DNA of 64,000 nt from Sclerodactyla briareus (lineage: Eukaryota; Echinodermata; Holothuroidea; Dendrochirotida; Sclerodactylidae), in the NCBI GenBank assembly GCA_026419785.1, contig JAODTK010000223.1, forward strand, positions 310,001 to 374,000. The letters are read 5' to 3'. Position 1 is the first letter of the stretch. Each line of letters begins with the position of its first letter. A program made the position numbers and the translations under genes. Of the stretch, positions 1 through 64,000 are shown in pieces. The notes beneath the pieces are model-generated. The model ran no database searches. It saw only the letters and a list, made by a program, of their open reading frames with translations, and was not told the DNA's origin.

Positions 1-3000
1 GTGATTTTAGGTCATCGGAAATCAAGTATCTTGCATACTGTACGCACATTTTTAACTATGTCAATGAAACTTGGTGAAGTGGATAATGTTTGGTACTGAC
101 AAAAGTGGGTGCCATTTCGAGGTCACCATGGGGTCTTGATAATCAGGTTAAGCAAATCTCAAAACTGCAGTGCATGTAATCAGCAGCCTTCTCCTCATTG
201 CTAAGACCTATGACACCCCCTAGTGGGGGGGGGGGGGGGGGGGGAGGAGGTGGTGTTGGGGGGGGGATATAGGCATGGCCAGTTTGAATCAGAGAAGGCA
301 AGTTCCACTGTCTTCCATTCACAATCACAGCTCCCCAGAAGAGCCAAAGTGACTCGGAGTCTCTGCAACCTGGAGACGATTGGAATATAATTCAAGGTGA
401 ATTTACCAACATTAATTTATGGGGGTTCCGACTTCAGAGTCACATACTACTGGTTCCCAGAATCTTAACCATACACTTTTCGAACGGATTCATGCTGCAA
501 AATTATTAAGAGGAACGCTCTCGAAACAGAACTGTGATGAATTACCTCTCTCACCATTTCAGGAGGTACGCAAATATCATGCACCTCAGCAATATATCAC
601 CCTCCATATCTCCGGCCATGAAGTTATTACTTGTTTATTTTAGTTAGTTTCAAGTTATTTCCTATTATCCCCAAAGCAATTTCACAACAAAAGACATGCT
701 TATCAATATACAAGTGAAATCAGAAAATGTGGATCGTCCGGAAATAAACGTACATGAGGAAGTAGAGAACCAGAAATAAGTAGGAACTTTTCTGGTCTGG
801 CCCCTCGTAATAGGCATATATAAACATTATAGTAAACATACAACAAGCACCCACAATGCATACGGCACCACATACCCTCAGGGCAAACCACATTCACACC
901 GAATTCTTCTTAAACTTACTGAAAGGAAAGGGGTTCCCCCTGAATACAGAACCTCAACAGCAGTACATAACCTTTGATATAATATTCCTAGCTTCTGTAC
1001 AAAAATCTGATGAGCTAACTCTTGTTGGAGGTTTTCCACAGTTATTTAACACAGGCGTTTCAGCAGCTTGGAAGCAGAGGAAAAGAATCGACTTCAAAAA
1101 GATGCCACTGTTGCCACTTCGAAACAATCAAACATTGATGCTTTCAATATTGCTTCGTTCAGGATGAAACGACTCTCAGAAACCCTTCCGCGACCAGCAT
1201 AGACTTGTGTAGTGTGTACTGAGCTTTGAGGGAAAGCAAAGTGGACAGGTCCACGACCCTAAACCACAGGTCAGTTCTCCCATCCTGTTTGAATCAATGC
1301 TGGCTCAGAAAAAATCATTGCTACCAGGTTATTTTGTTGATAGCGATCCAGGGGGCATTTAGCGATTCCCGGGGCATATAGGAGGTCAAATTACTGGTAA
1401 CGCGTCAGTTCGATTACTATATGAACAGTACAGAATTGCAAGATGTAGCAAGTGATCAACTCCAAGTAAACCAAAAACATAAGATGTCAGATTTTCATTG
1501 AGAGATTGTGGCAGGGGTACAGCAAGATGCAAAACTATATCAGTTGCCCGTTCACACAAAAGAAATGACGATCTGTCTATTGTAATGTGATGGAAAAGAG
1601 GGTTGGTTACGGAGAGGGCCTGAGACCTATTAAAAAATTACAGGCATGTGAGAAATGTAGCAAGGAAGTGAGACATCTAGGCAGCGACCATGGGGAATAT
1701 GTCTCGATCATGACACATCAACATGTTTGTAGTGTAATAATAGTGCTTTCAAAAAAGAAGACAATGCAATTGTTAGTAACGGATTTTAATATAGGGACTT
1801 CGGAAGGTGGTGCCGTCTCATTAGATCATCAGAATACAGTCACCTACATGGAAAACTGTCAGTTTCTCATTCCCCGGGCACTTCAAGTGTACAATTCCAA
1901 TATTGTCTATGTCGTCTATCAGTGTCCTTCGTCTCCTCTTCAATACTAAACTGGGATGGAAACCGAATCAGATGAACATGACTTACGTGACAGACTGTAT
2001 GGCAAACATGTGGTACAGGAGACTTGATCCTCTTCAGGATCGACTTCAGAGCATCTTTCGATCTGCAACAACACACCAAAATTCCCTGTCAAACTATGCG
2101 ATATAAGCCTGCCATATTCATTCTAATAGAGAGAGGCTCTAAATGAAACGCAACTGCGTTTTTGACCGTCTTTGTGATTTGTATCGTAACAGGAACAAGG
2201 TGAAATTCAGGCTAATGGTCTAATATGGTCATCTTTGCCATCAGCAACTGAATTTCTTAGTGAAATCCTAGTTGCACACAGGCCTCCGAATATCACTTCA
2301 TACCGATGTAGTACCACAATCTATGTTCAGACTATATGTGGCTGTGCATATCTATTATTGTTTTAGCATTGTATTCACACGTTTGCTCCTATCAGAATGA
2401 TATGGTATAGGCGTGCTCCAGTACATTTCAATCTATTGCCCCCCCCTGGGTGTTTATACCTTTGTCACTCATACTGTACCCAACCTCACCTTCCTAGGGC
2501 ATGGCTCCACTTTTCAACATGAGTACCCATTCCGGTACAGTCATTGATACACCATGATACAGTAAGGACCTGTGTCCAAGACAGTAACATTTGAAGGTTC
2601 TTCATCATCAAAGTTAGTAAGGCCATGTTGATTGTGTTAAAATGACGCTGGCCTGCCTCCCCCCTACCTTATAAATCACAAAAACTTTCCCTGGTTTTCG
2701 TCTACGACGACCCGACCCTATCTCAATTTTACCCTTGCCCCCCCTCTTTTCACCCTACTAGTCTTGTTCTGGTGAAATTGGACCCTATCTCAACTGGCAA
2801 CCCCATCGTCCCTCTTTACTCCAGATCTCTGGTCGATAGTCCTCTTCCTGGCAAATTCTAAATTCATTTTAAACTTGGGGAGTGAAGTAGACTCACAGCT
2901 ATCGCTAATGGCCTCACTAGGTTCCTGCACTTTCAAGATACATTTTCAGTGCCCATACCCACAACACTGACAGGGTTCACTTAACGAAGGTTGGCGTTGT
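1..3000. other. Intergenic or intronic DNA with no recognised gene
   Basis: No gene is recognised. A 21-base poly-G run lies at 224-244, next to a GGAGGTGGTG tract. Open frames at 856-1167 and 1587-1949 (103 and 120 codons) resemble no family I know and are of a length expected by chance at this base composition. A C8 run lies near 2440. The remainder is unique-looking, AT-leaning sequence. Confidence 0.5.
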
Positions 3001-3019
3001 TTGTTTATTTTATCCACAG

Positions 3020-3270
3020 GTCATGATCCTGGCCCAGTCCCCTCTGAATGTTTGGCCTCATTCTGTGATTTTTCTGTAGGAAAAGAAAACAGTGATATCA
3101 GTGCGAGTCACTGGCTGACTACAAGTAGAGAAAAAACATTTTTTTATACTTCAATTCATGCAGAGGTGCCCAGATTTTCCTTCGGAGGGGCTGCTGTTCA
3201 ATGGGTTAACTCCTTTAACAAGTGGGGGCATGTTGAAAACAGGAGACAAACAGATGGAGGGGATAAATAG
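3020..3270 (+). CDS. Possible terminal exon, unknown protein
   Basis: A pyrimidine-rich tract ending TTTTATCCACAG gives a plausible splice acceptor at 3018-3019. From there a phase-1 frame stays open for about 83 codons to a TAG at 3268-3270. The predicted peptide has a hydrophobic/aromatic centre (FSFGGAAVQWVNSFNKWG) and a charged tail (ENRRQTDGGDK). No domain is recognised, no upstream exon was found, and there is no nearby AATAAA. The acceptor and open frame together are suggestive, but chance is a real alternative. Confidence 0.2.
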
Positions 3271-4615
3271 AAAGATAGCTATAAGGATAGCTGGTGTGAG
3301 CTTCCCTAGGTCTGTTAACTAATCCTTTGTACTGTGTGCATATATGTAATATATACTACACGATGTAAACTGGTGATCTTTTTTTTTTATCTTTTTTTTT
3401 TTTTTCATGAAAGCCAATGTCAGTGTTTTGGGTCACACAATCGAAACATGACACTGACAAGTGTCATATTTTTAGTGCCAAAAAAAACCTTTCCTTAATG
3501 CAATAGAAAGTGCATTCAGGCTCCAAGAATCTTCCACAAGGCTATGGAATTGAAGTAATTTTCCTATGGGATACTGATGGAAACAGGCACGAACGCCTGA
3601 TAAAAAGAAACCCAAAACAAGGAAAATTTCGTAAATGTGGTACAAACTGAAATTTCCCTATTAGTGTAAATGGAAAGAAAATAGTGACAGGCACTGAGCA
3701 GCCAAAAACTAAGAGTGTCACACTTTGCATGAGAGGAACTAGAACAACCGTAGCCTACAGCCAAACACCTGCAAAAAAGAATGAGAACTATTAATCTTTC
3801 CCTTCCAACCAAATCTTTTATACCAAGGAATAAGGGGGGTAGAATAGGAAGTGGGTGTACATGTAACATTCAACTTATGCTTAGACACTTCAAGATATCT
3901 GGTGTCTATGGCTGTCTGGAAGACCATGTGAGCAAGAACGAAATTCTATAACCCCCCAGCTATCCATTACTGTTAATAAGATGTGATTTGATGAGTCCAC
4001 AATACTTGGTCTAATTATCAAGGAATAATCGCGAAATAAACAGTCAGGACTGAATATTAAGCTTGTTAACATCAGATTTGGGATAGCCGTGGGCAAGCGC
4101 AAGGAAAAGCGGAACTCAAAATAGTGTACATATAGGCGCGTACCAAGGAGTGTCTTGGTGGGGGGGGGGGGGGGTTGAGAGTCGGAACTAAGAGAAGTGC
4201 GCCCTCATAGTGGCCTCACCCTGCTACAAAGTACAATTTAATGGGCCCCAAACACATGCTGTCTGCAATATTTGCTAAATACAGTAACAGCGCAAAACCT
4301 CTACTGAAGCAACAACAAAAAAAATTGTGTTAAAAATTTATTGTCACAAAAAACAACAACAGGGGGGGGGGGGGGTTGACCCCCTTCCCCCCCACCCGGG
4401 GGTACGCCATGATACCTGATACAACAAATGAAAGACAAGAAAAAATTCTACAACCTCAAAATTGGAGAAAACAAGAAATACAAAAATAATTATATAATAA
4501 AAACATCCATTCAGAAATGTAGGCAACTCCACGTTCAATATCACAGGACTACTGTGATACAATATAGTTGTGTAAGTAGTAGCTAGGTTGAGTCTCATCT
4601 ATCCGACATTCTCAG
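3271..4615. other. Intergenic DNA with G-run-bounded repeat
   Basis: Poly-T tracts lie near 3380-3405. From about 4130 to 4415 a small repeat begins GGCGCGTACC next to a G15 run (4160-4174). It ends with a G14 run (4362-4375) and the inverted GGGGGTACGCC, a fold-back arrangement typical of miniature transposons. The rest shows no gene. Confidence 0.35.
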
Positions 4616-4616
4616 T

Positions 4617-4800
4617 AATAACTTCCGGCACGTCAGGATCACAATCCTGTGTTGGTAAGGTTAGTGCTTCCTCAAAACAGAGTTAATTGTTATGTTTGAA
4701 TTGCGACTTTCTCGGCAGACAGTAGTCACAGGTCTCCCAACTGGATTAGTAGCATGTCTCAATGATTCTTTCCAGGGGCAATCTTCACGGTACCGAGCAT
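4617..4800 (+). repeat. Interspersed repeat, family shared with 10090-10210 and 25393-25580
   Basis: The segment shares the blocks ATCACAATC(T/C)TG, GCTTCCTCAAAAC, TTGCGA and GGTCTCCCAACTGG, then GTATGTCTCAATG, in the same order with 25393-25580. It shares the first blocks with 10090-10210. It is a dispersed low-copy repeat of unknown class. No coding potential was seen. Confidence 0.5.
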
Positions 4801-5249
4801 CCTCCTGGAGTTTGCAATGTGATGAGAAATTCAATAAGTCCGATAGTGTGTGTGCAATGAGTGATGTCTTTCATCTTCTCTATCACCCCACGCGACCCTT
4901 CAGCATTGATGGAGGAAACTGGAATTGGTGTACAGAAACAAAATTTATTGGCCATGTAAGCCTGTCATCAACTGCCCTCTGAAGGCATTCTCATCTCCAG
5001 CCCAACAATGCTTGGAGGGAGCTTGTTCCATTTGAAACGGTCCCCCTTGGAAAGTCGGAGCCCTTCGCGGCATCTACAATGCAATATATATTTTTGAAGG
5101 ATTGTGTGGTTCAAGCGAGTACACTATAGGAAACGAAAATACCATGAGTGGGAACTTCTATTTGCCATGAATAATTTTATGGCAGGTGATTATGTCAGCA
5201 AAATCCTCGTATGTTTCGGGAGAATCCCATTTCAGAGATGACATATATT

Positions 5250-5960
5250 AGGTATGGCATCAGCAACGCCTGTAGCGCAGTGGACAATCTCTACCAGCTC
5301 TGTTTTGAACCCTTTCGATGTTTTCTTTCCTTTTACCAGTTACAATAGGTCCTTCTTGGCCTACCTCTGCCATGTCCGGCCCAGTCACCTTAATCTCCCT
5401 AGACCTCTTTCTTTGAGTGTACCCTTTATCATCCTGTCATCTTTCGACATGGCCAACCACTTCAATCTTCAACTCTGGACACACTCGCTAATTTTAGCAA
5501 GACCCAAACGATCTCTCTCTCAGGCCATCATAGGCTTCCAAAGCCTCCTTCAAGTCATGCCGCACATCCCCTCCTGATCATTCTCATATCATTTCTGTCG
5601 TCTGTTTTTACTACTGCCCACGTCTCACTCTCTGGCCATAGAGCATTACAATCCCACAGGCTGACACAAGTCTCGAAAATCCTCCCTTTCATTTGATGAA
5701 GAACACTCTAGATAGACGTTGAGCACGGCAAAAGCTCTCTAAACTTCTTACAACCACTTCTAATGCTAGCCACTGACTGAACCCTGCCCCACCTGCACCT
5801 AAGCTATCAACCTAAATAACAAAAGTTATCCACCTGGACTCCAGTATCACCATCAGTCTTTCACCCATAACCAATGACTCTGGCTGCTCTAAAAGTACTC
5901 TAACTTCACTGACACTTTATACACTTAAATCAAAAACAGCATTCAAACTGCAATTGACAC
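5250..5960 (-). mobile_element. Degenerate LINE reverse transcriptase, C-terminal part
   Basis: Translated on the minus strand with stops and frame changes, the segment contains recognisable non-LTR retrotransposon signatures. In order these are a VD-F-CYLG-like stretch, VASIRSGCKKFRELLP, KGRIFETCVSL, a remnant of the LYGSETW motif (ALWPESETWAVV), RNDMRMIRRGC and a GHVER-like block near 5450. These match the region after the catalytic YADD box in CR1/RTE-type LINEs found widely in invertebrates. Many stops show it is dead. The missing upstream part continues at 7018-7200, so the two are pieces of one element split by a later insertion. Family placement is approximate. Confidence 0.75.
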
Positions 5961-5964
5961 CGCG

Positions 5965-7010
5965 CCACCCATGGGCGTCAACAGGTGGGGGACGGGGAAG
6001 GGGGGGCATTTTCCACCCACTCTTTAGAAGTGGGGGGGGGTATCACTATCGTTTGTCCCCCACTTCTCCGGACCATATGTTGTGAAAAATAATAGGCACA
6101 TTCCCCGATATGTGTCACTCACTGATTAAATTTTTGTTACGAACAATAAACACATTGGAAATTGTCTTAAGTCCAATAATTCAGGTGCGGACCCCAGGTG
6201 AAGGTCTGGACCCGACTAGGCCGAAGTAGCAGGGGATTACCCAGTTCATACCAACGTTCGCAAATTTTAAATCGAATAGCCAAAAGTGCAGAATTTTACA
6301 GTGTTGAGCCGCACAATGGCATTTTTCTTCCAGGCGCTGTAGGCTGAATAAGCGATGTTAATGCATTGAATAATTTTGTTCCCTCGAATAATTTCAGAAG
6401 CTTGGGGGCAGTCTGCCCGGCCCCCCATTGTTCGAATGAAATCGAAATTCGTGGACAATTTGGGAGGCAAAGGCAAGTGAAAAAATTCCTGATTTTTTGC
6501 AGACTTTCTCGATAGATGCCCGGAAAACATGCAAATTTTGCGCGTGCTTCGCCCGAGCCGGTCAGTTCCAATGACTGACTTGTAAAATTCGGGTACAAAT
6601 TTTTGCTGTCCCAAATTGGAATGGTCCCTACATACGCCTATGGCTTTTCCTTTCGATCCACCAGGGAATCCGTTCGGTAGTAGAACCCTGGATCCCATGC
6701 AAAAAACGCCCGAGTAGGAAAGGTAATAAAAAATACCATGTGTGATCCGGTAAATCATTTTAGTATGCCATGACAACTTTTTCGTCGTCTTTCATTCAAG
6801 ATCACACATGTAGATGTGTGTTATTGAGCCTGGCAGATGCCGTTTCCGTCGATCTTGAGGTTATGAAAATCTGAAATTTTTTGACTTCGCTCGGCGCCAA
6901 CCCATGTGGCGCTCGCCGTAGATGGTCATTTGCATTCGATGACCCCCCCTCCCCCAACTTTTCAAAACAGATCGAGTCCTGGCGCACCTTTATGGCACCC
7001 AGAGCGTTTG
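5965..7010 (-). mobile_element. Insertion repeat inside LINE, inverted sister at 62690-63560
   Basis: On the minus strand this block aligns with plus-strand 62690-63560 through many landmarks. These include GACGCCCATGG versus GACGCCATGG at one end, AAAAGTTGTCAT, GATGATTTACCG, ACACATGGTATTTTTTAT, CCCGGGCAT-like and GGCTATT blocks, and a GATCGACGGAAA block with a GACCATCTA…GCGCCA module. It has G/C runs, no transposase and no clear long open frame. It interrupts the LINE fragments on either side. Exact ends and target duplication could not be fixed by eye. Probably a non-autonomous DNA transposon. Confidence 0.65.
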
Positions 7011-7017
7011 CAATGTT

Positions 7018-7200
7018 TGCAGAAGATAGAATTAATGCCAAACACCCTTACCACAAATAGAACAGGGCCAATTGCCAGAGCTAACAACTGAGGCACCGTC
7101 AGGAATGCTGCCATAACTTCAGCTTCTTCATGTTAACCATAAGTCCTTCACTCTCTAGCATCCTTCCATCTCTCAAAGTGAGGGGGAATTCGCTCTATGC
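7018..7200 (-). mobile_element. Degenerate LINE reverse transcriptase, upstream part
   Basis: The minus-strand translation gives RMLESEGLMVNMKKLKLW, a decayed form of the 'GL.VN..KTKVM' LINE motif. After a frame change it gives SGNWPCSICGKGV and GINSIFC, the Cys-rich block that follows in the same LINE class. Orientation and order match the 5250-5960 fragment, so both come from one element broken by the insertion at about 5965-7010. Confidence 0.7.
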
Positions 7201-7676
7201 ACCAATGTTTGTCATATGCGGGCCATAGTATTTAGACCTTAAACCTAAGTGCTAACTACTGGTAACGGGTAGTGCTGGGTTATCCCTCAGGAGGCCTAGC
7301 CTAGTAGGCCTAGTCACGTATAGAGAAATTTTAACGTAGCACACTTCCATTGCAGGTGACAAAATCCGTCACATCTTGACTCCAACTTCTCTCTCGGAGT
7401 ACACAAGCCCTTAGAACCTTCAAAACAGCATTCAAGAGCATTCCCAATCCCACTACAATGTTAAAATTTCATTCGTATAAAAATTATACTTGTAAGCCTA
7501 ATTTTGACCATAATAAATGGGGAAAAAATCGACACTGTTTTTCCCAGCCTGTCTTGTTTGGAAACATAGTTTTGTAAAAGAAGTGTTGCCACGCAGGCCA
7601 TTTTGGCGAACCTATCATTCTATGGACACATGCAATTAAGTACTATAGAAAATCTGCTGATTATTCATCACTTAAG

Positions 7677-9735
7677 CAGTGTTCTCCACAGTCCAAATTT
7701 TGTCCGGGTGGGGATCGCTGTCCTGTGGGGGGGGGGTTAAGGGGAGGGTGTCCCTCCCTTGGGAAATTTTAGACCTCGAAAAGTGGCTAGATGCAAATGG
7801 TGCAAATATGGTGCCATATTGCTTTGCATTTACCTCCCAGAAATCTCCATTTTACAGGCAGTGTTTTCAAGTCCATGATAGCAGAGTGAAAAAAAGAATC
7901 TCAAAATGCGGCAAAAATAAGTTGAACGAAAAAAAAACTGTCAGCAAGGCTCCCAGTCGGAACTGTGATGCTTCATTCCACATTCTGCGGAGAGGTAAGC
8001 CAATAGGCCAGGTCTATTCAGTGAAGTGGGAGCTACAAAGCTGAGGTACAGTAGTATTAGAAGCGATGGGAAACATCGGCCCCTGCTCAGGATCCCACTA
8101 GACCCCAACTCTCGCCAACCTGAAAACTCCCCACCCTAACACCCGAACCGCCCCCCCCCCCCTCCCGTCAGCAATCGTTTCTGAAGTGGATGCCACCACC
8201 TTCCATGAGTTCTCCTACGCACGTACACAAAAGAAAGCGCCTTGACTTTGGATTTTACAGTATAAAGACGTGGTAATGATAATAAAATATATTCGATCAC
8301 AAGTCTAGAGCAGTCCCAAACTAGCAGGCCTACAGACGAGCGCGAGTATCATGAAACAGCTTGAGTATTGAAATGTGATTCAGAATGGTTACGCGACTCG
8401 AACTCTTGGCATTCGATTCTAGTGATTTGACAAATGTCCCAACCAATGCGGCTAATGACCGCATCAGTGGCGCTGACTTTCTGGTGATTAACTTCTCATG
8501 TGGTCTCCAATTCTCCATATAAATCAGAGCCGAGCCGCGAGTGACAGACCGGGGAAATTCAAGTCTAGATATCGGCCAGTTTTTTTTTTTGAAGACTCTT
8601 CCTTGCAAGTGATTTTTCTCTTAAAAAGTTGGAAACATTAGACATCATTGTAGTGTTCAATCGATCGCAGTATCGGTATCAGAATGGTCCGATTATAGCA
8701 TGACGGAATCGGTTTTGGTAAATTGCCGATCAAAAGTTCCGATCAGAACATACAGATTATTGCAAAGCCTTAGAGCGACCTAAACGGACCAATTACTGCT
8801 CAAAATTGATCCGACCGAGCGCGAAAAAATTGGTAGATGATTGGAAACAAACAATTTTATGATTTGCTGCATGTTTTTCGGCACGTAGCAACCCCCCCCC
8901 TTTCCGATAATTACAACTACCAACATGAACACATCATTCACTGCATTGTACAAGTAGCAACACAGCCCAATTAAAAAACTGAATGCTGCTACGTAACGAT
9001 TTAGAATAAATACCGAAGCAAATCACTACCTCAAAAGTGTTGTTAAATGTGATAAAAACATTGCTAAAGCTGTCAATTACACAATTCTTGCTCACCATAT
9101 TCCAGTAAAATAAGGGTCCATGATTTGAAGGGTGGATGTAGCCTACGCATATAACAGCTGAATTTTACAACCCCAAAAATCGGCGATACACGATTCCCGG
9201 TCCGAATCCGGCCCTAACTATTATGTCAAACAAAGTCCCATGGTACTGTATGCGGAAGAGACTTCAAGGCTGATGTGAGCGACTGTCTAAAAATCATAGC
9301 AGAGATGTACGTTCCATGCATACCTGTTGGGCCTATTATGAATACCGTGTGGTCCTATGAACATGTGTAGTTGAACCTATGGTGTATGCACTCGTGATAT
9401 GAACGAGCAGTGAGTGTAGCGCTCGCCCGGGATGGCGGGGAATATTTTCTGATGATTGTGTTTAGACTGTAGCTGCGGAAATCGGAACTTGGGAGTCCAG
9501 TTTATGTCATGAGTGTGGTTTTGGAGGAAAAAGACAAAACATGCAGCAGAAACGAAACTTTTTTTTTTATCATGAATATCGCTATGAGGGACATTGTTAA
9601 CAGGTGCCTGGTTGTTGTTTGTGGTCCGGGCGGTCAAGGGTTTTGTCGGCGTTTAGCGTTCGGCCGGGCGCTTGGACATTTTCAATTTTTGCGGGCGGGC
9701 GGAGCGCCCGCGCAAAAAACATGTGGAGAACACTG
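7677..9735. mobile_element. Candidate hAT-like element with 14-bp inverted ends
   Basis: CAGTGTTCTCCACA at 7677-7690 recurs as its exact reverse complement at 9722-9735, 2.06 kb apart. The CAGTG start fits the hAT terminal consensus YARNG, and both ends run into G/C-rich GCCGGGCGG-type sequence as in known hAT MITEs. No clean 8-bp target duplication is visible, so these could also be ends of two different elements. Inside are a poly-G run near 7727, a poly-C run near 8150 and a stretch at 8655-9225 rich in CGAT/CCGATC words. No transposase frame was seen. Confidence 0.45.
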
Positions 9736-10293
9736 CTAAGAGTGGGCAACGCGAACAACAACTTGTGCAAGGTCTTGATCAAATTGTGATCAGTGAAGGC
9801 TGAAGAGGATTACTGACTGATCTTGGCTTTTTGGTAATTCTCACTTGCCAAGACACATATAGGGAATGAGCGAGTTCTAAACCTTTTCTTAACTTCAATA
9901 ATTGGTCTTTGGGTGTATTGATCGAGATGCCGCTGGGCAGGAACGGAAGTTGAAAAGAAAGTGGGCCGCTTAGCGCTAGCCTAAAAAACAGCCTAGGCCT
10001 CGGTTTGTGAACGCAGGCTTTAATACAGGTACTAAAGCCTGCGAGCGCAGGCTAGAGCCTAGGTTAGCCTCAGGGTGACACGAGTTCAATCCGACTGCTC
10101 CAGAACCAGGGACCAACCTTTGCCATGTATCACAATCTTGCGCAAGGTTTATTATTTGCTCTCAAAACTGGTAAGTCTATGTCCTTGAATGACGATCGAT
10201 TACAAAATCACAGATTTCTGATTCATGCCATGACCGTTACGGATGCATAGGCCTATTTACATACAGATTTTCTCTACTCAGGCTCGCCTAGCC
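9736..10293. other. Intergenic DNA with hairpins and repeat fragment
   Basis: An imperfect palindrome occupies roughly 9985-10070, with CGCAGGCTTTA pairing with TAAAGCCTGCG inside flanking AGCCTAGGC and GCCTAGG words. A fragment of the 4617-type repeat lies at 10090-10210. No gene was seen. Confidence 0.4.
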
Positions 10294-11591
10294 TAAAAGG
10301 CATATTTACGCGATACGGAAACGGAGAGAGAAAATCACGGAAATCGGCAGGGGCAGTAGAAAACGGATTTAACAAATTCAAGAATCTGTCCCAAAAATAG
10401 TCTAAAGTCAAACCGAATGGGACGTTATCACCAAAAAATAAATAATATTTTATTTTCCGAAGAAAGAAAACTTCCTACTCGGCGCAGTAAATTAAGTGAA
10501 ATAAAGAAATTTGACCACCCTACCGCGGATCCGAAACACGTCACTTAAATCAGAGCTAAGCAAAAGGTTGACGCATTACCCCGTTGTGTTACGCGGCAGA
10601 CGTTATTCCACAAACATGATACGGTATTCGAAGGCATCGCATGCTCCGTTCAATTCTGTCGCGAACCATTAATATGTACATCAATGTACAGAAGATTCGC
10701 GCGCGACAGGCTGTAAAACTAGAATTCGCTAAAAGGTCACGTAGTCAACGGCAATGTCACTCTTGATGAAAAACGCCATGTTCTAAATATACATTTTCAT
10801 GTTGAAAAAGTTGTTAAAAATTGAAATAAAACTGCCCAAGTGTGTTGCGAGCTGTGGATTTGCTTCAGTTGCCCGAATTATCCAGCGTGCAGAACATCGC
10901 AAGCTTCACCGTAACGTAGCATGCAAAGCTGCATGTTGCTAGCTAACCCGCCCAATGCTGTGCACTACTTTAAACCTAGCCCTGCTGGGAAAATGTGGTC
11001 ATCCAATGGCTCCCAATTGCACAGCGCGCAACACAACGTACCAGTCTTGGACCGATGGCATGATCTTCCACACCACACTTAACTTCAATAGATTGTCCAA
11101 TGACTACTGTGGTTAAGGGGTGGATTCATTTACGATCGCGAATCAGCGATACTGCAATATAATTAGCGTAGGCCTACAAGCTATGAATGAACGAACGTGA
11201 TAGTTGACAATTGGTGGATGAAACATTCATACATGAGCATGATTGGTGGCTCTTACACTATTTTAGATCGTGCTTGCTTCGGTGTTCGGCTAAAATAATC
11301 AACAAGTTACGTTAGGTTGTACTCAGTTGGTAATTGCGCTAGCGAGTAGCGATCTGTTTCGGTACGGTGGGGCTGAGCTTACTACGTATGGAAGAATGAG
11401 AGTTGTACATGTATTTCGGCCTGCGTACTAGTACAACCAGCACAACAGTGGTCACATGAACGTGCTGTTTTTCGAAGATTACAATTAGTTGAAAAAAAAA
11501 ATGTGCTCTTTTTTACAAACGGAAAAAAACGGAAAACAGAAAATTTATAAAAAACGGAATTACAGTAACAAAAAGAAAAATTATGCCTTTA
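10294..11591 (+). mobile_element. hAT-like non-autonomous element, copy A
   Basis: The 1,298-bp element starts TAAAAGGCAT and ends ATGCCTTTA, and is flanked by a perfect 8-bp direct duplication GCCTAGCC (10286-10293 and 11592-11599). The ends fit the hAT YARNG rule. The whole length aligns in inverted orientation to 42227-43681. Shared landmarks include CGATACGG near one end, a GGACGTT/ACGTCC block, GCTACTCGCTAGCGCAATTA and GAGCACATTTTT near the other. No transposase frame remains. It lies about 780 bp upstream of the candidate first exon at 12370. Confidence 0.8.
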
Positions 11592-11599
11592 GCCTAGCC

Positions 11600-12369
11600 T
11601 AACATCAACAACAGTACAACACAACAGTGCTTAGCCTAGCCCACATACCGACGTCAGGGTCGAAGGGAGACGAACTGCCGAAAGAGGCATCTTGCACAAT
11701 TCGGGCTAGTTCGAGGTGGAATTACGAGGACAAGTAGTAATCGTGCTCCTTGGGTGGGCTGTAAGAAGTGCGAATTCGGGCCGCTCTGTAAACTTCGTTA
11801 TGTCGAATTATTAGCCACTCTTGCTGTTTACACTTTGCAGCTCAGTTTGTCAGTTGTGCACTTACAGTTCTCTTGTTTTCGATGACATCCTGTCCGTACG
11901 TATGTTGGCGCATGGGCGATACAAAGCAATGACGTAATTATCATAATACAGGTATCGCGTGTTGTAGCAGTTTCACGAGATTCAAGTAGCCTAGCCTACA
12001 CGTACGTACGGACTACGACGAGTACGAGAGAGCGAACGGCCGTGATTCACGGTCACATCGGAGTAGAGGATGACTTGCTAAGTTGTCTGGACTTGGCAAT
12101 AATTGCGCACATCAACCCCGCCAAGGTTGTTCCTCGAGGAATGTTGAGCAGTATTTCCGAAGAAGAAATGTTGTGTCAACTTTGCTGCCGTAGTTTAAAG
12201 GCTAGCGGTCAAACTCACAGTACACTGTCATTCAGCTGTGTGACTCAAGGGTTACAAACGGTATTATCAAGTACTTTATCCTATCTCAGGAGCAACCCAA
12301 GTGGTGATAGGATCTTGTGTTTAGGTTGAAAAAAACTGCGACCTGATAATACAGCTCATGCGACCACAA
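11600..12369 (+). promoter_or_regulatory. Candidate CpG-rich 5' region of plus-strand gene
   Basis: This stretch is visibly richer in CpG than its surroundings (CGTACGTACG, GACTACGACGAGTACG, CGAACGGCCG). It contains a TGACGTAA CRE/ATF-like site near 11930, and it leads into a good ATG context at 12370. An open frame at 12042-12329 starts only at a GTG, stops before the ATG and is probably untranslated leader or chance. No TATA box is placed with confidence. Assignment as a promoter is inference. Confidence 0.3.
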
Positions 12370-12418
12370 ATGGCTGATGGGGATACCACAGGTGCGGGTG
12401 AAAGGAGACGTGGCTTCA
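12370..12418 (+). CDS. Candidate first coding exon, unknown gene
   Basis: ATG at 12370 has a strong context (CACAAATGG: A at -3, G at +4). Sixteen codons encode MADGDTTGAGERRRGF, a typical flexible N-terminus. The frame then meets a near-consensus splice donor, TTCA|GTAAGTG, at 12418/12419 (phase 1). It follows a CpG-rich stretch. I do not recognise the protein. The next supported exon (13507) needs phase 0, so at least one exon between them is missing from this model, or this start belongs to another transcript. Support is from sequence signals only. Confidence 0.35.
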
Positions 12419-13506
12419 GTAAGTGTCTAGGCTATTACCTTTTCGCAAATAGCCTCTCACACTGCATTGTGGTCCAGCTCAGGGGCCAAGTAGGCAATAT
12501 ATGGGAAGCCAGCGATAGGACAATTTCGCGATAAAATTGATTTTTGTTCTGGCGAGAAACTAGCACATTTTAGCCAAAATTTTCATGATAAAGATGTAAA
12601 ATATTATCAGGGACAACATATAGTGAGTGTATCATAAGTCGATGGGGTCAGTATCATGAGTGCGGTCATGGGCCGTACCATAATGCCTTATAAACGCAGA
12701 GAGTCACGTGATAGTAGAGGTTGGGGGGGGGGGGACCGACGATGGTCAGTGAAAGTATACGAAATTTGAGAGAATATGCACAGCGAATGAGGGAAAATAA
12801 TTGAAATTTACAAGTTTCTCCAATACATGCTAACACGAAACCGCCCCTTGAAGTATCCCACAGTGCACTGCAACATAATTGTGAAAAGGTCTATGGTGAT
12901 AATCATTCTATGGTTGATTGATAGCATGTTGGTGGTACTTCATTTAGGACCACAGACAGTCCCCAATGTTGTTGATATAATTAGTAAATGGAGAGAAGAG
13001 ATAGAATTTGGGACCATGGGTGCACCATCTCGTGGGGGATTGGGGAGGAGGTATGCCCCCCACTTTTTTATCATTCACCCATTGACTTGGACATTTTCAC
13101 ACAGTAATTGACTTATTTCTGGTTCAAAGGTTTCATCACCCTGCCCCCCTCGCTTTCTCACTTGAATGTGCTACACTGGATAGAACACGTTTCAAGTTGT
13201 GCAAAGGGTTGACAGTGCCAGGTCCTGTGCACTGTCATTTGGCACGGATCTTTGTTTTTACATGAAACAGTCTTGGGGGAGGTTTGTCAACTAGGATGAG
13301 AGAGGCCAGGGGTTAGTTGGATCTGTCTGATACCACTGGGAGATTGATTGTGGGTTTGAACCCTGATTCAGTCATATATCAAACATAACGAAGATCTGTT
13401 GCATTCTCGCTGTGTGTATTTTGTACACACCTCAACATTAGGATACTGCCAAGGACTGAAAAAGACCATAGTCTCTCTCCATGTACACGTGGCATGTGAT
13501 TTACAG
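12419..13506 (+). other. Putative intron
   Basis: Contains a G12 run at 12723-12734 and an AT-rich stretch. No confident exon was seen. One weak possibility is an open phase-1 frame after the acceptor-like ATTTTCACACAG near 13100, but it has no good phase-0 donor. Confidence 0.3.
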
Positions 13507-13641
13507 GAATATATTAACCTGATCATAGGAACTGTGGCACTTCCTGACAATTTCAGAGAGTATAGTGGCAGCAGCTTTAACCACAGTGTTGGTCACACTC
13601 AAGGAGCAAGGCCAATTTTGGCGTTTGTGAGGGAGGTCAAG
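13507..13641 (+). CDS. Candidate internal exon (45 codons), unknown gene
   Basis: An acceptor (GTGATTTACAG) precedes exactly 45 open codons, followed by the donor GTCAAG|GTGTGT, giving a symmetric phase 0-0 exon. Only this one of three frames is open. The peptide contains LIIGTVALPDNFREYSG and GARPILAFVREVK, which looks like folded-protein sequence, but I cannot assign a family. The end phase matches the candidate exon at 14504. Confidence 0.4.
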
Positions 13642-14503
13642 GTGTGTGATGTGATGTGAATATGTGATAAATTTGGTTGAGCCTATCCATGTACCATGTG
13701 TATGTTTTTTTTATTTTTCGATTAACTCTATAGTTTATACAGCTAACCAACATACCAATTCATGTTGGAGAGCTATTCTGTTTACAAGGATTCATCATCC
13801 AAACTTTGACCTCTCATGACCTGAGTAACTGGACCCCTACACAAAAGAGATAAACGACTCCATGGCTCACTTACAGATTTCAAGTATTATTCCTGCAAGG
13901 ATTTCGGATTCGAAACTCTGTTGAACTCATGTGACCTTTGACCTGATCCCTAAAAAAATAGGGATCACCTGCAGTACCTCATATTAGGACCCCTTCAAAT
14001 CTTGTGTTGAACAGTTATCTTGTTTACAAGGCTTCAAGACATTTAACTGGGCCCACACAAAAAGGATAATTTACTCAATGGCCAACTTACATATCAACTA
14101 GTATGGAGCCTCTGATGTTGCAACAGGAATTCATGGTCACAGGGAGAATAGAGTTGAACCTGTGTTGAATCCTGTGATTTGCCTGTGGCCTTTTTGTTTT
14201 TAACAGTTGTTGTGTTTACAAGACTTTGACCTGGCCCTAAAAGGTAGGGTTCATGTGGCTAGCAATACATACCTAGTTTAATGAGCCCTTAACATTTTAC
14301 AAGGCGAGTTAGTTAGTGACACTGACATACACACCATATGCCACACCAGCATGATCACATGAATTTTTTCAACCTCTTGCCAAGGATTCGGGAAATGATG
14401 AAATTGTGTAGTTAGTAAAATGAACATCTAAGCAGTCGGTTTCAGTATGGTGGTTGTTCAAGGTCCAGTGTTCAGTTTTGATTCTCTTTCTCTTCTACCC
14501 TAG
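13642..14503 (+). repeat. Putative intron with ~235-bp tandem duplication
   Basis: Two related units beginning near 13765 and 14000 share the order GTTTACAAGG.TTCA, CACA.AAA..GATAA, CT.ATGGC..ACTTACA and AAGTAT-like words. A shorter third piece follows near 14215. Both contain TGACC(T)TTTGACCT-type words common in this genome's repeats. There is no coding signal. Confidence 0.45.
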
Positions 14504-14535
14504 CATGGGAGAATGATGATACTCACCTGCGAAAG
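14504..14535 (+). CDS. Candidate micro-exon, unknown gene
   Basis: A long pyrimidine tract ending TCTTCTACCCTAG is a strong acceptor, and AAAG|GTGAAC is an acceptable donor. The 32-base exon runs from phase 0 to phase 2 and would encode HGRMMILTCE plus two bases, matching both neighbouring candidate exons. Another frame of the same block reads WENDDTHLRK and would fit only if the upstream phase were 1. The splice sites are better supported than the reading frame. Confidence 0.3.
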
Positions 14536-15056
14536 GTGAACTTGGTGTTCTCATTCCCAAGAAAGTGAGAGAGAAAGCTCTGAGAAGAATGCCAAAATAT
14601 GTTGATGGTACAGTATGTCTCGAGATTCTTACTCATAGAGCCTGGGGCTGGAAATATGGTCAGGACAATGCATCCACAACGACAGATTGTATCACATGCT
14701 CTGAAAGTTGACACGGGTACAGTAGGAGAACCACAAGTAATTCTGTCCTAGGGAGTTACAAACTTGAACCAAGCACCATTAAATCTCTTCAGACAACGTC
14801 ATCTCAAACCTTTCTAGGCGTAATGCTACCATTTGGCTTTCAGTACCAGCAATCCCCAAATATCTATAATTACTAAACCCCGGTATCATCATCAGCCATT
14901 CTCTCAAAGTGGCCAAATCCCCTGAATATTCGATTTTTAGTTACTAATCCTACTGTCTGAGCTTGAGCTTGCTCCTAAACTCATCCGGACTGTATATAAC
15001 TATCCTTGAGACATTGCAGATCCATTGGATCATTGACGTTCCTCATTTGTTTTCAG

Positions 15057-15127
15057 ATCATCAACCCTGACTATCCGGTCCCACAAACCAACAAGTGCAT
15101 CAGGCACTGACATGCAGTCTGCCCCAA
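15057..15127 (+). CDS. Candidate internal exon, Ser/Thr-rich
   Basis: The acceptor CATTTGTTTTCAG is strong and the donor CCAA|GTAAAT is good. The 71-base exon goes from phase 2 to phase 1 and encodes SSTLTIRSHKPTSASGTD then MQSAP, a disordered Ser/Thr-rich linker. Phases match the exons placed at 14504-14535 and 15507-15598. A different frame, ending in a stop after IINPDYPVPQTNKCIRH, is an alternative if the upstream phase differs. Confidence 0.35.
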
Positions 15128-15506
15128 GTAAATGAGAGGACCGCACTGCTATTGTAGCCAGCAATGGCAGTCGCACTCTAGACTACTTGCTATCACTTCT
15201 CACTGCTCAGGCAGTCACACTCTTATCATAGTATTACGTAGATCACCTACAGAGAAACAACCTTGGACAATTGGATGTTTGCTTATTATAACAATTATGA
15301 CTTGACTTTGAAGGAATGTTTTGGCTATCGCATCTTTGTATGTTTGTATAAAGCTCTTGCCATTAGTCCCTGTCACAAGATTTTTGTTGTATTTTGATAC
15401 GTTTGGCTGAATAAATTGTCTGTATATCTGCACAAATAACAAGTTGTTGTCAGATCACACTTTTTTTTCAGGGAAGCTTTAAATATTCCTCCTCTTCCTC
15501 TCCCAG

Positions 15507-15598
15507 CATTCACTGTTTGCTGTTCATCGTCTGGTGTGGGAATGGTCTACAAGTGTCGGAAGGAGAACAGCGACTTGAAAGCGTTGTCGGACCAGATA
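15507..15598 (+). CDS. Candidate internal exon, start of coiled coil
   Basis: A very strong polypyrimidine acceptor (CTCTTCCTCTCCCAG) precedes 92 bases ending at a consensus donor (CAGATA|GTAAGTA). In the frame dictated by the previous exon it encodes FTVCCSSSGVGMVYKCRK then ENSDLKALSDQI. Hydrophobic spacing in the last part suggests the beginning of a coiled coil. A second acceptor at 15470-15471 could extend the exon upstream with EALNIPPLPLPA in the same frame. The exon ends in phase 0. Confidence 0.45.
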
Positions 15599-15727
15599 GT
15601 AAGTAAACAAAAAGTGAGGCACTAGGCAGTTACGTGGTAACTGAAGATGCCACCTGTAACTAGACACTGGAAGGTGGGTAAACCGTTGACATGTCCAATT
15701 TGATATCAAATTTGCTTCCATTCCAAG

Positions 15728-15790
15728 AAACAAATCAAGCAGGAGAATGGAAAAGTGGTACCAGTGAATCTTTGCAAGCGAACATTCCTG
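15728..15790 (+). CDS. Candidate internal exon continuing coiled coil
   Basis: After the acceptor TTCCATTCCAAG the phase-0 frame reads KQIKQENGKVVPVNLCKRTF and continues the heptad-like pattern of the previous exon (…ALSDQI|KQIKQEN…). The donor is uncertain: CCTG|GTTTCA at 15790 or CCA|GTGAAT at 15763. The frame stops at 15830, so a donor must precede that point. Confidence 0.35.
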
Positions 15791-15938
15791 GTTTCAAATT
15801 CAGCAAGGCACAGGGACTTCTTTCCCTAGGTCGCTGTAATCACAGTTGTGAAAGCATTGGCATGATAAGTTTTGCGCTTGTCTGTAAGCAGTCACGTCAC
15901 GTTGGACATTAATCTTTTGCTCCTGCTCGTCCTTTCAG

Positions 15939-15972
15939 GGGGGGGGATGTTAAATGGCAGTCCAGGAAGCAG
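15939..15972 (+). CDS. Candidate micro-exon with poly-G start
   Basis: The strong acceptor TGCTCGTCCTTTCAG and strong donor AAGCAG|GTGAGA bracket 34 bases. The block begins with eight G and then encodes DVKWQSRKQ. The phase depends on the exact G count, which is the kind of homopolymer where sequence errors are common. With the given length it needs phase 2, and one G fewer would give phase 0. Confidence 0.25.
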
Positions 15973-16367
15973 GTGAGAATGGTTACACTCTGCCTCGATA
16001 TATTCTGAGCATAGCCAAAGAGAGAATGCGAATTATCCACGATCAATACAGTCAGGCTTCCTAGCGAACCCGTAGTACTTAATCAAAACCAATTGAAAAA
16101 TTGAAGTTAAAATATGAGTTTATGAACTAACAAAATTATGAAAATCTGACCTCAGGTGACCTCAAAATGATTGCCACCGTTGTCCGTCGTGTTCGCAATT
16201 ACAAGTTTTGTGAACATCTGAATACAAAACTGTTGGAAATAGCCGCCCGCAAGCCATGGTAACTTTTGAGCTTGCTCCAGATCTACATGAGGAACATGGG
16301 TGCCAGTTCCAGCTTAATAGTACAAAGTGTGCAAGCAGCTGTGCTGCAGAGGACAAACAGAGATAAA
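15973..16367. other. Putative intron, no gene seen
   Basis: Contains a copy of the GACCTCAGGTGACCTC repeat word at about 16149, shared with 22420-22760 and 46140-46230. No other features were seen. Confidence 0.35.
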
Positions 16368-16869
16368 CTAGAGCACCAATGGTGCTGTAGCTCAACCGCA
16401 CAAATGTACCAAGAAGAATGTACAATTATGTGAAAAGTTAAGATCATGAGGCCAAGAAGGAGTTTCAAACAATGGTATATTGTGCCCCTGTAACAATTTT
16501 TTACCTTGAGTCCATATGGCCAAAAACTAAAATTCACATGATGAGCTTCAGGCGACCACACTAGGCCTGGGTCCCGAATCCCTGGGCACCCTGAAGGTTC
16601 AACTAATAGACCATTCATTATGACCGAATATCAAGCAATGTGCATGATAACTTTGAAGAAAATCAATTGGAGATGTGGGAGATGCATTTCAATACCTGTG
16701 TAAAATTCATGAAATGGCCCTGGGCCTAAGTGGGACCTTGGACGAAGAGTCGTTGAAACACCCCGGGTACCCAGTTAGACATCCATATGACCGACATATG
16801 TTAGCTCTATGCACCGAAATTTATAAGAGGAGAATCATTGTGCGTGATTTCACATAATTGGCCCTAGGG

Positions 16870-17085
16870 CCAAGGGGTAGGCCAATTTACAAGTGCTGCT
16901 GCGTGGGCTTACCCCCACCCCACAGTTAAGGACTTAAACCCATGTTTGTTGTGGGTACCGCCAAAGAGGCATTGCCTTATTCCGTGTACATGGGTGAAGG
17001 ATTCGCAGCTGACAATTAGGGGCAGTTCCCCGTCTACCACCCTTGCTGGGCCTTGAATAGGATCGATCCTATGTTCGGCAAGTAT
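16870..17085 (+). repeat. Small repeat inserted in satellite, sister at 50820-50975
   Basis: Shares GCATTGCCTTATTCCGTGTAC, GGTGA.GGATTC.CAGCTGACAAT, CTTGCTGG.CCTT and GATCCTATG-type blocks with 50820-50975. Its presence explains why the first satellite unit spacing is about 690 bp rather than 450. Class unknown. Confidence 0.55.
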
Positions 17086-18608
17086 ACCAAAAATGGGAAA
17101 AAAATACGAAGAGGCCTGGGCCCTACACCCCTGGGCACCCAGGAGATAGGATATTCGACCGTCATGATGACCCGACATCAGCACTATGCAACAACATTTG
17201 TTGGGGTTACAAAATTTTGCAGTATATCATATAATGGGCCTTAGGGCCCCAAAGTGATGCGGCCCCCCCCCCCCTTGCCTTGAACCCAAAATTCATAAAC
17301 ACTCCTAAGGCCCTTTACCCAAGAACCATTACATGTACCATTGAAGAAAATCAATTGAAGCTTGTGCGAGGATATGTATTTCAAAAATACCCATTGAGTG
17401 TGAAATTTCAGAAATGGGCCCTGGGCCCAAAAGGGACCTTGGACAGAAGATTCTTTTAAAATCGTAAAGGTGCGGATGTTGGAGCATCATTATGACTGAA
17501 TGTTAGCACAGTGCACCAAAATTTGTAAAAGGAGAAACATTTGCATAAGGTCCACATGATGGGCCCCAGGGCCCACACTGGGGCCTCGGGTCCTAAACTC
17601 CTGGGCACCCTGGAGATACGGCTATTAGACCGTCGTTATGACCAAAACATCGCACTTCCAACAAAATTTGTGGGAGATACCAAATTTTGCAGTATTTCAT
17701 ATAAGGGCCCTAGGGCCCAAAGTGGGCCTTGAACCCAACCTCCCTCTTTAATTCCATAACACTCCTAATGCCCTTTACCCAAGAACCATTACATGTAACC
17801 TTGAAGAAAATCAATTGAAGCTGTGCGAGAGAAGGATTGTAGTTCAAGTACCATTGAGTGAATTTTCATAATGAAATGGGCCCTGGGCCCAAAAGGGACC
17901 TTGGACAGAAGATTCTTGAACATCGTAAAGGTGCGGATGTTGGAGCATCATTATGACTGAATGTTAGCACAGTGCACCAAAATTTGTAAAAGGAGAAAAA
18001 TTTTGCATCAGTCCACTTGATGGGCCCCAGGGCCCACTTCGGGCCTCGGGTCCTAAACTCCTGGGCACCCTGGAGATACGGCTATTAGACCGTCATTATG
18101 ACCGAACATCAGCACTATGCAACAACATTTGTGGGGGTTACAAAATTTTGCAGTATTTCATATAAGGGCCCTAGGGCCCAAAGTGGGCCCTGAACCCCAA
18201 ATTCCTGAACACCCTCAATGGCCCCCTACCCAGGATCATTACAGTTAACATTGAAGAAAATCATTTGAAGATTGTGGGAGGAGATGCATTTCAAGTACAA
18301 TTGTGTGAAAAATTTCATAAACTGGGCCCTGGGGCCCAAGTGGGACCTTGAACCAAACAATCATGTAAATTCCGAAGGTACGGCTGTTAGACCATCATTA
18401 TGACCGAATATCAGCACTGTGCACCAAAATTTGTAGAGATACATTTTGGAATTTTACCACAATGGCCTATATTGCCCCTTTAGTGACCTTTGACCTTGAC
18501 CTTCAAATGGTAAACAGTCCATCGGGTCAATGAACATTGTGTCCAAGTTTGGGTGACATCCATCACAGAATGACTGTTTGGGAGCCAAAAAAGGCAATTT
18601 AACAACTG

Positions 18609-18670
<62 letters not shown>
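18609..18670 (+). repeat. (GATA)n microsatellite
   Basis: About fifteen uninterrupted GATA repeats sit near the 3' end of the composite repeat. The sister copy has only about four (31736-31751), so the array has expanded or contracted since duplication. Confidence 0.95.
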
Positions 18671-18724
18671 GTGACATGCAGATTCCAATAGCTCAACCAG
18701 CATAGCTGGTTTGAGCTAAAAAAC

Positions 18725-21290
18725 AGAAGAGGGGATGTAATGACCCGAGGGTCTCCCAGCATGTAACGTACAGTTGATCACAAGTTGAATACCACTCTGC
18801 CTAACTAAGGTTTCTCAAGATGTTCTGAAGCTGTTGTTGGGTTACTAGGTTGAATGCTTTGGATTTGACAGGGATTAGCTGTAGGGTGAGTCAACTGGGA
18901 GGACATTCGGTGACAACCGCTCCTGTCGTTGGCGAAATTTGTTGATTTGAACTTTAAACTCTTGAGCTGCCACAGGTGAGTTACAATGTAGCAACAGATC
19001 ATCTTTCCAAAAACTGGCAAGATGAAAAGCGGGACTTGCAAAACCACGATCAAAATTGGCAATTCTAGCATGTTCATTGTCGAGTTAATTTATTTTACTT
19101 AAATGAAATTTCACAAACTGATGACATCACAGGAGTAACGATAGAAAGGTCGTCCATTGGACGTTTCACAGTACTTTAAACGTGATATTTTGTGCAGTTA
19201 TAGCAGAAAATATTAGTTAATATCCAGGAATAAAATTATTCTTAAAATCTTGTGAAGTTTTAATCAGATCCCCATTATAGTTCTTTGTCACTGGGTGTAC
19301 AAAGACATGTTGTGGATTGTTTTGTTACAAAAGGTCCGGGTTACTCTTGTGACATCAAACATCTATCTCTGCACCACACCATAGGGGACTGTCCATAGTC
19401 ACATTGCTACAACCTCCATCAGTCACACTGACAGCCATAGGTTACTATATAGTTGACATTCAGGTTGTGCAGAAATACCTCATTGTAGTTTCTAAGGCAT
19501 GCTCGCTATTTGGAACCCCACAATCATAAAGATTGCACTGTTCGCACATCACACAAAGATAAACTTCAGTCCCCGCTGTAGGTACACTGGAAGGCTGAGA
19601 ATATCAAATTATATCCATCCATTTGAGGGTGGTTACAGGGGTATTGCGCATTATGATCATGGCATATTGCTGATGAAAACATCATCGTTTCTTCAGCTTT
19701 CAGGTCTAGAAATAACAAGCTGTCTCTCACTATTCTTTCATAGCTTTTCTATTCTTTCTCAAGTGCGGCATCGTCCATAAGGTTGTAAGCTTTGCCATCT
19801 TGCGCCCAAATGAGAGAAACATCAGATGCTGTATTATAGGTAGAGGGCACACTGTTGTAGTATGTGGTGGTAGAGAGTGAAGTAGCTTCCACATTAACAT
19901 TGAGGTCAAAAGGTGTCATGTGTGTCACTGACAAGCAGTGAATCACCAAGGTCTTTTCCCAGTCTTGTCTTGACCCTTTCTGCTAATTGAAGTCACAAGG
20001 AAAAAAAAAAGTTGCAAGGTCATCTCATTGAGATGAAGACTCGGGGATGGGGGGGGGTCCGGGATTCCAGCCAATTTTGAAGCGGCCAATGAAATATTGT
20101 TGCGAATAGGGACTGAGGTAATTTTATGGTTTGGATATTAACAAGCTCCTGACTAACGAGTTGAGTTCCGAGCTTAGCCACTTGGCACTAGATGTGATGT
20201 GAGAAATTAGAAAACCCATTTACAGGGCCTACAGGCAATTACAGCATGTCACTGCCACTCCAGCTTCAACATCATCAAGGTTCATGTCCAGAGCCAATTG
20301 TATAAACTATCAAATCTCTGATGAAGGATCACATCCCAAAACACACCAAGGATCAGGCCATGCCAAAACAGACATCGGTTGTCAATCCTGGGGTACATGC
20401 TTTTCGATTTTCACAAAGTGGAACGCTGACTTGAGGTCTTGGCCCCCACCACTTGGGTATTCTAAGATGGACATTGAAGCATCACCTAACACACTCACCC
20501 ATAGAAGCACATGCTGGAGGCTGGATGCCACACCCAATCACCTCGTTCAATTGTGAGCCCTCTACTGAGTATCCACAAGCTGCACCACCATGAGCTCTGA
20601 GCGGTCCTGGCGGCCTCTCTGATGGGTTCCATATGGAACATGATGGACAGGATTGGTCCATATTACAAGAGGAAGCATTAGTTTTGACTTAACAATCAGG
20701 GGGGGGGGGGGGGAAAACACCATCTGATCATTAACATCCCCGCCTCTTGAGACCCTTGACATTGGCCAGCAGTATGAGTATATGCAGCAAAGTAATATGA
20801 GGGAGGGAGAATAACACCCCCCCCCCCCCACCCCACACATGGAAAAACATGGTGATCAGAAGCAATGGTAAGTGATTCCTGGAAAAAATCAACAGGTTGA
20901 ATTGTTCATTGGCGGTTGAAGCGGTGATGGGTAACCTTCACAAGTGCAGTGACCGCTGTTGTTCATTAAAGATGGAACTGTTGAGATGTAATATGCAGAA
21001 CTTTGTCTGCAGGAGGGAGCATTGGGGTAGTAGTAGGAAGTCTTGGGAATATCAGCGATTGGCGCCCTACTAATTGTAGCCAGGGAAGATGTCAATAACC
21101 TAGTGATGGACGCTAAATTTTTGATTTTGCTTGATGAGGCAGGCAGCAGGTCTATGAGCAATGAGATCATGGTGAGAGGCTAACAGTTACTTCTCTATGC
21201 AAACAAGCAGGTTGTTAACAGTTTACCCCAGTCTGATGTTACAAGCAAGGTTTCACACAGTATGGACTTCTTTGAGCGTTTATGAACACA
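18725..21290. other. Intergenic or intronic DNA, no firm gene
   Basis: Holds a G16 run at 20699-20714 and a C13 run at 20817-20829 facing each other about 100 bp apart. A plus-strand frame near 20900-21060 (NCSLAVEAVMGNLHKCSD…) could be an exon preceding 22000, because a donor-like GG|GTAGTA would give phase 1, but the splice signals are weak. Otherwise nothing is recognised. Confidence 0.3.
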
Positions 21291-21409
21291 ACTAATTACT
21301 CTCGGGACAGCGGTTGATGTGCAGCTTTGATGATCATTGCTACCTGTGCTGTGATATGCTCATGCCACAATCCAACATGACTTCCACCGCATGTATAGTG
21401 ACATGAATT

Positions 21410-21620
21410 ATATCACCATCATCTGTCCAGTCTCCAATCCTTCAGCTTTGTTGGACGTGCTCAGCCATTCCTCTTGGGTTGATCTCGAGGAGCTCGACCG
21501 GGCACTTTTGCATATCGGCCACTCCTCTGAATACAGCCATCACTACGCTGAACATGCCAGTACCAGTCAAGCCTTCTGCTACGTAGGCTGGTCACCAAAT
21601 GGGAAGTTTCGTCGAAACTT
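21410..21620 (-). mobile_element. LINE reverse-transcriptase 3' fragment
   Basis: The minus-strand translation reads RLDWYWHVQRSDGCIQRSG then VPGRAPRDQPKRNG and KLKDWRL. This is the common end of LINE reverse transcriptases (L.WYGHV.R.DG… RPRGRPK..W…DLK). Internal stops and loss of upstream domains show a dead fragment. The plus-strand open frame over the same bases is a shadow. Confidence 0.65.
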
Positions 21621-21999
21621 CATATAGGCAGTCCAGTGCCTTCTTATCTTCTTTAATATAAAATAACGAAATAGGGTACATGTTCTGACTTATTTACAGA
21701 AAATGGAACATATTCTATATTCTGAGTAGTGTGTTTAACGCGGTTGATGAAATTTTCGACAGGGAATGATGGCGTTCATTAGTGTGAGGACGAAACAAAC
21801 AGTCCATGATGACTTCCTGCCATAGGTGGCTTGACAGCATGCCGAGGCTCATTGGACCCTGATACTCTAGCTTTGCTTCGATCACGTACTACATTACCAA
21901 TGGGCCTTATGTACTAAAGCACATTATATGTGCTATTTGTAAATGCGTAAGTTTCAAACCTTAAGTGACTCCAATATTTTTTTTTCTCATGATTTCCAG

Positions 22000-22337
22000 C
22001 TTACAAGGACAAAGATTTATTGAGGTTGAAAGTGGAAAGTACTCAAGAGAGGAAAGAGTCGAGATACGGAATCACAAAAAAAGAACGGGACAGGGATGCA
22101 GTAAAGGGGGCCATGCAACAGTGGAACAATCGATATCGTCACTTCGCAGCGAAAGGAACTGAATTGCATGGAGACAGTCTGAATCTGAAGAATCGTAGGA
22201 CAGCTACCAAACACCAGGAACACACCATCTTTTTTATTCTGATCAATGGTGGTTTGATGATGCTATTATTATCTGTGATGATTAAGATCATGGCCAAATC
22301 AGCAGTAACAAGCCTGCAGCTACACTTTGGCCAGTAG
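22000..22337 (+). CDS. Candidate terminal exon, membrane-anchored tail
   Basis: A good acceptor (TTTTTTCTCATGATTTCCAG) leads into a phase-1 frame open for 111 codons to TAG at 22335. The peptide starts YKDKDLLRLKVESTQERKES, followed by a strongly charged helical region (TKKERDRDAVKGAMQQW…). It then has a hydrophobic segment of about 20 residues (IFFILINGGLMMLLLSVMIK) and a short tail, the layout of a tail-anchored or single-pass protein. An AATAAA lies 560 bp on, at 22893. No family is recognised. It may be the 3' end of the gene begun near 12370, but linking exons were not found. Confidence 0.4.
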
Positions 22338-23029
22338 AAAAACTGAGGACATGTGCAGGTATAAGGTAAACCGCTGATGAGTTTATCCCACAGACATGAC
22401 TTTTTGTAGAAAAAAATTGATAAATCAGCAAATCTGACCTCATGTTATTTTGAAATGACCTTCATGTGTCAGGACTAACAAACAGTCCACTTACACAAGT
22501 TTTGTCAACCTGTCGTAGTTTGAAAAATCGAGAAAAAAAACAAATTTGGCCTCTGGTGATCTTGAAATCACCGTCATGTTATTCGGGACCAACGTTTGAC
22601 CCCAACCAACCAAGTTTCGTGGAAGCAAGACTTGGTATTTCGCACAAAAGGACATTGAAATCACCATCTGTTTTTCGGGACAACTTTTGTCGCAACCCAC
22701 CAGTTTCCTGCAAGTCGGCTAAATCAGCTTTTGTTCCGGATATGAACAACAGTCCAATCCATTAAATCTGTTCAAATCAAACAAAGTTATCAAAATCCCT
22801 GAACAAAAAAAAACACAAATTTGACCCGCCTGCACATGTCTAGTTGACCTCTGTACTATATTGGCAGGAACAGGATTTGAGTATATATTTGGAATAAAAC
22901 CCCACCAATTAGTCAATGAATGGTACATAATCTATTACACTTCTTACTGGTACAGTCGATTCGTCCCATGTACTATTAAGCTGCAAACCCGAGTGAAGTA
23001 TTCCATTCCCCCCCCCCCCTTCCCTGGAA
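22338..23029. repeat. Putative 3' region with GGTGACCTC-type repeat
   Basis: Three diverged units (near 22430, 22535 and 22640) carry TGACCT/GGCCTC..GGTGA.CTTGAAATCACCGTCATGTT-like words and CGGGACCAACGTT, also found at 46140-46230. A possible polyadenylation signal AATAAA lies at 22893-22898. A C-run lies at about 23010-23019. Confidence 0.4.
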
Positions 23030-23388
23030 GATCGGATAGCTGCCGTCGATAGAGCTTAGAACTTGTGATCGAAAGGTTCCGAGTACGAATCCCGGCCGGT
23101 TGGCCTTTCGGTGCGTCCTTGGGCAAGGCACTATCTCTGTTCTTGTCCACCCAGGGTAATTGGGAACCTCTGAGAGGTTATTGTAATCATAAGTGGGCTA
23201 ATCACGGCAGCCATGTGATGAAATGTCCCTGGGAACATGGGGGGGGGGGGCAACCATTGGTGGTTGCCAGGAGTGTGTAGTCCAGATGTGCAATATATGT
23301 GCTGGCTGAACAGTACCATAGAACAGGGGTAAGGCCTCCAGCGCTTTGAGACGTGGATAGGGGATAAGCGAAGCATATGAGAACGTAC
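23030..23388 (+). mobile_element. tRNA-derived SINE
   Basis: The head has tRNA-like promoter boxes: a decayed A box around TAGCTGCCGTCGATAGAG, and a B-box region GGTTCCGAGTACGAATCCC. This is followed by the conserved tail CCTTGGGCAAGGCAC and, near the end, GCGCTTTGAGACGTGGATA. These are hallmarks of a SINE family common in marine invertebrates. A G-run interrupts the body at about 23240. It is not a functional tRNA. Confidence 0.65.
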
Positions 23389-23448
23389 ACTATTTCAATT
23401 TGATTTCCTTGCCGAAGGTAAAAGGAATCTTTGCAGTCACTCACCATG

Positions 23449-23495
23449 CGTGTGTGTGGTGTGTGTGTGTGTGTGTGTTGTGTGTGTGTGTGTGT

Positions 23496-23534
<39 letters not shown>

Positions 23535-23553
23535 TGTGTGTGTGTGTGTGTGT
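23449..23553 (+). repeat. (TG)n microsatellite with TGGTG interruptions
   Basis: About 105 bp of TG repeats is broken by periodic GG doublets. Long histidine/threonine frames read from it are artefacts. Confidence 0.97.
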
Positions 23554-23559
23554 GACACC

Positions 23560-26299
23560 CCTTGTCAGACGATATCTTAAGAACGCAAGCAGATGAAGCA
23601 TGGTTATGTTGGGACATCATAGGGATGAACCCCCCTATTGTTTGGGGGGCCAGTTCAAGGGTCATTTCAAGGTCACGAGAGGGCAAAGTAAAAAAGCTTG
23701 TAGCACGATATCTCGCGAACGCAAACAGGTAACAAGTTCAAATTTTGTATGGGGGTTGCACGTTATTATGGTGGAGGATGAACCCTAATTTGGTGTTGGG
23801 TCAAGGTTTTGTTAGTCGGAGAGAATACATCTGGTGACCTCTTTTGACCTCGTTTGACTTTGACCGTTGTAACATTGAGTGCTAATTTTTTTTGTAATGA
23901 CCAGATTCGTCTTGTTGAGACAAACCATAATGTAAATTAAACTGATTATACAACCTCCCTATCACAGCTATCTCAAGATGCACATGTGGGAAGAGTCAAG
24001 ACAGCCCCAAACCCTGGACGGTTGTTTGACTTGACGTTTGACATTGACATCTTGGCAACAAAATATTTTGGAGGGATGTTATGGCAAGTTTTCTTTCTCT
24101 TCGTCTAGGCGAACTGCATGTAGTTCGTTATGCATGGGAGCCTATATGTATTGAACTTAAGAATATTCTGGTTGCCCTGCCACTCAGCAAATTTGAGATG
24201 CTTGTGTCAGGATAAAAAATATTCGACATAATTTTGCCCAGTGCCGCGATATATATCCCTCAGACAGGGGTATGTGATACCACAGAAGGGGCAGAGAATG
24301 AAGGAAATGGATAATATTTGAGATTCCGAGCGGGCAACTTTATAGAAAGGAATTTTGAGTATTAAAACCAACAATATCTAATAGGGGTATTTCCTCTGGT
24401 TTAGCCTTAAAGCCACTAGCCTGTCAGCTGTGGCAATTATCGTCGACACAGTTCTGGTGGTCTTGTTATTATTTCTAAATGGCATAGCGTACTGCTGGCC
24501 CAGCAATATTCTTTGCTGAAGTGTTCAATATTGTTCTACTTTGGGGTGAGCCGAGTGACTCCGCTGAGCTGCCAGGCTTGAATTTGTACAGCAAGTATGG
24601 TGAATTAGAGCCCAGAAGAGGTACATTTGTGATGCTTGACGTGTGAGCCCCTCTATTTAGTAACAAGCCTGTAATCTGACAGTGTCATTTTCGGTGGAAC
24701 ACTACCCGAGTTCCCACCGTTATCGTACCTCAATTGACACACCACACCCTGCATGTTTAGTTTATACTTAACACAAAGCAGGAGCTTTGACTGATCGCAT
24801 GCCTGTCTCCCCCTTCCCTGTGGATCTGCCCCTGCAAGCCAACATTAGGGCTTTCTAGCGAAGTTATAGACATACTTCAAATTGGGCTAGAACACAAATA
24901 CACCCAGGACGAGGCGATATAATATAAGGTTCTACTGCCCAACCACGGGTAGCAACATTTTAAAGCTGGACCATGTTAGTGATGGAGTACTGTTGGCATG
25001 TGACAGACTCGAATCACTGAACCCAACAAAATGCTTGAATCTTCAAACTTGGGTCTGAGGTATTGACAATGATGCCCCACCTGGACAGGTAAGTTGGTAA
25101 GTTTGTGATGGCTCAGTTCACGAAAAAAAAAAAAAACGAATACCTCAAACATTGAGGCAACATGTTACCTTTCACCTGTGTCAATTCAAAGGGATTTTCC
25201 AATTCTGTCAGAAAAAACCCACGTACTCGGAAAAACATGGATTGAGTGACTCATCCTTAGCAATAGAACTTCCCATGAGCTCAAGATTGTAGGTCGCTTG
25301 GATGTGCCAGGATAAGAAGTGCCAGACCAGAAAGGAAGGTGATCGTATGCACACATTCATTCCAAGCCTTGCAGGGTGGATCTGTCTATCTGATGGCTAA
25401 GTGATCAACCTCGGCCACGTATCACAATCTTGTGCGAGGGTTTACTGCTTCCTCAAAACTTTTAATGTTGATGTCCCTGAAGTTGCGATTTGATTTTCCG
25501 AGCAAGGTAGTATGGGTCTCCCAACTGGTTCGAAAGTATGTCTCAATGCTCTCTCAGAGCAATTGAGAGGACTGTATGGTGGTTTCTAATATAGGTGAGT
25601 GGCGGGTCAACACCTAGATGGTGATCTCTGACCGGGCTTCAGAATTTGTATTAAGATGGTTTCATTTACTATGAGCATTGCCGGTAGGCATGAGACCATG
25701 AAGAATAAAATGTGATACATTGCGCAGTGCTGTTCGTTTTTTTTTTTTTAGCTCACTCGGACCAGGTGGCTCGGCGTTATGTCCATTCAATCGAGATGTT
25801 CACAATTGGTTCGAAGTCATCAAAATTTGTTTCAAGTCAAGTCATATTCACCCCAAATTATGGGTGAAGTGATGAATGCAAGTCACTCCATTCTTTTCAA
25901 GTCGGCAGCACTCTTCAAAAACCCCTAAACTCGTCGCGATTTATTACAACAACTGGTTGTCAATTGCTACTCAAAAAACACTTGCCTACATCCGGGGGTC
26001 AATTTTGACCATTTTTGTCTGCGCATTTTTTTGTCTCGCCTGAACAAAGTTTTCAGGAGAGACTTTTTTAGCCATCACTTTGTCATATGTATATATGTAT
26101 GTTTGCATGTGTGTCCCACTTACTTTTCGTTAGCAGGATTTCTCCTAATGGTAAAACGATTTTCGATGAAATTTTGTTATGTAGTTCAGGGTTGGGTGAT
26201 CACGATCTGATTGGATTTGGGCACAAGTGCACGGTGTCATGTGAGTAGGGTGTGACTGTTATATAATTTATTGTTTAGGCTCGTTAGCAAGAATACGGA
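23560..26299. other. Intergenic DNA, no recognised gene
   Basis: Contains a copy of the 4617-type repeat at about 25393-25580, A- and T-homopolymers near 25123 and 25735, and TGACCTCTTTTGACCTC words at 23837-23867. A minus-strand frame at 24475-24666 is not recognisable. Nothing else was seen. Confidence 0.4.
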
Positions 26300-26329
26300 A
26301 ACTGTAGGTGCTATAGTGATTTGGAATGG

Positions 26330-26680
26330 CACCTGTGCAGAATTTGAAGTGGATGTTGACTGATTAAATAGCTAGTTGCTTTGGACAATTTATGCAAAAT
26401 TCTTGTCGGATTGTCACAAAACTTGGTGACTATTTTTGGGTCTACCTTCAGTCCCAAAGATTTGGGGTCACTGGAGGTCATTCGATTTGGTCTACTTTGG
26501 CATAATTTATGCACAATCTAAAGTTGGTTGGATTTCATTGAAACCAGTGCCCATATGGTTGCCCGTTGGTTCTGAATGTTTCATCATGGATTTGGGTCAT
26601 CTGGTAGGTCATTCACATGTCTAATTCGCAGTAATTTATGCCTTATTTTGAAGTTTGCCAGATTTCCATGATCTTTTGGT
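26330..26680 (-). repeat. Octamer-type ~125-bp repeat, reverse orientation
   Basis: Diverged units carry TAATTTATGC, TTTGGGTC…GGTCATTC and CAGATTTCCATGA-like words that match the reverse complement of 44698-45034. No coding potential. Confidence 0.5.
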
Positions 26681-26699
26681 GGGTATGGCTTCTGTTTGG

Positions 26700-27950
26700 A
26701 ATGGACACAGGCCTCTTCTCCTATAGAATTACATCCGATGTCATGATTATATTGTAAGAATGGAATGTATCGGGCTTGGGCGGTCAATTTGTATTGCCAA
26801 GCGCTCCCACAGAAAAAGATTGGATGACCATGGAAGTTTATCACAACTATCATTGAATGATGGTACATATGAGTTTTTCATGAATTTTGGGTCAAGAGTC
26901 ATCTAAGGGTAAATTCCTGCCATTTGTTGAATGGCAAGAGGCTTACAATTGTAAGATGATGATCAGGAAACTAAAAGTTGAGAAATGGTATGAAGTATTC
27001 AGGTAATTCTGTAGGTCAAAGGGGGTTCACGTGAAGGCCAGTTTTGTTCAGAACAAAAAGGATTTGAGATTATAATGGTTGATTGGGATGATCAATGGGA
27101 TAAATCCTGTAGACAGTCACTCGTTCCTGCATATCGCATGCCAAGTGCTCGAGTAGTATATAAAAAAAATTGATAGATATAATTTCAGCAAATTTGAAGT
27201 GATATGATTGCATTCGACTGCCATTGTCCAACATATAACATGTAATCCAAATGTGTCCTGTCAAGCACTGTGATGGTCACGTTTCATCCAACCGACTCAA
27301 AATATCCCTGACAGAATTGATCAATCATGCACCACCATCTCAACCCCGCAAGTCAGACCCAGAGGCAAATCAGAGCGAAACGATGATAAATAGGCAATTG
27401 GATCCACCGTTCACAGAGGTGGTACCACAGCTTGTACAAAAACATATTTACTAGAACAAACACTTTCAGTCAAGCGCGCTGGCTGGCATAGCGCACATCA
27501 CGAGGGGGGAGCACTTATTCCACTCGTAGCAGAATGACAGTTTCACACTTTCATGTGAGCATACCTACTATTGACTTTGGAGCTACTGAAGGATCTTGAG
27601 GTACGTCCTTGGACATATTCTGGGAGTGATCAACTGGATGAGAGGGCGCAGAAGATTGTTAGGACACTCGTAACGGAAGTACACAAAAAATCAGATTCTT
27701 GAACAAACATTACCCCGGTGTATGAATCGAATCAATACACAGACAACACGTGATAGGTTTTCCGTACTCATGATCTAACTTTTATTAAAGGCACCAGTGA
27801 TCATCGTTTCTCATGCATAGCACATCACATAATCAAAAAATTGTACAAAAAAAATAAGTGGAAATAACTTGGAATAGATTTGATGGGGACACAAAAAGAA
27901 ATGAATAGGCAAAAGGAATTATCAGAACAATTATTTAGGAAGGGTAGCAA
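26700..27950. other. Intergenic DNA, nothing recognised
   Basis: AT-leaning sequence with no splice-supported frame, RNA gene or transposon end that I can see. Confidence 0.3.
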
Positions 27951-27956
27951 AATTAA

Positions 27957-28244
27957 TGGAAAGTAAATGACCTGGATGAGTGGACTTTGTACAGGAGGAC
28001 TATCAACAAGTGTGAAGATGTGGTACCCAAATCATGTTGTATTCGACATACCTATAATAACAGGGCCACATATCACTACACAAATAATTTCATATTCCAT
28101 TTCTGGGCCACCTCTTTCAGTCGGGAAGAAAGTCTCTGTCATCACATACACTGCCTCCTTGTTAATGAAGAAAAGATGAAACAATTTCATTGTCAACTAG
28201 TGCCTTTTGTTCTTGCATTGAAAGGAACAACTATTGACAACTGA
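27957..28244 (+). CDS. Unrecognised open frame next to A-rich tail
   Basis: A frame without an ATG at its start runs 95 codons (WKVNDLDEWTLYRRTINKCE…) to a TGA at 28242. It is followed at once by ATTAAA and a roughly 50-base A-rich tract. The tract suggests a retroposed 3' end (LINE or processed transcript), with the frame as remnant coding sequence. No domain is recognised and chance cannot be excluded. Confidence 0.2.
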   Translation, partial: WKVNDLDEWTLYRRTINKCEDVVPKSCCIRHTYNNRATYHYTNNFIFHFWATSFSREESLCHHIHCLLVNEEKMKQFHCQLVPFVLALKGTTIDN

Positions 28245-28253
28245 CTATTAAAG

Positions 28254-28304
28254 GAAAAAAAAAAAAAAAAAAAAAATAACAAAACAAAAAAAAAAAAAAA
28301 AAAT
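28254..28304 (+). repeat. A-rich tract
   Basis: Two poly-A blocks separated by ATAACAAAAC lie just after ATTAAA. This is consistent with the tail of a retroposed sequence. Confidence 0.9.
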
Positions 28305-28309
28305 AAAAG

Positions 28310-29674
28310 TCAGCAAATTAACTCTTCTTGGTGTTATGATGTCAAAGCGAAAAAACACATTCAAAGATCAATTTGTTCCAGGTTGATAGCAGTTCGGTTG
28401 GGAAGATATTGCTTCCATCAAATTTCCTATAATTTGCCGATTTTGGGCGCAAAAAATGGCAAGTTTTTATGATGTCATATTCTACCAAAAAATTGTGAGA
28501 GAAAAGCCATATTACTAACATTTTCTTAAAAATTGGTAGATATGACGTCATCAAACTGCCAATTTTCCAAAAATTGCCAATTAGGCATGCGATAAATACT
28601 CATCTCAAAATTTGTAACTTCATAACCAAACATGTATGACCATGAACAGTTTGATAGCATGATTCTCAATGCACAACCACATGACATTTCAATTTTTTTT
28701 TGGCTCTACTTGTCCTTTTAATATCAGGACACCGTAAATCAAAGCACAGAAAGCAATTTCGGGGTGTGCTCTCATTCAGCGTTGGTAGGTCCCAGTGGTA
28801 TATTATACACACAATATTGTGTAAATGCGCCAGAAATAGTATTATTATTAGGAATTAGGGCAAAGCCGAATTGAATACTCTCTTCACCACGCAGGAAAGG
28901 GAGCCGAAAATATGTTCACAGGGGTGAGTCATAAGATGCACTTCAACTGTATGGTATCCACCGGACCAACTGGGGGGGGGCACTATGAGGGGAGTACTCT
29001 GCAGAAAGAAAGTACATTCCGCAGATTTGGATATCTAGCCACCACTTTTTGACCATACTGCAAAACAGTCAGTTTCGCAGTGTTGATGTGGACGCATAAA
29101 AAATGTTATTCTTCACACTGTAGTAATAAATAAATTAATAATTATTCCAAAATTAATTTGAAAAAACAAATGGAGGGTCATCAATGAAGACTTTTTTTAC
29201 ATGCAATTAGAACCACTGCAAGAAGAATTTGTCATATTATGGTTGGACGTTTCATGACTGCATGCGCTATCATCCGTGAAGTAAAAGTTCAGTGAAAGAA
29301 CCTCTCCAGGTAGAGTATCCCAGTCGAGAAACAATTTGGTATGGCATGCTTGTATGTAAGATTTAGGTGACCATGAGAAGGTGTCTGTGCAAAAGTGATT
29401 AAGTATCACATTATCTTCTAACACTATGTACACAGACCAATGGTCATGTAAATATGAAGTGCACTTCTTAAGCTTCTGATTCGTCACTATGATAGCCAGA
29501 ACAACAGGACCAAATTTCAGCCGATTGAGTGTACCGATTAAAGACAATCAGCTGTTACAAAATTTGCATTGTGACAGTACGGAGGAACTACAGGTCCCTA
29601 TATTAAAACAAAAGTCAAGGTGAAACAGTTTGGGAAAATCTGATACCAAACAAACTATAGATGGAATCCCAATA
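28310..29674. other. Intergenic DNA, no firm gene
   Basis: Contains short AT-rich stretches and a G8 run near 28972. A minus-strand frame of 116 codons (29197-29547) reads smoothly but lacks splice, start or domain support. Confidence 0.3.
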
Positions 29675-31804
29675 CTAGAGCACCAATGGTGCTGTAGCTC
29701 AAACCGCACAAATGTACCAAGACGAATGTACAAGATCATGAAGCCAAGTTTCAAACAAGGCCCATTGTGCCTTTTAGACTTTTGAACATGATGCTTCATA
29801 TGGCCCTAAGATGTATTAGCACTGGTAGCAGTCAATAAATATTCAACACAATGAGCCACAGGGCCCACAGCGACACTGGGCCTTTAGTCCTAAATCCTGG
29901 GCACCGAAGGTAAAGCTATTAGACCATCATTATGACGAACACAGGCACTATGCAACAGAATTGGTAGGAGACAAGATTTTGCAGTATTCCATATATGGGG
30001 CCCTAGGGTCCCCAAATTACCAATGGCCATTCACCCAAGTACCCTTACATGTAAGGGGTTAACAAAGGGAATCAATTGCACGCTTGTGGGAGGCGATGCA
30101 TTTCAGGTCCCATTGTGTGAAGTTTCATGAAATGGCCCATGGGATCAAGTAGGACCTTGGACGAAAATGCCTGAAAACACCAAAGGAAAAGAACTGGTTC
30201 GGAGGCTCATGACAACCTGACCTCTCCCCCTCCAAATCTTCTGGGTAGGGGATGGGGGTCCGAAAGGGCATGGGGAGGGGGGAAGCAGTAAGAGGTTGAG
30301 TTACCATCTTCAAAATTTCGAGGGGGGTGTTGTTTTTTGCTTAGTATCATAGTCATGAATTGCGGGGGGGGGGGGGACATAGTCAATTGTCTCCTCATCA
30401 AATTCCTAAATTCCCAATGGCCTTTACCCAAGGACAGACTTTAAGTTGAAGAAACGCGAAACAATGAAGCTGTGGGAGGAGATGCATTCAGGTACCATGG
30501 TGTGAAATTTCAGGAAATGGCCCATGGGCTAAAGTAGGAACTTGGACCAAAACGTCCTTTAAACACCCCAAAGGTAAAGCTGTTAGGCCACGTTATGACC
30601 CAATGTCAGCACTGTGCAACAGAATTCGTAAGAAGAGCGCATTGGCGTAATTCCAAGTGATGGGCCCTAGGGCCCACACTGGGCCTTAGGGGAACCCTAA
30701 TTCCTGGGCACCCCATAGAGCTGGCAATGGACCACTTATGATGAACATGAGCGCTGTCAACAAAATTTGTAGGAGATCCAGATTTGCAGTATTTCATTAG
30801 ATGGGCCCTAGGGCCAAACTGGGCCTTGAGCCACAGAATTCTGAACCCTCCAATGCCCTCTACAAGGACCGTAACATGTCACCTTCGGAGAACATCAATT
30901 GAATCTTGGGGAGAGATGATTTCAAAGTACCATTGTCGTGAAATTTCATCAAATGGGCCCAAGGGCAATGTGGGACCTTAGACCCAAAAATTCCCGGTAA
31001 CATCCCCCAAATGTACGGCTGATAAACTATCATTATGACCGAATCTCAGCCTGCACTGAAATTTGTAAGAGGAATTCTAGCATTTTGCGTAATTCCCATA
31101 GACGGGCCCCAGGGCCCACACTGGGTCTTGTGACTAAATCCCTGGGCGCCCTGGAGTAAAAACAGCTTTAAGACCACCATTATGACTGAACATCAGCACT
31201 GTGCAAAAATTTGTAGAGATACAAGATTTTGCGGTATTTCATATACTGGGCCCAAGGGCCCAAACTGGGCGTCGAGTCCAAAATTCCCCAGACACCATGA
31301 TGCCCTCCACCCAGGACCATTCATGAACTTTGAAGAGGCATCCAATGAATCTTGTGGGAGATATGCATTTCAAGTATATTGTGGACAATTTTCACAAAAT
31401 GGACCCATCGGGCCCAAATGGGCCTTGGACCAAATATTCTGAACCCACCCCAAGGTAGCCTGTAGACCATCAATTATGACCAAACATCAGCACTTGCACC
31501 CAATTGAGTATGAGAGACCATTTTGAAATACATAATGCCTATACTGCCCCTATTTTGAAATTTCAGCCATAATGGCCTATACTGCCCCTTTAATGACCTT
31601 TGATGCCTTGACCTTCACATGAGGGTCAACATGTCCCAATGGGTCAATAAACACTGTGTCCGTGTCACAGTTTGGTCGACAGCCTCAAAGAATGACTGTT
31701 TGGGGGCCAAAAAAGCAATTGTTAACCACACTGGATAGATAGATAGATAGATGATGACATGCAGATTCCAAAGCCAACCGCATAGCTGGTTTGAGCTAAA
31801 AAAC
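29675..31804 (+). repeat. Composite mobile repeat carrying satellite array, copy 2
   Basis: Direct sister of 16368-18724, starting CTAGAGCACCAATGGTGCTG and ending at the same hairpin and GAGCTAAAAAAC. It has the same roughly 440-bp units (unit markers near 30058, 30446, 30882 and 31329) and the same GGGCCC palindrome spacing, but is more decayed. A G-rich block at about 30190-30420, with a G-run near 30363, is not matched in copy 1 and looks like a later insertion. There is no protein. Confidence 0.75.
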
Positions 31805-32211
31805 TAAATCATTCACATTATACAAGATAATATCTCAATAATTTCTAAGAGAACATCAGTTTTCGTCTGCCTGTTATCATGGCAACAAAAATGCGCATAT
31901 GCTTTTGTTGCATCGTTCCCACCCTGTGATTCATATTCCTCAAATGTCAACTGAAATATCTCAACATGGCACATGCTAGAACCTCCAAATTGTGGTGCGG
32001 GTTTCGATTGTCCCTTTTCACCTGTGTAATTTGGAAGCGTCATTTTGTTTACATCCATGGCCTCAAAGTGTTGTGCTGTTCCCTGTTCACTATGCAGTGA
32101 TACCACTAGTTAGTGTTATTTGCAAGTACCGGACCTGATAACATGATATAATTATAACAGCCTCAGCCTTCAGGCAACCACAGGGGTTGTTCTTCAAAAG
32201 GCAATTTTATT

Positions 32212-32242
32212 ATGGAAATTATGGATTCAGTTTTACCAGAAG
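32212..32242 (+). CDS. Candidate first exon of a very small protein
   Basis: The ATG opens ten codons (MEIMDSVLPE) followed by a donor AGAAG|GTAATT in phase 1. If spliced to the acceptor at 32469-32470 (TATCCTGCTCCAG), the frame continues as DRHLTEHTFQKAISENQDYS then DCITAD and stops, giving a 36-residue acidic peptide. The signals are ordinary and no homology is known. Confidence 0.15.
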
Positions 32243-32470
32243 GTAATTATTTACAACCATGATTCCAAGAACTATACACACATATACTTGGTGTATCTGG
32301 CTCATTATTCCATACAAGTAGACTCATCTAGGAACCCTGGCCGTATTGATGTTTTTTTTTGTATTTTTTACGGGCATGAGCAAGGGGCAGAGACGTCGCC
32401 TTCTCATCCTCGACAAGTGCTTGGATTTGATATAGAGGCACAGGTGTAATCTAATCATATCCTGCTCCAG

Positions 32471-32809
32471 ATCGCCATCTTACTGAACATACATTCCAAA
32501 AGGCGATCAGTGAAAATCAGGATTACAGCGACTGCATCACAGCTGACTGAAATTGACTTATTGCCAAATGTTCTGTCACCTCACAAAATGTACTGCAATA
32601 CAGTAGAACCATGGAGAACCTGGAGTGAAGGACCAAGACCTCGTCCATCGTACTACAAGTGCTGCCACCCACGGGGAAAAGTCCAGTTACTGCTGGATTC
32701 CAACCTGGAATGCTCGTCGCAGAGCGTCATTGCTAACACTATGCCATTCTTTGGCACTGTGGTTACTTTTCGTCTTGTGTTCAATCAAATAAAAATTAAC
32801 ACTTTGTGA
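32471..32809 (+). CDS. Candidate terminal exon or 3' UTR
   Basis: Follows a good acceptor (CATATCCTGCTCCAG). The phase-0 frame is open for 112 codons (IAILLNIHSKRRSVKIRITA…) to TGA at 32807, with a locally raised GC content. The phase-1 frame instead stops after about 26 codons (see 32212). AATAAA occurs inside the block near 32787, which argues that the 3' half may be untranslated. Protein not recognised. Confidence 0.22.
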   Translation: MAILLNIHSKRRSVKIRITATASQLTEIDLLPNVLSPHKMYCNTVEPWRTWSEGPRPRPSYYKCCHPRGKVQLLLDSNLECSSQSVIANTMPFFGTVVTFRLVFNQIKINTL

Positions 32810-33810
32810 AAGTGCCGAATTATGTCTCTGGCTCGGTCCAGTTTAAGTAAGTTGGCAACATTGTGACTAATATAGGCTAATGCTGACATGGGAAATAATC
32901 TGAAGCATGAAATTGTGCAAAGCCCATAGAGCATGAAAGTCGAAAGATGAATGCTGTATGGAATAGACCTTACAAACTTTTACATAATGAAAAAGAGAGG
33001 GGTAATTATAGAACGTGCTTCCTTAAAATTACTTCCAGTGGGTAGTGTGTCCCCTGTTTTTACGCTACATTTCAGAAGAATATGTCATTTACAAAAAAAT
33101 ATTCAAGTACTAAATGATATAAATCTGGATAACTTTGGGAATGTGATTTAAATATGGAATTACTCTGAAAATTGACATTGTTTATTGACAAAACCACCAT
33201 TGTGAACAATAAGGTATACGTCATAATCGGACAGCTACTGGTCAAAGAGATTTAATTTGACATGTTTTCCATGATGATGTATAACATATATTATTGGACA
33301 AAAAAAATTTTATCGATAGTACGAGGCACTTCCTGAATGGACCCATTTCATTGGACTGAGTCGGAAGTTGACTCTTCCACAAATGAGATATAACACATAA
33401 ACTTTTTCAATGATATGTAACAGTTCATCTTGACCCAACTCATTTGACTTCCTGCCAAGTTTCTTTTATAGTAGTCTGGAAAAGTCGTCTGTTCATCATG
33501 TTTTCTTACATTTAGCAGAGTACTGAATTGTTCTACAATGGACGACTTTGAAATTTCAAATGGGATGGCACAGTGATAATAGGGTCAGGAGATGCACGTG
33601 GCTTTCAGATCAATGGTCCAGCACCATTGGGGAAGACTGATTAAAAGGGTGCAGTCTGGAGTACTGGTCCAACTGCCAGCATTTCAGTCCCTTTCAAGAA
33701 TTCCCCCGATAAACAGGACGATCTACTGAAGCTGGCAAATACAAGGCCCAAAAGGCCCTCAGATTGAACCGCTCTCTTCAAAACAGGGGGATATATGTCA
33801 AGTCCCTGGG

Positions 33811-34213
33811 TTCGATGTTCCCGAGGATTGATGTTTCGGATTTGATGTTCCCGGTGTCCGATGTTCCCGGGGTCCCCGATGTTCCCAGGGGTCGATGTTC
33901 CCCGTTTTCGTTGTATTTCAATTATTCTCAAATTTATGAGGCTCGATGATCCCCGTTTTCATGTTACACCTAGCGCACACGAGGAAATCGTTTTTCGCGT
34001 TTCCTTGGTCATCGGTATGCGTGGCAAAACCAATTTCTTGCGAAAAGATTGTTTCAGCTTTTCAGGAACATCGGACCCCGGGAACATCGAACCTCGGAAA
34101 CATTGAATCCAGGGAACATCGAGCCTCGTAAATTTGGGTGCCATTAAAACTAAACGGGGAACATGGAACTTTGGGAACATGGATCCCCGGGAACATCGCA
34201 CCCCGGGAACATC
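33811..34213. repeat. Fold-back array of GATGTTCCC units
   Basis: From 33811 to about 33960 the unit GATGTTCCC(C/G)G is repeated about seven times. From about 34064 to 34213 its complement GGGAACATC recurs about eight times. The arms also share non-motif sequence (TTTATGAGGCTCGATGATCC versus ATCGAGCCTCGTAAATTT), so this is a genuine inverted repeat around a loop of about 100 bp. It probably is a fold-back DNA transposon with modular arms. No gene is inside. Confidence 0.75.
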
Positions 34214-36010
34214 AGGTAGACCCCGTCAACAGTACCACTGTGGCCATGACTAACATAGAAGGGAATATTTAGTTGTAGGTACAGAAAAATTGAACACGTT
34301 CAATTAAAAGAGGCTATGACACTCGAACAAGGACCATTCATTGGATTCATCTACCATGCACCTGAGGAGCCAGTAACAGACAAAATATGATACTCAAGCT
34401 TTGGAATAATGAACATGGATGTAATAGCATAAGCATAGGTGTAATGAGAATAACAAAATAATTACAATCCTGATCCTAATTTTGGGATGACATTTACAAA
34501 ATATATCTATCGGTGGGACGATACTGCCAAGTGGAAGACTGCAGGAAACTGAGTGCAACACTGTACACATTAAAATAATCTATTCCATCTCACTAACGTA
34601 CTGTTGTCAATTGGAGTTCTAAGCTACTAACAACAGTCTCAGATAATTATTCAACTCTACACAAAACAACAGCATTCATCAGCATAACAAATACAATGCA
34701 AATTAAATGACCTAAACGGTTCTAAAGGCTAGAACTGACATTTGGTCCCATCAAGGACAGACCAACCAGAGAGCAATTCAATCTCATTTATCAAATTTTC
34801 AAAATTACCGAAAATGAAGATTTAACAGATGAGATAACAAAAAATTCACAAAATGCCAATGAATTGATACAGCCTTTGGATGACACATTTACATGTGTTA
34901 TAAGTTGTAAAACTGTACGTTTGCTTCCATGACATCTTCCTGAAATGAAGAAATACAACTGGAAAAGTATTTTGTAGTTTGTTCTTAGCGAAGGCTGTGG
35001 CATCCTAGCCAGCCCTTACTATGACCCCCAGGTGAATGTTTCCCCCACTTTGACCTGGCCGTAACAAAACTGCATGGAACTGGACATGTTGCACAAGGTC
35101 ACAACAAATTTAGCCGCATGTCAGCTGGTGTGATGTGGCCTCACAACACACATAACACGAAAGATAAAATATGAGAACGTAAACCACCATATCTTGGTAT
35201 ACTTGGGTGTTTAGACAATCCCCTTTGGTCCACTTCATCAATTTTCAACATAATTATTTAATTATTATACAATTGACTACATGTAGGACATCTGCAAAGG
35301 CACAACGGTGTCATAGCAATCTAAACCTGTACAACCAATTTCCTAATACACCTTGAAATTGTTGCTGGGAACCCTAATTACTTTAGCAGATTCAACCAAA
35401 AAAAACAAAAAAAAAACAACACTTATATCTGCTATCACTCTTCTTGAATGCTTTCAGTATCTTGATTTTTCAGTCTGTTTGATCTATACATATTTGGTTA
35501 TATCAAAGAATTAGGTCAAAATTCAATCAAGAGGAAAAACACAGTCATTCATCGAGATTTATACTAATGACTGCAATGTCCAAGGTCACAACATTGAAGG
35601 GTTCTCATTATTACCTCGTCGTTTCTACTACTTTCCAGCTTTTATGGAGCTCACTAACAATATTGAAAGGAGTGACTATAAGTATTCACGACCTTGAAAT
35701 ATACCTGGCATGGTTATCTAGTATAATAGCAAAATTATGTTGTGTTTAAAAAAAGGAAATGTTTAAAGATGGATTGTCGTCAATTAAAATAAATCTTGTA
35801 AACAATATACTGCACCCAGCAATTTAGATAAATTGAAATCAAATGGTATATTCCACACATTTTTCCGTTCAAATGAAATTGATATAATATATTGAAAGTA
35901 AGTGATTCCGATATACCAAGTTGAGCTGCACATTACAATATTCTGTCATGACATCATGCAAAATTTGTCATCGCTTGTTCGCTGGATGCTAGCAGGACAA
36001 CAATCCATCT
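34214..36010. other. AT-rich intergenic DNA
   Basis: No splice-supported frame or repeat recognised. Confidence 0.35.
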
Positions 36011-36140
36011 TTAAATGATATTAACAAAGATACTGAAGAAACACACATCCCTCCCTTCCTTGCCCAGGCGGGCTGTCAGCTTGGAGCAGCCTACCAGAGT
36101 TATCATGTAGGGGTCGACAAAGGTCTTGGGATGTGACAGA
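36011..36140 (-). CDS. Candidate terminal exon, unknown protein
   Basis: On the minus strand an acceptor (TGATGCCCTTGTCAG) precedes 42 open codons (LSHPKTFVDPYMITLVGCSK… ending CFFSIFVNII) and a TAA at 36011-36013. The block has higher GC than its surroundings and natural codon choice. The plus strand also shows a strong acceptor (CCTTCCTTGCCCAG) opening AGCQLGAAYQSYHVGVDKGL, so orientation is uncertain. No family assigned. Confidence 0.25.
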
Positions 36141-36189
36141 CTGACAAGGGCATCACAATGTGGACCATACATACAGGGGGTCAAAGGTT

Positions 36190-38857
36190 ACAGCTTCCTT
36201 CAACAGACCAGGCATATAATAGAGAACATGTCACATTCTCCTCTCTGACATAACAGAGAGGTAAACTGCACTTATATACAGTGACTTCTTTAACATGTGC
36301 CACTAAACCCTGACTGGTACAGAATTAGATTTGGGTATTGATGTCTCATCAGGATTAAGAACAGTCAGCCTGACTGGCCACACCAGGGGTGATTTAGTAA
36401 GAATGGAACCAGGCTCCATTTTGTGAGAACATGAAAATGTAGTGTACAATTTCCCAACATGTATGAAATTTTTTCGCAGCTCATTTAGTTTTGACGCCCA
36501 GTATCTGACTGCCCCAAATAAAACAGCTACACAAAGTGCTGCAATGAATTTTCAATGCTGTTGTAGGCATTTCTATGAAAAAATTAAGCTTTCATTCACT
36601 GTGGTAAAAAAAAAGTGCATTTAAAAACATTTGGAAAAAGTATGGAAAATTCAAAATAATTACCATCAAATTTGCATCATTTGACCTAACTGACCAAATT
36701 CAAACTATGATAGATAACAATGCATTTTTAATTTCACATAAAATAAGGAAAATAACAGATATCCCTGAAATTTTGGTGTTGTAAAAATGTTCCTAATACT
36801 TGAAAGCGACACAGATATTTTAGTTGAACAAATTTTTTAGCTTATTATCATTTAGAATGCAAAATAGTTTGGGTGATCAGACAGCCCACTGGTACGAAGG
36901 GTTCAATACTGGGCCAACTAAGTTGAATACTGGGCTAGAAACACCTTATTTTGTTAGTTTGTTATTCTACAAAAAGAAGCTGGCAAATATCTTATTTTTA
37001 AAGGATTCATGTTGTCTACGTTAGTGGTTTTCAGTTCACCATTGGTCAATGCAGGTCAATTGAACTAAGCATTGAGAAATGGGAACAATTTTTCCTTGAA
37101 GGGTCGGATACTGGGCACTTTACCCCATACCTAGATGCTGCATTAACCAACTCTCATTGTATTTACTGAGCTCTGGTTTCTGTTAAGACAAGTTTTACAT
37201 CAATAAAGTTATGAAAACATGAAACTTTTACTCTCTTTTAATATTTTCCAGTATTTCCCAATACTCCCCATTTTAGGGCATATTTCCCAGACCATGAATA
37301 CCGGCAGTATTTTCCACCTCGGTATTAGGGCAAAATTAGTAATTTCGTGGGATAGGTCCTTGTGGCAAAACAAATTTATCTGTTATGGCTAGCCGGCTTC
37401 TTTAAAAAATTCCCGAACTGATCACCATTTCTTCCAAAATAGAAATGATTTGAGTGCTGTGATTTTGACCAAAGTTCTTCTTGTAGATGAGGTATTGGAC
37501 GATGGCATTAGTTTTCAATATCACTGATGCTTATTTCGTCAAATACTGAAAAGCTGAATGGAGTTTCAAGTTTGGAAGAAAATTGGTAATATTAAACACA
37601 CAATTATTACTGTTCACATCTAGCAAAATTAGTATTGTCAATTTTGAAGAACAAATAAATACTATTTCCACCAATGTGTTCGAATGCAGGCATCGGAAAA
37701 ACTTCAACAATCGACTGAACACAGAGTGAAATATCATAAATCACAGTACCCATAGACTGCTGGGTAGAAAAAAGTTGTGCATATGTACAGAAGGCCACAT
37801 TCAAGGCATTATTTATTGCTCTAAATTAGTAACACTACAGATCAGTGATAGCATGATTGGTTGGTTCCTTTCATCTTACAAAAAAAAATGTGTACTTCTA
37901 CATTCTATACACATCAATAGGAAAACAGTGGATATTTGGAAGTCTACTTAACCTGTTCAATAATCTAAGGCACACATGATAATTTTTTTAAAAGAACTAT
38001 CAAAATAGACCTGTATTTGTACAAATGTACGGCTAAAACCAATTGGAAGACTTTTTTTTTTCTGTTATAAAAGTATATTGGAAGTTCTTTGGTGATCGTT
38101 GTTAATATGATGTAATACACTGAAGACTCTTCTAATAATTGTTATTTATTTTCTTTTGAAGAACACAGTCAGGAAATCTCACTGAAGTGACATTTTAAAT
38201 ACATCGTGACTTCATGTACCTGCTTAGGATGGAATACATACCACACCTAGCTGACACACAAAATATTGGAATGCAAGACAGAAAACTACGAACCCAACCA
38301 CCACTGCAGCCCCTTAGGGTTTCGAGTCCCCCCCCCCCCTACCCCCGCTCCACAACGACTCCAACCATCAGAATTGCAATTCTGAGTCCGAGTTCCACTT
38401 GCTTAATTGAACATGTGACTGATTGAACCAAAATATGCACTTGGAAAAGTCTTGATGGCAGCATTGAGGGTGAATTTACACATATATGACACTGGTTACC
38501 ATGAACGATGAGTGCCTGCATGTCACCAAAATGCCAAAAAAGGACTTAGCCCAGTGGTGTGGCTGTGAACTGGAAGGCCGCAAGACATCATGATGAGAGA
38601 GCTTGCCTTGTCGGTACCCTCCACTACTGAAATTCAACCGATGACCTCCTCACTTAGGAATAACCCAGAAATTTTCCCAGAGTGTATTGCAGCCAGACAG
38701 CCAGAATGAGCTCAACTTCAAGGACATCCCTACTGGCTGTTAACTTCCACTATAAAAATCACCATTGGTGGCTCGGGTCAACGAGCGTACTCCATATCAG
38801 CAACTATTGACTGAGAATAGCACCCCTCCCACCCCTCTACCAAAACTTAGCTAGGGT
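36190..38857. other. Downstream flank of zinc-finger gene, AT-rich
   Basis: Nothing is recognised except a C-run near 38330 and AT-rich sequence. On the minus strand several AATAAA-like words occur (for example complement of TTTATT near 37812 and 38145). I cannot say which, if any, ends the zinc-finger transcript. Confidence 0.35.
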
Positions 38858-40623
38858 CTAGGATTCGATTTCTGGCCACTCCATAAAGTGGCGGGCGGTG
38901 TGGCGTCGCCAGGTCTCCTGCCCAACCAGTCTAACGGGTCCGCAGTAACGACAGTGAACGTCGAGGTAATGTGTTCCCTGTTCATGGTGGGGTCTTCTGC
39001 TTTGGTGACTTTGGTTTATCTGGCTTTGGTGTCCCGGTAGTCTTCTGCCTCTGTGGCAATTTGGTTTCTTCTCCTTTGGCAGTTTAGCCTTCTTCAGTTT
39101 ACCTTGTTTAGGCGACCTCTGCTTATCAGGCTTGGGAGGTCTGGGCTTATTTTTCTTGACCCCAAAGCCTTCCAGCTCTGAATCACTGTCATCGTCCTCT
39201 GAAGGTTCTGGGACGATGCGGAAGGGAGCGCCCTCTTCCTCTGAATCACTGGCGCCTTGGGATTGGTCCTCCGGGAAATCGTAGACACTTGTATCATTGA
39301 CTGCGCGGGGATAGTGGTCCACACTGGCCTCCGTCGGGCTTTGGTTCCTCTTGTACTCCTCAAATGTGATAGAGAGGGTCGCCTGGTCCTGTCGTCTCTT
39401 CTTCTTCTGCGGTTGCAGCTCGAGTTTGGCCTCAACCTTGCTGCAGCGCTTGCTCCCCTTGTGCGTCCGCAGGTGTTCCCGGAAGACGTGCTTGAAGGGA
39501 GACTCGTAGGAGCACTTGGGGCACTGGAAGTTGCGATTCTGAGAGTGGATCTGGAGGTGTATCACATAGTCATCCTCGATCCGAGTCGAGTAGTTACAGA
39601 GGTTGCAGACAAACTTCTTGACCTCCTCATGGAGGCTGATGTGCCGCTTGATCGAGAACGCCTGGCTAGACGAGAACGAGCAATACGGGCACTGCAGAGG
39701 GCGCTTTCCGATGTGCATCTGGAGGTGTTCTCGGAGGGATTTGGGCACGGTCGACGCAAAGGGGCAGTAGTTGCACTTGAACGGTTTCTCCCTGGTATGG
39801 GTTCTTATGTGGACGTTGAGGTGACCCTTCTGGCTCGAGCTGTAAGAGCAGAGGTCACACTTGAACGGTTTAGCACAGTGTGGATCTCGTGTGCTGGATG
39901 AGGTTGTGCTTCCTCATGGTCGTGTAGTCGCAGACGTCGCACTTGAATATAACGGGTATGGTGGGAGTACTTCGCGACGTGTGCCTGGAGGATCGCGTTG
40001 GTGGCACAGCGGTACGAGCACCCCTGGCACTTGAATGGGCGAGGGTTCCCCTCGTTGTGGGTCCGCAGGTGGACTTTGAGATGCATCTCCTGTAGGGTGG
40101 AGTAGTCACATACGTGGCACTTGTAGGGCTTGAAACCCTTGTGCATCCGCATGTGGATGACCATCAGGCCGCGGCGCTCCGTACGGAAGCCGCACACCTT
40201 GCACGTGTAGGGGCTGTCGCCCTCGTGTATCAGGGAGTGCGTCATGATACCACTGTAGTATGGGGAAGTGAGGTGCAGGACATCACACTCGTAGGAGCCC
40301 GAGTCATTCTCGTGAAAGGTTATCAATTCGTTTTCCTCCTCCTCTTCGTCCGACAATTCTTTGTTGTTCTCCTCAACTATGCCGTTGCCGTAATCCAGTT
40401 CATCGGATCGGGCAAGGTCCGTCTGGTTGTGGTTAACTGCCACGCCATGGTCAGATGTTCGTAATGGAACTCCCTTCTTCGCATTGCCTGGAGGTCTCTC
40501 CGCCTCCATAGGGGGTGCTTCGGATCCGGGATTGGGCGAGAACCCTTTGCGGTGGGGTGGTTTGATCTTGAGCACACCAATGACCTTCCCGCCCCTGCTC
40601 CGACCCTTCTTTTCGTGTGGCAT
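38858..40623 (-). CDS. C2H2 zinc-finger protein, frame broken twice
   Basis: Nuclear DNA-binding regulator by family inference. ATG at 40623 (context AAAATGC) follows a splice acceptor, and TAG is at 38858-38860. Residues 83-98 are acidic (EENNKELSDEEEEENE). A degenerate finger at 113-133 lacks its second Cys. Fingers follow at C141-H161, C169-H189 and C199-H221. Finger 4 (FKCDVCDYTTMRKHNLIQHTR) lies in a second frame. Fingers 5-9 lie in a third frame, with C-x2-C-x12-H-x3-H spacing and YSS/YST cores. Then come a KKKRR block, acidic DSEEE and DDDSDSE stretches, a Lys/Pro-rich basic tail and a final lone finger (CRYC…RRHTARH). The two +1-type shifts fall at about 39940-39957 and 39871-39890. 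The finger style resembles multi-finger REST/ZFP64-like regulators, but orthology is not claimed. Confidence 0.85.
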
Positions 40624-40650
40624 TTTAAGTGACTGTCAACAAGAGGAAAG
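40624..40650 (-). other. Splice acceptor and short 5' leader of zinc-finger exon
   Basis: Reading on the minus strand, CTTTCCTCTTGTTGACAG is followed by TCACTTAAA and the ATG. The exon therefore begins at 40632, and an untranslated first exon must lie upstream beyond the transposon block. This also supports 40623 as the true start. Confidence 0.6.
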
Positions 40651-41149
40651 AAAGAATGTGTTTATAATATACCATCAGTCTTAATACTGTACACATAGTA
40701 AATAGTTTTGATTCGCCACTTGTGTAGACGATTGGTTGTATGCAAAGGTCACCATTGTTGTAGGACTCGAGGCCGGCCTCGGCCTCTAGGCCTGCCTCAA
40801 GGCCAGTTTTTTGTGGCCTCGGAGGCTGTGGTCTCGGCCTCGTAGCTTCCGGCCTCAGGTTTTGGGCAGAGGCTGGTCGAGGCCAGACATTAATTTTTGG
40901 CTATTAAAATGAAATGAAATAAAGAATAATTTTTTGATGTCACAAATGATGCTTCTGGATTCGTTGAAATTACCGCAACAACTTGAGCTGATTGGTTTCA
41001 TCCAAAAGACTGCCGATACTCGGCCTACCATGCGTCATGCAAGTCCCCAGTGCAGTGCTAGAGTGCCGGCTGTCTAGCGAGCTAGTTATTCATAGACAAC
41101 TTACAGTGCTGAATGCACTTCACTTGCACTGCAAAGTGCACACATACGC

Positions 41150-41990
41150 CTCATGTAGCTGTGTGTAAGAAGCAGTGAATCCTTGCCACCGAGCGCGGCC
41201 ATATGTGAACACTCGCTCACTCACCCATGGGGGCACATGCCTGGGAGGCACCTCGCCGCATCCATTTGCCGCTTCTAGTCACCCGACCTCCACCAGGCAA
41301 GCGACCAGGCCTGGGCCTGACCCATCCCACCTAACTCAATGAGGTACCCGCGAAGCTACGCTAACCAAGAGCTACAAGCCATCCTGGCAGGCGGCTCCAA
41401 CCCGCCGGATCCCGTACAGACAGAATTGGTGGACAGGATCGTCCACCGGAAGGCGTGCCATATGCCCGAAGAAGCGCAGTTGTCGATCGCTGTTCAGGCA
41501 GCTGACGCTCACCATCCCTGCCTCCTCAAGCACCCTGGCATTAGACACACAGTTTTGCTAGCGGTGACCAAGGATGCGACGAAGCGAGGTAGCCAAGAAA
41601 GAATCCAGCATACGCCTCAACCCAGCAGTGAGCGTCCAAACCTCGCTGGAATAAAGTAACACTAGAAGCACAACAGAGCCAAAAACACACAGCTTGGTTT
41701 TTCTGCACAGATAACGTGATCGCCAAACGCCACTATCCAGTGACCTCATGACTCCACAAGCCAGCCCAAGGCGTCTACTAACCTCAGGCTCGTAAGACCC
41801 AGAGCTACTGATGACACATTGCCAAGGTAAAGAAAAGACTCAGTGACCCCAACCCTCTCACCCAAGACTGGGACCGACTCACAGTATTGGCCCAATTTAT
41901 AGGACACCTGTAGCCCCAGCGGATATGGTTCCTGACTCAGTACTTCAAGAGCAACCACGAAAAGTCTGTTTCCCCTACAGTGGTACACCC
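41150..41990 (-). mobile_element. LINE reverse-transcriptase C-terminal fragment
   Basis: The minus-strand translation carries LGLQVSYKLGQYCESVPVLG then VTESFLYLGNVSS. It continues with VWRSRYLCRKTKLCVFGSVV, LLYSSEVWTLTAGLRRML and SLRRILGHR. After a stop come CVSNARVLEEAGM, DRQLRFFGHMARLP and DPAGWSRLPG. This is the standard order of the post-catalytic end of a non-LTR retrotransposon polymerase. Stops and frame changes show it is dead, and the 5' part is truncated at about 41990. The plus-strand frame at 41339-41659 is its shadow. Confidence 0.8.
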
Positions 41991-42226
41991 CCCTCTTTAT
42001 AATGACAAATTCTGTGATGGCAAAAAAATCATAGGTAATAATGTTCATCTGCATTAAGGTGATGGTAAATTTGATGAGAAGTATAACCTTTATAGCAAAT
42101 CTCACAAGCATTAACATTTTTACAACTGCATTCAATATATTTTTTCCTTCTGAGTACTGACTTGAAGAATAACATTTTTTGCAAATCAACTTTCTTCAAT
42201 ATATACTCATTTTGGGGACTTTAACC

Positions 42227-43681
42227 AAAAGGCATAATTTTCCCGTTTTGTAAACTGTAAATACCGTTTTATAAATTTTCTGTTTTCCGTTTTTTTCCGT
42301 TTTGTAGAAAAGAGCACATTTTTCCAACTACTGCATACTTGCAGCACACTGTATGGGGCATCTATTTTCACAATGTTTTTCTTTCATACATCCTTATTTT
42401 TTAATGTAAAAAGATTGCCCCCCCCCAAAAAAGATTATTTCGTTTATTCAAATGAATGTTCATATGTCGTTTTCTGAAAAATTCAGACAACGTACGTATG
42501 GCAAACAGCACATGCATGTGGCCACTGTTGTGCTGGTAGTACTAGTACGCAGGCAGAAATACATGTATACCTCTCATTCTTCCATACGTAGTAAGCTCAG
42601 CCCCGCTGAAACAGATTGCTACTCGCTAGCGCAATTACCAGCTGAGTAAGCCCTAACGTAACTTATTATTTTATCAAGAGACGGAGGAAACGAAGCAAGG
42701 CACGCATCTAAAATAGCGGAAAAGCACACCAAATCAATGCCTAAACCTTAATGTATGATTGTTTCATCCACCATTTGTCTAATTAATCATGTTCGTTCAT
42801 TCATAAACTTGTAGGACAACGCGAATTCTATTGCAGTATCGCTGATCGACGATCGTAGATAAATCCACTCCTTAACCACATAGTCAATGGGAAAATCCTA
42901 TTGAAGTTCAGTGTGTGTGGAAGGATCGTTGCCGTCGGTCCATAGACTTGGTATCGTTGTGTTGCGAGCTGTGGGAATTGGAAGCACATTGGATGACCAC
43001 GTGTTCCAAGCAGGGCTATGTTTAAAAGTAGTGCACAGCATTGGGCGAGTGAGCTAGCAAATTACAGCGTTGATGTTACATTACGGTGAAGCTGCGATGT
43101 CTGCAGCGGCTGGGATATTCGGCAAATATAGCAAATACTTAGCTCGCAACACACGTGGGGCAGTTTTATCAATTTTAAACACTTTTTCACATGAAATGTA
43201 GATTTAGAAAATGGGTTTCATCAAGAGTGACATTGCCGTTGATTACGTGACCTTTTAGCGAAGTCCAGTTTTACAGGCGCGTGCGAAGCTTCTGTACATT
43301 GATGTACATTTTAAAGTTACATCGCGACAGAATTGAATGGAGCATGCGATGCCTTCGAAGACCGATCATGTTGTAAAATAACGTCTGCCGCGTAACAAAA
43401 CGGGGTAAGCTTCAACCTGTGTGCTTGGCTCTGATTTTAGGTGAAGTGTTCGGATCGCGGTAGGTGGTCAAAATATGTCTTTATTTCGTTTAATTTACTG
43501 ATCCGAGTAAGGAGTTATTCGTGAAAAATAAAATATTATTTATTTTTTGGTGATTAACGTCCAATTCAGTTTGACTTTAGACTATTTTTGGGACAGATTC
43601 TTGAAATTGTTAAATCCTTTTCTACTACCGAATTCGGTGATTTTTCTCCGTTTTCCGTATCGCGGTAAAATGATGCCTTTA
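42227..43681 (-). mobile_element. hAT-like non-autonomous element, copy B
   Basis: Inverted sister of 10294-11591, 1,455 bp, starting AAAAGGCATAATTTT and ending AATGATGCCTTTA between perfect 8-bp duplications CTTTAACC (42219-42226 and 43682-43689). The extra length is an insertion of about 150 bp near 42330-42485 (with a C-run at about 42418) that copy A lacks. Different target duplications show two independent transposition events. No transposase. Confidence 0.8.
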
Positions 43682-43914
43682 CTTTAACCCTTTCTGTCTC
43701 CATATATTAATCATAATGACTAGCTATAGCAATGGGGAAGACTATTTTTTTTTCATGTATTTAAACACTGGTAATTAAATTTTTTATGCGGTGATATTAT
43801 TGCCCATCCTCGGCAAGGAAGGTGTGGCCTCGGCCTCGAGGGTGTAGCCTCAACCTCGAGGGGTGCGGCCTCGGCCTCAGATTCAGCGGCCTCGACTACA
43901 ACACTGAAGGTCAC

Positions 43915-44697
43915 ACAACAAAACATGCCCCTCTGAAATATGCCACAAGATTCTAGTGGCCCAAGGCCCATGGGCTATGGATTTTTTTAAATAATCGACT
44001 ATTTGGTAATCACCCTGCATTATTCAACCGAATAGGGATTATCAGTCTTGCTGATTCCACAGGAACAGTCAAGTTTATTTGATATTAAGTTTATGTTGTT
44101 AGCCAATTATAGGCTAATCACCCACCCAAGCCTCAGATAGTATATTGCATTTAATTGCTGTATTTTGGTCCATGGTCAGAAACAAGTCTGATATGATTTT
44201 AATGATGAATAGTGTCACGACAATGCAGTGCCCAACGCTATTCATTCATCCATGATTGCTGGTCTAAGTTCACTAGTCCATGATCACAACTGGTTGTTAA
44301 ACTAGCCTACATAAAACTATATAACAAGAGGGTTCATGAACTGCTAGTTGGCCTTAATTCACGATCAGTGGTCGTTTAATTTTGCCTTTAGTAGGTTCAA
44401 CCAACCTGATCTTAGAGGGCGCAATAGAGCAAATTGCCAGTTGCAGGTAATAACAGCACAATCAATAGAGGCATGTATAGAGGTGGAAACAGTTTGGCCC
44501 CGAAGTATACTAACTATTGACAAGGTGATCGCCCCCCAGTGTCTTGCCTAGTTGCATGATCAGTGGTTTCTTCTATTAGCCACCATGCAAACAATTACAA
44601 CACATTTTGTGTGTTGCTTTCAGATTTTTGTTTTAGCATAAAACAGAAACAGTGACCTCCAGTCTAAGTTATGTCTAAGTTAAAAATGTTAGAGAGT
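43915..44697. other. Intergenic DNA, nothing recognised
   Basis: AT-rich with no supported gene, RNA or repeat boundary. Confidence 0.35.
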
Positions 44698-45034
44698 AAA
44701 GGTGGCCGTACAGGTCTACAAAGTTTCATGAAAATCCAGCAAACTTTAAAATTATGCATAAATTATGCAAATTAGACACGTTGAATGACCTCCAATGATC
44801 CTGAATCCATGAAAAAAACATTTGGAACTAAAGGTAAACCATACCCACCAGGTTTCATGAAATTCCAACCAACTTCAAGATTTATGCATGAATTATGCAA
44901 ATTAGGCACATTGAATGACCTCCATTGACCCCAAATCTTTTGTTAAAAAGTTTGGGACAGAAGGTAGACCATATTCATCAAGCTTCGTGAAAATCAACAA
45001 ACTTTCAAACTTCACATAAATTATGCAAATAGGC
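44698..45034 (+). repeat. Octamer-type ~125-bp tandem repeat, three units
   Basis: The word AATTATGCAAATTAG(A/G)CAC followed by TTGAATGACCTCCA recurs at about 44760 and 44892, with a third truncated unit at about 45010. TTTCATGAAA.TCCA precedes each. Every unit contains ATGCAAAT, the POU/octamer element. The same family lies reversed at 26330-26680 and as a fragment at 49500-49640. Confidence 0.75.
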
Positions 45035-45037
45035 ATA

Positions 45038-45780
45038 CCGTATTCATTCCGCTAACCGCCCATCTCCCGTAAGCGCCCACCCAACTTTTTTGCAAACTCT
45101 TTTGTAAATATAAAGTCGACTGAAAAGCCTGAAAATATTTTCTGTTTCATGACAGCAGCGTAGCACAAGAACGATTGCTCGATTCATTGCAAGTGCATAC
45201 AGCATACACGAACAAGAATGGTATTAAAACCAAATCACTCGTGCGCTCGCATCGCCGCTCCGCGATAACATGTTGTGGCTGTGACTTGCGTAGACCGACG
45301 AGGTACTCAATTCCATGGTGGAGTGATTCAACAATTCCACTGGATACAACGATTATAATAATCAGTTTTAGCAATGATTTTAGCACTGTCACAATCAAAT
45401 TCCAGGCCGTGTCTTGCTTCGGTATTCATGCCGATCGAGGCAATGGTTAGGTGGTCATGCAGTATGTGTCTGTCCGCCTGTATCACCATAGCCCATTCGT
45501 AGTTTGAGCGGGTTATATTGTATAGCGCAGATGCATAGCATATTGAACATAGGCCAGGGTGGGTTGGGGAGGGGGCGAATACACTGCTTGTGGAAAAATA
45601 GCAAGACATTGTTTGCTTCAACCTATGCGATGTTTTGGATGTGTGTTTACATACACAGTGTCAGTCTCGCAAAAAATACACCCAAAACACATACAAAACA
45701 GTGGTAAAGTTATACTCTCGTAAACGTCCATTCTTGAAACTTTGCAGCACCGCTGGGGCGCGGCAGCAGAAGGACTACGG
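45038..45780. mobile_element. TA-flanked inverted-repeat transposon remnant
   Basis: The left end CCGTATTCATTCCGCT and the right end (opposite strand) CCGTAGTCCTTCTGCT match at 13 of 16 positions and are each bordered by TA. Both continue into GCGCCC-type sequence (CCGTAAGCGCCCACCC on the left). TA duplication suggests the Tc1/mariner group. No transposase frame is visible. It truncates the third octamer repeat unit, so it inserted later. Confidence 0.55.
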
Positions 45781-46233
45781 TATTTACGCCTTGAAAATGC
45801 TAATCAGTCATCTACCTGTCATCCAGGTCCTACATGCCAAACTACATCACTGTAGCACATATGGTGCTTGCGTAATCTTGCTAACAAGTTTAACATAAAT
45901 ACATAAAATAGCTAATTGCCCAACTATTTATTTTATTGACTTTGCGGCCCAAAATTTAATCAGACTGTGTACACCAACTATGGGGCGACACACAATATTT
46001 TGGTCATAATCGGCCTCATGGTTTGTGAGAAATCCTGCTAACAAGAAAGTGTGACTGTCTGTGACATACACACACACACATACATGCCAGAAGTGACCAC
46101 TAAGTCTCTTACTGAATCTCATTCAGGCGAGACAAAAAAACACAAATTTGACCTCCGGTGACCTCGAAATCACTGTCATGTTTTTCGGGACCAACGTTAG
46201 TCCTCTGCGCAGTTTTGTGAAGTTTTGTTGAAA
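45781..46233. other. Spacer with GGTGACCTC repeat and CA run
   Basis: A short CA microsatellite lies at 46069-46080. From 46140 to 46215 is one copy of the TTGACCTCCGGTGACCTCG family also at 22535. No gene. Confidence 0.5.
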
Positions 46234-48296
46234 GGGGCATTCCACAGTAAATTGGACCAGAAGAGGGCAAATTAAAAAAACATTTTATCCATCTGTGAGT
46301 GCTAAATTATTCAAGTGTACAAATAATATTTTTAGGTTCTGAACTTCTTTTCTAAATAAAAATGCTTTTACGGTAATTACCTCGCAAGTAAACAACCGGA
46401 ATACCGTTGCGGACGAGACATTATATTTCCTAGTAATAAACAGTGGAACAGAAGGGAATGATATAAAACTTGTCAGGACATACTATAAAGTAGGTTATCC
46501 AATACCTAATTATTCAACTTCAATGTATCTGTAGGAATAGTAATTAGTACTAACTAAGTAGTAAATGAAAATGTCCCGTCCGCAACACCAAATTTCACCG
46601 TTTTTTTTCCAATAACTTCATCAATAGTCCATTATTTTCTTGTCTTTTAGGATTCTCTTTCTTAATAAAATACCATACTCCCCTGTGTTTTTCTTTTCTC
46701 CACTACATTAATTTTAACCCTATTAATTAATTCATCAAATTTGTTGCGGACGGGACATTTCTGTTGCGGACGGGACATTTTCTAATTGAAGCAGTGCATT
46801 GCAGTACCTTATTTGCTCTCCACTATCACATAAATCAGTCCTTAAACATGATGAGACTTGAAAGTTTTATCATTCATCACTATATTCTCCAGCACTGCTA
46901 ATTGGTCAATAAAAACTTGAATGTCCCGTCCGCATCAACTTCACACCCTTTTTCAATGTAACCCCTCCCTAATTAATCATTTCTTTGGTGTTTTCTAGAA
47001 TTCTCCATTCACTAATTACAAAAAACACCCTCCTGGACCACTGTTTTTCTACTGTTACCTTCATTAAGCCTGATTGTTAAATAATTGAAATGTTGCGGAC
47101 GGGACATTTGTTGCGGACGGGACATTCCCATTGACAGTGTATGCACTGTACTTTGACAGTAATGCACCTACTGCGAAAAAGGTAGGGATTAATATTATCA
47201 CATTATTTATAGTGAGGGTTGGGAACCCATTCTATTTAGACCCTGTCAGTCATTATTGCTGTTGATTTGGCGAGGGGCCTCCAGAAAACTGTTGTGTCCC
47301 GTCCGCAACGTTGGGGATTGTCCCTGCTGCAACATCATTTTTTTCTTTAACATTAATTTTACCTGTCTAAAGAGTAAATGCTTCGATTTGCATTCCTATA
47401 TTTGATAGAAGACAGGATACTGAGTGTACAATCTCATTCAACTCTATCTACATTCAGAGCATTTCCAGCTTCACTTTAACCCTAAAATGTCCATGTCCAT
47501 TTTCTGTCCCATCCGCAACACACACTTAGTATAATTAGATAACCTTTAAAGGGCAACTGTAGGTTTGGATACAACAGAGGTTGTATTGTGCAGAATGGAA
47601 AACTGTATCTATAGGTCCGAACCCCATTTCAATACGATGTTCCTATGTGGAGCTATTGGTCTTCAAAGTTTGGGCATAAAGCAGAGAAATTGGGGAGAAT
47701 CCCAATTGTGCAATAACGCATGACGCACACATGAACAACATAGGAAATCATGTTCTGTATTTGAATTGTTTCATTTTGTTGAATAAGTCAACTTTTGTAA
47801 GTTCTGTTGTTCTTTCTCTCACCAAAGTAACCATCCACAACCTCCAACCATTAAAGCAATCCTCTCCCATAGACTAATGTTTTTCGAAGTGAAATTAATG
47901 TTTGAATTCCAACAGAAAACAAAGAATGTTTGCAGAGTTGTGAAAGTATGACATCAATTATTATTGCATGATGGGATGCATTTCGATCTTGCACAATACA
48001 CATGCTTCACAATACACAAACTTCAAATGACTTAACTCTGTAACGTAAAGTCCATGAACTTCCGGTTTGGACTTACGCGTTCAGTTTTTATCCAGCTATA
48101 AAATTAGCCCCTGTGAAAATCACATGCAGTTGTCCTTTAAGGTTATTACTGAAATGAAAATAGTTTATGGTTATGTCATGATAGCTGATTCTGAATAAAT
48201 ACATCTCTCAGCCATGTAGTTCATCTAATTTAAGTAATTAACGTTTTCATTGTAAAAATGTCCCGTCCGCAACAGAAAAATACTGTGGAATGCCCC
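46234..48296. mobile_element. Novel-looking element with repeated GTTGCGGACGGGACAT motif
   Basis: Perfect 16-bp terminal inverted repeats GGGGCATTCCACAGTA at 46234-46249 and 48281-48296, with GAAA on both flanks (possible 4-bp duplication). Ten copies of the 16-bp motif are inside. Forward copies are at 46406, 46743, 46763, 47092 and 47110. Reverse copies are at 46571, 46921, 47294, 47504 and 48258. The middle part is a tandem of about 350-bp units (reverse copy, then a close forward pair). A TTAA-flanked element (47550-48136) is nested within. No transposase frame. Superfamily unknown to me. Confidence 0.7.
47550..48136 (+). mobile_element. TTAA-flanked non-autonomous transposon
   Basis: The ends AGGGCAACTGTAGG and, reversed, AGGACAACTGCATG are each bordered by TTAA (47546-47549, 48137-48140), the target of piggyBac and Kolobok transposases. 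The interior (GGAAAACTGTATCTATA, ACGATGTTCCTATGTGGAG, TTTTTATCCAGCTAT) matches 57504-58085. 587 bp, non-coding. Confidence 0.75.
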
Positions 48297-48439
48297 GAAA
48301 GCGCAAAGTCTATGATCAGTATAAATTATACAAAATGAACCCTTTTTGATGCTTTCTAACTTGTATTTTAATCACTGCAAGGAAACCAGTGAATGCAAAA
48401 TTGGCATTCTCCATGGGAAAACTTGTGTAGCCTCCTATT

Positions 48440-48640
48440 GAACCATATCATTATATCCCCACTTCGGGAATATTATTGTTTTGGCATCGTCGTCTCCGCC
48501 GCCGCCGGAGGATTTTCATGTTAACGCAATAACTCTCTGACGCAATGTCCAATTGACACGAAACTCTGCACAAATGTTCGCCCTTAATCTCGGATGAGTT
48601 CGAATGTGGGCGTCGCAGCACTACTCTGGTGGCGGCCATC
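48440..48640 (+). repeat. GCCGCCGCC-containing interspersed repeat
   Basis: Begins GGAATATTATTGTTTTGGCA, continues TCGTCGTCTCCGCCGCCGCC and AACGCAATAACTC, and runs into the tandem units downstream. Probably the leader of the following array. No gene. Confidence 0.35.
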
Positions 48641-49230
48641 TTGGATTTTCAGAGAAACTGAATTGATAGTGGTTTGTACAATAACTCCCTAGTGCCTGGT
48701 CAAATCCATATGGAACTTTGTGCACACATGATCGTCTAATGGAAATCTTGAATGGGTGAAAAAAGTGGGCATCGCCCGACAGCTCTGATGGAGTGATGGC
48801 AGCCATTTTGGGTTTTTTGCAAAACAGAGTTTTCTGCTGATTTGAGCCTTTGAAAGCATGGCGATGTTTTAAAGACCAACTTTTGTTTGCACCCCATACG
48901 ATCCCACCCGCAGCCATTTTGAATTTTTGCCAAATTTCTACAAAACAGTTTTCGGCTGATTTGCGCGTCTCGAGGCATGCAATTGTTTCGAGACCAACTT
49001 CTATTTCTGCCCCATACGACCCAACCAGCGGTTATTTCAAAATCCTCGGGTAAATGATTTCCTTCCAGTTTTGCACGTTTCGGACAACAAAACAATCATT
49101 TTCAGACCATAATTTTGCCCCTAAGGACCCCACCCAACTGCAGTTTGAATTTCTGACAGCACTGATTTTACTGCAGATTGCATATTTGAGAGCATGGTGT
49201 GTTGCTTGGAACCAACCCACCCAGTGCACA
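48640..49230 (+). repeat. Tandem repeat, diverged ~110-125-bp units
   Basis: About four or five units share TTTCTGCTGATTTG.GC.T, GAGACCAACTT, GCCCCATACGA.CC and GCAGCCATTTTGAATTTTTG in order (near 48650, 48830, 48950, 49070 and 49165). Divergence is high. Several modest open frames on both strands simply reflect the unit. Confidence 0.55.
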
Positions 49231-49289
49231 CTTCCCTGGTTCATAAATCTCCTTCTGATAAAATTCAAGGCAAACAATGTCACCTAGTT

Positions 49290-50815
49290 GATTGATCGAA
49301 AGTGGCGGGATAAAGGTACACGATGGCAGTTTACCCGCTAGGCGATTTCTAGTTCACAAAAGCAATTATTGATCAGTTTAAATAATAAAATTGGCAAAAA
49401 AGTTTCCCTCTGGGATTAGGCTAGTTGTTGCTTACTGTAGTGTAGGTTTGATAGTAGGGCTGTGCTCAACTAAAGATTAATCGATTATAAGTTGTACGGT
49501 ACAACTGGAGGTCACTGAGTGTCATTCAACATGTCTAATTTGCATAATTTACATGCATAATTTGCAGTTCGCCGGATTTTCGTGAAACTTGGTTTTAAAT
49601 TGCCTAATTTGCATGCTTTAGGCAATTTTAGTCACATTTCCACAAAACCTTCTATCATTAGTAAGACATTGTCAATAATCAGTCCTTTCGAATTTGGATT
49701 GGTCACTGATTAGTAAGACTGTTTCTGTTAAAATTCGAATACCAAAATCTTTAAAGCGACACATGGAATGCCCTTTGTAATTGTCAGCATGGTGACTAAT
49801 AGATTGTAAAACACTGATCGCACAACAGGGCGAGACACTGGGGCGACGCCTTGTTTTCTGTTCTCTAACCAGTGTCCAGACTGTGGACCACAAACTTATA
49901 ATTGTAAACGAGAAAGCTTAGCCAGTCAGCCTAATTTATGTGATGATATGCAATGGTTGCAGGAGAATACTTGAATTCCAGACCCTCACTGTAATACATT
50001 ACAATCATTACCCGAACCAAATATTATTATACAGAGCAATTAGATTAATGATGATAATCGTCATTTTAAATTGATTAATCAATCAATGGATTAATCTTGA
50101 GGGCACAGCCCTATTTTGATAGGTTACATGACAAGCATTAATTAGGATCATAATTTCATGCACATGATGAGAGGATTTCAGGGCCATTTTCAGGCAAAAA
50201 TTTATTCAAACAATAAAATCATGCCAGTGTAGTTTGTTGAGGACGCCACACATGCCTAAAAAATGGTGGAAATGTTATGTACTCGTTACCCTTACATTTA
50301 AATTTTTTGGCAGGGTCAATTTTTTCGTTGCCAAGGTCATACCCTCGCCTCATTGCTCAAGCCTATAAATCTTTGTGGGGTGGTTGGGACTTTTTTTCAA
50401 CAATGCTGACATTGCAGGGGAAGGCCCGCCGAAATATGGAAAATCTAACCTCATATATAGTGTCTGATCTGCGTCCAATTAGGCTACTGATCGTTGGAAT
50501 GAAGTCCTGAATAATGGCATTGTCGATTAACGTCAACTGGATACCAGCTGGCAATAGCGACGTCAACGGGGACGTTTACAGACATTACAAGGTAGGAAAA
50601 GTACCCGTGTTTGCAACTGCTATAGATAGGATACTGTATGTCATTGCGATGATATACGTCTATATAAAATAAGACCGTATATTTAAAATTTTCCTTTCAA
50701 AGTCTGGTAAGCAGCACTGTAGTTATTTGCCCGGTGTTTCAGGCTTGTGATTCTCTAGCAGGAAGCGTCAACAAACGAGGGGTAGGCGACATGTGCAAAC
50801 GTTTACGTCTGCCGT
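49290..50815. other. Intergenic DNA, no recognised gene
   Basis: One fragment of the octamer repeat family lies at about 49500-49640 (GTCTAATTTGCATAATTTAC). Otherwise no gene or element ends were recognised. Confidence 0.35.
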
Positions 50816-50819
50816 GGAT

Positions 50820-50975
50820 TACTTACATACCCCCCCCACATTAAGTACCGCCACGGAAGCATTGCCTTATTCCGTGTACCCGGTGAGGAATTCACAGCTG
50901 ACAATGGATGCACGTATCAAGTTCTGCATCCTTGCTTGCTGGCCTTAATAAATAGGTGCGACCCTATGATTAGCA
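50820..50975 (+). repeat. Sister of the 16870-17085 repeat
   Basis: Shares GCATTGCCTTATTCCGTGTAC, the CAGCTGACAAT block, CTTGCTTGCTGGCCTTAATA and GACCCTATG with the block inserted in the satellite array. Non-coding. Confidence 0.55.
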
Positions 50976-52079
50976 ATGTTAGGCCTACACCATGAAAAAC
51001 AACAACCTATAGAGGTCCAACATGATGTACCACAAAAATAGTAGCTGAAAAACGGAAGGTTTGATGAATTGCAGTCTTGATCTAGTCTACTAAGTACATC
51101 TTGGGAAACTAAGCTGCTGCAGCCACTAGCCAGGCTAATTGCCCTTTCAGTGCATTTATAATTCTTAAGTACTATTGACATCAATTCATGTCACACCACC
51201 TAGTGGCACCCTGCAGGGTGTGAGTGGTCGCCACTTGGTATTGTACCCACTACGTGTATGGCTCTCCACAACAACAGGGCACAACCGACGTGACGACATT
51301 GACTACACAGCAAACATGCAAGAGATTGTTATTTGCACCCACCACAGTGGACAAATTACGGAGACAGCAACAAACTTTGTTCTAGGAAGTTAGCTAATTG
51401 TAGGGATAAGAATCGCAGAGCAATGTTCTCCCACTAGGTATTCGATGGGTAATGACATATAATTTTGAAAAATTGTCTCGTAACTACAGCCTGTATGAAT
51501 CGTCCAGATTGATCAAAACCGACCCAAAGGTTTCTCCGTTGTTTGGCCTTGTTCAGTAACGTTATAACTTAATCAAGATTGGCATCCGGCCACTCAACTT
51601 TTCTTCGAAGTTTTCGAAACAAATTTTTTCAACTAATGTCGTACCATGTTGAGCAAAAAAGTTGGCTTTTGTTCAATAGAAAATACCCTTAGATAAACTG
51701 AATCAATAGAGGAAAGTCGAATGTATTACCTGCCTACAATTTCCGCCGAGCTTTCGAAGCTTTCGCTGGGACCTCCAGAAGATCACTGTCGTAGCTGGAA
51801 GTGTACTAACCGTATGTATCTACGTACGATACATATACATGCGATATGTGATGCGCAAGTGGTATGGCTTCGCCTCACATACACACAGGTGGTTTGTGAA
51901 TTGTGTCTCTTCCGATTACACTGTCGGCATGTGCCATGCTGAGAAAGTCGAGAAAGAGGGACGTCACATATCATCGTGATGGACTAATGACCCACAACCT
52001 CTGAATTAGCATAGGGAATTCATCATCTGAAGATAAAATAACCTCGTCCCGACAAAGTGTGCGGAAAAGGCCCCAGTGT
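50976..52079. other. Intergenic DNA, nothing recognised
   Basis: No splice-supported frame, element ends or RNA gene seen. Confidence 0.3.
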
Positions 52080-52860
52080 TGGCGCCAGGATTTCCCGACG
52101 AGGGGCGAGTTCCCCGACGGGGGGGCCAAGTCCCCGACGAGGTCCCCTACCCCATAAGTCAAAACCTGCATTTTATGTTTTCTTTTGTGAAATTTTTTCT
52201 TGAAGAAAAACAACGAAACAAAATGTAATACACATTGTGGGAGACAATGTTACTTTCAATAGCTTCCCACTCAGATCAGACGCCCTTATTAGTAGGAATA
52301 GGGTCAGGTATTCCAATAACTGCACAGGAAATACTGGGCACTGCGTAGTTGAAGACACCACTCTACACAGAGCAAAACAGTGAAGACGGCAGAACGGAGC
52401 ATCCTCCCCAAAAGAATTGAACCTGAATCTCTTGAAGGGACATTCGACGATATCCATAGGCTTGTGTATCCTTATTCTATATATTACACGATTGTATAAT
52501 CTGTAGGAAGATGATTCCGCTGAATTTTGAACTCGAGAGAGGAACTTGGCATTACTATAGAGTAGAGAATATGACGGCGCGCGAAGCGCGCCGAAAATTT
52601 TCAGCGTCAATATAGGAATTTTCACTCATAAAATCAATAAAAAGTTTGGAAAATATATACTGTCGGGGCAAAAGCCATCGTCGGGGTGTCTACATTTCAG
52701 CGTACCATCGGGCTCCCCGACGAGATGGAAAAAAATTCCCGACGGGAGGGGGGGGGGGGGCAGGTTTCCCCGATGGGGGGGGGGGCATGGTACCCCGCCC
52801 CCCCGCCCCCCCCCCCCCCCCCCCCACCCATCCCGCTGGCGCCACCCTGCGGAGCCCATG
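52080..52860. repeat. CCCCGACG-rich blocks flanking ~500 bp
   Basis: TTGGCGCCAGGA then repeated TCCCCGACG(A/G)GG words occupy 52080-52150. Related words in mixed orientation (CATCGTCGGGG, CTCCCCGACGAGATGG, TTCCCGACGGGAGG) and long G/C runs, then CTGGCGCCACC, occupy 52665-52850. The GGCGCC words facing outward suggest ends of one modular element. The unique middle has no gene. Confidence 0.4.
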
Positions 52861-54780
52861 AATGAGATCATAAAGTCGAATGACGCATTGGAACCATAAG
52901 TTGAATTGCGAACTGCGAAGGGAGAATGAAATTTTATGAAGTGGCTAAACTGTGGCAGGGCGTTTCAAGTTAAGAAGGTGATGTTATTTGAAGGAGTCAA
53001 GGAAGACAGTGTGCAATTCTAAGTTATAGGTGTTTCAAACAGTTTCCACTTCCCATTATCTGTTGTCCGGGCGGTTCTTTCCTGAGATAATTTCGCGGGG
53101 GTGCAATTCTGCAACGCCTAAGCGGGAGCGCCATCCATTAGCATAGATGGCAGGAAATGGTACTTCCTGAGTCATTTTAGGCTGCAGAACCAGTCCCATT
53201 ATTGGTTATTATGGTCTCGAAACATGTCCTTCCGATTAAGTTATCTCATGATTTTTCCTCAATTCGTGCCCAACCGAAGAGCATGTTCCGGTATGTTATA
53301 CTGCCCATGTGATGGTATTGTGGGAAGATACAGGTCCTCGGCCTTTCTACGACTGTTGAACTATGCGATGGAGACATGTTCATGTGTTATACTTATATTA
53401 GGCGTATGGAACCAACCCCTCACCCCGCATCTTGGCGACTGGGGCAAATATCTGGTCGTATTCCGGCGATTAAGTTTTTCTCCCATTCATACTGGTCCGT
53501 TTTTCGCACATTGTTGGTGTGTTGGCTCGAATTTTCGATCTTCCCTTTACCCGGACCCAGATACTTTCCTTGTTTGTGCTCTCCGCCACCTCAACTTGAG
53601 CCCCCTACTCAATTTCTGGATGTTGTAATTCGTAATAAACCATATGGGGCGGTGGTAGCCCCCATTCAACATAACCGGCTAACGCAACTACTGCACCAGT
53701 GCACTGCGTCCGGCCGGCGAACATATACAACTCCTGTGAGATGTGAAGACACCGCATAAAAATGAAGAAGAAACAAGCGCAAGTCGAAAACGTCTTGATA
53801 GCTGCGGACGGCAAAATTCCTGTGGCGAGTATACTGCATGTTCTTCACCAGCCACAATTATTGTTTGCTCACATTTATTTTGACCTGTTACGAACATCTT
53901 GTCGACTGTCATGACCTTGGCATGGCTTGGAAGTGGAACATGTCTACCACGTACATTAGCCTAATATTTGCTATCAGTGCCCAGCACAAGTACCGGCCCA
54001 ACTAACACATTCAAGGCAGGCGGATCTAGCCCAACACTGAAGGGGGGCTGTTGATCAGGGGGGCGCCAGATTTTTTTCAGCCATTAATATGTGACTACGC
54101 CAGCCCACCCCTCGGTTGGGGCGCGTAGCGTTTTAGAAAATTTTGAAAAATTTAGCCGTCTCAGATCACTCGGAAAAGCCTTTTCCCATCTGCGAAAGGG
54201 CATTGGATAATCTCTTATTTATTATATTCAAAAGACTATTACAATACTATTATTCTATGATTTATATAGAGATTTTTTTTTCTTGGGGGGTGGGGAGGTT
54301 TTTTGTTTTGGGGGGGAGGGGCTTATAATTATGTTGGAGATGCAAAGCCCCTCTACCCCCCCCCCCACCCCCGCACTCCGCGCCTGCGCCACATTCTAAG
54401 GGAGCCGGTGGAGTAAAAAATATGAAACAATCTATGTATCCCAAGGCCAGAACAGGGGGACTAGTCGGATAAAAACACACATTCAACTATGATTAACGAA
54501 TGTGACGTTTGCCCGATCAAGTGGTTAAGTAGGCCCCTATGAGGAAAACATGTATATGAACCGGCCAGTGGAAGACAGCAGTTAGAATGAAAACATGGCA
54601 CGTGACATATACAGGAATCGCGGTTTCGTATTGGAGAATAGTTCCATATGACATACTTCTCGAGATGCGATAAATAGAACATCAATCTAGTTTGGACTGA
54701 TCTAGCTTTCGACTCGATCGGCTTGTCGCGATATACGATATCGGACGTAGCTGAAAAATAGGTAACGGGACAGGCAGGGG
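52861..54780. other. Repeat-rich DNA, no firm gene
   Basis: A degraded GCGCCATC…AGATGGCAGGAAATGG module lies at about 53118-53165. Overlapping plus-strand frames at 53224-53759 are unrecognised. A G-run block at 54285-54320 faces a C-run block at 54352-54367. Confidence 0.3.
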
Positions 54781-55690
54781 CGGATCCAGGAATTTCGGTT
54801 AGAGGGGTGCAAAATATTTTGACAAAGGGGGGGGGGGGTTCAGGATAACTTGCACCATCTAGCGGTGGCGCCCCACCGGTTGGTGCTCAGGTACAACAGG
54901 ACCCGAAACCGGGGAAAGGAAAAGGAGGGGGGGCGGGACATGTCCCCACCAATATTCGAGACTGCCTCCCATGACTTGTGTTTCCCAACACTATTTTTTT
55001 TTAATGGCCAGCCCCCCCCCCCCCAATGTCGGAGACGAATCGGCGCCAATGGCATAACAAGAAAACATTGTGGCTTCACAACTGTGACCCTCCAAATGGC
55101 CGGAAACGACACTGCCTGGGTCTAAGTTACATGTACCAGGATGTTCTGGGAAGTTGTCTAAGAAAATTTTGCTCTGGATCTGAAAAACGTGGCTTAGAAG
55201 CAAAAAACAATAAAAAAAACAAATACAACAATTAGTCATGGTCATGCCTCTAGCGGTTTTCGTAATGAACTGAAAGTTCATCTACATCCCATCCATTCAC
55301 ATGCATGCCCAAAGTCATGCTGCACAGTCATTTGTCCACTCTCTCAAATAAAATTGAGCTGCAAAAGAGGTGCCATGGCAGTGGGATCACCAGACTTTTC
55401 ATTTCTTGGGGGCACAAGGGGGCACCAGACATTTGACGGGGGGCACCAAATTGTTCATCTACGACGAGCGCCACCATCGGTTGGCGGTTGGTGCGTACTA
55501 GAAAATTGTGGGTTTAATAGCGCTCCCAGATGGCCGGAGGAATGCCCTCCAGGCGTTAAGCTAAGCCATATTCCAAGCTCAAATCAGTTTACACACAACA
55601 TAGAATCTTTAAAAAAACCTCTCTATATTTTTTTTTAGGTGGGCGCGCGCCGGGTGCGCCCCCCTGGATCGCGCCGGGTGTTGTTAGTGG
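54781..55690. repeat. Two GCGCCACC…AGATGGCCGG repeat copies
   Basis: From 54781 (GGCGGATCCAGGAATTTCGG) to 55112, and again from 55388 to 55545, the order is G-run, CATCTA.CG…GCGCC(A)CC, GGTTGG.GGT, then CCAAATGGCCGGAAA or CCAGATGGCCGGAGG. A further GCGCCGGGTGCGCCCCCCTG block at 55645-55680 recurs at 63920-63955. This is a dispersed transposon family with sisters at 61340-61695, 62690-62825 and, reversed, about 6820-6985. Confidence 0.5.
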
Positions 55691-56431
55691 TAGTGACATT
55701 TTTTACATGTCGTGCAACGGTTACGATGGCGGGTTCCTTTACGGGCAGCTTAGTCTATGGGGCCAGGGTGTGGGTAGGGTGTGATCCAGTAGTTTGTCAT
55801 GGATATACCGGCTGCCCAGAAGTAGCTTAGATCATTCGGCTATGCTAAAAATATGTATATGCTGCGGTTTTCAGCACGAAATTTTCTGGGGCGCGGTACA
55901 TTACTATGGGCCTACTACCTAGTGCCATCGGATGTTGGATACAGGCTTTGATACATGGAATTATTATTGCCAATAGAGTTACACTTATGATTCCAACTTC
56001 CGGAGGGGCAAGGGGCGCATTTTTCCTGGTTGGGTGGGCGCAAATCCACACCCAAAATCGGGGGGGTCACTGCCCTAGTTGCCCCCACCGTATCCGCCAC
56101 TGTTCCAAGCTGTATATTAGCTATATGTACTATCACTACTTTATGTGTACCCAGCACAACTCTAGGCCGTAGCAGTGACCCGTGGAAACACACTTGGATC
56201 ACCGTGGAAAAGTCTAGCAAACACCTACAGCATGAGTGAGGCAGATCTTCCACCAGAATGCGGTTATCCCCCCATTAGTGCCTGTATTCCAGCCACATCA
56301 GTGCGACCAGACACATAAACAGTCCATGCCGGCCAGTGGCCGGCCCGCAGCTCAGGAGGAGAATGTAAACACAACCACTCGCACAGAGAGTTCAATGGGG
56401 AAGAGCTGGGGGAGGACCATTGGAGTAATTA

Positions 56432-56720
56432 AGTAATTTAATGGATTTAATAAAATCTAATCACACACTATGCAAAAACAAAATGTATCTCAGCCTAGCC
56501 GGAGGCATGCGATCCACCACCACGTTTTCAACCTGATTGCATGTACGGTTCAGAGTTACGAATGAAGACTTATGGGGTAATTAATTAGATTATTTAAAAT
56601 TTCATCACACTATGCCAAAACAAAAATGTAACTCAGTCTAAGCCGGTGGCATGCTTCATCTCCCCCCCCAAGTTTCAAACTGATTGCATGTACGGTTTCG
56701 AAGTTACGAATGTTTCACGT
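56432..56720 (+). repeat. Two ~140-bp tandem units
   Basis: The words TAATTTAAT/TTAGATTATTTA, CACACTATGC.AAAACAAAA.TGTA, CTCAG(C/T)CTA(A)GCCGG(A/T)GGCATGC and CTGATTGCATGTACGGTT, then AGTTACGAATG, occur twice about 140 bp apart. The second copy runs into the GAAC-rich minisatellite. Confidence 0.7.
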
Positions 56721-56815
56721 GACGAACAGGACGGACGAACAAAAAGACGGAACGAACGACCACACGGATACGAACGCAACGAACGAACTGATCGAACGAA
56801 CGGACGGAGAGACAT
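56717..56815 (+). repeat. Degenerate (GAAC/GGAC)n minisatellite
   Basis: About 100 bp of imperfect GAACGAACGGACGGA words follow the tandem units. The charged frame read from it is an artefact. Confidence 0.8.
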
Positions 56816-57503
56816 GATGAATTGTAGAGCTGCTTACTCGCAGTTAAACGACTCTAATGTCGCGCATTAGCCGAGATTTTTTCCAGGATGCTGATGATAA
56901 GTATGTCAAAGTTCCTCCCTTTTCAAAGTTCACATTCGCAACATGACATTGTAAGACGATTTGTGATTTTTTTTTCACACATGAAAAGGGTAGTAAATGT
57001 AGCACTAATTTCATCTGGAGTTCTGGACCCTGATATTAAAAAAAAAAAAATCCTCACAGGGGGGAAACCTTCCGAGAAAGGAGAGCATTCAAACTTTACA
57101 ATCTGAGTGGTCCAGGAACAATCAGGAGCGTGGTCAAAATGGCTACAGTACCTGGAACACCCAACAAGGTACCTCGCATGGTTAGCGGTTCCATGTAGGC
57201 TACTCCTGGTGTGAGACGCTTCAGGGTAGGATTCCATAGATGCGTATGCGTATGTGAAAAAAATCGCCAATTTACGTCAACTGGGGCCAGAGTCTGAATA
57301 TGTCCTAATTGGAGTGTTTTTGGCAAGCTAGATATGGTTTCTCATAGAGATTTTTTTTTTTTTTTGTGGTTTTTTTTGTTATAAAAGAAGGCAAACAACA
57401 CAGGATAAGGCGAAATTAGCCATGTACCAATGCGTATACGAAATAAATTATTTAGGGGAGGCGTCATTCACCGCGAATGAATTCTATGGTATATCTTACT
57501 TAA

Positions 57504-58085
57504 AGGACCACTGTAGGCTTGGATAAAACCAAAGAGGGTTATTTGTGAGAATGGAAAACTGTATCTATATATGTCCCCACCCCATTTCACTACGATGTTC
57601 CTATGTGGAGTTATTGGCCTCCAAAGTTTGGGCCATTGAGCATAGAAATTGGGGAGATTCCACATTGCGCAATAGAAACGCATGACGTCCCACATGGACA
57701 ACACAGGAATTTGTTATGTACTTGCTTGTTTTCTTCGTTGGCAAAAGTCACATTTAGCAGAAGTTCTGTTGTTTTTCTCTCACCAAGGTAACCATCACCA
57801 CCGAACCAACCCACTACAGCAATCCTCTCCCATAGCAAAAAAACGAAATGCTTTTTGAAGTGAAATTAATGTTGATTTCATAGAAAATGAAGAATGTTTG
57901 CAGGGTTTGCAAGTATGACATCAATTATTATTGCATGAGGGGATGCATTTCGATCTTGCGCAATATACACCTACTTCCCATACACCAACTTCAAATGACT
58001 ATAATCTACGGAAAGTCCTATGAACTTCCCGTTTGGACTAGCGCATTCAGTTTTTATCCAGCTATTGAGCTAGCCCCGTATCAAT
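57504..58085 (+). mobile_element. Second copy of TTAA-flanked transposon, 3' end lost
   Basis: Starts AGGACCACTGTAGG right after TTAA (57500-57503) and follows 47550-48136 collinearly through ACGATGTTCCTATGTGGAG and TTTTTATCCAGCTAT. The terminal GCAGTTGTCCT and second TTAA are missing, so the right end is truncated or replaced. Confidence 0.7.
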
Positions 58086-58263
58086 CATCAATCAAATATC
58101 AACCATTTCGCATACACTTATAGTGTTTCCCTTCTGAAATAAAACGTTCGTTTTCGTAAATATGTGTTTTTTCACTCCAGCCCGGATACGCTCGCATCTA
58201 TGTAATCCTAGCCTTAGGCTGGTATTCCAGCCTAATTGAGACGGTATTCGACCGTATATAGTA

Positions 58264-58412
58264 CACTCTGAAAAATGTTTGGTGCAAATACCACTCGAGC
58301 AATTGTTGCACCGGTCCTGGGTAATATCCTACCTAATTTGAGTGAATGCTCACCCCGACCGGTAAAACAAATTGCCCAGGTGGTACTTGTACCCAACATT
58401 TTTTTCAGAGTG
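58264..58412. mobile_element. TA-flanked fold-back MITE
   Basis: The left end CACTCTGAAAAATGTTTGGT and the right end (opposite strand) CACTCTGAAAAAAATGTTGG are each bordered by TA. Pairing extends through the GTAC/GCAAATACCAC region, so nearly the whole 149 bp can fold. Typical of Tc1/mariner-derived MITEs. Confidence 0.7.
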
Positions 58413-58429
58413 TAGCCTAATTACGGCAT

Positions 58430-61330
58430 TTGTTACCACACCCGGTAAATGTTGGGCGGGGTGGGGGGGGGGGGGGGTCGGGGTCAGTATTCCCACGCAG
58501 GACGGCAACATGCAATTTCTCACCCCTCACAACTGTTCTAATCCGGCTCTCTGGGCAATCAGAGAGGGGCACTGGTCACATTTTCCAGTCGGTGGTAAAA
58601 CTGGTTCTTGTTTCTGGTTACTTGTGTAACTGGTGACGTACCAAGACATTATGCGTTTTATCGTATTGTATTTTTTCTTTACTGTACTGTACTCCCGACA
58701 AACTCTGATATAGGATCCCACGAAGTGCCCGAGGGCAAAAAGTCAAGAGACAAAGATAAACCTACCAAATGCTTGTGGACCGCAAACCCCCAGACGAAAC
58801 ACAAACGAAAACTACATACCAAGAACGCCTGGTCACGTGTACCTGTATCATCTTCCCCGCTAATATGCTAACATGTACAGTTAAAGAAATATTAGATATC
58901 ATCGTTATAGTTGGTCAATATTGCCTAAATCTTGTCAGAGTATGTATATAGCTCGCTCGTGCATAGAGGTTTTCAAGCTCGTCATGTTACACGCTATACC
59001 CCTATGCAGTGACATCCACTAATTGGTATTGCATAGCAGTGGACAGGACAAGAGGTACGGTGGCCTATATACTGTGTACGGCTCTGGTATATGTGCGTGT
59101 ATATGCGTGAAGCCTACCTCATTTGTGAATAGTTTTGACTATCGATAGTTTGGTCGTTTTGATTCATGGAAAAAATCACCGTTGCGACCTACTGCAAATT
59201 GTACCTAACTGAACTTTTTTTTTTCAAAATTGCTCTATGCTGGAACACATCTTTGCGTTGGCGATCTATATTTCTATTAGCACGTTTTCAGAGGAGCGCA
59301 CCCGCTTACAACAAAGCCATTGATGATTGAACAAGATCTACCGGACAATTCTGTGAATACTTATTCTATTTTGCACACAAGTGCAACTGTAATCCAACGT
59401 TTTGTGGGACTCTCTCCTTGATTCAAATTCTGGCACTTTTAATCTATCTCCAATACCTTGTAATAGTATAAAAAAATCATCAGAATTCGACAAGAAGACA
59501 CGAAGTCATCGGCTATCCAAATATCTCAAAATTGGGAGATGCTACTCTGAAATTTTTAGGAGGAGTTCTCCGAGGATCTGAACTGTTCCTCGTACCCAAG
59601 GGCGGAATGGCCATATTCAGAGTTCGGAGGGGGGAATTTATTCAAATTTCTATAATCGAAGCGCAATAATCGGTTCGGGCGTACAGACGCATAGCGTGCC
59701 CAAGACAATGTTTTGCCTGAAAGGGTTCCCCAGATTGCGGGAGGAAAGCACTTCCCGGGCATATTTTTTTTTTCGTTTTGGCCAGTTTCCTGCCAACTAT
59801 TTTTCTGTCGAATTTTTAAACCTCAACAGATTGTCATTGGTCTACCACCCCCCCCCAATAACAGATTGGCACACGGAAAAAAAAATCATAAAATCAAGTA
59901 AGAATTTCCTCTGACAGTTCAAAGGTGAGTTGTGCTACTTCCACATAGACCAGAGCGATTGCAATTTTTGCCGTCTCTCGCACGACTTGTAGAAAATTAT
60001 CAACACCCCGTCTCCAACAACTTTCGGTTACTTTGGTACTGGAGTAAAAAAAACAAATGATTTGTAATGTTCCTGACCTGATGCTCATGATGTCCATACA
60101 CGTACGTACACAGTAGTATCTAACACTTATGTCAATGACTTCAATGTTTTCGAAACTAAATTGAAGACTCCCTTCTTTTGTGGAGCATTTCAAGAAATCT
60201 GTTAAACTTTCAAAATATTTTAGAGGGTCTTTTTTATCTGAGTTAAAAAAATGTTATAGAATTTGACTATAATTTTCCTTGCGATCGTTAGGTCCTCTAT
60301 GTATACCGGATGTACGACGCCAATAAGATGTTCCCCCCCTGTAATGCGTTTTTCGAAGAATATATTTAGCCTACATTATATTATGCATCAGATCGATTGG
60401 CTCACTCATGCCACATAGCGGGGCCGGAAGAACCATAGCATGGCGAATTGGGATGTGGACCGAGTGGTTGGCAAACACACTACCACGCATGCTCCACCCA
60501 CAACAAAAACGGCACATAGACGGTGCTTGTTTTTATACGTGACTATCGCAGTGAAGTTGATGTTACATGCGACATATTTTACACTCATTGGGGGAACGTA
60601 ACTACTGCACTGCGTCCGCAACCAACCCCTCCAACCCGCTTCTCTCTACATGATCTCGCCCTTCGATTATTGTATCACAAAACATCGTGACAAGATAGTG
60701 CCAAACAAATCAGCGAAAGCGGAAGGGTAAATTGCCCAGACTGTCGATTCCCGAATTTCACGAGTTCGGAAGGTGAGTTCTGTGATCGTTCATTTTTTGT
60801 AAAAGTTATGATCACCAACGCACACATGGTACTGTCTCGCCATAGGTACCTCCTACTGGTAACTCTCACCCACCCAGCCATAATTGTTTCTCTAGTCAAC
60901 CTTTCCTATGGCAACCAACACAAGTTAATCATGTCAACTGACTACAATATATTATTCGGCTCTTTGAATTTGCTGCCATTCCGCAATTTTCAGGGATCTT
61001 GCATAATTGGACAACCGTTCATAAAATAGATCGAGGGGTGGATTTCAGACCCTCCTGCCACAAACGGAACTTCATCCCTGACCAATTGGAAGATAATGCA
61101 GTAGCCCGAAAATGGTTTGTATGTGACGTTCTGTTTTGTTTTTTTAATCTTTTAAAATTTTTCTGACTTTATAATGATTTCCTACTTCCCTAGTTCTATC
61201 ACTGTCAACAAACACCACAACAGGTTTAGGAAGTAACATCCCTCCCCCCCCCCCCACAGAAAGAAAAATAAAATGATAGGCCGATCTAAACACATTTAAC
61301 GCATGGATGCCTAAATGGGCAATGTATTCC
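58430..61330. other. Intergenic DNA, no firm gene
   Basis: Contains G- and C-runs at about 58464 and 59848. A Lys-rich plus-strand frame at 58700-58871 is preceded by GATATAG but lacks a donor or domain. The sentence-like word CAACTACTGCAC…ACTGCGTCCG at about 53685 recurs at about 60600. A CCCGGGCAT-type repeat scrap lies near 59755. Confidence 0.3.
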
Positions 61331-61339
61331 AGCATAATT

Positions 61340-61695
61340 AACTGGGCGGATCCCGGATTTTCAGTTAGAGGGGGCGCCAAAAATTATCAACATATATAAT
61401 TGGAGAAGTAGCATCCGGAGCGCGGCAGGCGCGAGGGTCCCAAATCGGGAGGGGGGGGGGTAGTTGAAATTCCCTAGATACTGAACTGTCAATTGATATG
61501 AACACACGTATCTGATCAGCGGCGTGGCCAGAGTTTTTTTAGTAGGGGCATGGGGGGGTGGGGGGTGCCGGAGTGTGGGGACCAAGGCATATGAGATGCA
61601 TCTTTTGACCATCTAAGAGCGGAGCGCCACCAGTTGCTCAGATGGCGCGAGCAAATTTCTGGTGAGAGACCTTCCCAGATGGCCGGAACGGCATT
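61340..61695 (+). repeat. GCGCCACC…AGATGGCCGG repeat copy
   Basis: Begins GGCGGATCCCGGATTTTCAG. It contains a G-run, then a second start (GGCGTGGCCAGAGTTTTTTT) with GACCATCTAAGAGCGGAGCG, AGATGGCGCGAGCAAATTTC and CCAGATGGCCGGAACGGCAT. Same family as 54781-55545 and 62690-62825. Confidence 0.5.
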
Positions 61696-62689
61696 ACTCG
61701 TGTATTTTGTTTGACAAAAAGCATAACACAAAAATTAGGAAATGATTGTTTCAATGGTTTTGGAGGAAACACTGGTGGTCCCTTAAGAGTACTCCGGATT
61801 TACACAATCAACGTTGTATTATCGACAATTTTGCAAGTACTGTGATCCCAAATATCACATTTTTTGGTGCCGTAGATAGACAAAGGTCTCACAAAAGATG
61901 TGTTCCACTGCTGCGCGTAATTGGATTTGACTCTTTTCATAATCGCAATCGGTATGAGTGAAATGAACAATTGTTTTGGATGAATTTGAAGTCATCTGAG
62001 ATCAAGAGAGGTCTACCCCACGTGCCACACAACGAGCACAGCACCAATTGCCCAGAACAAAGTTTAATTGACGTGTCGAGCTTTCTGGATGGGAGGGGGG
62101 GGTGGGGGATGGGGGGGGGTACAAGAAACTACGATTGTTATTTGCGGTGCGTAAATAGGGTCATCGGATTGTGAGAAGTTGTATTTATCGCAACATCGGA
62201 TACAGCCCAGAAGCTTGCCCGAAAACCGCCCATCAGCTGGAAAAACCTTTCATACTGAGTGGACGGGGGGGAATCTGTGATGTAGAATGAGGGAATCTTA
62301 GAAAAAATTATGATTTTTTTTTTTTTTTCGGTAAATTTTGGTGCTATGCAAAATACTATAACAGATCCCACCAACAGGCATGTACGTTTGTCTCTCAATA
62401 TCATGGTAAGTAAATTGAGTGTGGAACCGTATAGAACAATGCTTTGAAAAGGCAATGGATCCAGATTTCTCCCAAGAGGGGTGGGTGATTCGTGATGTGA
62501 AGCGCGTACAGACAGACCAACCCCGATGTGCGCGCATGCAACTGGTAAATCCGTATGAGAACATGGCCAAATAAAACCGTAAATCAATTATTGTTCTCAC
62601 ACAGTAGCTAATCTACGACCGAAGAATCCTCGTGGAACATTTACCCACGCGTGGAAGAATAACATGTAGCTACAAATCAGGGCGTCGAT

Positions 62690-63560
62690 CCGTTTTGAAA
62701 TAGTGGGGGGGGGGGACACTTTCGAATGGAAATGACCATCTAAGCGGAAGCGCCAACCATCGGTGGCGCGAATCGTAGCGCGAAAATTTAAGATTCTCAT
62801 ACCCTCCAGATCGACGGAAATGGCACTTGACAGGATCAATAGCCACCCATCTACATGTGTGATTTGAAGTAAAAGACACACCAAAAGTTGTCATTGTACA
62901 TATTAAGATGATTTACCGAATATTACACATGGTATTTTTTATACCTTTCCTACTCTGGCGAGCGCGGAGCGCGAAAAAAATGCATGTTTCCCGGGCATTT
63001 CATCGAAAAAAGGCTGCGAAAAATTACCGCATGTTTCACTTTGCTTTTTTCCTCCCAGATTTCCCACGAATTTTCATTTCAGAAAGATTGGGGGGGGGGG
63101 GGGCAGTCTTCCCAAGGCTCCTGAAATTATCGAGTGAACAAAAGTTCGAGCCTCACATTTCATATTCAGCCTACAAACGTCTGCGAATAAAACGACTCAT
63201 TGCGCGCAGAAAACAAATACATGCACATTATCTGGCTATTGATTTAAAATTCGAGAATTCGGTTATGAAACATGGGTAATCCTTCGGAATTCGGTCCTAG
63301 TCGGGTCAAGATCTCACATTGGTCAGCACTGGAATTAGTGGACTGGTGCATCAATTTCCACAGCGCGATTTTTGTTTTGTTAGACAAAAATTAAACCAGT
63401 TTAGAGTGTACAAATTGGGAGGGTGCTATTATTTTTTATTACAGTCGGAAAAAGTGGGCTGGGGGGGGCAAAACGATATGATATCCCCCCCCTTTTGAAA
63501 GTGGGGGACATGTACCCCCCCCGCCCCGTATCCCCCAACCTGTGGGACGCCATGGCTAAC
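62690..63560 (+). mobile_element. Plus-strand sister of the 5965-7010 insertion
   Basis: Carries, in order, ATCCGTTTTGAAATAGTGGG, the GACCATCTAAGCGGAAGCGC module, GATCGACGGAAATGGCA, AAAAGTTGTCAT, GATGATTTACCG, ACACATGGTATTTTTTAT, a G14 run, GGCTATTGATTTAAAATTCG and CGGTCCTAGTCGGGTC. It ends with CCCC…CCTGTGGGACGCCATGG. All of these match the reverse complement of about 5965-6985. The 123-codon frame at 62908 is not conserved in frame with the sister, so it is probably non-coding. Confidence 0.65.
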
Positions 63561-64000
63561 ATCTGTCGCCAGGAAAAGTTTCTTCATCATCAATGGAGAG
63601 TGTTTGTTTTCGCCGCACAACATTCAAAGCGCTTTGCCGCTCTAACGTTGGAAAATCACCACAATTGTACTGTCGCCAAACCATATGCCATGGAAGCGAA
63701 TCGGCCCGTTAACTAATAGTAGAGTAGTTTGCCGTGCTTAGATGACGCGATTAGCTTTTGAGGAGCTAAGAATACCTATCAATAAGAATGCAAACCAATA
63801 TGCATAGTGGTGCTCCTTCTGATGTGAACAGATGGCAGATGGGGCTTTGTCAACTTTAACTCAACGGCTGAGGCCGTCCGTCCAAAACAAAAATCCTCGC
63901 GAGATTCTTTAGGGGGGGGGGGCGCCGGGTGCGCCCCCTCTGGATCGCGCCGGTTATAAACGTAGACTATTGACAAACATAGAGTTCCGACAGAATCAGC
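63561..64000. other. Window end, repeat scrap only
   Basis: A G-run followed by GCGCCGGGTGCGCCCCCTCT and GGATCGCGCCGG at 63920-63955 repeats the block at 55645. No gene was seen. Confidence 0.4.

Follow-up and report, generated by a model that had tools for sequence, protein, structure and literature searches.

A dispersed family of inverted-repeat transposons built around a regularly spaced 16-bp motif in the sea cucumber Sclerodactyla briareus

Introduction

Several groups of transposons carry short repeated sites or internal repeats. Near their ends, CACTA elements have 10- to 20-bp units that face both ways (PMC8978399). In Galileo, the first transposase site was located by footprint and further, secondary ones within the element by gel shift, and the multiple THAP sites are a proposed source of binding specificity (PMC3688188). 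Sola elements combine 4-bp target duplications with very variable ends (PMC10741241), and HINE and Pearl of bivalves are gene-less elements with internal repeats of ~160 bp (PMC7492417). Target duplications are TA in Tc1/mariner, 8 bp in hAT, and 3 bp (TAA/TTA) in PIF/Harbinger (PMC10741241).

We describe a transposon found in a 64-kb stretch of the Sclerodactyla briareus genome (contig JAODTK010000223.1, positions 310,001 to 374,000), hereafter the window, whose own positions are used as coordinates. The family to which it belongs, family A, shares features with each of these systems. Like CACTA (En/Spm) elements, it has 10- to 20-bp units in both orientations, but its ends are GGGGCATTCCACAGTA and not CACTA/CACTG, its duplication is 4 bp (5 of 15 copies) more often than 3 bp (2 of 15), and its sites lie throughout the element at intervals of ~170 bp instead of subterminally. 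With Galileo (P superfamily) and Foldback-like elements it has several internal sites in common, transposase binding having been tested in Galileo and being predicted here; unlike Galileo, with its long inverted ends holding three sites, it has 16-bp ends and more sites, in both orientations. The likeness to Sola is the 4-bp duplication, which by itself would fit; no autonomous copy that could carry a Sola-type DDD transposase was recognised among 46 loci (L072-L117), and the Sola descriptions in the available part of PMC10741241 contain no internal site arrays. Non-autonomous Helentrons (HINE, Pearl) are similar in their internal repeats and in that no gene is recognised, whereas HINE has subterminal inverted repeats, a 3' palindrome, and tandem monomers in place of the true terminal repeats, 4-bp duplication, and mostly non-homologous fillers seen here.

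Other superfamilies were set aside. Ginger needs TG...CA termini and inverted repeats of 40-270 bp; ours read GGGG...CCCC and span 16 bp. The duplications of Tc1/mariner, hAT, and PIF/Harbinger do not describe the family at the lengths tested (2-8 bp; 8 bp in 0 of 15 copies), and for Mutator, which makes duplications of 7-12 bp, exact repeats of 7 and 8 bp were seen in 0 of 15. The literature searched made no mention of the motif or end strings, and in that literature, including the available parts of PMC3627910, PMC9976928, PMC3688188, PMC8978399, PMC4455052, PMC10294476, PMC10741241, PMC6947457, PMC7492417, and PMC4904201, no published layout was closer than those of CACTA, Galileo, and HINE.

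The window element and its motif array

The features of the element are as follows, in window coordinates.

46230..46233, no strand: target-site duplication GAAA, left; 4-bp direct repeat flanking the ends
46234..48296, minus strand: whole element including the nested MITE, 2063 bp (1472 bp without the MITE)
46234..46249, plus strand: terminal inverted repeat GGGGCATTCCACAGTA, end B; perfect 16-bp inverted repeat
46406..46421, plus strand: motif copy, 1 mismatch
46571..46586, minus strand: motif copy, exact
46587..46742, plus strand: filler stretch, ancient duplicate of 46937-47091
46743..46758, plus strand: motif copy, exact, close pair with 46763
46763..46778, plus strand: motif copy, exact, close pair with 46743
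46921..46936, minus strand: motif copy, 1 mismatch
46937..47091, plus strand: filler stretch, ancient duplicate of 46587-46742
47092..47107, plus strand: motif copy, exact, close pair with 47110
47110..47125, plus strand: motif copy, exact, close pair with 47092
47294..47309, minus strand: motif copy, 1 mismatch, close pair with the decayed copy
47318..47333, minus strand: decayed motif copy, 4 mismatches, close-pair partner; the corresponding family-consensus site is perfect
47504..47519, minus strand: motif copy, 2 mismatches
47550..48136, plus strand: nested unrelated MITE, 587 bp, with TTAA duplications at 47546-47549 and 48137-48140
48258..48273, minus strand: motif copy, exact, 23 bp from the right tip
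48281..48296, minus strand: terminal inverted repeat, end A; perfect 16-bp inverted repeat
48297..48300, no strand: target-site duplication GAAA, right; 4-bp direct repeat flanking the ends

End A is defined by a motif lying 23 bp inside its tip. The alignment of copies sets end A on the left and in the window it is on the right, so the window element is assigned to the minus strand. The initial annotation had reported perfect 16-bp inverted ends, and these are present at 46234-46249 and 48281-48296; any perfect inverted repeat of 16 bp appeared in 1 of 500 simulated 2.6-kb sequences. An Rfam search of the 64-kb window returned no match.

The motif, GTTGCGGACGGGACAT, has 10 matches at up to 3 mismatches in the window, every one of them within 46234-48296; shuffles give an expectation of 0.27, and 10 was reached in 0 of 100. 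These are the ten copies in both orientations that had been claimed, and an 11th, decayed copy can be added at 47318-47333, where the PWM score of 14.2 exceeds the highest value, 10.7, obtained when the bases of the element were shuffled 200 times. Two close pairs, 18-20 bp apart, had been described; both exist, and the actual number is three (18, 20, and 24 bp), the third including the decayed copy.

The array is strikingly even. The one wide gap, 754 bp before the final motif copy, exists because the MITE is nested there; once the MITE is removed, the sites start at 173F, 338R, 510F, 530F, 688R, 859F, 877F, 1061R, 1085R, 1271R, and 1434R, and the gaps between motif clusters are 163-205 bp. 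Cluster spacing has a CV of 0.084, more regular than random placement of 6 free points (P ~1e-6). A second copy of the TTAA-flanked MITE lies at 57500-58077; it is 81% identical, and its right end is cut off.

The conserved word is sharply edged, with flanks at background within one or two bases. The filler between sites has a CpG observed/expected ratio of 0.26 versus 0.64 for the window; filler TpG is not raised (1.13 versus 1.23), so methylation decay is not supported as the cause. The end repeat starts with GGGGCATTCC, similar to the motif end, where the motif reads GGGACATTCC; as a lead only, this likeness would fit one protein touching both.

The fillers themselves are mostly unrelated to one another. 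Tandem modules of about 350 bp had been proposed, and this holds for one filler pair, 46587-46742 and 46937-47091; the other fillers show no clear homology. In the window copy, the resemblance of this pair, the best of 56 comparisons, was matched by 2 of 20000 shuffles. In the family consensus it reaches z = 7.0 (0 of 300 shuffles; 102 of 148 positions identical, 69%), and among 28 consensus filler pairs, compared in both orientations, it is the one that is clearly homologous, the next best having z 2.6. Local alignment of masked segments missed the duplicate; a global test detected it.

Family A across the genome

The host assembly (319.5 Mb, 3171 contigs) contains the exact motif 60 times versus 0 for a reversed control, and 357 versus 94 times at up to 2 mismatches. 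The end GGGGCATTCCACAGTA occurs 65 times at up to 1 mismatch, including 20 exact occurrences, versus 4 in the control. Five of these 65 end matches fall in a tandem array (G000:C3005:238666-238876), in which the word GTGGCATTCCACAGTA appears at multiples of 39 bp.

We selected 31 loci for the exact motif; together they contain all 54 exact motifs outside the window. Within family A copies, recognised by similarity to the family consensus over 60 bp or more, lie 52 of the 54; the remaining two belong to elements of two further groups. Motif and ends occurring apart from each other had been named beforehand as grounds for giving up the transposon reading. They co-occur in most loci: 24 of the 31 show an end-like match (up to 3 mismatches) and 12 of these an inverted pair, while 7 of 31 have no end-like match at that threshold.

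Querying the assembly with the left 1316 bp of the element returned at least 60 aligned pieces on at least 36 contigs (40 of 51 candidates scored). Aligned pieces of family copies have 67-88% identity to a reference copy (L097). Both ends are recognisable, at up to 4 mismatches, in 15 of 25 copies examined; 8 of these 15 measure 1.1-1.5 kb and the remaining 7 are between 0.54 and 3.6 kb long, several of them carrying inserts. Among the 15, exact 4-bp duplications flank five (0.07 expected) and exact 3-bp duplications two (0.14 expected), with neither in the remaining eight; lengths of 2-8 bp were tested, and expected counts were taken from mismatched pairs. The 4-bp excess supports the initial view of the locus as a single transposon unit. 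Family A has inverted ends, a duplication of fixed length, dispersed copies, and no transposase gene recognised in the frames scanned, and it belongs among the non-autonomous TIR DNA transposons.

Among viral and prokaryotic contigs, 8 and 54 stretches, respectively, contained a single exact motif, and 1 contained the end. We read these as chance: BLAST of the element against them (L001-L063) gave motif-sized matches of 15-28 bases among the first 20 matches listed.

Search for genes and an autonomous copy

At E<=1, Pfam matched none of the frames scanned: 8 of the 21 listed (at least 45 aa) within or next to the window element, and 8 more, of 120-191 aa, inside or adjoining family copies. Among 46 loci (L072-L117), no autonomous copy with a transposase was recognised. 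The family copy on contig C929 has a 5.8-kb insert (L111:1-5881) whose minus-strand frames reach 458 aa and include a YIDDW stretch like that of DIRS-type reverse transcriptases, making the insert a candidate DIRS-type retroelement; the label is unconfirmed, none of four scanned frames having a Pfam match at E<=1.

Other possible sources of a transposase were considered and rejected. An 8.4-kb insert in the family copy on C2366 partly matches other loci and the window, as repeats do, and has no frame above 152 aa. Five end loci were fetched, of which three are family copies; the other two (L104 and L107) have a perfect end without motif or family similarity, and their 10 frames gave only Pfam matches far below the cut-off.

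Constraint on the sites

A consensus, one of the checks suggested at the outset, was built over 1507 positions from 24 copies, one from the window and 23 from among the 31 loci; eight fragmentary or divergent loci were excluded (L080, L082, L084, L085, L091, L094, L100, L101). It has eleven sites: nine perfect, one matching at 15 of 16 bases, and one with the first 12 bases intact. The duplicated filler provides an internal comparison. In the consensus, the three site pairs flanking it are identical at 48 of 48 positions (chance 1.7e-8 at the filler rate), and in the window copy alone 1 of 48 positions differs (P = 6.6e-7).

After insertion, the sites fare little better than their surroundings. 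Divergence from the consensus is 349/2712 (12.9%) in sites and 3756/24363 (15.4%) in filler (z = -3.5), after correction for the motif-based choice of loci by dropping one exact site per copy (L081 had none) and excluding the window copy; without correction, the values are 11.2% and 15.0%. In consensus CpG columns, 12.8% of cells differ in the motif versus 30.4% in 15 filler columns. The loci were chosen by motif, so some bias may persist despite the correction, and the small deficit in site divergence may be leftover selection bias or some constraint after insertion.

Motif and filler decay at similar rates after insertion, so most of the constraint acted before it. The comparison of copies suggests that site identity mostly predates the spread of the family, the sites being held constant mainly in the mobile lineage, which is the pattern that selection for transposition competence in a source lineage predicts. 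That the motif itself is under constraint, in line with the selection or concerted evolution proposed in the initial annotation, draws support from the consensus and from the variant words repeated in the other elements described below.

Other elements with variant words

A second family, B (L109, L110, L084, and L073:1-1849; pieces 69-81% identical), repeats the word GTGACGGACGGGACAT, which occurs exactly 47 times genome-wide versus 0 in the control, 7 of the 47 in the four loci examined. One member (L109) has eight sites at up to 4 mismatches, all in the same orientation, with one tip 12 bp past a site; another (L084) mixes one exact family A word with variants. The tip of family B is unrelated to that of family A, and its pattern at up to 3 mismatches gave 25 matches, five of them with 0-1 mismatch, versus 55 in the control.

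Group C consists of L108 and L082, which resemble each other over two stretches (71-74%). The ends of L108 are 12 bp long (TGGGCAATTCCA); of its six sites, four read exactly GTTGCGGAGGGGACAT, and there is a close pair at 19 bp. L108 has no match of at least 50 bp to the family A consensus, a 4-bp duplication was not seen, and its tip-to-site distance is 23 bp, the same as in family A. Exact GTTGCGGAGGGGACAT occurs 9 times genome-wide versus 0 in the control; of the 7 occurrences examined, 4 are in L108. It is also present as a single site in three family A copies (L090, L093, and L097), so the word is not strictly family-specific, though it marks L108 as a whole. L082 has no exact GTTGCGGAGGGGACAT and carries one exact family A word, plus variants.

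The ends of L108 led further afield. A pattern from its right end gave only 3 weak matches, its own locus not among them; TGGGCAATTCCA itself occurs exactly 180 times genome-wide versus 6 in the control. From the 100 matches listed of the 180, four further loci were obtained in which such ends are opposed and less than 5 kb apart. L116:39-1672 has these ends, a 2-bp GA duplication, and six copies of CGGTAACAGCGTGACA (up to 4 mismatches; shuffles mean 0.02), and L114:58-4634 and L115:56-2319 form one family with five and four copies, respectively, of CGTTAGTTTTGTTACG (shuffles mean 0.47 and 0.35, maximum 2; weaker), figures that are flattering because both words were picked after looking. Close to one end of both L114 and L115 are two CGTTAGTTTTGTTACG copies with a spacing of 176-177 bp, and ~13 bp separate the outer copy from the tip. 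No repeated word was found in L117, the fourth locus. L114 was also considered as an autonomous element and rejected: its 4.6 kb between TGGGCAATTCCA ends hold a longest frame of 123 aa, which gave one below-cut-off Pfam match. Among the five elements with TGGGCAATTCCA ends, a 2-bp duplication is present in three and a 4-bp duplication in none, so these elements may not share the superfamily of family A.

Several of these elements have a layout in common: close pairs of 14-24 bp, many gaps of ~165-217 bp, and mostly a site 12-23 bp from the tip. Exceptions include longer gaps (e.g., 563 and 972 bp) and L116, which lacks its word near the tip. It is conceivable, if doubtful, that all belong to one transposon group in which the grammar of sites is fixed and the words change (GTTGCGGACGGGACAT; GTGACGGACGGGACAT; GTTGCGGAGGGGACAT; possibly CGGTAACAGCGTGACA and CGTTAGTTTTGTTACG in TGGGCAATTCCA-ended elements); such a group would be a record of transposase and sites changing together, with spacing set by nucleosomes.

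What the motif may bind

We consider it probable that family A is a non-autonomous TIR transposon family moved in trans, and that the motif is a recognition site for the DNA-binding domain of the transposase. In such a mechanism, a transposase encoded elsewhere would move the element, which is gene-less as far as tested. The roughly eleven sites, single or paired (18-24 bp) and placed every ~165-205 bp, would allow several transposase molecules to load along the element. Multiple loading could add specificity and promote synapsis, by analogy with what is thought of the subterminal sites of CACTA and Galileo; the pairs and the regular spacing may aid loading of multimers or fit nucleosomes. If only lineages that kept their sites kept moving, ancestral sites would remain identical as filler drifted, and inserted copies would then decay. 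Several points count against transposase binding: no transposase or autonomous copy was recognised in the loci and frames covered, the sites lie across the whole element, not just at its ends, and gene conversion among sites would equally preserve their identity. The single GTTGCGGAGGGGACAT sites in family A copies and the mixture of words in L082 and L084 likewise weigh against words that are strictly specific to a family.

An unlikely alternative is that the motif is read by a DNA-binding protein of the host, such as one with zinc fingers or a chromatin protein; the transposon would exploit its sites or be repressed through them. The motif and close variants recur in unrelated filler, in family B also with an unrelated tip, and the better preservation of motif CpG columns than filler CpG columns in inserted copies would suit such a protein, as would a ~170-bp spacing if its nearness to nucleosome size is meaningful. 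However, L108 and family B each repeat their own variant word at several sites, where a single host protein should favour one. The site exactly 23 bp inside the tip in both family A and L108 points to machinery that recognises ends, and the confinement of 52 of 54 exact motifs to family A copies, with the other two in elements of other groups, also argues against a host site.

Selection on binding could be dispensed with altogether if short duplications and gene conversion in a foldback-like element had homogenised a functionless motif. Local duplication did occur, as the close pairs and the one duplicated filler stretch show, and there is little extra constraint on the motif after insertion. 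Such a neutral construction is nevertheless quite improbable, since conversion tracts would need to end at the edges of a 16-18-bp word whose flanks are at background within 1-2 bases. Most fillers show no detectable homology, so conversion would have little substrate, and the regular spacing and the 23-bp offset common to L108 would go unexplained.

That the element is a repeat of satellite or centromere type with a site resembling the CENP-B box is largely refuted and very remote: the motif has GTTG and CGGGA in common with the CENP-B box as given in PMC4904201, and its spacing is similar to a 171-bp monomer, yet no site contains the nine-base core NTTCGNNNNANNCGGGN, the best sites (46740 and 47107) have two core mismatches, matches with two core mismatches number 110 in the window versus 104 by chance, and the element is dispersed with target duplications.

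Implications

If the motif copies are transposase sites, the related elements would be a natural series for asking how the specificity of a DNA-binding protein shifts in step with a dozen dispersed sites, and would also pose the question of why a spacing of ~170 bp persists. If they are sites for a host factor, these families would scatter clusters of regulatory sites across an animal genome. A single raw window was enough to reveal a genuine transposon family and the logic of its internal layout.

Other features of the window

A second motif-built foldback lies at 33808-34203, with 7 forward and 7 reverse copies (up to 5 mismatches) of a 15-16-bp word near GGGTTCGATGTTCCC; the copies are mostly at a 16-bp period, and the arms are ~110 bp apart. 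A GC-rich stretch at 38858-40635 contains two minus-strand frames with C2H2 zinc fingers; a REST-like finger model scores 27.8 against a cut-off of 27 in one frame and below the cut-off in the other. Two tandem repeats were also seen: a 461-bp unit in 2.9 copies with 81% matches (17113-18435) and a 130-bp unit in 2.4 copies (44721-45035).
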